Origin: Planctomycetia bacterium
Lineage (GTDB): Bacteria; Planctomycetota; Phycisphaerae; Phycisphaerales; SM1A02
Direction: 5' to 3'
DNA length: 48,322 nt
Assembly (NCBI GenBank): GCA_005790605.1
Contig: SXUI01000004.1
Location: forward strand, 1-48,322
The position numbers were made by a program, and so were the translations under genes. The notes below the pieces were generated by a model that was given only the letters and a program-made list of their open reading frames with translations, was not told the origin of the DNA and searched no databases. Every line of letters starts with the position of its first letter. Within the stretch, counting starts at the first letter, position 1. Shown piece by piece: positions 1 through 48,322 of this stretch.

Positions 1-80
1 CGGTACTCAAGCCGCTTCAGCCCCTCAATGAGGATGTCGCGAGCATGCTTCTGACCGATGTATGCAACGATTCCGCACAT
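1..80 (-). CDS. glmS: Glutamine--fructose-6-phosphate aminotransferase, N-terminal fragment (runs off the window)
   Basis: Reading the minus strand from the ATG at 80-78 gives MCGIVAYIGQ followed by KHARDILIEGLKRLEYR and then the window edge. This is the start of GlmS, which makes glucosamine-6-phosphate from fructose-6-phosphate and glutamine for cell-wall sugar synthesis. Cys2 is the N-terminal nucleophile of the class II glutamine amidotransferase domain once Met is removed, and the GLKRLEYRGYDS-type segment is a family hallmark. Only about 26 residues are visible, so nothing can be said about the isomerase domains. It is divergent from rarA. The gap 81-198 must hold both promoters, but I can define neither. 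Confidence 0.93.
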   Translation of the reverse strand, partial: MCGIVAYIGQKHARDILIEGLKRLEY

Positions 81-261
81 GGGGTTGAGGCGTCCTACAT
101 GAAACCTGCAATTGCTCTAACGATAAGGAAACGGGGACCGCTATCTATCGGCTAATCGGGACAGGGAATGTACGATCCACACAGGTTCCGGCGCCGACTT
201 GAACCCCTCCGAAACCGCGGTTTCGCCTGATTTCCTGAATCTTCCTCCTTCGCCTACGCCC

Positions 262-1605
262 ATGCACGATCTCTGGTCACCTCTCCGCGAGCAACGACGC
301 GCCAATGCGGCGCCACTCGCGGTGCGCATGCGGCCGCGGTCGCTCGCGGAGTTTGTCGGCCAACGACATTGTCTCGGCGAAGGAAAGTTGCTGCGAAAGC
401 TTGTCGAAACCGATGCGCTGTCCTCCGTGATTCTCTCGGGGCCACCTGGGACTGGAAAGACGACCTTCGCGGAGATCGTTGCGTCACAGACGCGAGCGGC
501 GTTTGACCGCGCGCACGGCGCGAGAACTGGCGTGAAGGAGCTGCGGGACATGATCGACGCCGCAGCGAAGCGACTCGAAGACAGCGATCGACGCACGATG
601 CTCTTCGTCGATGAGATTCATCGACTCGCGCGCAATCAGCGCGACGCTTTGCTTGAAGGCGTGGAAGCGGGAAGCGTCGTGCTCATCGGCGCCACGACGG
701 AAAATCCAAACTGGGCGTGTGGCTCCGCGTTGCTTTCGCGCAGTGTGGTTTTTCGATTCGAGCCACTCAGCGAAGAGGACTTGCTCGAACTGCTGCACCG
801 AGCCATCGAACATCCGCGCGGCCTTGCGATTGCAAACTTGCAATTGGATGCAGACGCTGCAACGCACCTTGCACGGACATCCGACGGCGACGCTCGACGA
901 GCATTGAGCGCGCTCGAGATAGCAGCAGCCGCGGTCGAGCTCGACGGCGAACGACGCGTCACGCTTGAGCTCGCGATGGACGCGCTCTCCGCAAAGATCC
1001 CTGTGTTTGATGGAACAGGCGATGAGCACTACGACCTCGCAAGCGCGCTCATCAAGTCGATGCGCGGAAGTGATCCCGATGCCGCGATGTACTGGCTCGC
1101 GCGCATGCTGACGGGAGGCGAGGACCCTCGGTTCATCGCTCGTCGGCTCACGATCTTCGCGAGCGAGGACATCGGCAATGCCGATCCACGAGCGCTGCAG
1201 CTCGCGATCGCCACTTGGGACGCCGTCGAGCGCGTCGGCATGCCCGAGGCGCAACTCAACCTCGGCCAGTGCGTCGCTTTCCTTGCATGTTCACCCAAGT
1301 CCGGCGCAAGCGCGCAGGCGATCTGGACCGCGATGGCGGACGCCTCCGAGTCGCGCACACTTCCGGTGCCGATGTACCTTCAAGATCAGACCAAGCGCAA
1401 ACTCACGACGACGGGCGCCGACGGGGAGCCGCTCGAAGAGAGCGCGAAGGCGTACATCAATCCTCATACGCAGCCCGATGCGATCGGCACGCAGGTGTAC
1501 CTCGGCGTGGCAAAGCGTTACTACGAACCGGTAGAGCGAGGGCTCGAGATTCAAATCGCGCAGCGGCTGCGTGAGATTCGAGCAGCGCGGAGTGAAGTGC
1601 GATGA
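262..1605 (+). CDS. rarA: Replication-associated recombination protein A (AAA+ ATPase, RarA/MgsA)
   Basis: A AAA+ ATPase of the RarA/MgsA/WRNIP1 family, which acts at stalled replication forks. Counted from the upstream TTG at 199, Walker A (GPPGTGKT) is at residues 81-88 and Walker B with its sensor (MLFVDEIHR) at about 134-142. GATTENP, the typical RarA sensor-1 region, follows, then the C-terminal MgsA domain (GDEHYDLASALIKSMRGSDPDAAMYWLARM). The frame is open from TTG 199, but I chose the first ATG at 262, which gives about 447 residues, the usual family length, and starts shortly before the conserved LAVRMRP.SL.EFVGQ block. The stop overlaps the next ATG (ATGA), which indicates translational coupling to the cyclo-ligase gene. 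Confidence 0.93.
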   Translation: MHDLWSPLREQRRANAAPLAVRMRPRSLAEFVGQRHCLGEGKLLRKLVETDALSSVILSGPPGTGKTTFAEIVASQTRAAFDRAHGARTGVKELRDMIDAAAKRLEDSDRRTMLFVDEIHRLARNQRDALLEGVEAGSVVLIGATTENPNWACGSALLSRSVVFRFEPLSEEDLLELLHRAIEHPRGLAIANLQLDADAATHLARTSDGDARRALSALEIAAAAVELDGERRVTLELAMDALSAKIPVFDGTGDEHYDLASALIKSMRGSDPDAAMYWLARMLTGGEDPRFIARRLTIFASEDIGNADPRALQLAIATWDAVERVGMPEAQLNLGQCVAFLACSPKSGASAQAIWTAMADASESRTLPVPMYLQDQTKRKLTTTGADGEPLEESAKAYINPHTQPDAIGTQVYLGVAKRYYEPVERGLEIQIAQRLREIRAARSEVR

Positions 1606-2192
1606 GCAACGAGAGCATCCGGCTTCTCAAACAGTGTGCGCGCGTCGAACTTCGCAGCCGACTCACGGCCCTCACGGCGCTGCAGCGCGATGTTGCAAGC
1701 AAGGCCATCGTTGGGCACCTCATCAACGCGGACCTGTGGAGTCGCGCTCGTTGCGTCCTGCTCTACGCCGCATTCGCGGATGAGCCAAGTCTCGCGCCGC
1801 TTGCGGCCGATGCACTCGCGCGAGGCGTCGTTGCAGCGCTGCCAAGAGTTGAAGCGGATGGACGGATGAGTTTTCGACGCGTGGAGTCTCTCGACGAGCG
1901 TTCTTGGAGTGTGGATGCCTGCGGTGTTCGAGCGCCAAACGGCGAAGAACTCCTGATTGGCGCATTTGACTTCATCGCGGTACCCGGCGTTGGGTTTGCT
2001 GCTGATGGCATGAGACTTGGTCGCGGGAAGGGTTACTACGACAGGCTGCTTGCTTCGCTCCCGACTGAAACGACAACGGTCGGCATCGCATTCGCGTGCC
2101 AGATTCGCAATCGCCTTCCCATCGAATCGCATGACGCGCGTGTCCGGTGGATCGCAACCGAGGACGGCGTCTTCAAGTCTGTACTCTCGTGA
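1602..2192 (+). CDS. fthC: 5-formyltetrahydrofolate cyclo-ligase
   Basis: The protein converts 5-formyltetrahydrofolate to 5,10-methenyltetrahydrofolate with ATP, salvaging a folate side product in the cytoplasm. The 196 residues match the family length. The C-terminal signature is clear: a VPGVGFAADGMRLGRGKGYYD stretch at about residues 126-146, the nucleotide/folate binding loop with the GxGKGYYDR motif. The N-terminal RVELRSRLTAL region matches the basic start of the family. The start ATG overlaps the rarA stop by ATGA. The pair is a common arrangement in some phyla but has no obvious functional link. Confidence 0.9.
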   Translation: MSNESIRLLKQCARVELRSRLTALTALQRDVASKAIVGHLINADLWSRARCVLLYAAFADEPSLAPLAADALARGVVAALPRVEADGRMSFRRVESLDERSWSVDACGVRAPNGEELLIGAFDFIAVPGVGFAADGMRLGRGKGYYDRLLASLPTETTTVGIAFACQIRNRLPIESHDARVRWIATEDGVFKSVLS

Positions 2193-2253
2193 TGCATTTT
2201 CGAGCATGCCTGCATATGCTTCGAGCTTCAGTGCGATCCACGGAAGGAATTTC

Positions 2254-3501
2254 ATGACCCTCCCTAGCCAATCTTCACGAACACCCTCCAATCCCAGCAC
2301 TCGCTCCGCGCAGCGTCGAGCGATGCTGTTCTTGTTCCGACCAACTGCACTTTCCATCTTCGCGTTGGCGTGCATTGCGGTGTGGTGGGTCGTTCGCGTC
2401 AACAGTACGAATCAAGTGCACGCTGCGGTCCGCAGTGATCTTGAGGGCATCACCACTTCTCCACCGCGGACTGCGCTTGAAGAGGCGCTTGATGCGGGAC
2501 CTGTCGCGTCACAAGATGCGCTGTCAAACGAGATCGAACCACCACTCACAGTGGATCCAGAACCCGCGGCACCTCCGATCGCCCTTGTGCCGCCTCCCAA
2601 CGCAACCCCTGCGCCGCCGACTCCGGCCCCAGCCACGACGCCGCCAGTGAGCGAACCGGCAGCTCCCGTTGCCCCCGCTCGCAACGGATTCAGTGCGGGC
2701 GAGAGCGTTGTCGCGAAACCGAGCGCGCCTCCGAGCGATGCCGCATCAACACTGAAGAGCGCGCTCGACCTCGTGGCAAGCAATCCCATCGAGGCGCGCA
2801 AACAGCTCTCTGTGTTGCTCCTCTCGAGCGATCTCACGCCCGCTGATGCGCGACTCGTTGCTGACGCGCTGAACGCCATCACGCAGCAGATCTTCTTCAC
2901 TCCGGTGTTCAATGCGCAAGACAGCACCTGTTCGCAGTACATCATTCAGTCCGGCGATGCACTGAGCAAGATTGTGAAGCGCGAAAAATTGGCGTGCGAC
3001 TGGCGCCTTGTCAAGCGAATCAACAACCTCAAGAGCGAGAGCGCGATTCGCGAGGGACAGCGATTGAAACTTCCGCGCGGGACTTTTCACGCGATCGTGC
3101 ACAAGCGCGACTACCGACTGGATCTCGTGCTCGACAAGGACGGCGAGCGGGTGATCGTCGCGTGCTTCCCAGTCGGTCTTGGCTCCTCCAATGGCACGCC
3201 GCTTGGGAAGTTCCGCGTTCGACCGCAGTCGAAACTCGTGAACCCAGAGTGGACGCATCCCGTCTCAGGTGAGCACTATGCCGCCGACGATCCACGAAAT
3301 CCGATCGGGGAACACTGGCTCGGTCTCGAGGGCACTGACGCAACGAACCGCGAACTCATTGGCTACGGCATTCATGGCACTGTCGATCCAGGCTCTATCG
3401 GGCAAGACATGTCGCTCGGATGCGTGCGCATGTTCGACACTGATGTCGCAATCGTTTGGGAATGCCTGACCGAACCCAACTCCACCATTGAAATCAAGTG
3501 A
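2254..3501 (+). CDS. LysM-containing L,D-transpeptidase (YkuD family), membrane-anchored
   Basis: A cell-envelope L,D-transpeptidase that would cross-link peptidoglycan stem peptides or attach proteins to them. The ATG at 2254 is preceded by a good ribosome binding site (GGAAGGA, 2242-2248); the frame is open further upstream, but that part overlaps fthC. From this start there are about 415 residues: a short basic N-terminus, one membrane segment (about 29-48, FRPTALSIFALACIAVWWVV), a Pro/Ala-rich linker (about 80-150) that could span the periplasm, a LysM domain (about 229-273) and a YkuD domain (about 279-415). The catalytic motif is complete: His374 in GIHG and Cys390 in SLGCVR. The stop overlaps the 5' region of pdxA. 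High confidence in family, substrate unknown. Confidence 0.92.
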   Translation: MTLPSQSSRTPSNPSTRSAQRRAMLFLFRPTALSIFALACIAVWWVVRVNSTNQVHAAVRSDLEGITTSPPRTALEEALDAGPVASQDALSNEIEPPLTVDPEPAAPPIALVPPPNATPAPPTPAPATTPPVSEPAAPVAPARNGFSAGESVVAKPSAPPSDAASTLKSALDLVASNPIEARKQLSVLLLSSDLTPADARLVADALNAITQQIFFTPVFNAQDSTCSQYIIQSGDALSKIVKREKLACDWRLVKRINNLKSESAIREGQRLKLPRGTFHAIVHKRDYRLDLVLDKDGERVIVACFPVGLGSSNGTPLGKFRVRPQSKLVNPEWTHPVSGEHYAADDPRNPIGEHWLGLEGTDATNRELIGYGIHGTVDPGSIGQDMSLGCVRMFDTDVAIVWECLTEPNSTIEIK

Positions 3502-3511
3502 GCGCGATTCG

Positions 3512-4567
3512 GTGAAGCGACCAGTCATTGGCATCAGCATGGGCGACCCACTTGGCATCGGGCCAGAGGTTGTTGTCAAAGCGCTTGCCGATGCTCGCAT
3601 TCGCCAGAGCGCGAACTTCGTGATCTATGGCGACAACGAGTGCTTACTCGCCGCAGCCGAACTCGCGGGAGTGCATCCAACTTGGTTCCGCGTCCCATCC
3701 AAGTCGGTGGGCGAAGAGCTTCCAATGTTTGGAGATATGACGGTCATCGACTATGCGATCGCCGCTGAATTGCCCAGCAAGCGTGGCCCGTCTCGAGAAG
3801 GTGGCCTTGCATCCAAGATGTTTGTGGAAGACGCCATCACGGATGCGATGCGACCTCGCGAGCATCGGCGCCATCTCGATGCGATTGTGACCGCGCCGAT
3901 CGCCAAAGAGTCTTGGCACCGCGCGGCGTATCGTTGGCCCGGACACACCGAGCTTCTCGCGTCTCGAACCAAAGCAAAGCGGCAAGCGATGGCATTCGTA
4001 AGCCCTCGCCTGCGCGTCGCACTCGCCACCGCACATGTCGCGCTGATGGACATCCGAGATGTGCTCACGATCGGTCGCGTGCACGAGCCGATTGCGCTTG
4101 GCCATGAACTCTGCCAACAACTTGGCATTCTGAAACCGCGCATTGCAGTGTGTGGACTCAATCCACATGCGAGCGAGAACGGTCTCTTCGGCGACGAAGA
4201 ACAGCGCATCATCAAGCCCGCAATCGACGCGGCGCAGCACGCGGGCATCGATGCGCAGGGACCTTTCCCGGCCGACACGATCTTCATCGACGCTGCGGCG
4301 GGCAAATGGGATCTGGTCGTCGCGATGTATCACGATCAAGGTCTCATACCAGTGAAGTTGTTGGGCTGGGATAAGGCTGTGAATGTGACGCTTGGACTTC
4401 CAATCGTGCGCACAAGCCCCGACCATGGCACGGCCTTCAACATCGCGGGGAAGAATCAGGCGAGCGAGAGTTCAATGCGAGCGGCGATCGAGCTCGCGAT
4501 AAGCCTTTCGCTCAGTGGCTCCTGCGGCGCGCCTGTGGGCGTTGCAAGGCCGCATGCTTCCAGTTGA
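3512..4567 (+). CDS. pdxA: 4-hydroxythreonine-4-phosphate dehydrogenase
   Basis: An NAD-dependent metal enzyme of the DXP-dependent pyridoxal phosphate pathway that oxidises 4-phosphohydroxy-L-threonine. The protein starts VKRPVIGISMGDPLGIGPEV, the PdxA N-terminal signature. Counted from GTG 3512, the three metal-binding histidines fall at H175 (ATAHVAL), H219 (GLNPHASENG) and H274 (AMYHDQG), spaced as in E. coli PdxA. The C-terminal segment (NVTLGLPIVRTSPDHGTAFNIAG) is also typical. A TTG at 3488 gives eight more residues, but it lies inside the preceding gene; GTG 3512 comes just after that gene's stop and fits the family start better. About 351 residues, normal length. PdxA paralogues with other substrates exist, so the exact role is probable rather than certain. 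Confidence 0.9.
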   Translation: MKRPVIGISMGDPLGIGPEVVVKALADARIRQSANFVIYGDNECLLAAAELAGVHPTWFRVPSKSVGEELPMFGDMTVIDYAIAAELPSKRGPSREGGLASKMFVEDAITDAMRPREHRRHLDAIVTAPIAKESWHRAAYRWPGHTELLASRTKAKRQAMAFVSPRLRVALATAHVALMDIRDVLTIGRVHEPIALGHELCQQLGILKPRIAVCGLNPHASENGLFGDEEQRIIKPAIDAAQHAGIDAQGPFPADTIFIDAAAGKWDLVVAMYHDQGLIPVKLLGWDKAVNVTLGLPIVRTSPDHGTAFNIAGKNQASESSMRAAIELAISLSLSGSCGAPVGVARPHASS

Positions 4568-4667
4568 TGTCCAACTTCCGAAGCGGACGTCCAATTGCGC
4601 CCCCTGCTATTCAGCAAAGACCTGATTTTTCTGCGCGAATCGAGCCCACTCGGTGTAGGTTTCAGCC

Positions 4668-7397
4668 ATGCGTTTTCGTCCTCTCTTCGCGTGGCAAGTC
4701 ACGGCAATCACACAGGTCGCGCTCGCAATCACTTCTTCGCTTTGCGCGGCTCCGCCCGCCGGGTTCGTTGCAGAAGCCCGAGGGACTGGATGGAACGAGT
4801 GCCAAGGCGTTGAGTTCATGCCCGATGGCCACGCAATCGTGTGGGAACGCACAGGTCGAGTTTGGGTTGTGGATGAAGATGGCAATCGCGAGGCGACCCC
4901 GTTCCTCGACATTCACGATGAAGTTGGCGGATGGCGCGACTTTGGTCTGATGAGTGTGCTCCTCCATCCAAACTTCGAGAGCAATGGATGGGTGTACTTG
5001 CTTTACATCGTGGATCGTCACCATCTCGACTTCGCTGGCACTGGAAGTTACAACCCGAACACGGATACCTACTACACGGCGACGATCGGGCGCATCACGC
5101 GCTACACCGCGACAGCCGCAAGCGGCATGCATCAAGTGGATCCCGCGAGTCGACTCGTACTCCTAGGCGAAAGCGCGTCGACTGGCATTCCAGTTACACA
5201 TCAATCGCACGGCATCGGCACGCTCATCTGGGGCGAAGACGGATCGCTTCTCGCATGCACCGGCGACAACGCGAGCTACGAAACCATCGATGTTGGCGGG
5301 CAAACCAGTGGCGGCTGGATTGACGACGCGATCGCGCGCGGCATCATTCGTCCGAAGGAAAATGTCGGCGCATTTCGTTCGCAACTCGTCGACTGCCTGT
5401 GCGGCAAAGTGCTTCGACTCGATCCGCAAACCGGAAACGGCATGGCGGGAAATCCGTGGTTCGATGCGCAAAACCCACGCGCGCCAAAGAGTCGCGTGTG
5501 GTGCCTTGGACTCCGAAATCCGTTCCGCATGTCGATCATTCCTGAAAGCGGATCGCATGAACCTGCGGACAACGACCCAGGCACGCTGCTCATCGGTGAT
5601 GTTGGCATGAACACGCGCGAAGATTGGCAAGTCGCGGACCGAAGCGGATTGAACTTCGGTTGGCCAGTCTTCGAGGGTCTCACGATGAACTCGGGATATT
5701 GGACCGCGAGTCCGACAAACGCTGATGCGCCCATCCCAGGCGGCGGACAATACAAGTTCCGCGATCTCCTTCGCCAAGAGTCGCTCAATGTCACAGCGAA
5801 TCGCGCGCTCGAAGTCAGTGTCTTCTCGCAAGCGGAACAAGGGACCGGCACAAGTGCGCCCGTGACCACGACGGAACTTGGCTATCAAGGCACGGGATAC
5901 CGCGACTTCAATGTCGCAACCGGCGGCCGTGTTGGCTTCACGATCAACAACACCGTCGCTGGTGCGCGCGAGTGGACGGTTCGCTACACCAACGGCGGCA
6001 CGACAGATCGACCACTCAGTGTGCGTGTCGATGGAACGATCGTGCACAACTCCATCTCCTTCCCTTCCACGGGGACTTGGACGGATTGGCGAACCGTGAC
6101 AATTCCGCTCACGCTGACGGCGGGATCGCACACGATTGAACTTCGAACGATCGGTCAGAACGGCGGCAACATTGATTCGAGCGCGCTGCATGCAGTGGGC
6201 GCGATTCCAGTCATCGCTGCAACCATTCCAACCTTCGGCCACGCACGACCGAAGATCGATTGGACGCACGGCGTGTCAGAGGCGCGGACACCTGACTTCC
6301 TCTTAGGCGCTGCAACGACCTACACACTCGGCAGCGGCACGGGTTCGGTGGGCGGCGCACCATTTGCCGGCAATTGCGCCATCGGCGGCGGAGTTCCAAG
6401 CTCGCCATCCTGGCCTGCAGAGTGGCGCGGAAAGGCGTACATCGGTGACTATGTTGGTGGGTGGATCCGCGCGCTCACGATTGATTCGAGCGGCAGTGTT
6501 TCGAATGTCACCATCTTCGACAGTGCAGCAGGCGCTGTCGTCGGGCTCTTTGCGAATCACTACGACGGCTCCTTCTGGCGAGTCTCGTGGCCCAATCAGG
6601 TTGTGCGATATCGCTACGCGCCAACCGCAAATCTTCCGCCCACCGCAGTGGTCAACGCGACACCAAACTTCGGGCCGTCTCCACTCTTGGCAACGCTGAG
6701 CGCGGCTGGAAGCAGCGACCCCGAAGGCACGGCACTCACGTACCAGTGGAACTTTGGCGATGGAACTGCGCCGATCATGGGCAACGCGAGCGTGCAGCAT
6801 GTCTATCAAACGAAGGGTGGTCAGCCCACTCGATTCGACGCGACCGTCACCGTGCGTGATGTCGCAGGAAACGCAACCGTTGCAACGACCATCGTGAGCC
6901 TCAACAACACGCCGCCCGTCGTCGCGATTGATTCCATCGCGGATGGCCAGCATTATCCCATGACGGACAACCAGAACTTCCCGCTCTTCGCGCAAGTCAC
7001 GGATGCGGAACATGCTGGAGCTGGACTTACGTGCTCATGGGAGGTGATCTTGCATCACAACACGCACGAACACCGAGAACCGCCAATCAACACCTGCGTC
7101 GCAGTCGCGACGACGAGCCCAGTTGGATGTGGCACGGAGGATTACTCCTTCGAGTGCATCCTGCGTGTCACGGACGCCGCCGGTCTTGTTGGAGAAGACC
7201 GCGTCACACTCCTTCCAGATTGCGCGGGCATATTCGTATGCACAGGAGACCTCAACGCGAGTGGCGCGGTGGACGCTGAAGACATCGCCCTGTTCCTCAC
7301 GCAGTGGTTACTGCCTGGTGATACGGATCTCAATCTCGACGGCGCAACGAACGGCGCCGACCTTGCGATCTTGCTGGGCAACTGGGGACCGTGCTAA
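4668..7397 (+). CDS. Secreted PQQ-type glucose/sorbosone dehydrogenase-like protein with CBM-like insert, PKD and dockerin-like tail
   Basis: A 909-residue exported protein. Residues 1-27 form a signal peptide ending near LCAAPP. Residues about 30-365 are a six-bladed propeller of the glucose/sorbosone dehydrogenase type (GVEFMPDG, LLHPNF..NGWVYLLY, SHGIGTLIWGEDGSLLACTGD, GKVLRLDP, GLRNPFRMS, IGDVG). About 372-512 is a beta-sandwich-like insert resembling CBM6/CBM35 (GYQGTGYRDFNV, WTVRYTNGG, WTDWRTVTIPLTLTAGSHTIELR). The propeller then resumes (about 513-650, YIGDYVGGWIRAL). A PKD domain follows (about 656-747, YQWNFGDGT). The tail (about 858-909) has two dockerin-like calcium repeats, GDLNASGAVDAEDIALF and TDLNLDGATNGADLAILL, then NWG. 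Probably an extracellular sugar oxidase; whether it binds PQQ cannot be read from the sequence. It converges with the Lgt-like gene, 4 bp overlap. Confidence 0.88.
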   Translation: MRFRPLFAWQVTAITQVALAITSSLCAAPPAGFVAEARGTGWNECQGVEFMPDGHAIVWERTGRVWVVDEDGNREATPFLDIHDEVGGWRDFGLMSVLLHPNFESNGWVYLLYIVDRHHLDFAGTGSYNPNTDTYYTATIGRITRYTATAASGMHQVDPASRLVLLGESASTGIPVTHQSHGIGTLIWGEDGSLLACTGDNASYETIDVGGQTSGGWIDDAIARGIIRPKENVGAFRSQLVDCLCGKVLRLDPQTGNGMAGNPWFDAQNPRAPKSRVWCLGLRNPFRMSIIPESGSHEPADNDPGTLLIGDVGMNTREDWQVADRSGLNFGWPVFEGLTMNSGYWTASPTNADAPIPGGGQYKFRDLLRQESLNVTANRALEVSVFSQAEQGTGTSAPVTTTELGYQGTGYRDFNVATGGRVGFTINNTVAGAREWTVRYTNGGTTDRPLSVRVDGTIVHNSISFPSTGTWTDWRTVTIPLTLTAGSHTIELRTIGQNGGNIDSSALHAVGAIPVIAATIPTFGHARPKIDWTHGVSEARTPDFLLGAATTYTLGSGTGSVGGAPFAGNCAIGGGVPSSPSWPAEWRGKAYIGDYVGGWIRALTIDSSGSVSNVTIFDSAAGAVVGLFANHYDGSFWRVSWPNQVVRYRYAPTANLPPTAVVNATPNFGPSPLLATLSAAGSSDPEGTALTYQWNFGDGTAPIMGNASVQHVYQTKGGQPTRFDATVTVRDVAGNATVATTIVSLNNTPPVVAIDSIADGQHYPMTDNQNFPLFAQVTDAEHAGAGLTCSWEVILHHNTHEHREPPINTCVAVATTSPVGCGTEDYSFECILRVTDAAGLVGEDRVTLLPDCAGIFVCTGDLNASGAVDAEDIALFLTQWLLPGDTDLNLDGATNGADLAILLGNWGPC

Positions 7398-8140
7398 TCC
7401 ACGCAATCGCCTGTCGTCGGAGCACGGCGCCAACGGCACAGCCCTAGCGCAACAAGTGCCAGCGCGAAGAAGTGGTAGCCGCCAAACGGCCCGAGTATGC
7501 ACTCTCGCTCGCGCACGAATTCAAGTCCGAAGCGCACGGCGCCGGCGATGATGAGATAGAGATGGAAGCAGTTTCCTTCGAGCCATCGTCGTCGGAACGC
7601 AATCCAAGCCCACGCAGCAAAGAGGAAGTTGAATGCGGCCTCGACAGCCTGAGTCGGAAGGTGCGCGTGGCCATCAGCATCGTGCCAGGCGTACCACGCA
7701 TCGTCGCAACTCACGCCCGCACAACAACCAGCCATACAGCATCCGATTCTTCCGAGGCCGATGGATGCTGGGACGAGGACCGCGAATCGATCACCTGTAA
7801 CGCGCGTCACTCCGAGAGCGTGCTTCGCGATCTCGACAGCGAGATATCCACCGAGTAACGCGCCAGTCACGCTCTTGCCTGTGAGCAATGCCATCCAGTC
7901 GTCGGCGCACATCCAACCTTCGGCGATCAGGAACGCGGCTTTCGCTCCGAGCATTCCACCCACGAGCGCCGCACCATAGATGAGCAGCATGCTGCCGCTT
8001 TGCGCTTGACCGCCGCCACGCCCTCGATCCACGCGCGAGAGAGAATCCCAGAGCACCGCTGACAACCCGACGCCAAACAGTGCAAGCAGAAGATACGCGA
8101 CGCTTCCGCGCGACATCGACTGCAACACCAAGCTCGTCAT
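7394..8140 (-). CDS. Lgt-like prolipoprotein diacylglyceryl transferase family membrane protein
   Basis: A 248-residue polytopic membrane protein of the Lgt family. Lgt normally moves diacylglycerol from phosphatidylglycerol to the lipobox cysteine. The Lgt signature is present as LGRIGCCMAGCC (about 128-139), and the C-terminal RFGLEFVRE matches the conserved R..IEF.R segment with an essential arginine. About seven hydrophobic segments are seen. It is shorter than typical Lgt (270-300), and the signature loop is unusually cysteine-rich (GCCMAGCCAGVSC). Its start codon overlaps the 3' end of the radical SAM gene, so the two are co-translated. That context makes a lipid-modifying paralogue at least as likely as the housekeeping Lgt. 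Confidence 0.72.
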   Translation of the reverse strand: MTSLVLQSMSRGSVAYLLLALFGVGLSAVLWDSLSRVDRGRGGGQAQSGSMLLIYGAALVGGMLGAKAAFLIAEGWMCADDWMALLTGKSVTGALLGGYLAVEIAKHALGVTRVTGDRFAVLVPASIGLGRIGCCMAGCCAGVSCDDAWYAWHDADGHAHLPTQAVEAAFNFLFAAWAWIAFRRRWLEGNCFHLYLIIAGAVRFGLEFVRERECILGPFGGYHFFALALVALGLCRWRRAPTTGDCVD

Positions 8141-9654
8141 CGCTTCTGCTCCGCGTGCATACGCGCTTCGAAACCCGCCTTCCCCCCATGAAGGTAGTAA
8201 TGGCAGAAGGAATCAAGCGACCCATCAGCGCGAACGACATGCGTGCAGCAGCGATCAATGCGATCCTGATCAAAGCTGAATGCATCCATAAAGGGCTTGA
8301 TGAAGATGCGAAACGGCATGTCGGGCGTCAACCGCAGAGACTTCCCTGCGTCGCCCACCGATCCAACTCGCGACTCGATCTCCTTCAGGACGAGCCCGAG
8401 CGGCTCCGTCTCGCATCCGCATGTGGCAAGGTCTTCGATGCGATAGTCGATGCGATTCTTGAGAAACCCTTGCAATACGGAGAGATCGATGAATCGAGAA
8501 ATGCCGCGGAGTTCGCCCAATGCACGCAGTGCGTAACCAATGGTGTGGCAATTCGGATCGCCACACGGAAGCGGCGTGAAGTCTGCGTCGCTGAGGACGC
8601 CATTGGATTGCTGCACGCAAGATTCCACAAGTTCACCCACCGAGATTGGAAACTCGTTGGTGCGAAAAAGCGGCAAACCGCCCGTCGATGCGAGCGTTGG
8701 AATGCGACCGGACACGAACACTGGTTGCAGCGTGATCCCGCGAACATGTGGTCGCGTGAATCCAAACGCGAGCGCCGTTCCGATGTGCGGAAGTGTCGCG
8801 CGAGTCACCGTCATGGCGAGCGTCGTCGGAATGCCGAGCGAACCAGCCGCATCAATCGCCCGTTCGCGGAGCGCGCGGAGATCCGCGCCTCGAAGTTCCT
8901 TCTGTCCTTCAATCTGTGTGCCGTCGAACTGCGCGTACAACTCGAACTTTCCTCGTTCGCGTCGCAGCGCGCCAAGTCGCTCACGGAACGCAGCATCTCG
9001 ATCGATTCGAACGAGGTTCGTGTTGATGAGGACATAACCGACCTGCTTCTGCTCGAGTGCCCACTCGAGTATGCGCTCAAACTCCGGATGAATCGTGGGC
9101 TCGCCGCCTGAGAGTTGCAGAATGTCGATGAACCCCTTCCGCTCAAGCACACTGGAGACTCGTTGAACGAATTCGGAGAATGGCGTGCAATCCACCGTGC
9201 CGTCCGCGCCAAGAGGACTGCTCGCAAAGCAAGTTGGGCACGAGAGATTGCAGCTGTCAACAATCTCAATCAGAGCAACGCAAGTCGAGAGCACATCGAA
9301 TGGACTCGACACGCCTTCGCGTGCAGCTCCTTTGTTCATCGCGCTTCCACAACAACCACCGCCGCCACAGCAACTGTCGCTCGAAGCACCAACGGCACTT
9401 CGATCGCCTGCGCTCGTGTAGTAACGCGATGGATGAGTCTCGAGCCGAGTTTCAAACTTGCCGTGCGCGAGGCACTCCTTCACCATCCAAACCGCGCCGC
9501 TTCGCTCCATGACCTGCGCGGAAATTTCCATCAAACACTGCGGACAAACCGAATGCGTGTCTTTGAGAAGACGCGCCTGCGACGATTGGAAAAGCTCGAG
9601 CGCCCGCGGCGTCACGCATTGAGAGCCACCGTGAGGCGTTTCATCCGTTGGCAT
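8137..9654 (-). CDS. Tes-like radical SAM enzyme (COG1964 type) with N-terminal zinc/rubredoxin-like knuckle
   Basis: A 505-residue radical SAM protein. The cluster motif CNLSCPTC (about residues 135-142) binds the SAM [4Fe-4S] cluster, and LQLSGGEPTIHP (about 181-192) is the SAM-binding GGE motif. The N-terminal part has CPQC followed by CLAHGKF (about 37-67), and the C-terminus has FDQDRIDRCCTHVVRADGSLDSFCHYY. Both blocks match the family that includes MJ0619 and the archaeal tetraether synthase Tes, which carry extra clusters. A run SCCGGGGCCGS (about 94-104) is an unusual cysteine-glycine linker. The reaction here is unknown; family members join or modify lipid chains. TTG 9657 directly precedes ATG 9654; I use the ATG, which overlaps the upstream stop as TGATG. 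Confidence 0.85.
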   Translation of the reverse strand: MPTDETPHGGSQCVTPRALELFQSSQARLLKDTHSVCPQCLMEISAQVMERSGAVWMVKECLAHGKFETRLETHPSRYYTSAGDRSAVGASSDSCCGGGGCCGSAMNKGAAREGVSSPFDVLSTCVALIEIVDSCNLSCPTCFASSPLGADGTVDCTPFSEFVQRVSSVLERKGFIDILQLSGGEPTIHPEFERILEWALEQKQVGYVLINTNLVRIDRDAAFRERLGALRRERGKFELYAQFDGTQIEGQKELRGADLRALRERAIDAAGSLGIPTTLAMTVTRATLPHIGTALAFGFTRPHVRGITLQPVFVSGRIPTLASTGGLPLFRTNEFPISVGELVESCVQQSNGVLSDADFTPLPCGDPNCHTIGYALRALGELRGISRFIDLSVLQGFLKNRIDYRIEDLATCGCETEPLGLVLKEIESRVGSVGDAGKSLRLTPDMPFRIFIKPFMDAFSFDQDRIDRCCTHVVRADGSLDSFCHYYLHGGKAGFEARMHAEQKR

Positions 9655-10172
9655 CAAGAGCGACCGAAGTTAGGTTCCGGAGAGAGCAGACACGCAAATC
9701 CCATCCAGCCAACGACAAACGCGGGAAGTAGCGCGAACGCAAGCGTGAGAAAAAAGAGCACGCCGCCGCCAATAGTAAGAAAACGCCCGCGACTCGAGTT
9801 GCGCCGCCAAGGAGGCACGCACTCTCGCACCAAGCGGCGAGCGTAGATGTATCCGTTCAGCATGACGACGGGAACCATGATCGCCCCGCAAACCATCGCG
9901 AGCCCGAGCAGTCGTTGCTGCCGTCCATCATCGATGACCGAAAAAAGAGCGGGAAGTCCGAGGAGCAGCGGCCAACTCAATCGGCCAAGGACTGCGCCCG
10001 CGGGAGGCCAAGGCTTCACCCAATACTGCGTCGCGGCCGTGTACGACAGGCCGCACTCCGGACAGTTTCCCTCGCTCGGCAATCCCCTGAGACTAAAGGA
10101 ACATGCGGCGCACAAGGGCCCGTGAGAGGGATCGGAGCTCGGCTGTAGGGGTGTCGAGGTCGCGTCCGACAT
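9654..10172 (-). CDS. Zinc-ribbon membrane protein of unknown function
   Basis: I do not recognise a named family. From the ATG at 10172 the protein has 172 residues: a polar N-terminus, a zinc ribbon (CAACSFSLRG...CPECGLSY, about 21-46), then three or four hydrophobic segments (near LSWPLLLGLPALFSVI, LLGLAMVCGAIMVPVVMLNGYIYA and FLTIGGGVLFFLTLAFALLPAFVVGWMGFACLL). The open frame continues further upstream, but that part is low-complexity and lacks a good start. Membrane proteins with a C.AC...CPECG head of this kind are frequent in planctomycetes. It is the first gene of an operon with the Tes-like and Lgt-like genes, with stop and next start overlapping. Confidence 0.75.
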   Translation of the reverse strand: MSDATSTPLQPSSDPSHGPLCAACSFSLRGLPSEGNCPECGLSYTAATQYWVKPWPPAGAVLGRLSWPLLLGLPALFSVIDDGRQQRLLGLAMVCGAIMVPVVMLNGYIYARRLVRECVPPWRRNSSRGRFLTIGGGVLFFLTLAFALLPAFVVGWMGFACLLSPEPNFGRS

Positions 10173-10606
10173 GCAGCGGATTGTCGCACGACGACGCGCG
10201 AGCACGCAACCTACTCTTGCGTCGATGTTGAGATTCCGCACAGAAAAAAGGAGGGAAATTCGAGGCGCGTTGAAGACCGCGGTTAGATTCATTGTTCGAT
10301 GCGACGGACGCATCGGGCGCAGTGAAGCTCGTCGATCACTGCTCATCAAGCTCAATCGCGCGATGTACGCATGAAGCGTGCGCGCGAGAGGGATCGGACG
10401 GCGCACAGGCGCAGGCGGTCGGCAATTGCAGGGACTAGAAGGGTTCCTCGGACTCCACGCACTTTGAGGGTTCGAGCGGCTCCGATGTTTCCAAGGGTCG
10501 CCGACGCTGTCGCATGCGCGCGGGAAAAGTACCGCGGCCTGTTGCACAGGCGCGGCTGTGCGTCACTCGTGCATCAACGAGTGGCACAGTGTATGGAGGA
10601 TAGATC
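10173..10606. other. Intergenic leader region with two hairpins before the PEP-CTERM-like gene
   Basis: No convincing gene. The gap is divergent, between the zinc-ribbon operon (minus) and the PEP-CTERM-like gene (plus), so it should hold both promoters. Close to the plus-strand gene there are two inverted repeats: CGCGGCCTGT...ACAGGCGCG (about 10533-10554) and CACTCGT-GCATCA-ACGAGTG (10564-10583). The second ends 11 bases before the GGAGGA ribosome binding site at 10595-10600. An A-rich AGGAGG-like string lies near 10245-10255, but no ATG follows it at a useful distance. Confidence 0.5.
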
Positions 10607-11308
10607 ATGGGAAAGAACACAAAGTCTAGAGTCGGAAATCACCGTTCCAGCGCGTCACGAAACACGCGATCGCGGGCACACATCGTCGGCGTCGCGCTCG
10701 TAAGCACATCGCTCTGGAGCGCCTCACACGCCCAAGCTGATGTCGTGGCGTTTTGGTCACTCAACACCCTCAACCCCCTCGGCGCGCCAAACATCATGGC
10801 TGATGTTGGGAAGGGAACCATCGACGTCTCTGGGTTCGGGCTCGACGCACAGGTCTATCAGGGGACGACCTTGAACGCTGAGAGTGGGTTCACTGCAGGC
10901 ACCGCGCTTGGACTGGCTGGCATGAGCGCCAACGGAAGTCATCTCGATGTTGCGATCGACACCGTTGGGTTCATGGATCTGTCGATGACCTTCGCGAGCC
11001 GGCGATCCGCGACCGGATTCGCAAGCGTGACTGTGCAGTACTGGCGCGGCGATCTGTGGGCCGATGTCGAGACCTTCTCCCCCAACGCACTCAATTGGGA
11101 GGTACGGATGATCGACCTCACCTCACTCGACGCACTCGAGGGCGGAGTTGCGCTTCTGCGCTTCACATTCGATGGAGCGACAGGTTCCACTGGCAGTGCG
11201 CGCATCGACAATCTCTCGGTGACGGGAAGCGTCGTCCCTGCACCGGCAGCACTCAGTCTCTTCGCGTGCTGCGTTGCTCGAGGTACTCGACGGCGCCGCA
11301 TCGACTAA
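10607..11308 (+). CDS. Secreted protein with PEP-CTERM-like C-terminal sorting signal
   Basis: A 233-residue exported protein. It has a basic N-terminus and a hydrophobic segment (about 26-42, RAHIVGVALVSTSLW) with a likely signal-peptidase site near SHAQA-DV. The mature part is beta-rich with a lectin-like look (GFMDLSMTFASRR, VQYWRGDLWADVETF, SARIDNLSVTG). The C-terminus reads VVPAPAALSLFACCVARG followed by TRRRRID, a VPxP motif, a short hydrophobic stretch and a basic end as in PEP-CTERM/VPxPA proteins sorted by exosortase. The hydrophobic stretch is shorter than usual. A strong ribosome binding site (GGAGGA, 10595-10600) fixes the ATG at 10607. Function unknown. Confidence 0.8.
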   Translation: MGKNTKSRVGNHRSSASRNTRSRAHIVGVALVSTSLWSASHAQADVVAFWSLNTLNPLGAPNIMADVGKGTIDVSGFGLDAQVYQGTTLNAESGFTAGTALGLAGMSANGSHLDVAIDTVGFMDLSMTFASRRSATGFASVTVQYWRGDLWADVETFSPNALNWEVRMIDLTSLDALEGGVALLRFTFDGATGSTGSARIDNLSVTGSVVPAPAALSLFACCVARGTRRRRID

Positions 11309-11374
11309 CGCGTCGATCATCAAGGACACAACGCAAGCGCGAGCGAACGCGAACCAAAACCTGCATCTTCTCTC

Positions 11375-11412
11375 AAGCCTCTCCGTGCCCATTCGTGGGC
11401 ACGGAGGGGTTT
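11375..11412 (+). terminator. TTCG-loop hairpin followed by T-run, copy 1 (likely rho-independent terminator)
   Basis: Left arm CTCCGTGCCCA (11381-11391), loop TTCG (11392-11395), right arm TGGGCACGGAG (11396-11406), an uninterrupted 11-bp stem. It extends outwards through AAGCCT paired with GGGGTTT, including wobble pairs, to about 17 bp. It is followed by TTTT and lies about 65 bases after the stop of the PEP-CTERM-like gene. Shape and place fit an intrinsic terminator on the plus strand. Confidence 0.75.
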
Positions 11413-11635
11413 TCCCGGCTTCGAGGGTGATCGCTCCGCCCGTGAGTCCGACAAGCATCTTCTCTAGGTTCGGGAGGGCGGATAGTCGAAGGCCAAAGAG
11501 GCGCCCGGCGCGTGGATGCCAAGGAGGCGAGACGATGCTGTATCCGAAGCGATACAGCGAGTCGATGTCCGACAAAGCCAGCCACGATGCCTCGCGACTC
11601 GACGCCCGACGATCCGCCTGACAGGACCGCCACCT

Positions 11636-11661
11636 CTCCGTGCCCATTCGTGGGCACGGAG
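11636..11661 (+). repeat. TTCG-loop hairpin, copy 2
   Basis: The same CTCCGTGCCCA-TTCG-TGGGCACGGAG core as copy 1, 255 bp downstream and in the same orientation, with GGGGTTCT after it instead of GGGGTTTT. Identity extends a few bases on both sides (CTCTCC... to ...GGAGGGGTT). It lies about 95 bases beyond the 3' end of the minus-strand operon, but on that strand no T-run follows, so terminator activity for that operon is doubtful. Confidence 0.7.
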
Positions 11662-11756
11662 GGGTTCTCATGGAATTCTGCGAGCATGGACGCTCGCGCA
11701 TTTGCGAGGGTTGAAAACCACTCCCTTGTGCGTGCGCGTGCAATGACTGTGGCTTG

Positions 11757-12812
11757 TCAGCGGATGTTTGCTGGATCGATGATCCAGAGCCAATCACCGA
11801 ACAAAAACTCCAAGCGTTGCGACAACAGCGTGATGCGTCCCATCACGGTCAGTCCGAAGGCGGCGCCAAATGTAATCATCAGGTACCAGATTCCAACGCG
11901 CGACACCTTTCCGACCATCGAGCCGACTCGGCCCCTGTGCTCGATGGAAAAGAAGAAGTAGGTGAGCACCGAAAGCACTCCGACGAGCAACACGATATTG
12001 CCGAACGATTCACTCCACTGCACTTGGCCATCGTTCAACGCAACAAGCGGCTTGATCGTGTTGGAGGCCTGCGCCATCAGGTCGCCCTCGATGAACGCGA
12101 CGAACTTCAGTCCTGCGGTCGTCCCGATGATGAATGCGAGTGGCCAAACAGAGATCCAACCACCCTTCGGTGAAAGACGCATCAGCAGCATGATGCCGAG
12201 GATCAACGGGACGAGCGCGATGAGGAGCGTGCTGAGGCGGCCATCTGCGTCGATCGGAAGCGATGGGATCGCCCATGCCTTCACCGTCTCAGGCGCCAGC
12301 TTGGCGAACAGATTCGGAACCAGCGTCGCCCAGAAACCCAGCGTCATCCAATACGCAGCGCTGACACCGACGAGCACTGATTCCGCAAACTTGTAAACCG
12401 GATTATCTCGCCAGAGAAATGAGAAGATTGCCAATGTAAAGAACGCCGCGATCCACAACCCCAGCGAATCAACTACGCTCAACGAGACACTGGTGTCGCC
12501 GCTCTCCATGCGCTCACGCGCTGTTCGGGGCGCAACGGTCGCGGTCTCGGTGACCACGATCGGTACCTGACTTGGCACCGCGACGGCGCGACCGTCCGTA
12601 AACGATGCGCTGTCTTTGACGAGCCATTTCGTCGTCGCGGATTCGTCGCTCGGCGCCCCAATGGGCGGAGCCACATTCGCCTCGATGTAGGTCTGCTCCG
12701 TCCGTTCGACATACACCTTCGCCATACCGTGAGGGCGGACGAATGCGTTGTAGGCCAACCCGAGTCCGCCAACGATGAAGAGGGCGAGCCAAACGGTTCT
12801 TGAGGTACTCAT
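11757..12812 (-). CDS. Polytopic membrane protein of unknown function (last gene of the MutL/DUF6754-like operon)
   Basis: A 351-residue protein, not recognised. An N-terminal membrane segment (about 7-26, VWLALFIVGGLGLAYNAFV) is followed by a polar region (about 28-115) that would lie outside the cytoplasm, then about six further membrane segments between 115 and 345 (WIAAFFTLAIFSFLW, FAESVLVGVSAAYWMTLGFWATLV, LLIALVPLILGIMLLM, VWPLAFIIGTTAGLKFVAF, IVLLVGVLSVLTYFFF, YLMITFGAAFGLTVMG). The ATG overlaps the stop of the upstream gene as ATGA, and GGGAG lies just before it, so the two are tightly coupled. The two N-terminal-anchored proteins probably belong to one membrane complex, inferred from operon structure only. 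Confidence 0.8.
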   Translation of the reverse strand: MSTSRTVWLALFIVGGLGLAYNAFVRPHGMAKVYVERTEQTYIEANVAPPIGAPSDESATTKWLVKDSASFTDGRAVAVPSQVPIVVTETATVAPRTARERMESGDTSVSLSVVDSLGLWIAAFFTLAIFSFLWRDNPVYKFAESVLVGVSAAYWMTLGFWATLVPNLFAKLAPETVKAWAIPSLPIDADGRLSTLLIALVPLILGIMLLMRLSPKGGWISVWPLAFIIGTTAGLKFVAFIEGDLMAQASNTIKPLVALNDGQVQWSESFGNIVLLVGVLSVLTYFFFSIEHRGRVGSMVGKVSRVGIWYLMITFGAAFGLTVMGRITLLSQRLEFLFGDWLWIIDPANIR

Positions 12813-13780
12813 CGCGTCGCTCCCTTCGTTCGAGTTGCAAAGTAGACGATGTTCCCGAGGATGATGAGCGACACCATCAGCAGGTGCGCGATGAGTTGTG
12901 GACCCATTCGTCGTTGCCCTTCCTGCAGCACCGCTGGCACTTGCGTTTCTGAAGCATCACCAGCGGCGGATTTCGCCATTGCGGCCTGCGCGGCGGCAAT
13001 CGCTTCCGTCCTCCCATACTTTTCATTCACGAGCACTTCGTACTCAGCCGCCCCTTTGATCGCGACCAACATGCCCTTCATTTGACCTGGGTAGTAGGGA
13101 TACAGCTGATTCGACTGCACGCCAGTCGTGCCCACGAGCAGTGAAAATGCATCGGGATATGCAGAGGTCGCGTATTGCGCCCACTCCTTCGCTCCGGGAT
13201 ACCCCGCACTGATGTTCACAATGAGATCGAACGCCTGAATGTTTGCGACCCCTTTCAGCATCGGGATCTCTTGCAGTGGTGTTCCACTCGCATCCGTCGG
13301 GAACTGTTGAACGAGCGTGGTGACGATGACCTTGATCACGCCCTCATTTCCCGCCTTGTACCCAAGCATGCAGTAATCCGTGCCTAACTTGTACTCCGGA
13401 TGAAACGGCTTCAGGATCGTGTCAACCGTCTCGGTTGCCTTCTGTGCGCCGAGTGGCCAAAGCGCGAGAAATGCCAGCCGATGTCCCTTTGACGCGCAGT
13501 GGTGCACGAATGCATTCGCCATCGGCTGCAGTTCGCCCTCGCTCGCTGGGTCGTAGTCAAACGCGAGCAGCACGCGCGAGCCAGCGGGCATCGCTTCGAT
13601 CGCGTCAAAGGTTGCCTTTGAGAGAGGGCCCGCCGTCTCAGCTGGTCGAAGTTGGAGCAAGATTGGTGTGCCAACCGCGAGCATCATGGCCAAGAAGATC
13701 CAGCGGCGATCCATCGATGCAAGAAACTCGATGACTCGTCCATGCTTCGGATGAGATTGAGGCGTGTGCTGTGTACTCAT
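12809..13780 (-). CDS. Membrane-anchored protein of unknown function with extracytoplasmic domain
   Basis: A 323-residue protein, not recognised. One membrane segment lies near the N-terminus (about 28-45, RRWIFLAMMLAVGTPILLQL) and one near the C-terminus (about 297-315, LIAHLLMVSLIILGNIVYFAT). Between them is a domain of about 250 residues with alternating hydrophobic strands and polar helices (SRVLLAFDYDPASEGEL, HRLAFLALWPLGAQ, DLIVNISAGYPGAKEW, FSLLVGTTGVQSNQLYPYYPGQMKGML), which looks like a Rossmann-like alpha/beta fold. It lies 94 bases after the next gene upstream and overlaps the following gene by ATGA. Confidence 0.8.
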   Translation of the reverse strand: MSTQHTPQSHPKHGRVIEFLASMDRRWIFLAMMLAVGTPILLQLRPAETAGPLSKATFDAIEAMPAGSRVLLAFDYDPASEGELQPMANAFVHHCASKGHRLAFLALWPLGAQKATETVDTILKPFHPEYKLGTDYCMLGYKAGNEGVIKVIVTTLVQQFPTDASGTPLQEIPMLKGVANIQAFDLIVNISAGYPGAKEWAQYATSAYPDAFSLLVGTTGVQSNQLYPYYPGQMKGMLVAIKGAAEYEVLVNEKYGRTEAIAAAQAAMAKSAAGDASETQVPAVLQEGQRRMGPQLIAHLLMVSLIILGNIVYFATRTKGATR

Positions 13781-13874
13781 GCGATTGCCATGTACTTGAA
13801 CTTGCTTTCAGCCCTGCGCAGTCACGAACCCATCAATCAAACTCAAACCGCTCACTCTGCATGCGTCAAATCAA

Positions 13875-14576
13875 TCACTCACTCACGAGATAGGAACGGT
13901 CGAGCCCCAAAATCAACCGAAGGCTCGTTGCCGCGATCCCAAGCGCAATGCCCATCATGACGGCGCGGGTTCCTGCGGTGCTCACATACTGCATGATGTT
14001 CACCGCGAGCGTGTCGAGTCGGAGCACTGCGAATGGACCATCCACCGGGATCCAACCCGTGAGGATGGTTGCAGCCGCGGTTCGACCAAGCAGGATGACG
14101 AAAGCCGTGCCAAGCAAGAGGATCGCCTCAATGTTCTTGGCGCGGAACGCGCGAAACGCTGCGCTCGCGACATAGAACGCAAGCATCGCGAACATCGTCG
14201 CCGTCAACGGCGACAACACATACTCATACACCCAACCAAACGGTGCGCGCACCGACTCAAAGTCTCCCGCCCAAGGCGTGGCAGGAAACTGTGGATTCGG
14301 AATCGCGCCAATCTTGAGCACGCCAAATGCAAGTGTCACGACGAATGCCAAGAGCGTCACCGCTGCATACGCCCAGCCCGGTCGCCGCGAGGAGATTTTC
14401 TCAAGATTGACGAACAGCAGATTGCCGCCGCCGAGAATGAACGCGACCGCTGCGAGTGTGTTCATCCAATCCGTCACGACCTCACCCCAGTTCGTCGTCG
14501 CGGGCGAGAAGTACGCGACAATCAATACCGCGCCAGCGATGCCTGTGATACAGAGGGGAATAGTTCGCTTCAGCAT
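13875..14576 (-). CDS. Polytopic membrane protein of unknown function
   Basis: A 233-residue integral membrane protein with about six hydrophobic segments (IPLCITGIAGAVLIVAYF, WMNTLAAVAFILGGGNLLFV, AAVTLLAFVVTLAFGVL, LTATMFAMLAFYVASAAF, AILLLGTAFVILLGRTAAATI, AVMMGIALGIAATSLRLILG). A ribosome binding site (GGAGAG) precedes the ATG at 14576. It follows the DUF6754-like gene by 54 bases on the same strand. I do not recognise a characterised family; the operon position suggests it is a membrane partner of that protein. Confidence 0.8.
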   Translation of the reverse strand: MLKRTIPLCITGIAGAVLIVAYFSPATTNWGEVVTDWMNTLAAVAFILGGGNLLFVNLEKISSRRPGWAYAAVTLLAFVVTLAFGVLKIGAIPNPQFPATPWAGDFESVRAPFGWVYEYVLSPLTATMFAMLAFYVASAAFRAFRAKNIEAILLLGTAFVILLGRTAAATILTGWIPVDGPFAVLRLDTLAVNIMQYVSTAGTRAVMMGIALGIAATSLRLILGLDRSYLVSE

Positions 14577-14630
14577 GCACTCTCCTACGAAAACACCCGT
14601 CTCAACCGACGGGAATCACACACCACAACT

Positions 14631-16001
14631 TCATCCAAGCGCGTCAACAAGCCAAGATGCAGCCGACGCAGCACTTCCTTCGGGCGCGAACGCGCCGATC
14701 GTCGCAAGCAAGGTGCCAACGACGATGCACACGGCGACGAGCGCCTTGCCAAGATCTTGGCCTCGAATCGAACCAAGCTGCGCTGGTTCTCCGCTCAAGT
14801 ACGCGCTTGCCGCGAAGAACTCCTCACCAATCAACGTGTAGTCGCACGCCGCAACGAAGAATGGAAGCTGCGAAGGCTCCGCTGTTCCGCTGATCTGAAT
14901 CGCACCAACGGCATTTCCTGTTTCAGCGAACAACAGGCTCTCTGCGTAAAACGCGCCCATGTAGAAACAGGCCGCGGGCTTCTCTCGCACCATCTTGCCG
15001 GCGACATATGCGACATATCCAAACTGCTCATCCGTCACATAGTTGATGAGATCCGGTCGGAAACTCTCGGGGCGATGCACAGCGAAGTGCGCTGCCTGCA
15101 CTGTCTCGCGCGCCGCGGTCATCACGAGCGATCTCGTCGTCGGAACCTCAAGCGTCGCGTCGTACTCTGCCGTTGTGCGAGCAACTCGCGAGAGCACCGT
15201 CAGACCCGCGACTGTTTGAATGTCTGTCATGTCCTGAATGCCGGGGACGAACAAAACCGATCGGCCCATCTCTGTCGCGCGTCCAACCGCCTCGTCAATC
15301 GCGTTCAATGCTGGGATCTTTCGCAGTTGGGGGATCCGAACTCGACACGCACGCCACACGCTCCAACCGATGAGGAAGCTCAATGCGGCAATGCCCACCA
15401 TGAGTGGCAGTCGCGAAGCGAACAACGCGGAACGCTCCGTAACGATCGGTTCAAGTGTTTCGACCGCAGTTGAGCGAACGCCGTCCCGCGACGCCTGCGC
15501 GCGAAATCGAAATCCCTTGTCGGCCGTGGGGAGATCGGTCACCTCATATCCGACCGCGCCCTCAGGGCCAGATGCCACGCCAATGAACTTCCATCCAAGT
15601 TCAAGGTCGCTCTCCATCGCTCGCTCAGCATCGGCTGCCGCCTGCTCTGCGACTTCGCGACTCGCGTTCGCTGCAAGCGCATTCGCTGCAGCTGCGATGC
15701 GTTGCTCCCGAATGACCGCCGCGCGCTCTTCGTCGCCTAGTGTGCGAGAAAGCAGAACCTGAGATCCACTCTCGACACCACTCCAACGGAGCACGATTGC
15801 TCGACCATCATCGCCTGGCTTGTCGAACGCGACGAACCCGCCCACTGTCGGCGACACCTGCGCGTGCTCCGGAACTTCCGCGCTCGCAGGCGACAGCGCC
15901 ACGCTCCATCCATAAACCCAACAGCAGGCCCATGCACAAGTCCATGCGCCAGGCAGGCGCAGAGCGCGTGTGAGTCGACAGTGCAGGATGGATTTTCGCA
16001 T
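14631..16001 (-). CDS. DUF6754-like membrane protein with extracytoplasmic FN3-like domain
   Basis: A 456-residue protein with a signal/anchor (about 15-40), an extracytoplasmic beta-rich region of about 150 residues with FN3 character (AIVLRWSGVESGSQVLLSR, GYEVTDLPTADKGFRFRAQA) interrupted by an Ala/Glu-rich coiled-coil stretch (about 90-130), a membrane segment (LPLMVGIAALSFLIGWSVW, about 202-220), a cytoplasmic domain (GRSVLFVPGIQDMTDIQTVAGL, TAARETVQAAHFAVHRPE, FYMGAFYAESLLFAETGNAVGAIQISGTA) and a last membrane segment near the C-terminus. The cytoplasmic part resembles what databases call DUF6754, from memory only. TTG 16004 precedes ATG 16001; GGAG at 16007-16010 is correctly spaced for the ATG. 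Function unknown. Confidence 0.75.
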   Translation of the reverse strand: MRKSILHCRLTRALRLPGAWTCAWACCWVYGWSVALSPASAEVPEHAQVSPTVGGFVAFDKPGDDGRAIVLRWSGVESGSQVLLSRTLGDEERAAVIREQRIAAAANALAANASREVAEQAAADAERAMESDLELGWKFIGVASGPEGAVGYEVTDLPTADKGFRFRAQASRDGVRSTAVETLEPIVTERSALFASRLPLMVGIAALSFLIGWSVWRACRVRIPQLRKIPALNAIDEAVGRATEMGRSVLFVPGIQDMTDIQTVAGLTVLSRVARTTAEYDATLEVPTTRSLVMTAARETVQAAHFAVHRPESFRPDLINYVTDEQFGYVAYVAGKMVREKPAACFYMGAFYAESLLFAETGNAVGAIQISGTAEPSQLPFFVAACDYTLIGEEFFAASAYLSGEPAQLGSIRGQDLGKALVAVCIVVGTLLATIGAFAPEGSAASAASWLVDALG

Positions 16002-16024
16002 CAAGGTCTCCGCAGCAACACGCT

Positions 16025-17158
16025 CTACGCTTCAATCAACTCGACATTGGCTCTCGGCACAACCACGCTCGCGCCGCCTTCGATCTTCACGCGCACCACG
16101 CGCGCCTTGGAACCGCTTCCAAGAATCGCCGCTTCGGTTGGCAATGCTTCGACCGCGCCAATGCGACCAAAGTTTGGATCGCGGATCAATCGCACGGATG
16201 TGCCGACCTCCAACGCGCCCGCCTCTGTCGAAGCCGCGCGCGCGAACTGCACATGCACCTCATCAGTTGACCTCGCGACGATGATTTCAGGTCGCATCAC
16301 TCCCGCACGAATCTGTGTCGCTCCGTTGACGCTCGCCGCGCGGCCTTCAAGTGAACGAAGTAACTCGTAAGTCCGCTGCGCCATCGCGATGTCGCCGAAC
16401 CCTTCAGTGATCACAAGCGTGAGTCCAATGCGTTCGGAACCAGTGATCGCGACACCGAGGTCGTAACCCAGGATGTCCTTGAGATCCGCGTCATCGATGC
16501 CACCCGTGATGATGGCCGAAACACCAACCTCGCGAGCGCGCGCCACCGCTTCTGCCGTGACACGGCCGCCACCAACAAGCACCGCGCCCTTGAACGCTGC
16601 GTGGATGGATGCCGCTTCAAGCGTGTCGGATGCGCGCGTCCCTGCAAATCGAATGTCGCCAAACGCTTCGCCACCAATGCCAAAGATCCCTTGCACGAGC
16701 GCGACATCGCATTGAATCGTGACGCCTTCGCCATCGTGCACCGCAACGACCTCGCCATCAACAAACGCGAGGACTTCGACAGGCAACGCCGCGCCCCGCA
16801 CCATGAGTTGGCCAGTCGTGCCTGAAATGCTCTCGATCGTGCCACTCTCGGGCGCGGCAAACTCCTTCTTGCCAAACCCAAAGATGCCTTTGGATCGCGC
16901 AATGACCTGACCCTTTTCAATGCGATCTCCCACTTGCACAAGCAGCGCCGATGGAACTTCCACCGCATTCAATCCAAGTCCATTTGCAACATGGATGGGT
17001 GTAATGTCACCATCAAGAAGCGCGCGCGCGATCGGCTGCTTCGCGGTCACTCGCTCCCCTACGGATGCGAGCACTTCTCCTGCAACAGGAAGCACGCGCC
17101 GGACCCGCATAGTGGTCCTTGCAGAGACTTTGAGTCCAGGCGTATAGGCCTTCGCCAT
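16025..17158 (-). CDS. Lipoyl/biotinyl-hammerhead and KOW-like domain protein of unknown function
   Basis: A 377-residue protein without signal peptide or clear membrane segment. The N-terminal part (about 5-120) has repeated hammerhead-like units (GEVLASVGERVTAKQPIARALLDGD, VQVGDRIEKGQVIARSKGIFGFG..FAAPESGTIESI), as in biotinyl/lipoyl carrier folds, but I see no MKM or DKA attachment lysine. The middle part (about 150-280) is alpha/beta and glycine-rich (AAFKGAVLVGGGRVTAEAVARAREVGVSAIITGG). The C-terminal 65 residues look like a KOW/SH3 barrel (VGTSVRLIRDPNFGRIGAVEALP). Start ATG 17158 is preceded by GGATAGG. It lies between the MutL-like and DUF6754-like genes with short gaps (48 and 23 bases). 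Confidence 0.75.
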   Translation of the reverse strand: MAKAYTPGLKVSARTTMRVRRVLPVAGEVLASVGERVTAKQPIARALLDGDITPIHVANGLGLNAVEVPSALLVQVGDRIEKGQVIARSKGIFGFGKKEFAAPESGTIESISGTTGQLMVRGAALPVEVLAFVDGEVVAVHDGEGVTIQCDVALVQGIFGIGGEAFGDIRFAGTRASDTLEAASIHAAFKGAVLVGGGRVTAEAVARAREVGVSAIITGGIDDADLKDILGYDLGVAITGSERIGLTLVITEGFGDIAMAQRTYELLRSLEGRAASVNGATQIRAGVMRPEIIVARSTDEVHVQFARAASTEAGALEVGTSVRLIRDPNFGRIGAVEALPTEAAILGSGSKARVVRVKIEGGASVVVPRANVELIEA

Positions 17159-17206
17159 AGTGGGCAACCTATCCTTAATCGAAACATCGCACACAGCGCA
17201 GCAGCA

Positions 17207-19042
17207 TCAAAGTGAGAAGGTCTCCCACGCGCGTGCCCAACTTGCCACCGCGAGTCGACGATCTGCCGCATTCGAAGGGAGAGCGAGCGCACGGCCACGG
17301 GCGTCAAAGAAGATTCCGAGCACGCCTCCCTTGACGCGTCGCGTCATTGGCTTTCCGGATCCCGCGCCAAAATCAAACCCCTTCTCGGGTTCGACCGTAA
17401 TCTCCACTTCGGCACCGTGAGGAACTCGGACGAGTGCGACATCACCGCATGCGAGGCTTCCTGATTGCTGCACCGCGCCACTCAACTTGAATTGGAAGCA
17501 CGGTTTACCCCACCGCGCTTCACCGCTCGCGGCCACGCACCAGCCAAGTCGCACGAGGCAATCGCGCTCAAACACTTCCATCGCCGCCTGCGGATGCACA
17601 CTCGCGAGAACGCCAAGGTGCGGCATCATGAAGATCGAGTCTTTCGCAAGCTCTGTGAACCCTCGTGGTTCGAAGCTATCAATCAACATCGCGGCTGTCT
17701 GCTCAAGCCTCGGTGCATGTGACAACACACCACCACTCGCAACGAGCAAGCCGAGGCTCATGTCATCAACGAGCGTGTCTCCCCCGCCTTGCTCAAAAAG
17801 ATCTCCAACCGTCCGCTGCTTCTGCACTCCCTTGAGCTTCGTCGCAAACTCCTTGTGTTGCGCGTACGCCAATCGCAGCGCCTCTCGCGCGACCGCCTGC
17901 TCAAACACCAGCGCGTCGATGCTCTCTGGAATCGTCGTGGGGCGAATCATCTTGTTCTTCACGCGATTCCGGAGTTCACGCTCCTCCATCTCGAGGTGCA
18001 CCCACCGAAGAATCTGATCCATCCCCGCTTCTGCGCACACATTGGAGATGGAGTAACTCATACCAAGGTTCGCACTCACCGTGCGATTGAAGGCCCCGTC
18101 GAACACGCTGAACACATCTGTCGTCGCGCCGCCAATGTCAACACAGACGGCGTTCACCTTGTCGCGCGCGGCGATGCGCTGAAGAATGTCGCCCACTGCG
18201 CCAGGTGTCGGCATGATTGGAGCGTCTGACATCGCGATGAGTTTTTCGTAGCCGGGCGCATGCGCCATCACATGCTCTAGAAAGACATCGTGAATGCGAT
18301 CCCGCGCTGGATCGAGATTCTCGAGCTCGAGCGTCGGCCTCAAGTTCTCAACAATGGACAGATCAAATCCCTTCGCAATAATCTCCTCGACGCGCGGCGC
18401 AGCATCTCGGTTCCCCGCGAAAATCACAGGCATCGCGTAGTCGCTGCCGAACCGCGGTCGCGGCTTTGCGGGTGCAATGAGCTCTGCGATTTGCACAACC
18501 TGCTGGACATTGCCGCCGTCCGTTCCGCCGGAAATCAGCACCATGTCAGGGCGAAGTTCGCGAATGCGCTGAATCTGCTCGTGCGGACGACGGCGATCAT
18601 TCGCCGCAATGGTCTCCATCACAATCGCACCGGCGCCGAGCGCCGCACGCTTCGCGCTCGCCGCAGTCATTTGCGCGACAACTCCCGCCACGACCATTTG
18701 CAAGCCACCACCTGCGCTCGATGTCGAAATGTAGAGATCACATCCTCGCGGGTCGTTCTCATTCGATCTTCGAATGATGCGGCCATCCGCATCGATGAAC
18801 TCGCGCCCCGCAAGCTCTCCTACTTCCGTGAGTGCATTGATCACGCCAATCGTCACATCGGCGAATGGCTCCTCCACGGTTGTGGGGGCTTCGCCTCGCT
18901 GCGTCTGCGAGTAGGTTCCGTCACTTTGTCGCTCAATCAGCACAGCCTTGGTGGTCGTTGAACCACAATCCGTCGCGAGAATGATGCGGACTGCGCGCAG
19001 ATCTATCGACGGATACGCTCTGGTTTGTGATGGCGCGGACAT
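17207..19042 (-). CDS. MutL/GlmL-type ASKHA ATPase (annotated in databases as glutamate mutase L)
   Basis: From ATG 19042 the protein has 611 residues. The ASKHA fold is clear: phosphate-1 loop DCGSTTTKAVL (25-35), phosphate-2 loop VDIGGATTDVFSV (301-313) and adenosine loop LLVASGGVLSHAP (432-444). The STSSAGGGLQMVVAGVV and VLISGGTDGG segments are typical of the MutL family, named after the accessory protein for coenzyme-B12-dependent glutamate mutase and usually taken to be a reactivating chaperone. No mutase subunit (GlmS-B12 or GlmE) or other B12 enzyme is in the window; the gene instead heads an operon of membrane proteins. A role as an ATPase for that complex is my inference. The divergent gene starts only 16 bases away. 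Confidence 0.85.
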   Translation of the reverse strand: MSAPSQTRAYPSIDLRAVRIILATDCGSTTTKAVLIERQSDGTYSQTQRGEAPTTVEEPFADVTIGVINALTEVGELAGREFIDADGRIIRRSNENDPRGCDLYISTSSAGGGLQMVVAGVVAQMTAASAKRAALGAGAIVMETIAANDRRRPHEQIQRIRELRPDMVLISGGTDGGNVQQVVQIAELIAPAKPRPRFGSDYAMPVIFAGNRDAAPRVEEIIAKGFDLSIVENLRPTLELENLDPARDRIHDVFLEHVMAHAPGYEKLIAMSDAPIMPTPGAVGDILQRIAARDKVNAVCVDIGGATTDVFSVFDGAFNRTVSANLGMSYSISNVCAEAGMDQILRWVHLEMEERELRNRVKNKMIRPTTIPESIDALVFEQAVAREALRLAYAQHKEFATKLKGVQKQRTVGDLFEQGGGDTLVDDMSLGLLVASGGVLSHAPRLEQTAAMLIDSFEPRGFTELAKDSIFMMPHLGVLASVHPQAAMEVFERDCLVRLGWCVAASGEARWGKPCFQFKLSGAVQQSGSLACGDVALVRVPHGAEVEITVEPEKGFDFGAGSGKPMTRRVKGGVLGIFFDARGRALALPSNAADRRLAVASWARAWETFSL

Positions 19043-19058
19043 AGGGTGATGGAGCAGT

Positions 19059-19571
19059 ATGACTCCAAATGCGCCCTTGCGTAATGTGCGACTCGCAGTC
19101 ATCCTTCTCCTCATGCCGTCCTGCTCGACGCCAACACATCAAGTAGCGCTTCTTGAGTGGCGCGTCTGGCCGGCGCGCGAGTGGCCACGGCGAACGGCAC
19201 TTGCCATTGTGATTATCGCTGGGCTGGGTGTTGCTTCGGCGCTCCTGTTGCAATCGAGTACCGCGGCGGGCGTTGCCATCGGAGCAATGTTGCTCGCGAA
19301 CATCCGATTCTTCTTGCCCAGCAGTTACCGCGTTGACACCGAGAGCATCACGCTCACTGGAATGTTTGGCACGCGCTCGCTCGCGCTCTCGAGTATTCGG
19401 TTTCGACGTTTCGACCGATTCGGCGGTCTGCTTGCGGAACGCCTCCGCCCCGGACCGTTCGCGAGCCTTCGAGGGCTTCCAGTCCTGTTCCCCCGTCACG
19501 ACGGCGAGCTTCTTGCGAAGGAGCTTGGTCGATGCCTTACTTCACACTCCACGATTGAGACCACTCCATGA
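19059..19571 (+). CDS. Small membrane protein of unknown function, divergent from the MutL-like gene
   Basis: A 170-residue protein, not recognised. Two close hydrophobic segments (about 61-95, TALAIVIIAGLGVASALLL and AAGVAIGAMLLANIRFFL) are followed by a short soluble domain of beta strands (YRVDTESITLTGMFGTRSLALSSIRFRRFDRFGGLLAERL), like a small PH-like or bPH2 domain. ATG 19059 has GGAG at 19051-19054. A second ATG at 19113 (MPSCSTPTHQ) would leave more room for a divergent promoter and removes an odd N-terminus. The stop overlaps the next start as ATGA. Confidence 0.7.
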   Translation: MTPNAPLRNVRLAVILLLMPSCSTPTHQVALLEWRVWPAREWPRRTALAIVIIAGLGVASALLLQSSTAAGVAIGAMLLANIRFFLPSSYRVDTESITLTGMFGTRSLALSSIRFRRFDRFGGLLAERLRPGPFASLRGLPVLFPRHDGELLAKELGRCLTSHSTIETTP

Positions 19572-19963
19572 GCGTTCCAGCGCACTCTTGGAAGGCGACG
19601 CTGCGGCGCGCGTTTGCGCTCGACGATGGATCACCGTGCCAGCCTGAACCGCATCAACGGATCGTTCTTGAAAAACTCGCAGATGAAATCGCGAAGCGTG
19701 AACTCACCGGACCGGCACTCGCGTTTCTCGAAATGTCGCGACCGCTCAATGGCGTATCAAGCGCGGCCCTTCACTTCTTCACACCGATCGCGTCTGTGCT
19801 TGCCAGTCCCGTTGCGCTGAAGTCCTTCGCCGAGTTCCTAGAGAAACGAGGATCCGTGGACTATCTGTGCGGCATGCTCGAAGCCGCAGAACAACACGCA
19901 CAAGAGGTTCGTGCGTCACACGATGCGCAGGCGCGTGATGAACCGCCTACTCCGCAAGCCTAA
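19568..19963 (+). CDS. Small soluble protein of unknown function, coupled to the preceding gene
   Basis: A 131-residue protein without signal peptide. It reads as a helical cytosolic protein ([61 protein letters not shown]). The short hydrophobic middle (about 66-85) could be an amphipathic membrane-touching helix rather than a true membrane segment. It starts inside the stop of the upstream gene (ATGA), so both are co-translated, and its last 17 bases overlap the convergent chemoreceptor gene. Function unknown; a link to the divergent MutL-like operon is only suggested by position. Confidence 0.7.
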
Positions 19964-22034
19964 ATGCCTGCATGTTCTCGCGCAGCGTCACGCTTGTGCG
20001 CTGAAGTTCTTGCGCGGTCTTGCCGAACTCCTCTGCGCTCTCGACTGTTCGCCGCGCCGCCTCAACGAGCGCAGACATCGAGTCAGATATGTTCACCGCA
20101 CCTTCGGACTGACTTTGCATGCCCGCGGACACCGTGCGGAAGCGCGAGGTGTTTGCCGCCACATTCTCGATCACCTCGCCCATTTGGCGACTTGTGCGCA
20201 CAACCTCTTCGACGCCGCGTCGAACCTTCTCGCTAAAGCGATCCATCTCCATGACACCTGCGCCAACCGCAGATTGCATCTCTCGCACGATTTCCTCAAT
20301 ATCCACCGTTGCACCCGCGGTTTGATCTGCGAGACGACGAATCTCTCGCGCCACTACCAAGAAGCCTCGCCCCTGTTCTCCAGCTTTCTCCGCCTCGATC
20401 GCTGCATTGACTGAGAGCAGATTCGTCTGATCTGCGACTTTCGCGATCGTCGTCACCACCGTGTTGATGGCGACGGCGCGTTCGCTGATCGCCGAGAGCT
20501 TTGCGGCGATCGAGGATGTTGCGGATTGCAGTTCTCGCATCGTCCCATCGACCGCCGTCAGCCCGCTTCGTCCGTCGCTCGCGGTCTGCGCGGTTCGCTC
20601 GACCGCAGCATCGACCTCAGACATCGTGCGCGAGAGTTCGGTGCTCGTGGCACTAATCTGCCTTGTCGCTGCAGCGATCTGACTCGTCGACTCTCCAAAT
20701 GCCTGCGAGAGTAACTGCTGCTCGCGACTTGTCGCTGTCAGCTCAATCGCGCTTGAATCGAGCGTGACTCCCGCGCCCTTCACCGCGATCATCAGCGCGT
20801 TCAAGTTGGTCTGCATGCGGACAAGACTCCGCAGCAGCGCGCCCGCTTCATCTTGATTCCGGCTCACTGGGACTGCCGTTCGCAAATCACCATGCGCGAC
20901 GTGCTGCGCTGCAAGGGTTGCCTTTCGAAGTTGCGCGCCGGTGCGCATGGCAATCCATGCAATGAGGCCAACCGCAGCCGTGATCGACAGAACGAAAATG
21001 ATTCCCGTCCCCCACGCCGCTGTGGTCGCCGCGGCGAGCACAAGTGCCTCTGGTTTTGCAAGGACGAGCGTCCAATCTCCAGCTGGAATCTTTACGGATG
21101 CAGTGAGGAACCGCTCGTGCGTCGTCGGGTTCTCGACGACAGTGAGGACACCATCTTCCGTCGCGCTGCCAAGAACGGTCTGCAGCATCCAGTCCACACG
21201 ACTTCCGGCGACAGTCGTGGTTCGAAGGTTCGGAAGCGCATCCTTCGCGGGCGCTGTGCCGATGGGAGTATCGGTGGAAGCAACGACAAACCGGCCACGA
21301 CCCGAGATCAGGTATGCGACGGCATCACTCGCCTTCGCGCTCGCGCACACCTTTGCGTCAAGCTTGTCGAGTGCGCGATCGGCAGCGCCAACACCTTTGA
21401 ACTTCCCGTCCATCACGATGGGGTAGGCCGCTTCGACGATGAGTTGCCCGTCGTACACATACGGCTCCGTCACGAGCGTGCGCTGAAGACCTGACTGCGC
21501 GAAGTCCCGGCGCACACCGTCGTAGTAGAGACTCGTGTCGTAGTCCACGAGAGGCTTTATTCCAATCGCATCCCCCTTGCGCCAATCGCGAAATGGGTAC
21601 GGGATGAACCGACCCGATGACTCCATCCATTCCTTGGGGTCGCCGCCGCTCAGTGCAGCCGCGTCGTTGCCATCCGCATTTGGTTCGTAGCACACGTACG
21701 CGGCAGTCACATTCTCATCCGCCTCGAGCATCGCTGTGCAGACCTCGACTGTGAGCGAGCGCTTCCCGAACAACGCGCCGACCTGCTGCCGAGCGATGGA
21801 CTCAGCGAGTTCCATGGCGCGCTCGTTGGATGTCTCTACTTTCGCCGCCGCGATGTCTGCGTCTCGCAGCAGACTCTCCTCGCCAATCTCCCGCAAGTCC
21901 GCAAACCGCTCCATCGCTCCCCAAGCGAGGAGCGATGCGAGAAGCAGCGTCGCTGGAAGCACTCCAAGCATGAGGAGGCGACCTGCAAGGCTTTGGTAGA
22001 AGCGAATGCGCTCAGTTTCGCGGGGCGTTTCCAT
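19947..22034 (-). CDS. Methyl-accepting chemotaxis protein with double-Cache-like sensor domain
   Basis: A chemoreceptor of about 695 residues. An N-terminal membrane segment ([19 protein letters not shown]) is followed by an extracytoplasmic sensor domain of about 280 residues with Cache features ([57 protein letters not shown]), a second membrane segment ([20 protein letters not shown]), a HAMP domain ([16 protein letters not shown]) and the MA signalling domain with its hairpin tip ([38 protein letters not shown]). In the minus strand GAGGA abuts the first ATG (22040), so the second ATG at 22034, six bases further, is the likely start. Such Cache receptors usually sense small organic molecules; the ligand is unknown. 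Confidence 0.92.
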
Positions 22035-22145
22035 ATGCATTCCTCATTCTGACGCGAAACACGGATGTTACGGGATTAAAACGAGCTTCAACACTCCCTA
22101 CTGCGTGGGCACCAATCCGACTTGCAGGTGTTTACCATGTGAACC

Positions 22146-22739
22146 ATGACCACGGCGAACAAGACGGCGATCATCACGAACCCAGACACCCCCGATGACC
22201 TCAGTGGTTGGGGGCCGGACGGCGAAGTGCTTTCTCCGTTTCACCTGCTTTCTTGGATCACTGCCAACCGCGCGCATTTCAAACCTCCAGTCGCGAACAA
22301 GTACCTGTATTCCGGTCGCGACTTTTTCGTCATGATCATCGTCGGGCCAAACTCGAGAAACGACTTCCACCAGGTCAACAGTGAGGAGTTTTTTCTTCAA
22401 CTGCAAGGCGACATCGTCGTCAAGACCATCGAGAACGGACGGGTGCGTGACAACATCATCAAAGAGGGTGAGGTGTTCTTCATCCCGCCAAATGTCATTC
22501 ACTCTCCCAGACGCGGTCCAAACACAATCGGACTCGTGGTCGAGCGTCGGCGTCCCGCGGGCGAAACCGAACATCTCATCTTCTACTGCGAGAAGTGCGA
22601 GAACCTCGTCTACGACAAGGTCTTCGATTGCAAAGACATCGTCGTGCACTTTGCGCGCGCGATGCATGAGTTCTGGGCCGACACTTCCCTCTGCACTTGC
22701 AAACATTGCGGGCATGTCATCACCAAGCCCGTTGTCTAG
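22146..22739 (+). CDS. nbaC: 3-hydroxyanthranilate 3,4-dioxygenase
   Basis: A cupin iron dioxygenase that opens the ring of 3-hydroxyanthranilate to 2-amino-3-carboxymuconate semialdehyde. The 197 residues fit the bacterial enzyme. Iron ligands are H75, E81 and H119 (FHQVNSEEFF and NVIHSPRR). The substrate-binding arginines are R71 and R123, spaced relative to the histidines as in the Cupriavidus enzyme. The second, rubredoxin-like metal site of the bacterial form is kept (CEKC at 148-151 and CKHC at 185-188). It opens the kynurenine cluster, but kup, on the other strand, separates it from the rest. Confidence 0.95.
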   Translation: MTTANKTAIITNPDTPDDLSGWGPDGEVLSPFHLLSWITANRAHFKPPVANKYLYSGRDFFVMIIVGPNSRNDFHQVNSEEFFLQLQGDIVVKTIENGRVRDNIIKEGEVFFIPPNVIHSPRRGPNTIGLVVERRRPAGETEHLIFYCEKCENLVYDKVFDCKDIVVHFARAMHEFWADTSLCTCKHCGHVITKPVV

Positions 22740-22775
22740 TGCATCAGAAACAATCCAAGACTCGTCGAGCCAATC

Positions 22776-24707
22776 CTAGAGTTCGACCTGAGAACCGAAG
22801 TCAACCACTCTCGACGGCGGGAGGCTGAAAGACCGAGTCGCATCCGTTGAGTTCCGGGCGAGCGCTGCGAAGAGTCGCTTGCGCCATGGAGCCATCTTGG
22901 CAGGACCAGTCGGCAGCACGAGCGTGCGACGAGTGAAGTAAGTCGTCTGTTCAGGTTCAAACTTGAATTCGTACTTGCGCGCGCGCTCGAGGAATCGAGG
23001 AATGTTTGGGCTCTCCATGAATCCGCATCGAGCGGTGATCTTCCAGACGCCGTCCGGCAACCACTCCGCGTGCACTTGTCGCCAAGGCGGAACGATTGGG
23101 AGATTGGAGGAAATGATCGTCAGCAACACCACCTGTTTGTGAACGACATGGGCATGCTCCACGAAGTGCTTCAACGCGATCGGCGTACTGTAGTTCGTCG
23201 TGAGAAACACGGCGGTGCCATCCACGCGCGGCGTCGCGTCATCCCACAACTCCGCGAGAAACTCGTGAATGGTCTGGCTGTCCTCCGCGATGCGTTTTCC
23301 AATGTAGAAACTTCCCTGCACCCAAGTCGCCATCACAATGAAGGTGCCAAGCGCGATTGCAAGGGTGAACCATCCGCCAGAGAAAATCTTCAACACATTC
23401 GCGGCTAAAAGAAGCGCGTCGACGGACAAGAACGCAAATCCGACGAGCAACACAAACCACAACTTCCAGCGCCACAGTCGATAGGCAACCGTGCAGAACA
23501 GAAAAGTCGTCACACCCATCACGGCGGTGACTGCGATGCCATACGCCGATGCGAGCGAACTCGACGTCGGGAAGAGCAAAACCGTGACGAGGCAGCCGAT
23601 GAGCATCAACCCATTGACCGTCGGGAGGTAGATCTGACCTTCGTGTTCATCCGAGGTGTGCACAATCTCAAGGCGCGGTAGAAGATTGAGTCGAACGGCT
23701 TGCCGCGCCATCGAGAACACGCCACTAATCATGGCCTGACTTGCAATGACTGCCGCGCAAGTCGAGAGCAACACCATTGGAATGAGCAGCCCATCGGGCA
23801 CAAGTTCAAAGAACGGATTGAAGCCTTCTGCAAGTGTCTCGCCCGCTTTGATTTTCGAGAGCGCGAGCGCGCCTTGACCAAAGTAGCTCAGTGTGAGCGC
23901 GGGTCCAACGAGGAGATACCACGCCAATCGGATCGATCGAATACCGAAGTGGCCCATGTCGGCGTAGAGCGCCTCGGCACCAGTGACCACCAACACCACC
24001 GCGCTCAGGAGAAAGAAACACGCAACCGGATGCTCCCAGATGAGATGCATCGCATACATCGGGTTGAACGCGCGAAGCACCGAGGTGTCCATTGCGATGC
24101 CGCGGATGCCGAGCAACGCGATCACGACAAACCACAGGATCATGACCGGACCGAAGAACGCCCCAATCTTGCCGGTCCCCCATTGCTGCGCAAAGAACAC
24201 GGCGACGAGAATCACAAGGGTGCCTGGTACCACGGCGCCTGAAAGGTTTGGACTGAAAACAACCAACCCTTCCATCGCAGAGAGCACGGACATCGACGGC
24301 GTGATGATGCCATCCCCAAACAGCAATCCAGCGCCGAGCACCGCGATCATCAAATAGAACAGCGTGCTTCGTCGAACGCCTCGCGCAAGCCCGCGAGGAA
24401 TCAGCGACATGAGGGCGAAGATGCCGCCCTCTCCGCGGTTCGACGCGCGCGTAATCGAGAAGATGTACTTCACATTGACGACGAAGACGAGCAGCCACAG
24501 CACCAACGACATGAGGCCGAGCATGAACTCCTCGAGCGGCTCACCATGCGAACGCAAGTGCGCGATGCTCTCTTTGATGGCGTACAGAGGACTCGTTCCG
24601 ATGTCGCCAAACACCACGCCGATGGCTCCCACAGCGAGCCCTGCGAGCCCGGCAGTGCCAAGCTTCGCATGCGAAGAACCGTTCGAATGTTCAGGCGGGG
24701 TGCTCAC
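22776..24707 (-). CDS. kup: Kup-family potassium uptake protein
   Basis: A K+/H+ symporter of the Kup/HAK/KUP family in the inner membrane. The N-terminal signature GAIGVVFGDIGTSPLYAIKES is followed by 12 predicted membrane segments and a C-terminal cytoplasmic domain of about 160 residues (AVFLTTNYSTPIALKHFVEHAHVVHKQVVLLTI, then WKITARCGFMESPNIPRFL). About 643 residues from GTG 24707, close to the usual 620-630. The frame continues upstream to 24866, but that part overlaps the ACMS decarboxylase start on the other strand and is not conserved, so I chose the GTG (VSTPPEHSNGSSHAK). It is inserted, antisense, between the first and second kynurenine genes, with no obvious functional tie. Confidence 0.93.
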   Translation of the reverse strand: MSTPPEHSNGSSHAKLGTAGLAGLAVGAIGVVFGDIGTSPLYAIKESIAHLRSHGEPLEEFMLGLMSLVLWLLVFVVNVKYIFSITRASNRGEGGIFALMSLIPRGLARGVRRSTLFYLMIAVLGAGLLFGDGIITPSMSVLSAMEGLVVFSPNLSGAVVPGTLVILVAVFFAQQWGTGKIGAFFGPVMILWFVVIALLGIRGIAMDTSVLRAFNPMYAMHLIWEHPVACFFLLSAVVLVVTGAEALYADMGHFGIRSIRLAWYLLVGPALTLSYFGQGALALSKIKAGETLAEGFNPFFELVPDGLLIPMVLLSTCAAVIASQAMISGVFSMARQAVRLNLLPRLEIVHTSDEHEGQIYLPTVNGLMLIGCLVTVLLFPTSSSLASAYGIAVTAVMGVTTFLFCTVAYRLWRWKLWFVLLVGFAFLSVDALLLAANVLKIFSGGWFTLAIALGTFIVMATWVQGSFYIGKRIAEDSQTIHEFLAELWDDATPRVDGTAVFLTTNYSTPIALKHFVEHAHVVHKQVVLLTIISSNLPIVPPWRQVHAEWLPDGVWKITARCGFMESPNIPRFLERARKYEFKFEPEQTTYFTRRTLVLPTGPAKMAPWRKRLFAALARNSTDATRSFSLPPSRVVDFGSQVEL

Positions 24708-24823
24708 GGGAAGTCGGGAATGGTACGCATGTTTGCGCCTATGCGGTGCATCCCCATCTCCCGCGAGAGTCGCTAAAACCTCGACGGGAAGCGTTTTATC
24801 GACTGCCTGATAGCATCTTGCGC

Positions 24824-25840
24824 GTGCAGGCAGGTTCGCTCGACATTCACACGCACATCCTTCCACCCGAGTGGCCAGATCTTGCTGCTCGCTATGGAAG
24901 CACGGGCTGGCTCACGATCGAGCAATGCGGATGCGATCGCGCGCAACTCCGCCTTGATGGTCGCACCTTTCGCGAGATCGAGTCCAACTGCTGGGACGCG
25001 GCGCGACGCATACGCGAGTGCGATGCCTGCGCAGTCGGCGCGCAAGTGCTGTCCACCGTCCCGGTCATGTTCATGTATCAGCAGCCCGCAGGCCAAGCGG
25101 TGGAGTTGCATCGATTTCTGAACGATCACATCGCATCCGTTGTTGCCGCACATCCATCGCGGTTCATCGGTCTCGGTTGCGTTCCGATGCAAGATCCTAA
25201 TCTTGCATGCCGCGAGCTCGAGCGGTGCGTGCGTGAACTCGGCATGCGCGGCGTGCAGATCGGAACAAACATCGCGGGCGCGAACCTCGACGAAGCGGAG
25301 TTCTTCCCCTTCTTTCAACGCTGCCAAGCACTTGATGTTGGAGTGTTCCTGCACCCATGGAACATGTTTGGTCAGACGGAGATGCCGAAGTACTGGATGC
25401 CGTGGCTCGTGGGCATGCCCGCCGAAACGGCGCGCGCAGCATGCGCACTCATGATGGGCGGAGTTCTCGATCGGCTCCCGACACTGCGCATTTGTCTCGC
25501 GCACGGAGGCGGTTCTCTCCCGTTCACGATTGGGCGCATCGCGCATGGATTCGCTGAACGCCCCGACCTCTGCGCCACGGAGAGCGCCGTCTCGCCAAGC
25601 GACCAAATCGCGCGCTTCTACTTCGACACACTTGTCCATGATGCTTCGGCGCTTCGTTATCTCCACGCGCTTGTAGGTGCGAATCGACTTGCGCTCGGGA
25701 GCGACTACCCGTTTCCGCTCGGTGAACATCGGCCGGGCGAACTCGTGCAGAGCTTGCGCTTTCCGGCTGACGATGCTCTCCGCATGCTCCGAGGGACTGC
25801 GCTTGAATTCCTTGGACTTTCTGCAGCGCAAACTGCTTAG
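24824..25840 (+). CDS. nbaD: 2-amino-3-carboxymuconate-6-semialdehyde decarboxylase (ACMSD)
   Basis: An amidohydrolase-fold zinc decarboxylase that turns 2-amino-3-carboxymuconate semialdehyde into 2-aminomuconate semialdehyde, steering the pathway away from quinolinate. Visible metal motifs: DIHTHILPPEWP at the N-terminus (HxH), FLHPWNMFG (zinc His), ICLAHGGG and LALGSDYPFPLGE (metal Asp). About 338 residues from GTG 24824, the normal length. An ATG at 24746 gives 26 more residues that are not conserved and would use up the divergent promoter space to kup. It is followed 10 bases later by kynU. Confidence 0.93.
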   Translation: MQAGSLDIHTHILPPEWPDLAARYGSTGWLTIEQCGCDRAQLRLDGRTFREIESNCWDAARRIRECDACAVGAQVLSTVPVMFMYQQPAGQAVELHRFLNDHIASVVAAHPSRFIGLGCVPMQDPNLACRELERCVRELGMRGVQIGTNIAGANLDEAEFFPFFQRCQALDVGVFLHPWNMFGQTEMPKYWMPWLVGMPAETARAACALMMGGVLDRLPTLRICLAHGGGSLPFTIGRIAHGFAERPDLCATESAVSPSDQIARFYFDTLVHDASALRYLHALVGANRLALGSDYPFPLGEHRPGELVQSLRFPADDALRMLRGTALEFLGLSAAQTA

Positions 25841-25849
25841 GAGTGTCGC

Positions 25850-27166
25850 ATGAGTTCCACACAACCGGTTCTCCCCACCGCGCTCGACCTCGTCCAAGTC
25901 CGCAACTTTGAAGCGACAGAAGAATTCGCGCGCCATCTTGATCAGATAGATTCACTTGCGCGTTTTCGTTCCCAATTCGTGTTGCCCGCTCCGTCACGCG
26001 GATCTCCAAGTGTGTACTTGGTGGGAAACTCGCTCGGACCCATGCCGCGCCAAGCGCGCGATCTCGTCAACGAAGAGCTCGATGCGTGGGAGAGTTTGGG
26101 CGTGGAAGGTCACTTCCATGCAAAGCGTCCGTGGTACTCCTGGCACGAGCAGGTGCGTGATGGATTGGCGCGGCTCGTCGGAGCGCAGCCGAACGAAGTT
26201 GTCGCGATGAACTCGCTGACAACGAATCTCCATCTGATGCTCACGACCTTCTACCGTCCCTCTGGCCGGCGCACGAAACTCCTGATTGAAAAGGGAGCAT
26301 TTCCAAGTGACATCTTCGCGCTTCGAAGTCATGTTGCTGCGCGCGGACTCGACCCTGATGCCGAGGTTGTCGAGATTGCGCCGCGAACGGACGCGTGGTT
26401 GCTTGAGGAGAGTGATGTTGAGGCGGAGTGTGCGCGACTCGGCGACACGCTTGCCTGCGCAGTCTTGCCAGGGGTGCAGTACCGAACCGGGCAGGCGTTT
26501 GATCTTTCGCGTCTGTCGCGCGCCGTGCAAGGGGTCGGTGCCCGATGCGGCTTCGACCTCGCGCATGCCGCGGGCAATATCGATCTGCAACTCACCGCGT
26601 GCGGCTGCGACTTCGCAGTGTGGTGCTCCTACAAGTATCTCAACGCGGGCGCTGGCGCTGTCGCGGGCTGCTTCATCGCACAGCGGCATGGCCGCGATAC
26701 ATCACTTCCACGCCACGCAGGTTGGTGGGGCAATGATCCGAAGACGCGATTTCAGATGACGGATCGATTCGAGCCAGTTCCTACCGCAGACGCGTGGCAA
26801 CTTTCGAATCCGCCCATCCTCGCACTCGCCCCACTCCTCGCGTCACTGCAGTTGTTTGACGCTGCGACCATGCCCGCGCTGCGAAGAAAGTCGATCGTGC
26901 TGACTGGATTCTTGGAGTACTTGATTCGCGACACACTCGGAACGAACGCAGAAATACTCACACCCGCTTCTGCCTCGAGACGAGGCTGTCAACTTTCATT
27001 GCTATTCAAGGACAACGCTCGCGCTCGATTTGAACGCCTCACGAGTGCAGGGATCGTGTGCGATTACCGCGAACCTGGAATCGTCCGACTTGCACCCGCG
27101 CCACTCTTCAATACCTTCCATGAAGTTTGGCGCACATCGGTCGCGGTGCGAGATGCCTGCCGGTGA
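25850..27166 (+). CDS. kynU: Kynureninase
   Basis: A PLP-dependent class V aminotransferase-fold hydrolase that splits 3-hydroxykynurenine to 3-hydroxyanthranilate and alanine (or kynurenine to anthranilate). The PLP lysine is K262 in CSYKYLNAG, and GFDLAHAAGNIDLQL holds the cofactor-binding Asp and His. YLVGNSLGPMP at 56-66 and WYSWHEQ are typical of kynureninase, as is RHAGWWGNDPKTRFQMTDRFEP after the lysine. 438 residues, normal. Because the monooxygenase follows directly, 3-hydroxykynurenine is the likely main substrate. Confidence 0.95.
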   Translation: MSSTQPVLPTALDLVQVRNFEATEEFARHLDQIDSLARFRSQFVLPAPSRGSPSVYLVGNSLGPMPRQARDLVNEELDAWESLGVEGHFHAKRPWYSWHEQVRDGLARLVGAQPNEVVAMNSLTTNLHLMLTTFYRPSGRRTKLLIEKGAFPSDIFALRSHVAARGLDPDAEVVEIAPRTDAWLLEESDVEAECARLGDTLACAVLPGVQYRTGQAFDLSRLSRAVQGVGARCGFDLAHAAGNIDLQLTACGCDFAVWCSYKYLNAGAGAVAGCFIAQRHGRDTSLPRHAGWWGNDPKTRFQMTDRFEPVPTADAWQLSNPPILALAPLLASLQLFDAATMPALRRKSIVLTGFLEYLIRDTLGTNAEILTPASASRRGCQLSLLFKDNARARFERLTSAGIVCDYREPGIVRLAPAPLFNTFHEVWRTSVAVRDACR

Positions 27167-27187
27167 TTTCCTTCTACGATACGCAGC

Positions 27188-28654
27188 ATGACATCGACTG
27201 AGGGTCGTCGAGTACTCATCGTGGGCGCTGGGCTCGCAGGAAGCCTCCTCGCGGTCTTCCTCGCTCGCGCTGGATGGAGTGTCCGAATCGTCGAGCGAAG
27301 GCATGATCCGCGCGAACGACGATTCGCAGTAGGGCGCTCCATCAATCTCGCCATCAGTGCGCGCGGCATTCATGCCTTGCGACGCGCTGGACTCGAAGAA
27401 CCCGTCATGCGAGCTGCGCTGCGGATGTACGGACGCATGATTCACCCGCGCCAGGGCGAGCCACATCTCCATCCCTATTCAACTGATCCGACGCGTGGCA
27501 TCAACTCTGTGTCTCGCAGTGCTCTGAACCTCGCGCTGCTCGACGCAGCTGCTGCGGAAGCGAGAGTCGAGATTCTCTTCGACCGTCGATGCACTGTCGT
27601 CGATCCATCAAATGGAACCGCCGAGTTTGTTGTCAACGAATCGACAACGACGGAGTCGTACGCAGCTGATCTCATCATCGGCGCCGACGGTGCCTTCTCT
27701 GCGGTGCGTGGGTCACTGCAACGCCTCGATCGATTCGACTTTTCGCAGTCCTATCTCACGCATGGCTACAAGGAGATGCACATTCCTGCGGTCCAAAGCG
27801 GCACGAACACTCCGTTCGCAATGCTGCCGAGCGCGCTGCACATCTGGCCACGCGGCGCGTCCATGATGATCGCGTTGCCGAATCCCGATGGCTCTTTCAC
27901 CTGCACTTTGTTCTGGCCTTGGGAACCAAATCCCGCCGCGCCGCATGTACCGAGCTTCGCAACTGTTCGTACGGCCGCGGAAGCGCGCGCGGTTTTCGAG
28001 CGCGACTATCCAGATGCGCTCGCGCTCATGCCAACCATGAGCGAGGACTTCGAGCGAAACCCCGCAGGCGCGATGGCGACGATGCGCTGTTCGCCGTGGA
28101 GCGCTGGTGGACGCGTCACACTGATCGGTGACGCTGCGCACGCGGTCGTGCCGTTTTATGGCCAAGGTGCAAATGCGAGCTTTGAAGATTGCGAAGCGCT
28201 CGTTGACGCACTTGCCGCACACACTTCCGTCGCGGATGCACTCGTCGCGTACGAGCATGCGCGCAAAGCGAACTCGAACGCCATTGCTGACATGGCGCTC
28301 GCGAACTTCGTGGATATGCGCGATCACAGTGCGCAGCCGAGTTACGCTCGAAAGAAAAAGTTCGGCCACTTCCTCCATCGCGTCTTCGGGAACGCGCTCG
28401 AGCCCGAGTACGACCTCGTGAGTTTTTCCACAGTGCCCTACGCAGAAGCGCAGGCGCGCGGACGACGCAATGTTGGGTTCATGCAATGGTGTGTTGCCAT
28501 TCCGTTGGCCATTGCGTGGAGCGCGCTGTACTGGGGGCTCCAACGAAATGCATGCGAGTCAACCGCGCAAAGTCTCCTCCTAGTCACTATTGGGCTCGTT
28601 GTGATCTCGACGCTGCTGCGTCGAGGGTGCCACCAATCGAGGCCGCGCCCATGA
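27188..28654 (+). CDS. kmo: Kynurenine 3-monooxygenase
   Basis: A FAD-dependent aromatic hydroxylase that converts kynurenine to 3-hydroxykynurenine using NADPH and O2. Motifs: the dinucleotide fold VGAGLAGSLLAVFLA (12-26), the family block RSINLAISARGIHALRRAGL, the DG motif IIGADGAFSAVR and the FAD ribityl motif LIGDAAHAVVPFYGQGANASFEDC. The C-terminus has hydrophobic segments (about 435-480, AIPLAIAWSALYWGLQ and SLLLVTIGLVVISTLLRRG), so it is probably membrane-associated like the mitochondrial enzyme. 488 residues. The stop overlaps the next ATG (ATGA at 28651). Confidence 0.95.
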   Translation: MTSTEGRRVLIVGAGLAGSLLAVFLARAGWSVRIVERRHDPRERRFAVGRSINLAISARGIHALRRAGLEEPVMRAALRMYGRMIHPRQGEPHLHPYSTDPTRGINSVSRSALNLALLDAAAAEARVEILFDRRCTVVDPSNGTAEFVVNESTTTESYAADLIIGADGAFSAVRGSLQRLDRFDFSQSYLTHGYKEMHIPAVQSGTNTPFAMLPSALHIWPRGASMMIALPNPDGSFTCTLFWPWEPNPAAPHVPSFATVRTAAEARAVFERDYPDALALMPTMSEDFERNPAGAMATMRCSPWSAGGRVTLIGDAAHAVVPFYGQGANASFEDCEALVDALAAHTSVADALVAYEHARKANSNAIADMALANFVDMRDHSAQPSYARKKKFGHFLHRVFGNALEPEYDLVSFSTVPYAEAQARGRRNVGFMQWCVAIPLAIAWSALYWGLQRNACESTAQSLLLVTIGLVVISTLLRRGCHQSRPRP

Positions 28655-29442
28655 AGTTGCACCTATCGCAAGCAACACCCGACCTTCCGGATCCACGATG
28701 CGCGGCATGTGGTCACGATCTCAAGGGCGCGACGACAAGCGCAGTCTGCCCGGAATGCGGACGACCTCTCGTCGAAGTGCTCGTCCGAGGACCTCTGCGA
28801 TACGCGATGGGTCGGCGATATGTTTCCAGAGCTCGCGTTGGCTCGCTTCCATTACTCGCGTACGCCATCGGACCAGGAAGTGATGGCAAGCCCGGACACG
28901 CGCGTGGATTCATCGCCATCGGGGACAAAGCGACGGGCGTCATCGCGATCGGTGGACTCGCACGAGGTGTTGTGGCGATCGGAGGACTCAGCGTAGGGAT
29001 TTGTACTTTCGGCGGCGCGTCGATTGGAACATTGAGCGCGCTCGGGGGGTTGGCGATTGCGCCGCTCGGATCCTCGATTGGTGGACTCAGCATTGGCGGG
29101 CTCGCTCAAGGTGGCCTCGCTGTTGGAATTGTCGCGCAAGGCGGGCTGGCTATTGGTTGGGCCGCAAGAGGCGGAGAAGCCATTGGAAAGTACGCGTGGT
29201 CGCTCGCCTCGAAGGCGCAAACGAGCGAAGAAACGCTCGCGCTCTTTCGCAATCAACTCGAAGTCCTGGTTGGTCCGCCCGGTGTAAACAGTTTGTTTCA
29301 CGGCGTTGTATGGACTCTCGCGATCATGTTCGCCGCGCTCTTGCTTTGTGCGATCTACGGCATGAGTCGCTACAGGAGAGATCCCGCCGACCCTTTGCAA
29401 GCGGATACTCCTAATCCCTTTTCAAACGCCGGAGGCATGTGA
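28651..29442 (+). CDS. Zinc-ribbon protein with decapeptide glycine repeats and C-terminal membrane segment
   Basis: A 263-residue protein of unknown function, co-translated with kmo (ATGA) and with the next gene (GTGA). It starts with a zinc ribbon (CAACGHDLKG...CPECGRPL, about 17-40), followed by about ten 10-residue repeats (about 86-182) with consensus G-[VI]-[VI]-A-I-G-G-L-[AS]-x, for example GVIAIGGLAR, GVVAIGGLSV and GIVAQGGLAI. The C-terminus has one membrane segment (about 218-236, HGVVWTLAIMFAALLLCAIYG). The regular repeats suggest a beta-solenoid or a glycine-packed membrane bundle; I cannot decide which. Its place in the middle of the kynurenine operon is unexpected. The frame is open upstream to 28486, but that part lies inside kmo. 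Confidence 0.8.
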   Translation: MKLHLSQATPDLPDPRCAACGHDLKGATTSAVCPECGRPLVEVLVRGPLRYAMGRRYVSRARVGSLPLLAYAIGPGSDGKPGHARGFIAIGDKATGVIAIGGLARGVVAIGGLSVGICTFGGASIGTLSALGGLAIAPLGSSIGGLSIGGLAQGGLAVGIVAQGGLAIGWAARGGEAIGKYAWSLASKAQTSEETLALFRNQLEVLVGPPGVNSLFHGVVWTLAIMFAALLLCAIYGMSRYRRDPADPLQADTPNPFSNAGGM

Positions 29443-30083
29443 CCCGCGAACTCATCGACATCACGCCTCGCCTGAGTGCATCGACTGCCGTCTGGCCAGG
29501 TGATACACCACTCACGCGCGAAACACTTTGCACACTTGAAGATGGCGCGAGCGTCACGCTGTCCTCGCTGCGCTCCACTGTGCATCTCGGCGCACACGCC
29601 GATGGCGCGAATCACTACGGAAAGGATGCGCCTTCCATCGAAGCGATGCCGCTCGATCGATACATCGGTCCGTGTCATGTCATTCGCGCCAAGGCGATGC
29701 GCATGGCGGGTGGCATGCGCATTCGAGCAGCAGACCTTGAGACGAGGCTTGATGCGCTGCGTCATCCGCGCGTACTTCTGTATACGGGGACCTTTCCGGA
29801 TCCCGAACTTTGGAACAGCGATTTTGCGGCGCTTGACCCAACGCTTGTGGATCAACTTGCGGATCAAGGTGTTTCTTTGATCGGGATCGATACGCCCAGT
29901 GTCGACACGCAGGAGTCCAAAGACTTACCAACCCATGCGCGTTTTCTCGCGCGCGGCATGTCGATTCTCGAGGGCCTCCGCCTCGCGCATGTGGCGCCGG
30001 GCGAGTACGAACTCATCGCACTTCCCCTTCCACTCGTGGGTTTCGACGCGAGCCCTGTGCGCGCCGTCCTGCGCGTCCTCTAA
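29439..30083 (+). CDS. kynB: Kynurenine formamidase (metal-dependent cyclase family)
   Basis: Hydrolyses N-formylkynurenine to kynurenine and formate. The metal motif HxGxHxD is present as HLGAHADGANHYG (about 51-63). The start reads ELIDITPRLSASTAVWPGDTPL, and IGIDTPSVD, typical of KynB, is at about 148-156. 214 residues, normal. The GTG start lies in the stop of the repeat protein (GTGA). Trp 2,3-dioxygenase, the preceding step, is not in the window. Confidence 0.93.
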   Translation: MTRELIDITPRLSASTAVWPGDTPLTRETLCTLEDGASVTLSSLRSTVHLGAHADGANHYGKDAPSIEAMPLDRYIGPCHVIRAKAMRMAGGMRIRAADLETRLDALRHPRVLLYTGTFPDPELWNSDFAALDPTLVDQLADQGVSLIGIDTPSVDTQESKDLPTHARFLARGMSILEGLRLAHVAPGEYELIALPLPLVGFDASPVRAVLRVL

Positions 30084-30092
30084 ACTCGCGTC

Positions 30093-30515
30093 ATGACTGA
30101 CATCATCTCGAGCCGCGCCCCCGAACCAGTTGGTGCCTATCCGCACGCGAAGCGTGTGGGCAACTTCGTGTTTCTTTCAGGGATTGGCCCACGCACGCGA
30201 GGAGTCAGCGCCATTCCCGGCGTGACACTCGCTGCTGATGGAACGGTCACCGCGAAGAACATCGAAGTGCAATGTCGCGCATGCTTCGACAATCTCAAAG
30301 CAGTCGTCGCTGATGCCGGACTGCCTTGGACAAGCGTCGCCGATGTCACAGTGTTCCTTACGGACATGAAGCACGATTTCCAAATCTACAATCGAATCTA
30401 CGCTGAATACTTCGCGGGTCCGAACAACCCGAATCCAACGCGCACGACGCTTGAGATTTCAAGTCTTCCTACGCCGATCGCGGTTGAAGTGAAAGCGATC
30501 TGCTTTAGCGCTTGA
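30093..30515 (+). CDS. nbaF: RidA-family 2-aminomuconate deaminase
   Basis: A 140-residue RidA/YjgF-fold protein. The longer form with GARGVSAIPG-like loop (SGIGPRTRGVSAIPGVTL) is that of bacterial 2-aminomuconate deaminases, not the 128-residue housekeeping RidA. The active-site arginine lies in NPTRTTLEISSLP, and AVEVKAICF is the C-terminal signature. It would deaminate 2-aminomuconate to 4-oxalocrotonate. Nine bases after kynB, the last plus-strand gene of the cluster, facing the dehydrogenase operon. Confidence 0.9.
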   Translation: MTDIISSRAPEPVGAYPHAKRVGNFVFLSGIGPRTRGVSAIPGVTLAADGTVTAKNIEVQCRACFDNLKAVVADAGLPWTSVADVTVFLTDMKHDFQIYNRIYAEYFAGPNNPNPTRTTLEISSLPTPIAVEVKAICFSA

Positions 30516-31002
30516 GTCCAAGAATGGTGATGCTTCGTCGGATACCGTCGAGTTCACATGCGTCAGGGAGAAGGCCCCACTGCTCAAACCCACGCGATCG
30601 GAAGAGCTTCAAACTCGGCTCGTTGTGAGAAAAGCAGATGGCGAGAATGCGATCGATGCGACACGACACAGCGCGCGCGAGCAGGTCGCCGAGAATCGCC
30701 CTGCCCACGCCTTGTCGCGCAGCCACATCCGCGACATAAATCGATATCTCCGCGCTTGGCGCGTAGGCACTTCGCTCTTTGAAGTTTGTAAAACTCCCCC
30801 AGCCCACAACGGCGTCATCGCGAATGGCAACCACGATCGGGCGTGTTGTGAAATCGTGGCTCTGAAACCACTGCGTTCGCGCAGCGAGCGATTGAGGCAC
30901 AAGGTCGGCCGTCGCGATGCGCTTCGGAATGGACTCGTTGTAGATATCCAAAATCGCTCGAACATCGTCGATCGTCGCGAGCCGCATGGTCGGCGCACTC
31001 AC
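30505..31002 (-). CDS. GNAT N-acetyltransferase, phosphinothricin acetyltransferase-like
   Basis: An acetyl-CoA-dependent acetyltransferase of the GNAT fold. It begins MRLATIDDVRAILDIYNESI and has the SAEISIYVADVAARQGVGRAIL segment (acetyl-CoA binding loop RQGVGRA), which puts it with the phosphinothricin/methionine sulfoximine acetyltransferase (YncA-type) group, though the substrate is unknown. GTG 31002 overlaps the stop of the dehydrogenase gene (GTGA), so it is probably the coupled start; ATG 30987 is possible. It overlaps nbaF by 11 bases at the 3' end. About 165 residues. Confidence 0.85.
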   Translation of the reverse strand: MSAPTMRLATIDDVRAILDIYNESIPKRIATADLVPQSLAARTQWFQSHDFTTRPIVVAIRDDAVVGWGSFTNFKERSAYAPSAEISIYVADVAARQGVGRAILGDLLARAVSCRIDRILAICFSHNEPSLKLFRSRGFEQWGLLPDACELDGIRRSITILGLKR

Positions 31003-32474
31003 AATTGTGCTCCGGTCGCAATGCACACATTCGTGGGTTCGGTGAAGAACCGGAGCGCTTCGCTTCCGCCCTCGCGCCCGACGCCGGAATCTTTCATGCC
31101 TCCAAACGGCGTGCGCAGATCTCGAAGCAGCCAGCAGTTCACCCAGACAATGCCTGCGTCGAGCGCATGTGCCATGCGATGCGCGCGCGATAAATCACGC
31201 GTCCAAATCGTGGCTGCGAGTCCGTACCGAGTTCCGTTTGCCATGCGAATCGCGTCTGCGTGGCGATCGAAAGACTGCACGGTGACAACCGGCCCGAAGA
31301 TCTCCTCCTGCACACAACGGGAGTCCTGCGGTGGCGCGAGCAGAACTGTGGGATTCATAAAGGCGCCCTTGGCGACGCGCGCCGATAGTCCGGTTGTGAA
31401 GTTCCCACCCGCGACCACCTTCGCGCCATCTGCGACGCCCGCCTGCACGAGCGCGTGTACTTTCGCGCGATGTTCGTTCGACACCAAGCAACCGAGGTCA
31501 CTCTCGCTTTCGAGCGGATCGCCAACTTTCAACCCAGAAACATGCGCGGTGAAGAGCTCCATGAATTCAGCGAGTCTCGACTTGTGAACCAGGACACGGG
31601 ACCCGCACAAGCAGATCTGCCCCTGATTCAAGAAGGCGCTCCGCACGATCTCCGGCATCGCGGACGCCAAATCCGCATCCGCGCAGATGATGGTTGGGTT
31701 CTTGCCGCCGAGTTCAAGTGAGAGTTTCTTGAACATTGGCGCGGCGACACCAGCAATGGCCGCGCCGGTCGTCGTTCCACCAGTGAAGCTGATCGCCTTC
31801 GTCTGAGGATGCGCGACAATCGCTGCCCCCGCCTCGCTGCCAAGTCCATGCACCACATTCAACACGCCGGGAGGCAGCCCCGCCCGCGAAGCGATTTCGC
31901 ACAGCATCGAAGCAGTCGTCGGCGCAAGCTCGCTCGGTTTCGCAATCACCGCGTTGCCGGTCGCAAGCGCGGGCGCAATCTTCCACGAGAACAAGTACAG
32001 CGGCAGATTCCACGGAGAGATACAGCCTGCGATGCCAATCGGTTTCCGCAGCACATAGTTGAGTGCGTGCTGCGGCGCATCCGTTCGATACGATTCACTC
32101 GTCTCATGCAGGATGGCCGTCGCAAAGAACCGAAAGTTCGCTGCAGCTCGTGGAATGTCAAGGCTGCGCGTGAGTGCGAGCGGTTTGCCCGTGTCCTCGC
32201 ACTCCGCGAGCGCAAGCGCATCAAGTTGCGCATCAATGCCATCTGCGACGCGCAAGAGCACGCGTGATCGTTCCGCCACGCTTGTTGCCGCCCATGGTTT
32301 CGCGGCCATCTCTGCAGCAGTGGTCGCTCGTTGCACTTCGAACGCGCCGCCACGCGCAATGAGGCGAAGCGCGTCGCCGGTCGCCGGGTTCTCTCGAGAG
32401 ATCCATGCGCCGCTCTCCGAAGCGCAGAAAGAGCCTCCTATGAAGTGTTGAACCTGAGTCGGCGCCGTTTGCAT
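30999..32474 (-). CDS. nbaE: 2-aminomuconate-6-semialdehyde dehydrogenase (aldehyde dehydrogenase family)
   Basis: An NAD-dependent aldehyde dehydrogenase of 491 residues. Catalytic Cys288 (NQGQICLCGSR), Glu254 (LSLELGGKNP), Asn155 (CISPWNLPL) and Lys179 (AVIAKPSE) are all present. Family membership alone would not give the substrate. In this cluster, with ACMS decarboxylase and 2-aminomuconate deaminase, the step aminomuconate semialdehyde to 2-aminomuconate is the missing one and fits. GGAG lies seven bases before the ATG. Starts 18 bases after the SDR gene on the minus strand. Confidence 0.88.
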   Translation of the reverse strand: MQTAPTQVQHFIGGSFCASESGAWISRENPATGDALRLIARGGAFEVQRATTAAEMAAKPWAATSVAERSRVLLRVADGIDAQLDALALAECEDTGKPLALTRSLDIPRAAANFRFFATAILHETSESYRTDAPQHALNYVLRKPIGIAGCISPWNLPLYLFSWKIAPALATGNAVIAKPSELAPTTASMLCEIASRAGLPPGVLNVVHGLGSEAGAAIVAHPQTKAISFTGGTTTGAAIAGVAAPMFKKLSLELGGKNPTIICADADLASAMPEIVRSAFLNQGQICLCGSRVLVHKSRLAEFMELFTAHVSGLKVGDPLESESDLGCLVSNEHRAKVHALVQAGVADGAKVVAGGNFTTGLSARVAKGAFMNPTVLLAPPQDSRCVQEEIFGPVVTVQSFDRHADAIRMANGTRYGLAATIWTRDLSRAHRMAHALDAGIVWVNCWLLRDLRTPFGGMKDSGVGREGGSEALRFFTEPTNVCIATGAQL

Positions 32475-32492
32475 GTCGTGCTCCGCTGCTGC

Positions 32493-33290
32493 TCACTGCG
32501 TGGAAAGCCGACCGCCATCGACGGGGAGATTTACGCCATTGACATAACTTGAGGCTGGTGACGCAAGAAACACCGCGACCTGCGCGATTTCTTGTGGATC
32601 AGCGAAGCGTCCCATCGGAATCGCCGCGAAGGACTCCGCCTCGACTTCATCGAGCGTCATACCCGCACGGGCAGCCTTGCCTTTCAGGAGCGCCTCAAGC
32701 CGTCCGGTTCGCGTGAAGCCTGGAAGAATGGAGTTCACGGTGATCCCAAATCGTCCCAATTCACTCGCGAGCGTCTTGGTCCAGTTTCCCATCGCCGCTC
32801 GCACTGTGTTCGAGACTCCGAGTCCCTTGATCGGAGTGACGACGGAAGTCGAGATGACACTCACAATGCGCCCGTAACCTGCACTTCGCATGAGTGGCGC
32901 ACAGGCTTGCGTCCACGCCTGCGCACAACCCACATGCATCGCAACCGCTGCGCCGAAGTCCGCTGGGTTCGCCTCAATGAGCGCGCTTGCCGCTGGTCCA
33001 CCGGTGTTGTTCACAAGAATGTGGACCACGCCGAGCCGCTTGGCCGTCTCATGCGCGATGCGCGTTGTGTCGTCGAGTCGCGAAAAGTCCGCGAGGACCG
33101 ACTCATGCGCGAGCGCAGAAATGCTCTGCAGTTCGTCGAGCACTCGCCGCAGACCGTCCTCGTTTCGACCCACGACAACAACGCGTGCTCCATGCCGCGC
33201 GAAGGCGTGGGCAATCGCCCGACCTATGCCCTGCGTTGCACCGCACACGATGGCAGTCTTGCCATCGAGCGAGAAGGAGTCGTCACTCAT
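32493..33290 (-). CDS. SDR-family protein with altered catalytic site
   Basis: A 265-residue protein with the short-chain dehydrogenase fold: cofactor loop GATQGIGRAIA (17-27), NNTGGP (94-99), catalytic-type serine in VSVISTS (about 147) and C-terminal LASPASSYVNGVNLPVDGG. The YxxxK pair expected 10-15 residues after the serine is replaced: the segment reads GLGVSNTVRAAMGNW, which puts Ser160 and Arg164 where Tyr and Lys are normal. An SDR subfamily with SN..R in this place exists, from memory; its activity is unclear to me. First gene of the SDR-nbaE-GNAT operon, so a role in kynurenine or downstream muconate metabolism is likely but not shown. Confidence 0.85.
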   Translation of the reverse strand: MSDDSFSLDGKTAIVCGATQGIGRAIAHAFARHGARVVVVGRNEDGLRRVLDELQSISALAHESVLADFSRLDDTTRIAHETAKRLGVVHILVNNTGGPAASALIEANPADFGAAVAMHVGCAQAWTQACAPLMRSAGYGRIVSVISTSVVTPIKGLGVSNTVRAAMGNWTKTLASELGRFGITVNSILPGFTRTGRLEALLKGKAARAGMTLDEVEAESFAAIPMGRFADPQEIAQVAVFLASPASSYVNGVNLPVDGGRLSTQ

Positions 33291-33311
33291 GCGGCGAAGT
33301 GTATGACAGAA

Positions 33312-35036
33312 TCAGGTATACGAACCAAGCAGGATTGCGAGGTCTGCCGCATCCACAGTGCCATCCGCATTGATGTCTGCGTTGGACTTCGTGCTGCCCC
33401 ATGCATTCAGCAAAATCGCAAGATCTGCGCCGTCGACAAGACTGTCTCCGTTGAGATCCCCGACCACCGTGCAAGTGCCTGGGACAACAAATGTCCGCGT
33501 CGGTCCCGTTGCGAGATTTTGCGAAACATCGCGCGCGCGGATGAAGTACTGCACATCAGCGCATGCGGGCTGCGCTGGAATGACGCCGCGCCAAAGGCTG
33601 TTGCCGCTCCACTGCATCGCGACCGCAATTGGCTTGCCGCCATTCACAGAGTACACCAGGTCCACGCCATCTTCGTCGTACCCACGATCACTCGTGATGC
33701 CATCGAACACTTCGGTGCGCACAACGAATGGTCCGAGCGTTGTCGCGACGACTTGTTCCGTCAGCTTGATGTTCGGCGGCCGCGTGTCTGCAGGACCATT
33801 GTTGATATAGATGCGATTCTGAAACGAACCAGATTCTCCCTGCGCCGTGATCAGGTCAGGCTTGCCATCACCAGTCAAATCACCCGCCTTGATGTCGAGT
33901 GAACTGTCCGCGAGCGTCGGCAAAATGCCAGTGACTTGCGCAAAGGTGCCGGTGCCGTTGTTCTGATACATGCGATCAGCAGCGCCGAGTGCGGCGATGG
34001 CGAGATCGAGATCGCCGTCATTGTCGTAGTCGATGAAGCGGGAGTCGTTATCGTCGACAGTTGGATTCGGTGTGATCTGCGAGGAGACCGCTGTCCACGA
34101 ACTCCCGGTTCCATTGTTACGAAGCAAGAGCTCCGTATTCGTAGGACCCGCGTTCACACCGATCAAATCCAAGTCTCCGTCACCCTCGATATCACCAGCG
34201 TCGTAGGAGTAGCAAGTCGCATCGGTGACGAACGGAGTCACTTTCGTGAATGTGCCCGCGCCATTGTTCAGCCAGAGCTGGCTCGAGTTCGCCGCAGAAG
34301 CGCGTGTTCCAATGTGCAAGTCAATGTCAAGGTCGTTGTCGGCATCAAAGAACAGGCAGTCCATCTGCTCCGCGAGCGCGGTCGAGTTGAATTGCGCGGT
34401 CGGTGCATCCGTGAACACGCCGCTGCCGTTGTTGTTGAAGATACGCGGGCGACCCGTGGCGGAAAAACGATTCGCGCCCGAATTGCAGAGCGCGATGTCC
34501 AGATCGCCGTCATTGTCGATATCACCGAACTGCGCGCGCGATGAGCCCATCGTGATATTCGGCAAGCGTGTTGTTGTTTGGTCGGTGAACCGACCGATGC
34601 CATCGTTAATGAGCAATAGGGGACGACGGTTGTAGTCCTGCGCGAGAATCAGATCCCAGTCGCCATCGCGATCCACATCGCCCGCTTCGACTCCGCGAAA
34701 GCATCCAGTGATGCCAGGCGCTTGCAAGTCGGTGACATCTGTGAAAGTTCCAGTTCCATTGTTCAAGTAGATACGCGGCTTCAACAACGCGCCGAGCGTC
34801 GAATACCCCTGACCGTTCGCCCACACGATGTCCTTGTCTCCATCGCCTTCGATGTCCACCATCGTGCATTGATTCGTGTACTCAGCCTGCACGGGAAACC
34901 GCGTCGCGGTTTGATCGAGAAACTGTTGCCCACTCGCGGGGAGCCCAAAGGTGAACGCAGGGAACAGCAGAATGACAGCGGAGATTCTCGACAATGTGGG
35001 CCTCTGGGGAACGGAACTCGAAAGGGGTGCGCTCAA
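33312..35036 (-). CDS. Secreted FG-GAP/VCBS repeat protein with dockerin-like tail
   Basis: A 574-residue exported protein. The TTG at 35036 has AGGAG 12 bases upstream and is followed by a signal peptide ending near PASGQQF. Residues about 40-400 contain seven or so FG-GAP/VCBS-type repeats with calcium-loop motifs (DIEGDGDKDIVWAN, DVDRDGDWDLILAQD, DIDNDGDLDIALCN, DYDNDGDLDLAIAA, DLTGDGKPDLITAQG) alternating with YLNNGTGTFT-like strands, consistent with a beta-propeller. The tail (about 520-574) is the dockerin-like GDLNGDSLVDGADLAILLNAWG plus a second calcium loop, DINADGTVDAADLAILLGS. Function unknown; probably surface or extracellular. Confidence 0.88.
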   Translation of the reverse strand: MSAPLSSSVPQRPTLSRISAVILLFPAFTFGLPASGQQFLDQTATRFPVQAEYTNQCTMVDIEGDGDKDIVWANGQGYSTLGALLKPRIYLNNGTGTFTDVTDLQAPGITGCFRGVEAGDVDRDGDWDLILAQDYNRRPLLLINDGIGRFTDQTTTRLPNITMGSSRAQFGDIDNDGDLDIALCNSGANRFSATGRPRIFNNNGSGVFTDAPTAQFNSTALAEQMDCLFFDADNDLDIDLHIGTRASAANSSQLWLNNGAGTFTKVTPFVTDATCYSYDAGDIEGDGDLDLIGVNAGPTNTELLLRNNGTGSSWTAVSSQITPNPTVDDNDSRFIDYDNDGDLDLAIAALGAADRMYQNNGTGTFAQVTGILPTLADSSLDIKAGDLTGDGKPDLITAQGESGSFQNRIYINNGPADTRPPNIKLTEQVVATTLGPFVVRTEVFDGITSDRGYDEDGVDLVYSVNGGKPIAVAMQWSGNSLWRGVIPAQPACADVQYFIRARDVSQNLATGPTRTFVVPGTCTVVGDLNGDSLVDGADLAILLNAWGSTKSNADINADGTVDAADLAILLGSYT

Positions 35037-35153
35037 GGCACTTGGCTTCTCCTGAATCTACTGCGTGTTTGCGGTAAGAGCGAAGATTCTCGACATGATC
35101 GAGCGGGATTGTGCAGTTGAGAAGCCTTGCGTCGCGCCACACGGTGCGAAACA

Positions 35154-37172
35154 ATGCAATCCATGCTGAGGACTCCCCGATGTCCGAGAATCGCCGCCGT
35201 TGGACTCTGGATTGCCTGCTGCGCGATGAGCGCCGTCTCGGCACTGAGTTCAAGTGCGATCGGACAGACAGAATCTGCAGTCGAGATCTATGACCGTCTT
35301 GCCTCAGGCTTCTCGCCGCTCTATGACGCACTGACCTCGGCCCCTGACAATGAGGTCCCTTCAGAATTGAGATACGAACGGGAAGGTATCACTGACGCGC
35401 GAATGTCTGCATGGCTCGCAGGTGCACGGCCGCTTCGCGCCGACATTCTCCGCGCAACGACGCTGCGCTATGCGCGACCGCTCGATCGCTCGCAAGGGTT
35501 CGCGCTCCTGCTCCCGCATTTGAGTCAACAGCGAAGTCTTGCGCGCGCGACGCGATGGCTCGCGCTCGACGCGATCCGCAGTGGCGATGCAGAGATCTTT
35601 GGACAACTCATGGGGGCACAGAGCACGCTCGCACAGAGGAGCACCGAGGATCATGTCATGATCTCCTCGCTCGTTGGGCTCGCGATTGCGATGCACCAGC
35701 ACTCGACCATGAACGACATGATCGATCGCGGCGAGCTCTCTCAAGGCGCCGCTGCGCTCGCGCTTGCCGCGACGGCGGGCACGCGAACCCATGAGTTCAT
35801 GCATCTGCCTGAGGTGTTGATGCAAGAGCGCGACATGACGATTCAGGAACTCACGACCATCGATGGACTCTCATCGGAAGATCGCGCGCTTCGCCTCAGC
35901 GCTCTCGGCATGACTGACGATGAAGCGCTTCTCAGTGACATTGATCTTGACGAGTTCAAGGGCCACGCCAACGCGTACTACGCAACCTGCAGTGCCATCG
36001 TCGCGGATCCTCATGCCCCTGGAGCGAAGGAAGCGATCGCAACCCTTGAAGCGGACCTACTCGCCGGAAAATACGGCGAGGTGATGAAGCAACTCGCGCC
36101 CGCGATCGGAAAGTGGATCGCACGCGCCCTCGAGTACGACGAACAGTCAAAGGCCCTTGCCACGAAGATGCAGGCGCTCGCTGACGGCAGCAAGAAACCG
36201 GCGGATTTTCTCTTCGCAGCAAACTTCTACGCAGCGGCCGCTGCGGCGTGCGTGGTGCTCCGCCAGGAGGAACAAGCGGAGATCGAAACGATTCGCCTCG
36301 CGAGAGCATCGACGCCGACCGAGCAGATTGAAAGAACCGCGCGCCTACTCGACCGACTGCGCGAGCCCATCATCGAGAATGTGCTTCGAGGGTCTCGTGC
36401 CGAAGGGCTCTCATTCCCCCGCACATGGCAATGGAGAGACTTTGACTTTGTCAACGGACTCTTGCGCGAGACCATGCCTGGAATTCAGGGCGCAGTACGC
36501 GTCGCACTCGCGCACGCACTTCTCACCGACGATGTTGAGCTCGCACTCGCGTGTGTGCGCGTGACCCAGCACTATGCGAGCGTCGGAACGATTGGTCACT
36601 CCCTCGTCGCCGAACAAATCGCGAGAGACACCGTGGCTGCCCTTGACGCACTCGAGGACAAGCGACTCCTGACCACGACCGCGCGTGAGCAACTCGGGCA
36701 CCTTGTCGCCAAGTTCTCCACAGAGGATCCGTTTCAATACCGCCGCGCGTTAGAGTTGGAACGGATCGCGCTCGCGAACACGCCCATTTGGGTCGGCGGC
36801 GAAGAGGGGCGCAATATCCAACCGTTTGACGAGAAGAAACTCCGCGGATTGCCTCCAAACCAACTCGCGTTCCTCCTCGCCGTGCAGATGCGCGCGCAAC
36901 CCGAACTCACCGCGCTTGGATGTACATGTCCACTCGATGGCGCGCTGCTTGATGTGCGTTCGTGGTTCAACCTCGACGCACTCGCACTCGCTATCGCGCA
37001 GCGCGAGTCGTATCTCCAGCACCTTGAAACAACCGAAGTCCCAAGTTCATCTCCGCTCGCTGGTCTTACCGCGACAGAGCCGCTCGATCTCTCGCGTCGC
37101 ATGACTGAGCAGGTGGCGGTGCTCGCTCGACTGCAAGAACTCGCGAAGCCGAAACTTCCGGCTACCGAATGA
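35154..37172 (+). CDS. Large exported protein of unknown function
   Basis: From ATG 35154 (MQSMLRTPRC) about 672 residues; an in-frame start at 35127 is also possible. A signal peptide (about 15-38, IAAVGLWIACCAMSAVSALSS, cleavage near SAIGQ) leads into an almost wholly helical protein rich in Ala, Leu and Arg (LARATRWLALDAIRSGDAEIFGQLMGA, EQIERTARLLDRLREPIIENVL), without recognisable domain or catalytic motif. It could be TPR-like, but no clean 34-residue period is visible. Its 3' end overlaps the convergent lepB by 11 bases. I do not recognise a family. Confidence 0.78.
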   Translation: MQSMLRTPRCPRIAAVGLWIACCAMSAVSALSSSAIGQTESAVEIYDRLASGFSPLYDALTSAPDNEVPSELRYEREGITDARMSAWLAGARPLRADILRATTLRYARPLDRSQGFALLLPHLSQQRSLARATRWLALDAIRSGDAEIFGQLMGAQSTLAQRSTEDHVMISSLVGLAIAMHQHSTMNDMIDRGELSQGAAALALAATAGTRTHEFMHLPEVLMQERDMTIQELTTIDGLSSEDRALRLSALGMTDDEALLSDIDLDEFKGHANAYYATCSAIVADPHAPGAKEAIATLEADLLAGKYGEVMKQLAPAIGKWIARALEYDEQSKALATKMQALADGSKKPADFLFAANFYAAAAAACVVLRQEEQAEIETIRLARASTPTEQIERTARLLDRLREPIIENVLRGSRAEGLSFPRTWQWRDFDFVNGLLRETMPGIQGAVRVALAHALLTDDVELALACVRVTQHYASVGTIGHSLVAEQIARDTVAALDALEDKRLLTTTAREQLGHLVAKFSTEDPFQYRRALELERIALANTPIWVGGEEGRNIQPFDEKKLRGLPPNQLAFLLAVQMRAQPELTALGCTCPLDGALLDVRSWFNLDALALAIAQRESYLQHLETTEVPSSSPLAGLTATEPLDLSRRMTEQVAVLARLQELAKPKLPATE

Positions 37173-38802
37173 ACCGCAGCCGACCGAAGTCGGGCACGAT
37201 CGCGGGCAATCCAAATCCTGGCGAAACCGGCGCGGGGAAGTACACACTCCACGCCTTGCCAAGAAGTAGTTCGCGCGGCACAACGAATGGAGCAGCCTCG
37301 CCGTAGCGCAGGCCAACGAGCTCGTGCGCTGCTCCCCAAAGACGACCGTCACGGCTTGCCGCACTGTTGTCACCGAGCATGAGGAATTGATCCTCTGTCA
37401 ATTGCGCCGGATGCGTTGGATCGCAGGCGAAGCCTAGACCGTCTCGTTGGTCTGTCACGAGCGTGCCCTGTTCGCGTGGAGAAAGCGCGACCGATCGATA
37501 GAAGAGATCGCGGTCGACACCAACACTTCGCAACGCCACTGCTGCGCCATCAAACTCCCAGCGCACTGCCGTGGGCGGCGCTGACACTCCCATCGGATTG
37601 CGCAAGAAATCCTCCACAGTGCGACCTGGGAAGGACGCCTCAAGCCGAGCGCTGAGACTCGGGAATGCGTACTCCATGCGGCCGATGCTCTCGCCGTTCA
37701 CGCGAACTTCAAGGGTTTGATCTACATGCACGCACTCAAGATCAAACGGAGCTCCGGCCGACGGTGCTGTGAATGGGTACTCCTGCTTCGACTCAACTTC
37801 ACCAGACTCTGACACCGCGATCGCAAGCACGAGCCTCCCGTCACCAAGCGTGAAGTTGAAGTTGCGCTTGCGTGCAGAAATCGAAAGTGTCGTACGCAAC
37901 GCCGCTGGATCATCGCAGTCCAGCGCGGCTCGCACGCGGATATCGCTCACCGAGTATGGACCGGGCAAACGATCACGCCACATGTTGTACGCAGCCCAAT
38001 CGTCAATCGGAAGCACTTCGTGATTCCACTCGAGCGTCGCATGACCAATGGGTTTCGACCAAACACGAGTGTCATCTTGCGTGAACTGCACCGTGTCGGT
38101 GCTCACGCTCTGCAATGGGACGCCCGACCACGGACGATTCCAAACTTTCGCCAACGATGCGGGGTCAACGGGCACAAAATCGCTGTCGTAGACATTGCGC
38201 CAAACGGCCGTTTGCACAAACTCGGGTTTGCGTTGAATCTGAAAAGCATCCCCATTCGTTGCGCCAATCGGTGCCGTGAAAACATCGCCATCGACAATGA
38301 CGAACTGTTCGTCCGGAAGCCCGACGAGACGCTTGATGTAGTTCTGCGCGTCCCCGACTGGATCCGTGGGATTCTTAAACACCACGACATCCCAACGCTG
38401 CGGTTCATGGAAGGGGTAGAGAAACTTCAGCACGAGCACACGATCACCCATGCGCGAAGACTGCATGATCTGCCCGTTCTCCATCCCACCAATCGGACGC
38501 TCATGACTCAACATTGGGTCGACGATTGGTCGCGCCTGCCGCACGACTTGGTCGCCGAAGTAGCGGTACATCTCGAATGCGGGACCTGAGTCAATCGGAA
38601 ACTCGACGCCGGTCATCTTGCTGTTCAGCCGGACATGTTGGCCCATGAGGGTGGGCCCCATCGAGCCCGTGGGGATCACGAAGCCTTCCGTCACGAAACT
38701 TCGCACTGCCATAGCAAGAGCGAAGGCGACGACAAGCGACTGCACCGTCTCCACGACATTCGTCTCTTCCTTCTTCGACTCAGATGCAGATGTTGCGCTC
38801 AT
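37162..38802 (-). CDS. lepB: Signal peptidase I with a large inserted domain
   Basis: Removes signal peptides from exported proteins at the outer face of the inner membrane. An N-terminal membrane segment (about 17-35) precedes the catalytic Ser47 (IPTGSMGPTL); the general-base Lys157 is in NYIKRLVGLP; box E (FLMLGDNSAASRDGRLWG) is near 490. At 546 residues it is much longer than E. coli LepB (324). The extra 280 or so residues lie between the lysine and box E. They include a beta-rich stretch (FEWNHEVLPIDDW, VSDIRVRAALDCDD, LEVRVNGESIGRMEYAF, AVRWEFDGAAVALRSVGV) like a concanavalin/LamG sandwich. Insertions like this seem common in planctomycete signal peptidases; their purpose is unknown. 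Confidence 0.92.
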   Translation of the reverse strand: MSATSASESKKEETNVVETVQSLVVAFALAMAVRSFVTEGFVIPTGSMGPTLMGQHVRLNSKMTGVEFPIDSGPAFEMYRYFGDQVVRQARPIVDPMLSHERPIGGMENGQIMQSSRMGDRVLVLKFLYPFHEPQRWDVVVFKNPTDPVGDAQNYIKRLVGLPDEQFVIVDGDVFTAPIGATNGDAFQIQRKPEFVQTAVWRNVYDSDFVPVDPASLAKVWNRPWSGVPLQSVSTDTVQFTQDDTRVWSKPIGHATLEWNHEVLPIDDWAAYNMWRDRLPGPYSVSDIRVRAALDCDDPAALRTTLSISARKRNFNFTLGDGRLVLAIAVSESGEVESKQEYPFTAPSAGAPFDLECVHVDQTLEVRVNGESIGRMEYAFPSLSARLEASFPGRTVEDFLRNPMGVSAPPTAVRWEFDGAAVALRSVGVDRDLFYRSVALSPREQGTLVTDQRDGLGFACDPTHPAQLTEDQFLMLGDNSAASRDGRLWGAAHELVGLRYGEAAPFVVPRELLLGKAWSVYFPAPVSPGFGLPAIVPDFGRLRFIR

Positions 38803-38817
38803 AGGTAATCGATTGAC

Positions 38818-40344
38818 TCATGCTTGCGGAGACGGAGGCAGTGACCCTGGCGCATCGCCGCCCATGTTCGGGCCACGGTTTCGTCGTCGACGACGACGAC
38901 GCTTTCGCTTTCCAGAACCATCGCCCTGCGTTATCGATCCAGCGGCGGATCCACCTTGCGTCAAAGTGCGGCTTTCGTCGCTTCCCTCGATTGTGTCATC
39001 CGCATCATCGCCGTCGTCATCTTCGATGCTGCTCGTCGCTAGCGGAGTGAGTGCAGGTGACTTCGGCAGTGCATTCGCGGTTGGGCCGAGGCGCGCGGCA
39101 TTGTCCGCGTCTGCTTGCCGCTTCTTCTTCCGGCGGCGTCGCTTCTTTTGCGAAGCGCTCTCCCCTTGCACTGGCGCTGTCGAACCTCCAGCGCTGGGTG
39201 AAGCATCTGGCGCTTGTGGGTCAAGACGCTGGCTCTTCTCACGATACTCATCCTGCCGTCGTGCGTTCGGCGCCGATGCGCTCTGAGGTCGACTTGAGGG
39301 ATCGACCTTGCGTCGCACGCCTGCAGCAGTCATGCCGCGCATGGGATCGGGCGCGATCGCCGCGGCAACCGCGGGCGTCGGGCACTTCTCGGGATCACAC
39401 AATTCTTCTACGGGAACCGCAATCTCGCGGCCATCTGCTTCGAGACGAACCAACACGAGCTGCACGAGAATCTTGGACTCGAGCACGATGCCAGGTCCCT
39501 CAACGGTGCCGACGCGAGTCTTGTTGCGTGGCAGTCGCTTCTTCAATTCCTCGTATGTCTCATCCTCGTACCGCAGACAGCACATCAACCGACCGCAGCG
39601 ACCAGAAATCTTCAGAGGATCAAGTGTCGCCTTCTGGGTCTTCGCGGATTTCATCGAAATCGGCTTCAGCACCTTCAGGAAGTTCTTGCAACAGCAATGT
39701 TGGCCGCATCGCTCGTAGTCCGCCACCAACCGCGCCTCATCGCGAGCCCCAACTTGACGCATCTCTATGCGGCAATTGAAGAGCGGCGCGAGATGCTCCA
39801 CGAAGAAACGGAAATCGATTCTCTCGTCGCTGAGGTAGTAGACGACCAACACCGACTGATCGAGGACAGGTTCGACATCCACAATCTTCGCGGGGAATCG
39901 AGCGTCCTCTGCCGCGGCGCGAATCTTCTGGAGAACTTCCTTCATCCCCGACTGCGCGGCGGACCATCGATTGAGGTCCTCGACCGTCGCGACTCGCAAG
40001 ACTTCGCCTTGAGTCTGAAACGGGTACTCGCGTCCACCGGAGTTCTCCACATACTCCAACATTTCACGCCGCGACACGCTCTTGCCGCAGCCCGAGTTTG
40101 AGCAAGTCGTCGTAAGCATCTCGGCGATTTCAAGCGCGCGAAATGTCTTCACGACAAGTTTGGATCCACACCCTGGTTTGGAGTCCCCGCGGTATGGGTA
40201 CTCGCCCACCAATTTCATCCGCCCGAAACGGACGACGATACTCGACGGCGGCTTCAGCTTCGCGTAGATCTCCTCGTCCGTCAGCGCGGTGCGATTCGCG
40301 GGATCGGCATCGCGCTCGAAAACTGGGAGTGGGAAGATCGACAT
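38818..40344 (-). CDS. PSP1-domain protein (RicT/YaaT-like) with basic C-terminal tail
   Basis: A PSP1 family protein of 508 residues. In Bacillus RicT joins RicA and RicF in an Fe-S complex that affects RNA processing by RNase Y. The core is conserved: SIVVRFGRMKLVGEY (start), CGKSVSRREMLEYV, ERIDFRFFVEHLAPLF, and the cysteine block RCGQHCCCKNFLKVLKPISMK...GRCGRLMCCLRYE, which holds the cluster-binding cysteines. An extra CSNSGCG pair near residue 81 is not in RicT. From about 340 there is a low-complexity tail of about 160 residues ending with a poly-basic run (KRKRRRRRRRNRG) typical of RNA binding. RicA and RicF are not seen nearby. Confidence 0.85.
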   Translation of the reverse strand: MSIFPLPVFERDADPANRTALTDEEIYAKLKPPSSIVVRFGRMKLVGEYPYRGDSKPGCGSKLVVKTFRALEIAEMLTTTCSNSGCGKSVSRREMLEYVENSGGREYPFQTQGEVLRVATVEDLNRWSAAQSGMKEVLQKIRAAAEDARFPAKIVDVEPVLDQSVLVVYYLSDERIDFRFFVEHLAPLFNCRIEMRQVGARDEARLVADYERCGQHCCCKNFLKVLKPISMKSAKTQKATLDPLKISGRCGRLMCCLRYEDETYEELKKRLPRNKTRVGTVEGPGIVLESKILVQLVLVRLEADGREIAVPVEELCDPEKCPTPAVAAAIAPDPMRGMTAAGVRRKVDPSSRPQSASAPNARRQDEYREKSQRLDPQAPDASPSAGGSTAPVQGESASQKKRRRRKKKRQADADNAARLGPTANALPKSPALTPLATSSIEDDDGDDADDTIEGSDESRTLTQGGSAAGSITQGDGSGKRKRRRRRRRNRGPNMGGDAPGSLPPSPQA

Positions 40345-40380
40345 ACGAACCCATCAGTCTAACGGCGATGGGTCTCGTGA

Positions 40381-40530
40381 GCGAGAGAATCGCGACTGTC
40401 GCAATTCTAGCGGCGTATCACAAGCGGAGGCCGATCTCCGACCGTCGCGATTCACTCGCGCGGCCGGAGTCCAAAGCGAGTGCGGCGTTTTTGCGGCGCT
40501 TGGCCGCAAGAAACCCGCATGAACGCTCAA
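40381..40530 (+). repeat. Dispersed hairpin repeat, copy A
   Basis: Between der and the PSP1 gene. The first hairpin has arms CTCCGACCGTCGCGA (40436-40450) and TCGCGCGGCCGGAG (40456-40469) around loop TTCAC. Then comes the conserved block TCCAAAGCGAGTGC (40470-40483) and GCGTTT, a second hairpin TTGCGGC/GCCGCAA (40491-40497, 40503-40509) and the end block AAACCCGCATGAACGCTCAA (40511-40530). The last bases of the end block contain the der stop codon on the other strand. An upstream module (GAGAGAATCGCGACTGTCGC, from 40382) resembles the 48.17 kb copy. Confidence 0.75.
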
Positions 40531-42266
40531 CTCTTTCGCGGTTTTGCCAGCTTCACGCCCGTGAACTTCGCCGGCGCTTTCCCAACCTGCTTGCGATCTG
40601 GCTTTCTCGGCGGCTTCCCAAACGACTTCTCATTCGGGTTCTTCTTCGCCTTCGCCTTGCCCGCGCCACGCGAGGCAGTTCCAGCGCCTCGCTTGCGCGC
40701 TCCACCACTCGAGCGCAACTCGCCGTCCTCGCGGAATGGATTCGAAGGCACATCGTGATCATCCGACGCGGCCGCGCTTGCAGCAAGCGGCTTGCGACTC
40801 GGTGCGTTCTTCGCGAGCATCGCTGAGGAAATCTCGCTGCGCGACGCCTTGCGCTTCGTCACCGTTCGTTCTTCAGCAAGCTCCGCGCGCTTGCGTGCGC
40901 TGAACGTCAAACGAATAGGGACTTCCGAGAAAGGAAGTTGCTCGTGCAGTTGATTGAGCAGGTACTTCGCATACGCCCCTTCAAACAACTCCGGCCGATT
41001 CACAACCATGTGGATGGTTGGAGGACGCACTGCGAGCTGCGAGACATAGAACACTTTCGCGCGTGTGCCAAGTTTGGCACTCGGTCCGCGCTCCTCAAGA
41101 ATGCGCGTCACCGTCGCGTTCAATCGGCCTGTGGTTTCGCGATGACCGGCCTGGTTGAAGAGATTGAAACAGATCTTCACCATGCTCTGAATACCATCGG
41201 ACTTCTCCGCGCTCACAAAAATGATCGGCGCGTAGGAGAGGCCAAAGAGTTCCTGCGTGAGATACTCCGTGTAGTCGTCGGGCGAGAGTTCTTTCTCGAC
41301 GAGATCCCACTTGTTCACGACGATTGCCGTCGGCTTGTGTTCAGTGACTAACTCGAGTGCGAGTCGCTTTTCAATCTGTGAAATCTTCTCGCGTGCATCG
41401 AGCAGCAAAACGCACACATCGGCGCGGCCAATGGCAGCCTGCGCGCGATGATGAGAATGCGTTTCGATGTCATCGCTCCAGCTCTTGCGCTTCCGAACGC
41501 CGGCCGTATCGATCGCCACGAACGCATGCCCATCCATCTCAAACCGCACATCGACGCAGTCGCGGGTCGTGCCTGCGATCTCCGAGACAATGACGCGAGG
41601 CTCGCCGGCGAGCGCATTCACGAGCGTGCTCTTTCCGGCATTGCGACGCCCGACGATCGCGATGCGCATCTCGCTGGGCGTTGACTCGCTGCCGTTGGCT
41701 GGAAGCTCATGCCACAACCACTCCGTAAAGATGCGTCGACCGAACCCACTCTTCGCGCTCAACGCGAAAGGTTCACCAAACCCTAAGCGCGAGGCGTCCT
41801 GCGCAGCCGCGAGCCACGACTCGTCGTCGACCTTATTGGCGACGATGCGCACTCGCGGCGCGACGTTGCGCGTGCGAAGCATCTTCGCAATCCGTTGGTC
41901 GAGACCAGTCACGCCGGACTGTGCATCCATCGCGAAAAGGATGATGTCGGCGCTCCGAACCGCCGCCTCGATTTGTTGCTCGATCTGCGGCGTCAAGTTT
42001 GCGAGATCCTCTCCCGCATCGTCGAAGCGACCGCCCTCTGCGACATAGACGCCAAATCCGCCTGTGTCGATCAACTCAAACGCGCGTGCCTCCGCGGCTC
42101 CTTCGAGTTCAACCGGCGCCTGCACTTCAACGATCTGTGAGACACGATCGCGTGTCGTGCCTGGCGTTGGATCAACGATCGAAACGCGTCGTCCGACAAG
42201 CCTATTGAACAGACTCGACTTCCCGACATTGGGGCGGCCAACAATTGCAACGGTCGGAAGCGGCAT
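40527..42266 (-). CDS. der: Ribosome-assembly GTPase Der (EngA) with long basic C-terminal extension
   Basis: An essential double GTPase needed for 50S subunit maturation. G1 loops are GRPNVGKSS (residues 10-18) and GRRNAGKST in the second domain; NKVD and NKWD are the G4 motifs; DTAGV...KSWSDDIE is the second switch II. A KH-like domain follows (PPTIHMVVNRPELFEGAYAKYLLNQLHEQLPFSEVPIRL). The normal protein ends there at about 470; here a tail of about 110 residues rich in Lys, Arg and Ala is added, probably rRNA-binding. The second G1 has Ala in place of the usual Val. 579 residues in total. Confidence 0.95.
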   Translation of the reverse strand: MPLPTVAIVGRPNVGKSSLFNRLVGRRVSIVDPTPGTTRDRVSQIVEVQAPVELEGAAEARAFELIDTGGFGVYVAEGGRFDDAGEDLANLTPQIEQQIEAAVRSADIILFAMDAQSGVTGLDQRIAKMLRTRNVAPRVRIVANKVDDESWLAAAQDASRLGFGEPFALSAKSGFGRRIFTEWLWHELPANGSESTPSEMRIAIVGRRNAGKSTLVNALAGEPRVIVSEIAGTTRDCVDVRFEMDGHAFVAIDTAGVRKRKSWSDDIETHSHHRAQAAIGRADVCVLLLDAREKISQIEKRLALELVTEHKPTAIVVNKWDLVEKELSPDDYTEYLTQELFGLSYAPIIFVSAEKSDGIQSMVKICFNLFNQAGHRETTGRLNATVTRILEERGPSAKLGTRAKVFYVSQLAVRPPTIHMVVNRPELFEGAYAKYLLNQLHEQLPFSEVPIRLTFSARKRAELAEERTVTKRKASRSEISSAMLAKNAPSRKPLAASAAASDDHDVPSNPFREDGELRSSGGARKRGAGTASRGAGKAKAKKNPNEKSFGKPPRKPDRKQVGKAPAKFTGVKLAKPRKS

Positions 42267-42417
42267 AAGGGGGAAGAGTCTACGCGCATGCCTTCCAAGA
42301 GCGCGCGCGAATCAAGCAATTCCCGCGTTTCGAAGCCGAAAACTCGGGCTTTCGCTCGTTGGGCGCAACTTTGACGCGCGGCGGACACGCCCACACCTCC
42401 CCACCACGCCTCATCGC

Positions 42418-44064
42418 TCAACTGAGAAGACTTCGACCTGTCATCGCATCCGGCTTCGGAAGGTCGATCAGCGCCAACACGGTTGGCGCGAGATCCGCGA
42501 GTCGCCCATCCGAGCGCAGCCTCGATCCATCCAAGCCTTGCGCAACAATCGAGCATGGAACAGGGTAGTTCGTGTGTGCGGTGTGGGGACAGGCATGCAC
42601 TGGATCCCACATCTGCTCGGCGTTTCCATGATCCGCCGTAATCACCAAACTCCCTCCTCTCGCGAGAGTCGCCCGAAGAATCTCCGCAACACACGCATCG
42701 ACAGTTTCAACGGCGCGAATCGTCGCGGAAAGACTTCCGGTGTGACCCACCATGTCGCCGTTCGCAAAGTTGACGATGATGACGGGCTCACAATCGGGGG
42801 CTGCAAGCCTCGCGAGAACTGCGTCGCGCACACCTGCGGCGCTCATCTCAGGTTTCTGATCGTAGGTTGCAACCTCCTTGGGGCTCGGAACGATGCAGCG
42901 CGACTCCTGCGCGAACGGCTCCTCGCGATAATCATTGAAGAAGAAGGTGACATGTGGAAACTTCTCCGTCTCCGCACAACGGAACTGCGCAACGCCAGCG
43001 CGCGCGAGTGTTTCTCCGAGAATCAATTCAAGCTTCGGCGGTTTACGAAACACGAGATGTACTGGCAACCCAACTTCATACTCCGTCATCGTCGCGTAGA
43101 AGAGATTGGTCAGGCGTGCGCCACGCTCAAAACCGCCGCCCTGGACCTTCGCCCACGCAGCATCATCAAGCATGATCGCCTTGGTGAGCTCGCGAGGCCG
43201 ATCGCCACGGAAGTTGAAGAAGATGACCGCATCACCCGATCGGATCCGAGTGTGCCCGCACGAGACCTGACTGCCAGAGGCATCGATGATGGTAGGAAGA
43301 ATGAACTCGTCACTGCCTCGTGATGTGTCCGATGGCTTCGCGTGATAGGTACTGGCCGCCTCCGTCGCGTTCGCCGCCACTCGCGCGTCACCTCCTGCTC
43401 GCCCGGTGAGACAATCGTACGCAGACCGAACTCGTTCCCATCGATGGTCACGATCCATTGCGTAGAACCGCCCGATCACGCTCGCGATGCGACCGACACC
43501 AGTGCTCTCGAGGTGTGATTCGAGCGTGTCGAAGTATCGCAGCGACGAAAATGGCGCCGTGTCGCGACCGTCGGTGATCGCGTGAACAAAGAGGCGCGCA
43601 GCATCGATACCTTCGAGTTTCGCGAGATCGATGAGTGCCAGCAAATGCGGAAGATCGCTGTGCACTTGTCCGTCCGAGACGAGTCCCAACAAGTGCACTG
43701 CGCCGCCGGACGCTTTCGCGTGCGCGAAGGCGGCGAGCAGCGCTGGGTTCTTCGCAAACTCACCTGTGCGAATCGCGTTCGTGATCCGCATGAGTTCCTG
43801 ATCGACGATCCGCCCCGCGCCAATGTTCTGATGCCCGACTTCGGAGTTCCCCATCACGGGACCATCAGGCCCCGTCGGGAGACCGACATCCTCGCCGCTC
43901 GTTCTCAAGAGTGTTCGAGGCCACTTCGCCGCAAGCATGTCATCGCACGGCGTGCTCGCGAGCTTGACGGCATTGAACGCGTCATGGGACGCATGGGGAT
44001 TCTCCCCCCATCCATCGCGAATGATGAGGACGCAGGGAGTCTTCTTCAGATCCATCGCGGGCAT
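42418..44064 (-). CDS. gpmI: 2,3-bisphosphoglycerate-independent phosphoglycerate mutase
   Basis: The cofactor-independent mutase of glycolysis, with two Mn ions. Catalytic serine lies in MGNSEVGHQNIGAGR; other metal sites are LIIRDGWGENP (Asp), NFANGDMVGHTG and VITADHGNAEQM. The family block AITDGRDTAP...MDRDHRWERV is present. 548 residues from ATG 44064, slightly longer than the usual 510-530. An alternative ATG at 44055 is three residues later. No clear ribosome binding site for either. The gap between it and der (42267-42417) holds a modest hairpin (42331-42354). Confidence 0.93.
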   Translation of the reverse strand: MPAMDLKKTPCVLIIRDGWGENPHASHDAFNAVKLASTPCDDMLAAKWPRTLLRTSGEDVGLPTGPDGPVMGNSEVGHQNIGAGRIVDQELMRITNAIRTGEFAKNPALLAAFAHAKASGGAVHLLGLVSDGQVHSDLPHLLALIDLAKLEGIDAARLFVHAITDGRDTAPFSSLRYFDTLESHLESTGVGRIASVIGRFYAMDRDHRWERVRSAYDCLTGRAGGDARVAANATEAASTYHAKPSDTSRGSDEFILPTIIDASGSQVSCGHTRIRSGDAVIFFNFRGDRPRELTKAIMLDDAAWAKVQGGGFERGARLTNLFYATMTEYEVGLPVHLVFRKPPKLELILGETLARAGVAQFRCAETEKFPHVTFFFNDYREEPFAQESRCIVPSPKEVATYDQKPEMSAAGVRDAVLARLAAPDCEPVIIVNFANGDMVGHTGSLSATIRAVETVDACVAEILRATLARGGSLVITADHGNAEQMWDPVHACPHTAHTNYPVPCSIVAQGLDGSRLRSDGRLADLAPTVLALIDLPKPDAMTGRSLLS

Positions 44065-44218
44065 GCCGGAAAGGTAGCATCCAAGCAAGCGCTGAAGAAT
44101 CCTGCTTGTCGCGCCTGCACGCTACGACTACGCTGCTCCTGCAATGAAATCTGCGGCAACCGGAGCGACTGTGAAGAGCACCACGCCATCCACGACCAAA
44201 GGTGCGCGCGTGACATCC

Positions 44219-45118
44219 ATGCCTGCTGAAACCGCCACAATGGTTCCCAAGCACGAGCCCAACGCACAACCCTCCTCGCCTGATGATCGAAATGCGAATG
44301 TCCCATTGGGCGCCGCACTCCGCAGTCGTTACGACAGCGTGATGGCGCGCGTTGCAGCCGCGGCGGCGAGAAGCGGTCGGCGCGCGTCGGACATTGCGGT
44401 GGTCGCTGTCACGAAGCACGCCTCGATGGAACAAGTGCGAGACCTGCTCTCCTTTGGACATCTCGATCTCGGCGAAAATCGAGTGCAGCAACTCATCCAA
44501 CGCGCCGCGCTTGTGGATGAGCAGATGCTTCGGCGTCGTGAACGCCCCAATGCCGTGCTTCCCAATGGCAATGGAGTAGATGCGAATGGATCTGGTGTGC
44601 GCTGGCACCTCATTGGCACACTCCAGCGCAACAAGGTGAAGAAGGCGATCGAGATCTCGCGCCTCGTGCACTCTGTCGACTCACTCCGCCTCGCCGAAGA
44701 GATCCAGGAGTGTTGTCAGAAGCGAACCCAGCCCGTCGATGTCCTTGTCGAAGTCAATGTGAGTGGAGAACGATCCAAGCATGGTGTCGCACCCGCGGCT
44801 GCTCGGCATGTCGTTGAGATGATCGACACGATGATTCACTTGCGCGCGCGTGGCCTTATGTGCATGGCGCCTGAGAACAAGGATGGCTCAGTTGATCCCG
44901 TCGAGGCTCGACGCACCTTTGTCCGCTGCGCAGAGCTCTTTGAGGAGATCAAAGCGAGCCGCATCGGAAACACCGACGCTGGATTGCGCTTCGACATTCT
45001 CTCCATGGGGATGAGTGGCGACTTCGAGACCGCGATTGAGTGCGGCGCGAACATGGTTCGAATCGGAAGCGCGATCTTTGGCGACTACACGCCGCCCGAA
45101 GAGACGAACGAAGACTGA
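44219..45118 (+). CDS. yggS: YggS-type pyridoxal-phosphate homeostasis protein
   Basis: A PLP-binding alanine-racemase-fold protein without racemase partner domain, needed for PLP balance. The PLP lysine is in VAVTKHASMEQV, followed by LGENRVQQL, HLIGTLQRNKVKKAI, HSVDSLRLAEEI, DVLVEVNVSGE, the GLMCMAP motif and LSMGMSGDFETAIECGANMVRIGSAIFG. The core is normal. The N-terminus is extended by about 25-50 residues of low complexity, with starts at 44144 or 44219 (chosen); the domain proper begins only at LGAALRSRYDSV. A loop of about 20 residues (near RRRERPNAVLPNGNG) is inserted before the HLIG motif. Confidence 0.9.
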   Translation: MPAETATMVPKHEPNAQPSSPDDRNANVPLGAALRSRYDSVMARVAAAAARSGRRASDIAVVAVTKHASMEQVRDLLSFGHLDLGENRVQQLIQRAALVDEQMLRRRERPNAVLPNGNGVDANGSGVRWHLIGTLQRNKVKKAIEISRLVHSVDSLRLAEEIQECCQKRTQPVDVLVEVNVSGERSKHGVAPAAARHVVEMIDTMIHLRARGLMCMAPENKDGSVDPVEARRTFVRCAELFEEIKASRIGNTDAGLRFDILSMGMSGDFETAIECGANMVRIGSAIFGDYTPPEETNED

Positions 45119-45185
45119 GCCGAGAAGCTGGGCGACCGCCCGAAGTCGAGGACGGCGAGTAAAGCAACGCGCCGGAGTACGAACA

Positions 45186-45301
45186 TTGAGCGCTCGCGAG
45201 CGGCGCAAGTTCGGCGTCTTTTGTTCGCGCTCGATTGGCTGACTGAGATCGATCTCCGGCGGTGCCGATTCACTCGGCCCGCCGGAGTCCAAAGGGAGCG
45301 C
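45186..45301. repeat. Dispersed hairpin repeat, copy B1 with adjoining inverted module
   Basis: A first module (45186-45235, TTGAGCGCTCGCGAGCGGCG...) matches the 48.07-48.21 kb element but lacks its centre, as if deleted between two TCGCGA-like strings. Then the TTCAC hairpin: CTCCGGCGGTGCCGA (45254-45268), loop 45269-45273, TCGGCCCGCCGGAG (45274-45287), and TCCAAAGGGAGCGC (45288-45301). Over about 105 bases it aligns to 48174-48281. Confidence 0.7.
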
Positions 45302-45330
45302 TGGAATTTGTCCGCGCGCGTCGAGTGAGG

Positions 45331-45438
45331 TCGATTCGCGCCGATCGCGATTCACTCGCGGCGGCGCGATCCATAGCGAGTGCAGCGTTTCCGTCGCGCG
45401 CTTTGGCGCGGCACGAAACCTGACACGAGCGCTCAGCT
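45331..45438 (+). repeat. Dispersed hairpin repeat, copy B2
   Basis: The first hairpin is GATTCGCGCCGATCGCGA / TCGCGGCGGCGCGATC around TTCAC (45351-45355). It is followed by ATAGCGAGTGCAGCGTTT, a second weaker hairpin near 45392-45414 with TTTG loop, and the end block GAAACCTGACACGAGCGCTC (45415-45434). Lies 30 bases after copy B1 in the same orientation. Confidence 0.7.
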
Positions 45439-45449
45439 CACGCGCGGCA

Positions 45450-45539
45450 GAATTCCACGCCCCCGCTCAAGCCCATGCCGAGTGCAGAGTTTTTGCCACG
45501 CGCCTTGGCGTGGCAAGAAACCTGCCACGAGCGCTCAAG
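45450..45539 (+). repeat. Dispersed hairpin repeat, copy C (first hairpin missing)
   Basis: It keeps AATTCCACGCCCCCGCTC-like sequence, then GAGTGCAGAGTTTTTGCC. The second hairpin is the best of the set: TTGCCACGC (45492-45500), loop GCCTTG, GCGTGGCAA (45507-45515). The end block is GAAACCTGCCACGAGCGCTC (45517-45536). The TTCAC hairpin is absent, so this copy looks internally deleted. Confidence 0.65.
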
Positions 45540-45547
45540 GGATGAGC

Positions 45548-46021
45548 TCAAACCCGCTCGTAAACGCCTTCCATAAACGGCGCCCACTGGGTTCCATCTC
45601 CGCTCACTTCTGCCTTGTAGCGAATGACGCCTGCGTGGCGGAGGTCCCATGTCGCTCGCATGAAACCGCCGTGCATGCTCTGTTGCAACGCCAGGATGCC
45701 GTGATCGAAGGTTCCAACGAAGTTTGAGGGTGGACCTCCGAACGAGTCGAACCAGTGCAGTTCATACTGGGACTTCTGCGCGTCATATCGAAACACGCCG
45801 TGTCCCCAGAAGTTCACCACTTCATTGCGGACCTGCTGATAGTCCTGCACGATCGCGAACCCATCGAGCGAGCGCATGTTGTGCACCATGCCAACCGCAA
45901 CGCCGCCAGTCGAGTCCCATGGCGATGGGTGCATGATTTCTTCGCCCTGCCATCGACCAATCAGCGCCTCAAGTGCGCGGTGAGCGTCGTTCGGTCGAGG
46001 CATTTGCATTGGACCCGTCAT
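45548..46021 (-). CDS. DUF1579-family protein
   Basis: A protein of about 157 residues from ATG 46021 (MTGPMQMPRP), with an open frame to 46081. It matches the DUF1579 pattern: ALEALIGRWQGEEIMHPSPWDSTGG at the start, then DGFAIVQDYQQ, FWGHGVFRYDAQKSQYELHWFDSFG and MRATWDLR. This is a lipocalin-like small beta-barrel of unknown function. No signal peptide is seen. The stop lies just after the copy C repeat. Confidence 0.8.
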   Translation of the reverse strand: MTGPMQMPRPNDAHRALEALIGRWQGEEIMHPSPWDSTGGVAVGMVHNMRSLDGFAIVQDYQQVRNEVVNFWGHGVFRYDAQKSQYELHWFDSFGGPPSNFVGTFDHGILALQQSMHGGFMRATWDLRHAGVIRYKAEVSGDGTQWAPFMEGVYERV

Positions 46022-46095
46022 CGAGAGCTCCGTGGAAAGCGTGGTGCGGCGCAAGCAGCGTACTTCATGACGAGCGGACACTCCAATAGCATGTC

Positions 46096-46836
46096 ATGAT
46101 CCACGCGAGGACTGACATGCAGCAGCCGAACTCGACAGATCATTACGACCTTGTGCCGGACGAACCGAACGACGCGTCCGCGCGATTGCACGCCGAGCGA
46201 GTCGAGCGAGCAGTCGAAGCACAGTCGCGGTCGAATGTCGTGATTCCTCCAAGCGAGGACACCGCCGATCTCAATCCTGATGAAGTCGATGCCTCGCTTT
46301 CAAACGACACGAGCCTTCCACCTCCCGTCTCACACCCAAGTCACGCGAAGGGGTGGTGCATCGCGGCTGCGTGCGCGCTCGGCGTGCTCCTGCTTGCGTG
46401 GCTCGCCGGCGCCGAAGGGCTCGCCATCCCGAGCGGCTCAGAGAACGCTGCCACTCTGGATCTCTCGATCATGGAGCGACTTTCCGGCGCGCTGCGTTCG
46501 CTGACATTTTCTGTTCTCGCGACCGTGGGATTCGTGTTCGGCATCGCGTGCCTCGCGTGCCTGCAACAGCGCCCGCTCGGCGATGTGCCGTCGCTGCTCG
46601 CAAAGTGCGCGTTCATGGCGACCTTTGGCATGCTCGCGTGGATCGTGCCGTGTGACTATCGATTCTTGAAACTCGCGATCAACAATGTAGGACCACTCAT
46701 CGCAGGCGCCTTGCTCTACGCCGTGCTCTTTCGACTTCCTCCCAAAGACGCGTTGCTCGCTGTCGCCTACGCCGTGCTCGGCATGGCCCTGTTGGTGTTC
46801 TTCTCAGCCGCGGTGGTGTGGAGCGCGCGCCTCTAG
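46096..46836 (+). CDS. Membrane protein of unknown function
   Basis: A 246-residue protein. A polar acidic N-terminal region of about 85 residues (YDLVPDEPNDASARLHAERVERAVEAQ) is followed by four or five membrane segments (AAACALGVLLLAWLAG, SVLATVGFVFGIACLACL, KCAFMATFGMLAWIV, VGPLIAGALLYAVLF, AVLGMALLVFFSAAVVW). Not recognised. It overlaps the convergent acyltransferase gene by 4 bases. Divergent from the DUF1579 gene, with a gap of about 75 bases. Confidence 0.75.
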   Translation: MIHARTDMQQPNSTDHYDLVPDEPNDASARLHAERVERAVEAQSRSNVVIPPSEDTADLNPDEVDASLSNDTSLPPPVSHPSHAKGWCIAAACALGVLLLAWLAGAEGLAIPSGSENAATLDLSIMERLSGALRSLTFSVLATVGFVFGIACLACLQQRPLGDVPSLLAKCAFMATFGMLAWIVPCDYRFLKLAINNVGPLIAGALLYAVLFRLPPKDALLAVAYAVLGMALLVFFSAAVVWSARL

Positions 46837-47489
46837 TGCACTGCATCGGCACGCGCATTCGCGGGCACTCCGACAACGGTCGACCCATCGTCGACATCCT
46901 TCGTGACCACCGCGCCGGCTCCCACGCGAGCACGCTGGCCGATTCGAATGCCAGGCAGCACAACCGCTCCCGCTCCGATGTGCGTGAGCGCGCCGACTGT
47001 CACTGTTCCACACAAGATCGCGCCGGGTGAAACATGAGACCCTCTTCCAATGATGCAGTCATGCTCGACGATTGCTCCGCTGTTCACAATCACCGCCGCT
47101 TCGATGGTCGCACGCGCATTGATGATCGCGCGCGGGCCCACGAACACACCTTCGGCGATCTGCGCTGAAACGGAAACGATCGCGCTTGGATCAATGATCG
47201 CCTTGAAGCGCGCGGACGCCAACGCGGACATCCACTGCAATCGCAACGCGCCATCGCCTACCGCCGCATGTGCGACAGCCCCTTCAGCGAGCAGGGACGC
47301 AACGCGTTCGCCAGCAATCGGCCCGCACCATGCAGCGCCGTGCAACCCGCAAAGATCTTTCGGTTCCTGATCCGCAGCAAAACTCACCAGCACCAACCCC
47401 ATGCGCTTGGCGCTTTCCGCGACAACAGCAGCGTGACCCCCACCTCCGAGGATAATGAGTGATTCTGATCGCGTCGTTTGACTCGTCAA
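46833..47489 (-). CDS. NeuD/PglD-like sugar O-acyltransferase
   Basis: A 218-residue protein with an N-terminal PglD-like Rossmann part (LIILGGGGHAAVVAESAKRMG, about 10-30) and a C-terminal left-handed beta-helix of hexapeptide repeats (VFVGPRAIINARATIEAAVIVNSGAIVEHDCIIGRGSHVSPGAILCGTVTVG). HDCIIG carries the catalytic-type histidine. Members acetylate amino sugars of surface glycans (sialic acid, bacillosamine). No glycan cluster is nearby, so the substrate is open. The TTG start overlaps the upstream TGA (TTGA), which indicates coupling to the zinc-ribbon gene. Confidence 0.87.
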   Translation of the reverse strand: MTSQTTRSESLIILGGGGHAAVVAESAKRMGLVLVSFAADQEPKDLCGLHGAAWCGPIAGERVASLLAEGAVAHAAVGDGALRLQWMSALASARFKAIIDPSAIVSVSAQIAEGVFVGPRAIINARATIEAAVIVNSGAIVEHDCIIGRGSHVSPGAILCGTVTVGALTHIGAGAVVLPGIRIGQRARVGAGAVVTKDVDDGSTVVGVPANARADAVH

Positions 47490-48028
47490 GGGGCGCTCTC
47501 CACAGCACCTTGCATCGGCACAGCGCCGGTCAGCACGGTAGGAAGAAGCGTCGAGGCCTCACGCTCGGTCACTCGCATGCGATCCGCCACCCCACGGTCC
47601 CATGGTCGCATGTAGCGCGCAATCTGCGCACCCATAAAGGTACTGCGACAGCGGTAGCAATGGAGATACCTTCGCGCGAGGAAGAGCGTTGCCACATCGA
47701 CGATGAGAAGCAGAATGAGAAGCGCGACCGTCGCTGGGTGGTTTGCGAGCCCCAATGCAGCAACGAGCGCACCGATGAACGCCAGCAGAATAATGAACGG
47801 CGTGACCTGGGGCATGTTCTTGCGAACATAAAGTTCCTCACAGCCACACACCACGCACTTGCGCAGCGACCCCGCGTCGTCGATCGCCTCATCCCAGCGC
47901 AGGAAGACATCAGCACGAATCGGTCGGGCGGCAATCGGGATGACAGGCACGCGTGCGGGGCGCGAACCCGTGTCGGCTTGCACATGGCCGAGCCGCTTGC
48001 CTGCAAGATTGCGCAACTCAATCCGCAT
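47486..48028 (-). CDS. Membrane protein with split zinc-ribbon-like cysteines, unknown function
   Basis: A 180-residue protein. CVVCGCEELYVRKNMPQ (about 58-74) is followed by two membrane segments (TPFIILLAFIGALVAALGL and VALLILLLIVDVATLFL) and then YLHCYRCRSTFMG (about 121-133). The two CxxC pairs flank the hydrophobic hairpin, so they could form one zinc ribbon on the same membrane side. Not recognised beyond that. It is directly upstream of and overlapping with the NeuD-like gene. The C-terminal 45 residues are polar. Confidence 0.75.
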   Translation of the reverse strand: MRIELRNLAGKRLGHVQADTGSRPARVPVIPIAARPIRADVFLRWDEAIDDAGSLRKCVVCGCEELYVRKNMPQVTPFIILLAFIGALVAALGLANHPATVALLILLLIVDVATLFLARRYLHCYRCRSTFMGAQIARYMRPWDRGVADRMRVTEREASTLLPTVLTGAVPMQGAVESAP

Positions 48029-48072
48029 GAGGAAATCATAGTGGGCGCCACGAGGGCTTGAGCGGGAGCGCG

Positions 48073-48188
48073 AGGTTTGAGCGCTCGCGACTTACGGCGC
48101 GATGCCTCCAATGCGCCGACGACGCCGTAGCCGCGCCGTCTCGCTCGCTTTCGACTGCGCCGCCGCGAGTGAATCGCGAGCGGCGCAA
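48073..48188 (-). repeat. Dispersed hairpin repeat, copy E (minus orientation)
   Basis: Read on the minus strand: first hairpin TTGCGCCGCTCGCGA (48188-48174), loop TTCAC (48173-48169), arm TCGCGGCGGCGCAG (48168-48155), then TCGAAAGCGAGCGA in place of TCCAAAGCGAGTGC, a diverged middle, and the end TCGCGAGCGCTCAAA (down to about 48075). Upstream of the last minus-strand gene. Confidence 0.65.
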
Positions 48189-48322
48189 TTCCGACGCCCT
48201 TTGCTCGCGCTCGACCGACGCACTGAGCCCGCCATGCGCTGGTGGCGATTCACTCGCCCCAGCGCATTCCAAAGCGAGTGCAACGATTTCGCCCGTTGCG
48301 GGCGAGAATCTTGCACGAGCGC
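48155..48322 (+). repeat. Dispersed hairpin repeat, copy D (cut by the window edge)
   Basis: First hairpin ATGCGCTGGTGGCGA (48234-48248), loop TTCAC (48249-48253), arm TCGCCCCAGCGCAT (48254-48267). Then TCCAAAGCGAGTGC (48268-48281), the second hairpin TCGCCCG/CGGGCGA (48289-48295, 48299-48305) and the end block GAATCTTGCACGAGCGC up to the window end. The preceding 48155-48233 shares its hairpin with copy E and aligns with 45186-45253. Confidence 0.7.

Follow-up and report, generated by a model that had tools for sequence, protein, structure and literature searches.

Proteins of the MutL type are usually labelled as helpers of a vitamin B12 enzyme. In the window analyzed here, which is the whole 48,322-nucleotide stretch of planctomycete DNA, the gene for such a protein heads a row of genes encoding membrane proteins. 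We asked whether this ATPase serves a B12-dependent mutase or belongs to the membrane genes beside it, and what such a system might do.

An eight-gene unit

The original prediction described an operon of six same-strand ORFs with short gaps or an ATGA overlap, three of them encoding further membrane proteins. All six genes were found on the minus strand where they had been placed, and D, E, and F all encode membrane proteins. The spacing is 48 bp between A and B (from the ATG at 17158), 20 bp between B and C, 54 bp between C and D, and 94 bp between D and E, with a 4 bp overlap of E and F. The six-gene outline missed X and Y (19113–19963, plus strand), which are divergent from A–F here but in relatives share the strand of A and lie upstream of it. 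The features are:

A, 17207–19042, minus strand: MutL-type (PF13941) ASKHA ATPase; start ATG at 19042 checked, longest ORF begins at 19114
B, 16025–17158, minus strand: barrel-sandwich-hybrid protein (RnfC_N/NqrA_N/biotinyl-like) with a possible KOW C-terminus, candidate adaptor; listed ORF from 17194
C, 14631–16004, minus strand: exported FN3 domain, TM helix, cytoplasmic DUF6754 domain (Rossmann-like, sirtuin-like in the model), TM helix; topology predicted
D, 13875–14576, minus strand: membrane protein with six TM helices by hydropathy
E, 12809–13780, minus strand: putative exoplasmic Rossmann-like domain between two TM helices
F, 11757–12812, minus strand: polytopic membrane protein
X, 19113–19571, plus strand: small protein with two TM helices; start chosen by us, listed ORF from 19059
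Y, 19568–19963, plus strand: protein of 131 aa

The likely start of B, ATG 17158, was chosen by the conserved N-terminus in an alignment of the B family.

Because the same gene order recurs in many loci, the six-gene arrangement is not due to chance. Across 80 named loci, leaving out genes closer than 1.5 kb to a locus edge, the pairs were adjacent as follows: A–B 15/18, B–C 18/21, C–D 90/97, D–E 84/86, E–F 77/79, Y–A 14/16, and X–Y 7/7. The membrane genes are thus mostly kept beside MutL in relatives across phyla, in line with the original prediction. A and B are fused into one polypeptide in locus L127 and in L188/L189. Two or three complete C-D-E-F sets were present in 19 of 121 loci, directly in tandem in 16 of the 19. 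X was detected in no more than 17 of 54 A loci and may therefore be an accessory gene. Beyond X and Y, the next largest neighbor clusters occurred in 15 and 14 of the 121 loci and looked generic (30 clusters were listed, unannotated). It is well supported that the locus is an eight-gene operon unit, X-Y-A-B-(C-D-E-F)n, larger than six genes.

Co-inheritance of the genes

We searched 244 genomes of the phylum, which are not phylogenetically independent, with A, C, E, and Y as genome-wide markers. MutL and DUF6754 occurred together in 80 genomes, MutL alone in two, DUF6754 alone in three, and neither in 159. The set of genomes with E was identical to the set with DUF6754 (83 each). The Y family was present in 80 genomes, 79 of them among the 83 with DUF6754; it was missing from the DUF6754 genomes G027, G171, G215, and G239. 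All four markers were present in 78 of the 85 genomes that had any.

Physical linkage is not required for this pattern. Genome G184 has all of Y, A, B-C-D, and E, spread over four sites far from one another. In other genomes with dispersed genes, too, A, C, E, and Y nearly always occur together. MutL was also found in 46 of the 50 genomes of the named loci (in two, just a short fragment matched), 48 of these 50 having been picked because A was absent from the fetched locus. There are exceptions. A was not found in G027, G171, or G038, and a B profile, tested in 34 genomes, did not find B in five of 21 DUF6754 genomes (G171, G027, G038, G104, and G073). G109 has Y-A-B, with C and E absent. By record title, the system reaches a dozen or more other lineages, including anammox bacteria and many little-studied phyla.

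A is a MutL-type ATPase not tied to glutamate mutase

A is a member of PF13941, scoring 425.8 bits (gathering score 27 bits) over profile positions 1–450 of 450. The three nucleotide-binding loops of the ASKHA fold that had been claimed for A are present, and loosened patterns for them were matched by 53, 54, and 51 of 54 A relatives. A falls short of every curated GlmL-family cut-off: it scored 237 bits against the GlmL equivalog NF040745 (cut-off 475), 169.1 bits against the GlmL family TIGR01319 (204.05), and 211.5 bits against the ornithine degradation model Or-4, NF040744 (600). A is therefore homologous to GlmL/MutL, the accessory of glutamate mutase, across the whole PF13941 domain and keeps its ASKHA loops, but it differs in these scores, in a C-terminus that runs ~115 residues beyond the domain end, in having no glutamate mutase partner, and in its inheritance with membrane proteins.

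It could be argued that the true client of A, to be reactivated or loaded by it, is a B12-dependent mutase encoded at another site, and that the membrane genes are incidental neighbors. The family name and the 237 bits to the GlmL model fit this explanation, as does a methylmalonyl-CoA-mutase-family gene (PF01642) elsewhere in the host genome. However, our search of two B12 mutase families, PF06368 and PF01642, gave the opposite picture. Glutamate mutase (PF06368) was above cut-off in one of the 244 genomes, which has a different MutL adjoining it and lacks DUF6754, in none of the 50 named carrier genomes, and not in the host genome. PF01642 was anti-associated with MutL, being present in 36 of 82 genomes with MutL vs. 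117 of 162 without. A is also coupled nearly perfectly with C, E, and Y, even where they are unlinked. The prediction that this MutL is not an accessory of glutamate mutase was borne out, and a co-occurring glutamate mutase elsewhere in the genome, which would have spoken against it, was looked for and not found. These data support the conclusion that this MutL is uncoupled from glutamate mutase and is inherited with the membrane genes independently of B12 mutases. The B12-mutase reading is already largely refuted, and we regard it as very improbable.

B resembles barrel-sandwich domains

Part of B is similar to the N-terminal barrel-sandwich domains of RnfC and NqrA (PF13375, PF05896), but B differs in having no above-cut-off full-length match. 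It scored 25.5 bits against RnfC_N (PF13375; gathering score 25.6), with 16 of 25 B members matching at E ≤ 0.05. Against the biotinyl/lipoyl family PF00364 it scored 18.5 bits (cut-off 22.1), with 14 of 25 members at E ≤ 0.05 and a best value of 9.5e-07. Full-length RnfC/NqrA models were far below cut-off, TIGR01945 (RnfC) giving 15.6 bits where 245.95 is needed. Comparison with sequences of solved structures gave weak matches (best E 0.08; SPT5 KOW 0.18, RraA 0.19), which we did not rely on.

B had been described as a lipoyl-like/KOW protein with a carrier-like role. A barrel-sandwich-like character is retained, and a KOW domain at the C-terminus is weakly indicated, matching four of 25 members at E ≤ 0.05. 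In the 25-row alignment, Lys reaches at most 76% of rows in any column. Because an invariant modifiable lysine is absent, the reading of B as a lipoyl/biotin swinging-arm carrier was dropped despite the biotinyl/lipoyl profile matches.

The membrane module

C is a clear member of DUF6754 (PF20539; 365.2 bits, gathering score 27), a family of unknown function; new here are its placement in the eight-gene system, its model fold, and its topology. As originally predicted, C is a DUF6754 protein whose exported part contains an FN3 domain; the 60 listed of its 79 matches to sequences of solved structures fall on that part, FN3-type chains first. The charge rule places the strongly conserved domain elsewhere: K+R excess was on the domain side in 130 of 132 proteins and opposed in none, which predicts a cytoplasmic domain with FN3 outside, rather than conservation in the exported part. 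The core of C models as a Rossmann-like fold. A Foldseek search with the model gave no match at E ≤ 0.001. The closest structures were sirtuins (Sir2; Z 11.7, 141 residues, rmsd 3.6), of the DHS-like NAD/FAD-binding fold. Unlike sirtuins, C is membrane-anchored, has no match to the Sir2 profile at E ≤ 1, and lacks the Sir2 motifs GAGxS and QNxD (each in 0 of 140 C core regions). C has invariant polar residues, and several invariant residues lie at strand ends of the model.

The domain of E is predicted by the same rule to be exoplasmic, opposite to that of C (outer excess in 111 of 120 proteins, opposed in seven). E had no family match and none among sequences of solved structures, and Foldseek gave no match for its model at E ≤ 0.001. 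The domain models as a Rossmann-like fold and aligns with MTH777 (1kjn_A; Z 9.2, 139 residues, rmsd 3.5) and the CODH/ACS epsilon subunit (3cf4_G; Z 8.4, 146 residues, rmsd 3.4), from both of which E differs in its predicted exoplasmic, membrane-anchored placement. These Z scores of 8–9 are just above the stated background, and because unrelated short-chain dehydrogenases score within ~1 Z of the CODH epsilon match, that likeness is weak. The final TM helix of E includes the invariant residues His299 and Asn310. C and E were rejected as sequence homologues (profile comparison gave 7% probability, on a TM stretch only, and their cores E of 0.16–0.18); strands alternate with helices in a similar order in both models, and we claim only that similarity of fold order. 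D and F had no Pfam match apart from isolated weak ones in single relatives, and comparing the two gave no relation. F also has invariant polar residues.

A putative ATPase-driven transmembrane machine

Our leading interpretation, to which we give about an even chance, is that the eight proteins X-Y-A-B-(C-D-E-F)n form an ATPase-driven transmembrane machine. A, as a cytoplasmic ASKHA ATPase, would dock via B onto the cytoplasmic Rossmann-like domain of C. Its ATP cycle would switch the C-D-E-F membrane module between states, and a conformational change or a solute would thereby reach the FN3 and E domains on the outer side. We infer the physical complex and the ATP-driven action of A from the genes. 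Since a single A-B pair can be accompanied by several C-D-E-F sets, one ATPase may serve multiple membrane modules of differing specificity.

The same parts could instead form a redox or ion-translocating complex, in which the Rossmann-like domains of C, on the inner side, and of E, on the outer, hold NAD(P)/FAD-type cofactors. B would then work like the N-terminal domains of RnfC/NqrA, and A would provide ATP-driven activation in the manner of ASKHA reductase activases. The nearest families of B, the likeness of the C core to sirtuins and of E to the CODH epsilon subunit, and the invariant residues where strands end in the C model and in the TM helix of E would all fit. However, we recognised no motif typical of flavin, heme, or Fe-S cofactors, CxxC occurs in one of 140 C core regions, the E match barely exceeds background, the full-length RnfC/NqrA models fail for B, and likeness of fold does not establish function. 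We consider this explanation unlikely, though it is the strongest competitor of the machine.

Two further explanations are less probable still, and about equally so. A could resemble the actin-fold proteins PilM or FtsA and act as a scaffold that recruits and organises the membrane module of an envelope apparatus, whether for assembly, secretion, or division. In favor of this, the ASKHA protein shares its operon with proteins of one or two spans that have predicted exoplasmic domains, co-inheritance links A, C, E, and Y, and the carriers include lineages known as diderm. Yet A had no PilM or FtsA match in Pfam at E ≤ 1 and, by these profile searches, appears much nearer the MutL family, and visual inspection of the 30 listed neighbor clusters revealed no gene for a pilus, a secretin, or division. 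The genes could also encode a sensor or regulatory module that does neither transport nor mechanical work and signals through the ATP state of A. Outside FN3 and E domains and several C-D-E-F sets per A-B pair would suit a sensor, as would a neighbor cluster in 15 of 121 loci that looks PAS/kinase-like, judged by eye on the start of a single sequence, but that cluster is large, generic, and variable in distance and strand, and no recurrent output protein lies inside the operon.

Meaning of the system

Judged by titles and abstract openings, the literature searches found no paper describing the system. DUF6754, PF13941, and PF20539 were mentioned in none of the papers searched, and the outline and the passages of a P. 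limnophila TraDIS paper found by term search (PMC10632474) do not name its genes. The eight-gene system is undescribed in the literature searched, in line with the prediction of a real, uncharacterised system behind a misleading annotation.

We tentatively propose, with less confidence than in the machine itself, a new class of energy-coupled envelope machine, in which an actin-fold ATPase and an adaptor would power one or several four-protein membrane modules whose two Rossmann-like domains, one facing either side, would bind cofactors or ligands. It would be widespread in candidate phyla and anammox bacteria, masked by the name glutamate mutase L. The system is apparently present in G184, which we take to be a genetically tractable planctomycete, and the role of the system can therefore be tested directly. 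In uncultured bacteria, an annotation as glutamate mutase L readily invites the conclusion that glutamate metabolism is B12-dependent. That name misleads here: behind it is a co-inherited membrane system, present in 83 of 244 sampled genomes of the phylum, with residues as invariant as those of enzymes.

Extent and gene order of the operon

The six genes originally predicted to form a membrane operon headed by a MutL-type ATPase are consecutive on the reverse strand, with intergenic gaps of 20-94 bp and a 4 bp overlap between E and F. The unit is larger than proposed, as two further genes, X and Y, also belong to it.

Genes at the window locus
17207-19042, reverse strand: A, MutL-type ASKHA ATPase (PF13941 match, 425.8 bits)
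16025-17158 (open reading frame reaches 17194), reverse strand: B, barrel-sandwich-like protein
14631-16004, reverse strand: C, DUF6754 protein (PF20539; 365.2 bits)
13875-14576, reverse strand: D, membrane protein, no Pfam match at E ≤ 1
12809-13780, reverse strand: E, membrane protein, no Pfam match at E ≤ 1
11757-12812, reverse strand: F, membrane protein, no Pfam match at E ≤ 1
19113-19571, forward strand: X, small two-TM protein of a recurrent family at the operon head, pointing away from A
19568-19963, forward strand: Y, 131 aa protein of a second such family, pointing away from A

Families X and Y emerged when all remaining open reading frames near 121 loci were clustered; these loci comprised the window, 40 stretches from phylum genomes and the best 80 loci of a cross-bacterial scan. 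Elsewhere the genes run X-Y-A-B-C-D-E-F on the same strand, except that Y points away from A in L066 as well as in the window. Among the 54 loci with A, Y was present in 40 and X in 17.

Adjacency counts across the 121 loci (same strand, gap between -700 and 300 bp, genes within 1.5 kb of the locus edge excluded, bit-score floors) confirmed that the membrane genes mostly stay beside MutL in relatives. The best 80 scan loci gave X-Y 7/7, Y-A 14/16, A-B 15/18, B-C 18/21, C-D 90/97, D-E 84/86 and E-F 77/79. Counts for the window and 40 phylum stretches, part of which were deliberately chosen around scattered genes, were X-Y 10/10, Y-A 21/26, A-B 21/33, B-C 25/30, C-D 32/36, D-E 33/34 and E-F 33/33.

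Flanking the operon, a methyl-accepting chemotaxis protein gene (19947-22040) is convergent with Y, their ends overlapping by 17 bp. A 37-nt hairpin-forming repeat occurs twice downstream of F, at 11378-11414 and 11633-11669 (97% identity), and its 22-nt core has no further exact copies in the host genome. The protein at 10607-11308 is possibly secreted, with a C-terminus that we take to resemble a PEP-CTERM sorting signal, and 8137-9657 encodes a radical SAM protein that carries an HMPTM zinc ribbon and scores below the cut-offs of its closest models, TrsS/Tes.

Two or three C genes are carried by 21 of the 121 loci, and 19 have two or three complete C-D-E-F sets, directly tandem in 16 but not in L136, L139 and L161. 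A divergent extra C/E/F-like set (L146:11043-14125; 179, 29 and 31 bits, respectively) is perhaps a more distant module family. By record title, the best 80 loci, which do not amount to a census, include WOR-3/Stahlbacteria, Latescibacterota, Edwardsbacteria, TA06, Fermentibacteria, Zixiibacteriota, Cloacimonadota, Armatimonadota, Poribacteria, Eisenbacteria, Coatesbacteria, CSSED10-310, Hyd24-12, Zipacnadia and anammox planctomycetes; some titles (Desulfuromonas, Proteobacteria and Nitrospirae MAGs) may be misnamed. Cloacimonadota C proteins (956-974 aa; L128:114-2984, L167:7853-10777, L169:7853-10777) have a far larger part ahead of the core, which suggests an extended exported region.

Co-inheritance across genomes

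One phylum genome, G203, is identical over 4 kb to a Candidatus Anammoxibacter contig (L092 against L119), which identifies the window as DNA of a planctomycete. MutL, DUF6754, E and Y were searched in the same 244 phylum genomes, requested at 90% completeness. MutL matched in 85, of which 82 above the cut-off were kept as MutL-positive and weak matches in G093, G165 and G204 were dropped; DUF6754 was found in 83. Both occurred together in 80 genomes, MutL alone in two (G029, G109), DUF6754 alone in three (G027, G171, G038) and neither in 159 (Fisher p 5e-58, uncorrected for kinship). The E profile matched exactly the 83 DUF6754 genomes, and Y matched 80 genomes (79 with DUF6754, plus G109). 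Of 85 genomes bearing any of A, C, E and Y, 78 bear all four. Among 34 chosen genomes, B was present in 16/21 with DUF6754, in G109 and in 0/12 others. Co-occurrence outlasts scattering. G184 retains Y (590 kb), A (1.01 Mb), B-C-D (2.58 Mb) and E (4.88 Mb) at four separate positions.

MutL was also above cut-off in 46 of 50 carrier genomes from the cross-bacterial scan, 48 of which were picked because the retrieved locus showed no A; in two of the 46 (G247, G268) it is only a short fragment.

The ATPase and B12-dependent mutases

MutL proteins are normally taken for accessories of glutamate mutase, and the original prediction of a MutL without this enzyme held. The glutamate mutase E subunit (PF06368) exceeded its cut-off in 1/244 phylum genomes and 0/50 carriers, with matches below cut-off in four genomes of each set. 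The exception, G029, lacks DUF6754; its PF06368 gene adjoins a 102-bit MutL (L194:9220-10470) distinct from operon A, whose profile gives it no more than 42 bits. The host does have a methylmalonyl-CoA-mutase family gene (PF01642). However, PF01642 was present in 36/82 MutL-positive vs 117/162 MutL-negative genomes, the reverse of what a dedicated mutase helper would predict. The mutase search covered these two families.

A scored under all three curated cut-offs (GlmL, 237 bits against 475; Or-4, 211.5 against 600; glmL_fam, 169.1 against 204.05), which places it within PF13941 but outside GlmL by curated standards. Its three ASKHA nucleotide loops are retained in 53/54, 54/54 and 51/54 A proteins. 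In L127 (17468-20230), A and B are fused in a single 920-aa protein; G067 has similar fusions as extra copies (L188:7274-9748, L189:8309-10816) in addition to the operon. Several of the 50 carrier genomes have additional MutL frames of ~860-990 aa, the extra part having been examined in L127 only.

Topology and proposed mechanism

Flanking Lys+Arg predicts a cytoplasmic location for the conserved domain of C in 130/132 members (none opposed) and an exoplasmic one for the E domain in 111/120 (seven opposed). In the model of C (mean pLDDT 83, with blocks over residues 221-440 averaging 81-98), an FN3 domain lies outside the membrane (sequence profile; model Z 11.7) and a Rossmann-like core aligns to Sir2 (Z 11.7, 141 residues, rmsd 3.6). 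C is nevertheless not a sirtuin, because Sir2 motifs were absent from all 140 C proteins. For E (model pLDDT 92), the alignments with MTH777 (Z 9.2) and CODH epsilon (Z 8.4) score little above the stated background. Foldseek returned no matches at E ≤ 0.001 for either model. Sequence comparison detects no homology between C and E. In C, fifteen residues, polar or Cys, are retained in 69-70 of 70 rows; the same holds for His299 and Asn310 in the last TM of E in 67/67 and for ten polar positions in F in 35/35. A swinging-arm carrier role for B is not supported; although a biotinyl/lipoyl profile matched 14/25 members (E ≤ 0.05), the invariant lysine is absent.

We take the co-inheritance, gene order and predicted topology of the system as established. 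We infer that A would act, via B, on C's cytoplasmic domain, a change that the C-D-E-F module would then relay across the membrane; one A-B pair may serve several modules. The output may be transport, assembly or redox chemistry, and a redox reading is the strongest rival to this mechanism.

Literature searches, with many subscription papers outside their reach, found no mention of DUF6754, PF20539 or PF13941 and no description of the system, which does not prove its absence from print. We know of no system of like composition, while its ATPase represents one branch of a family already known.
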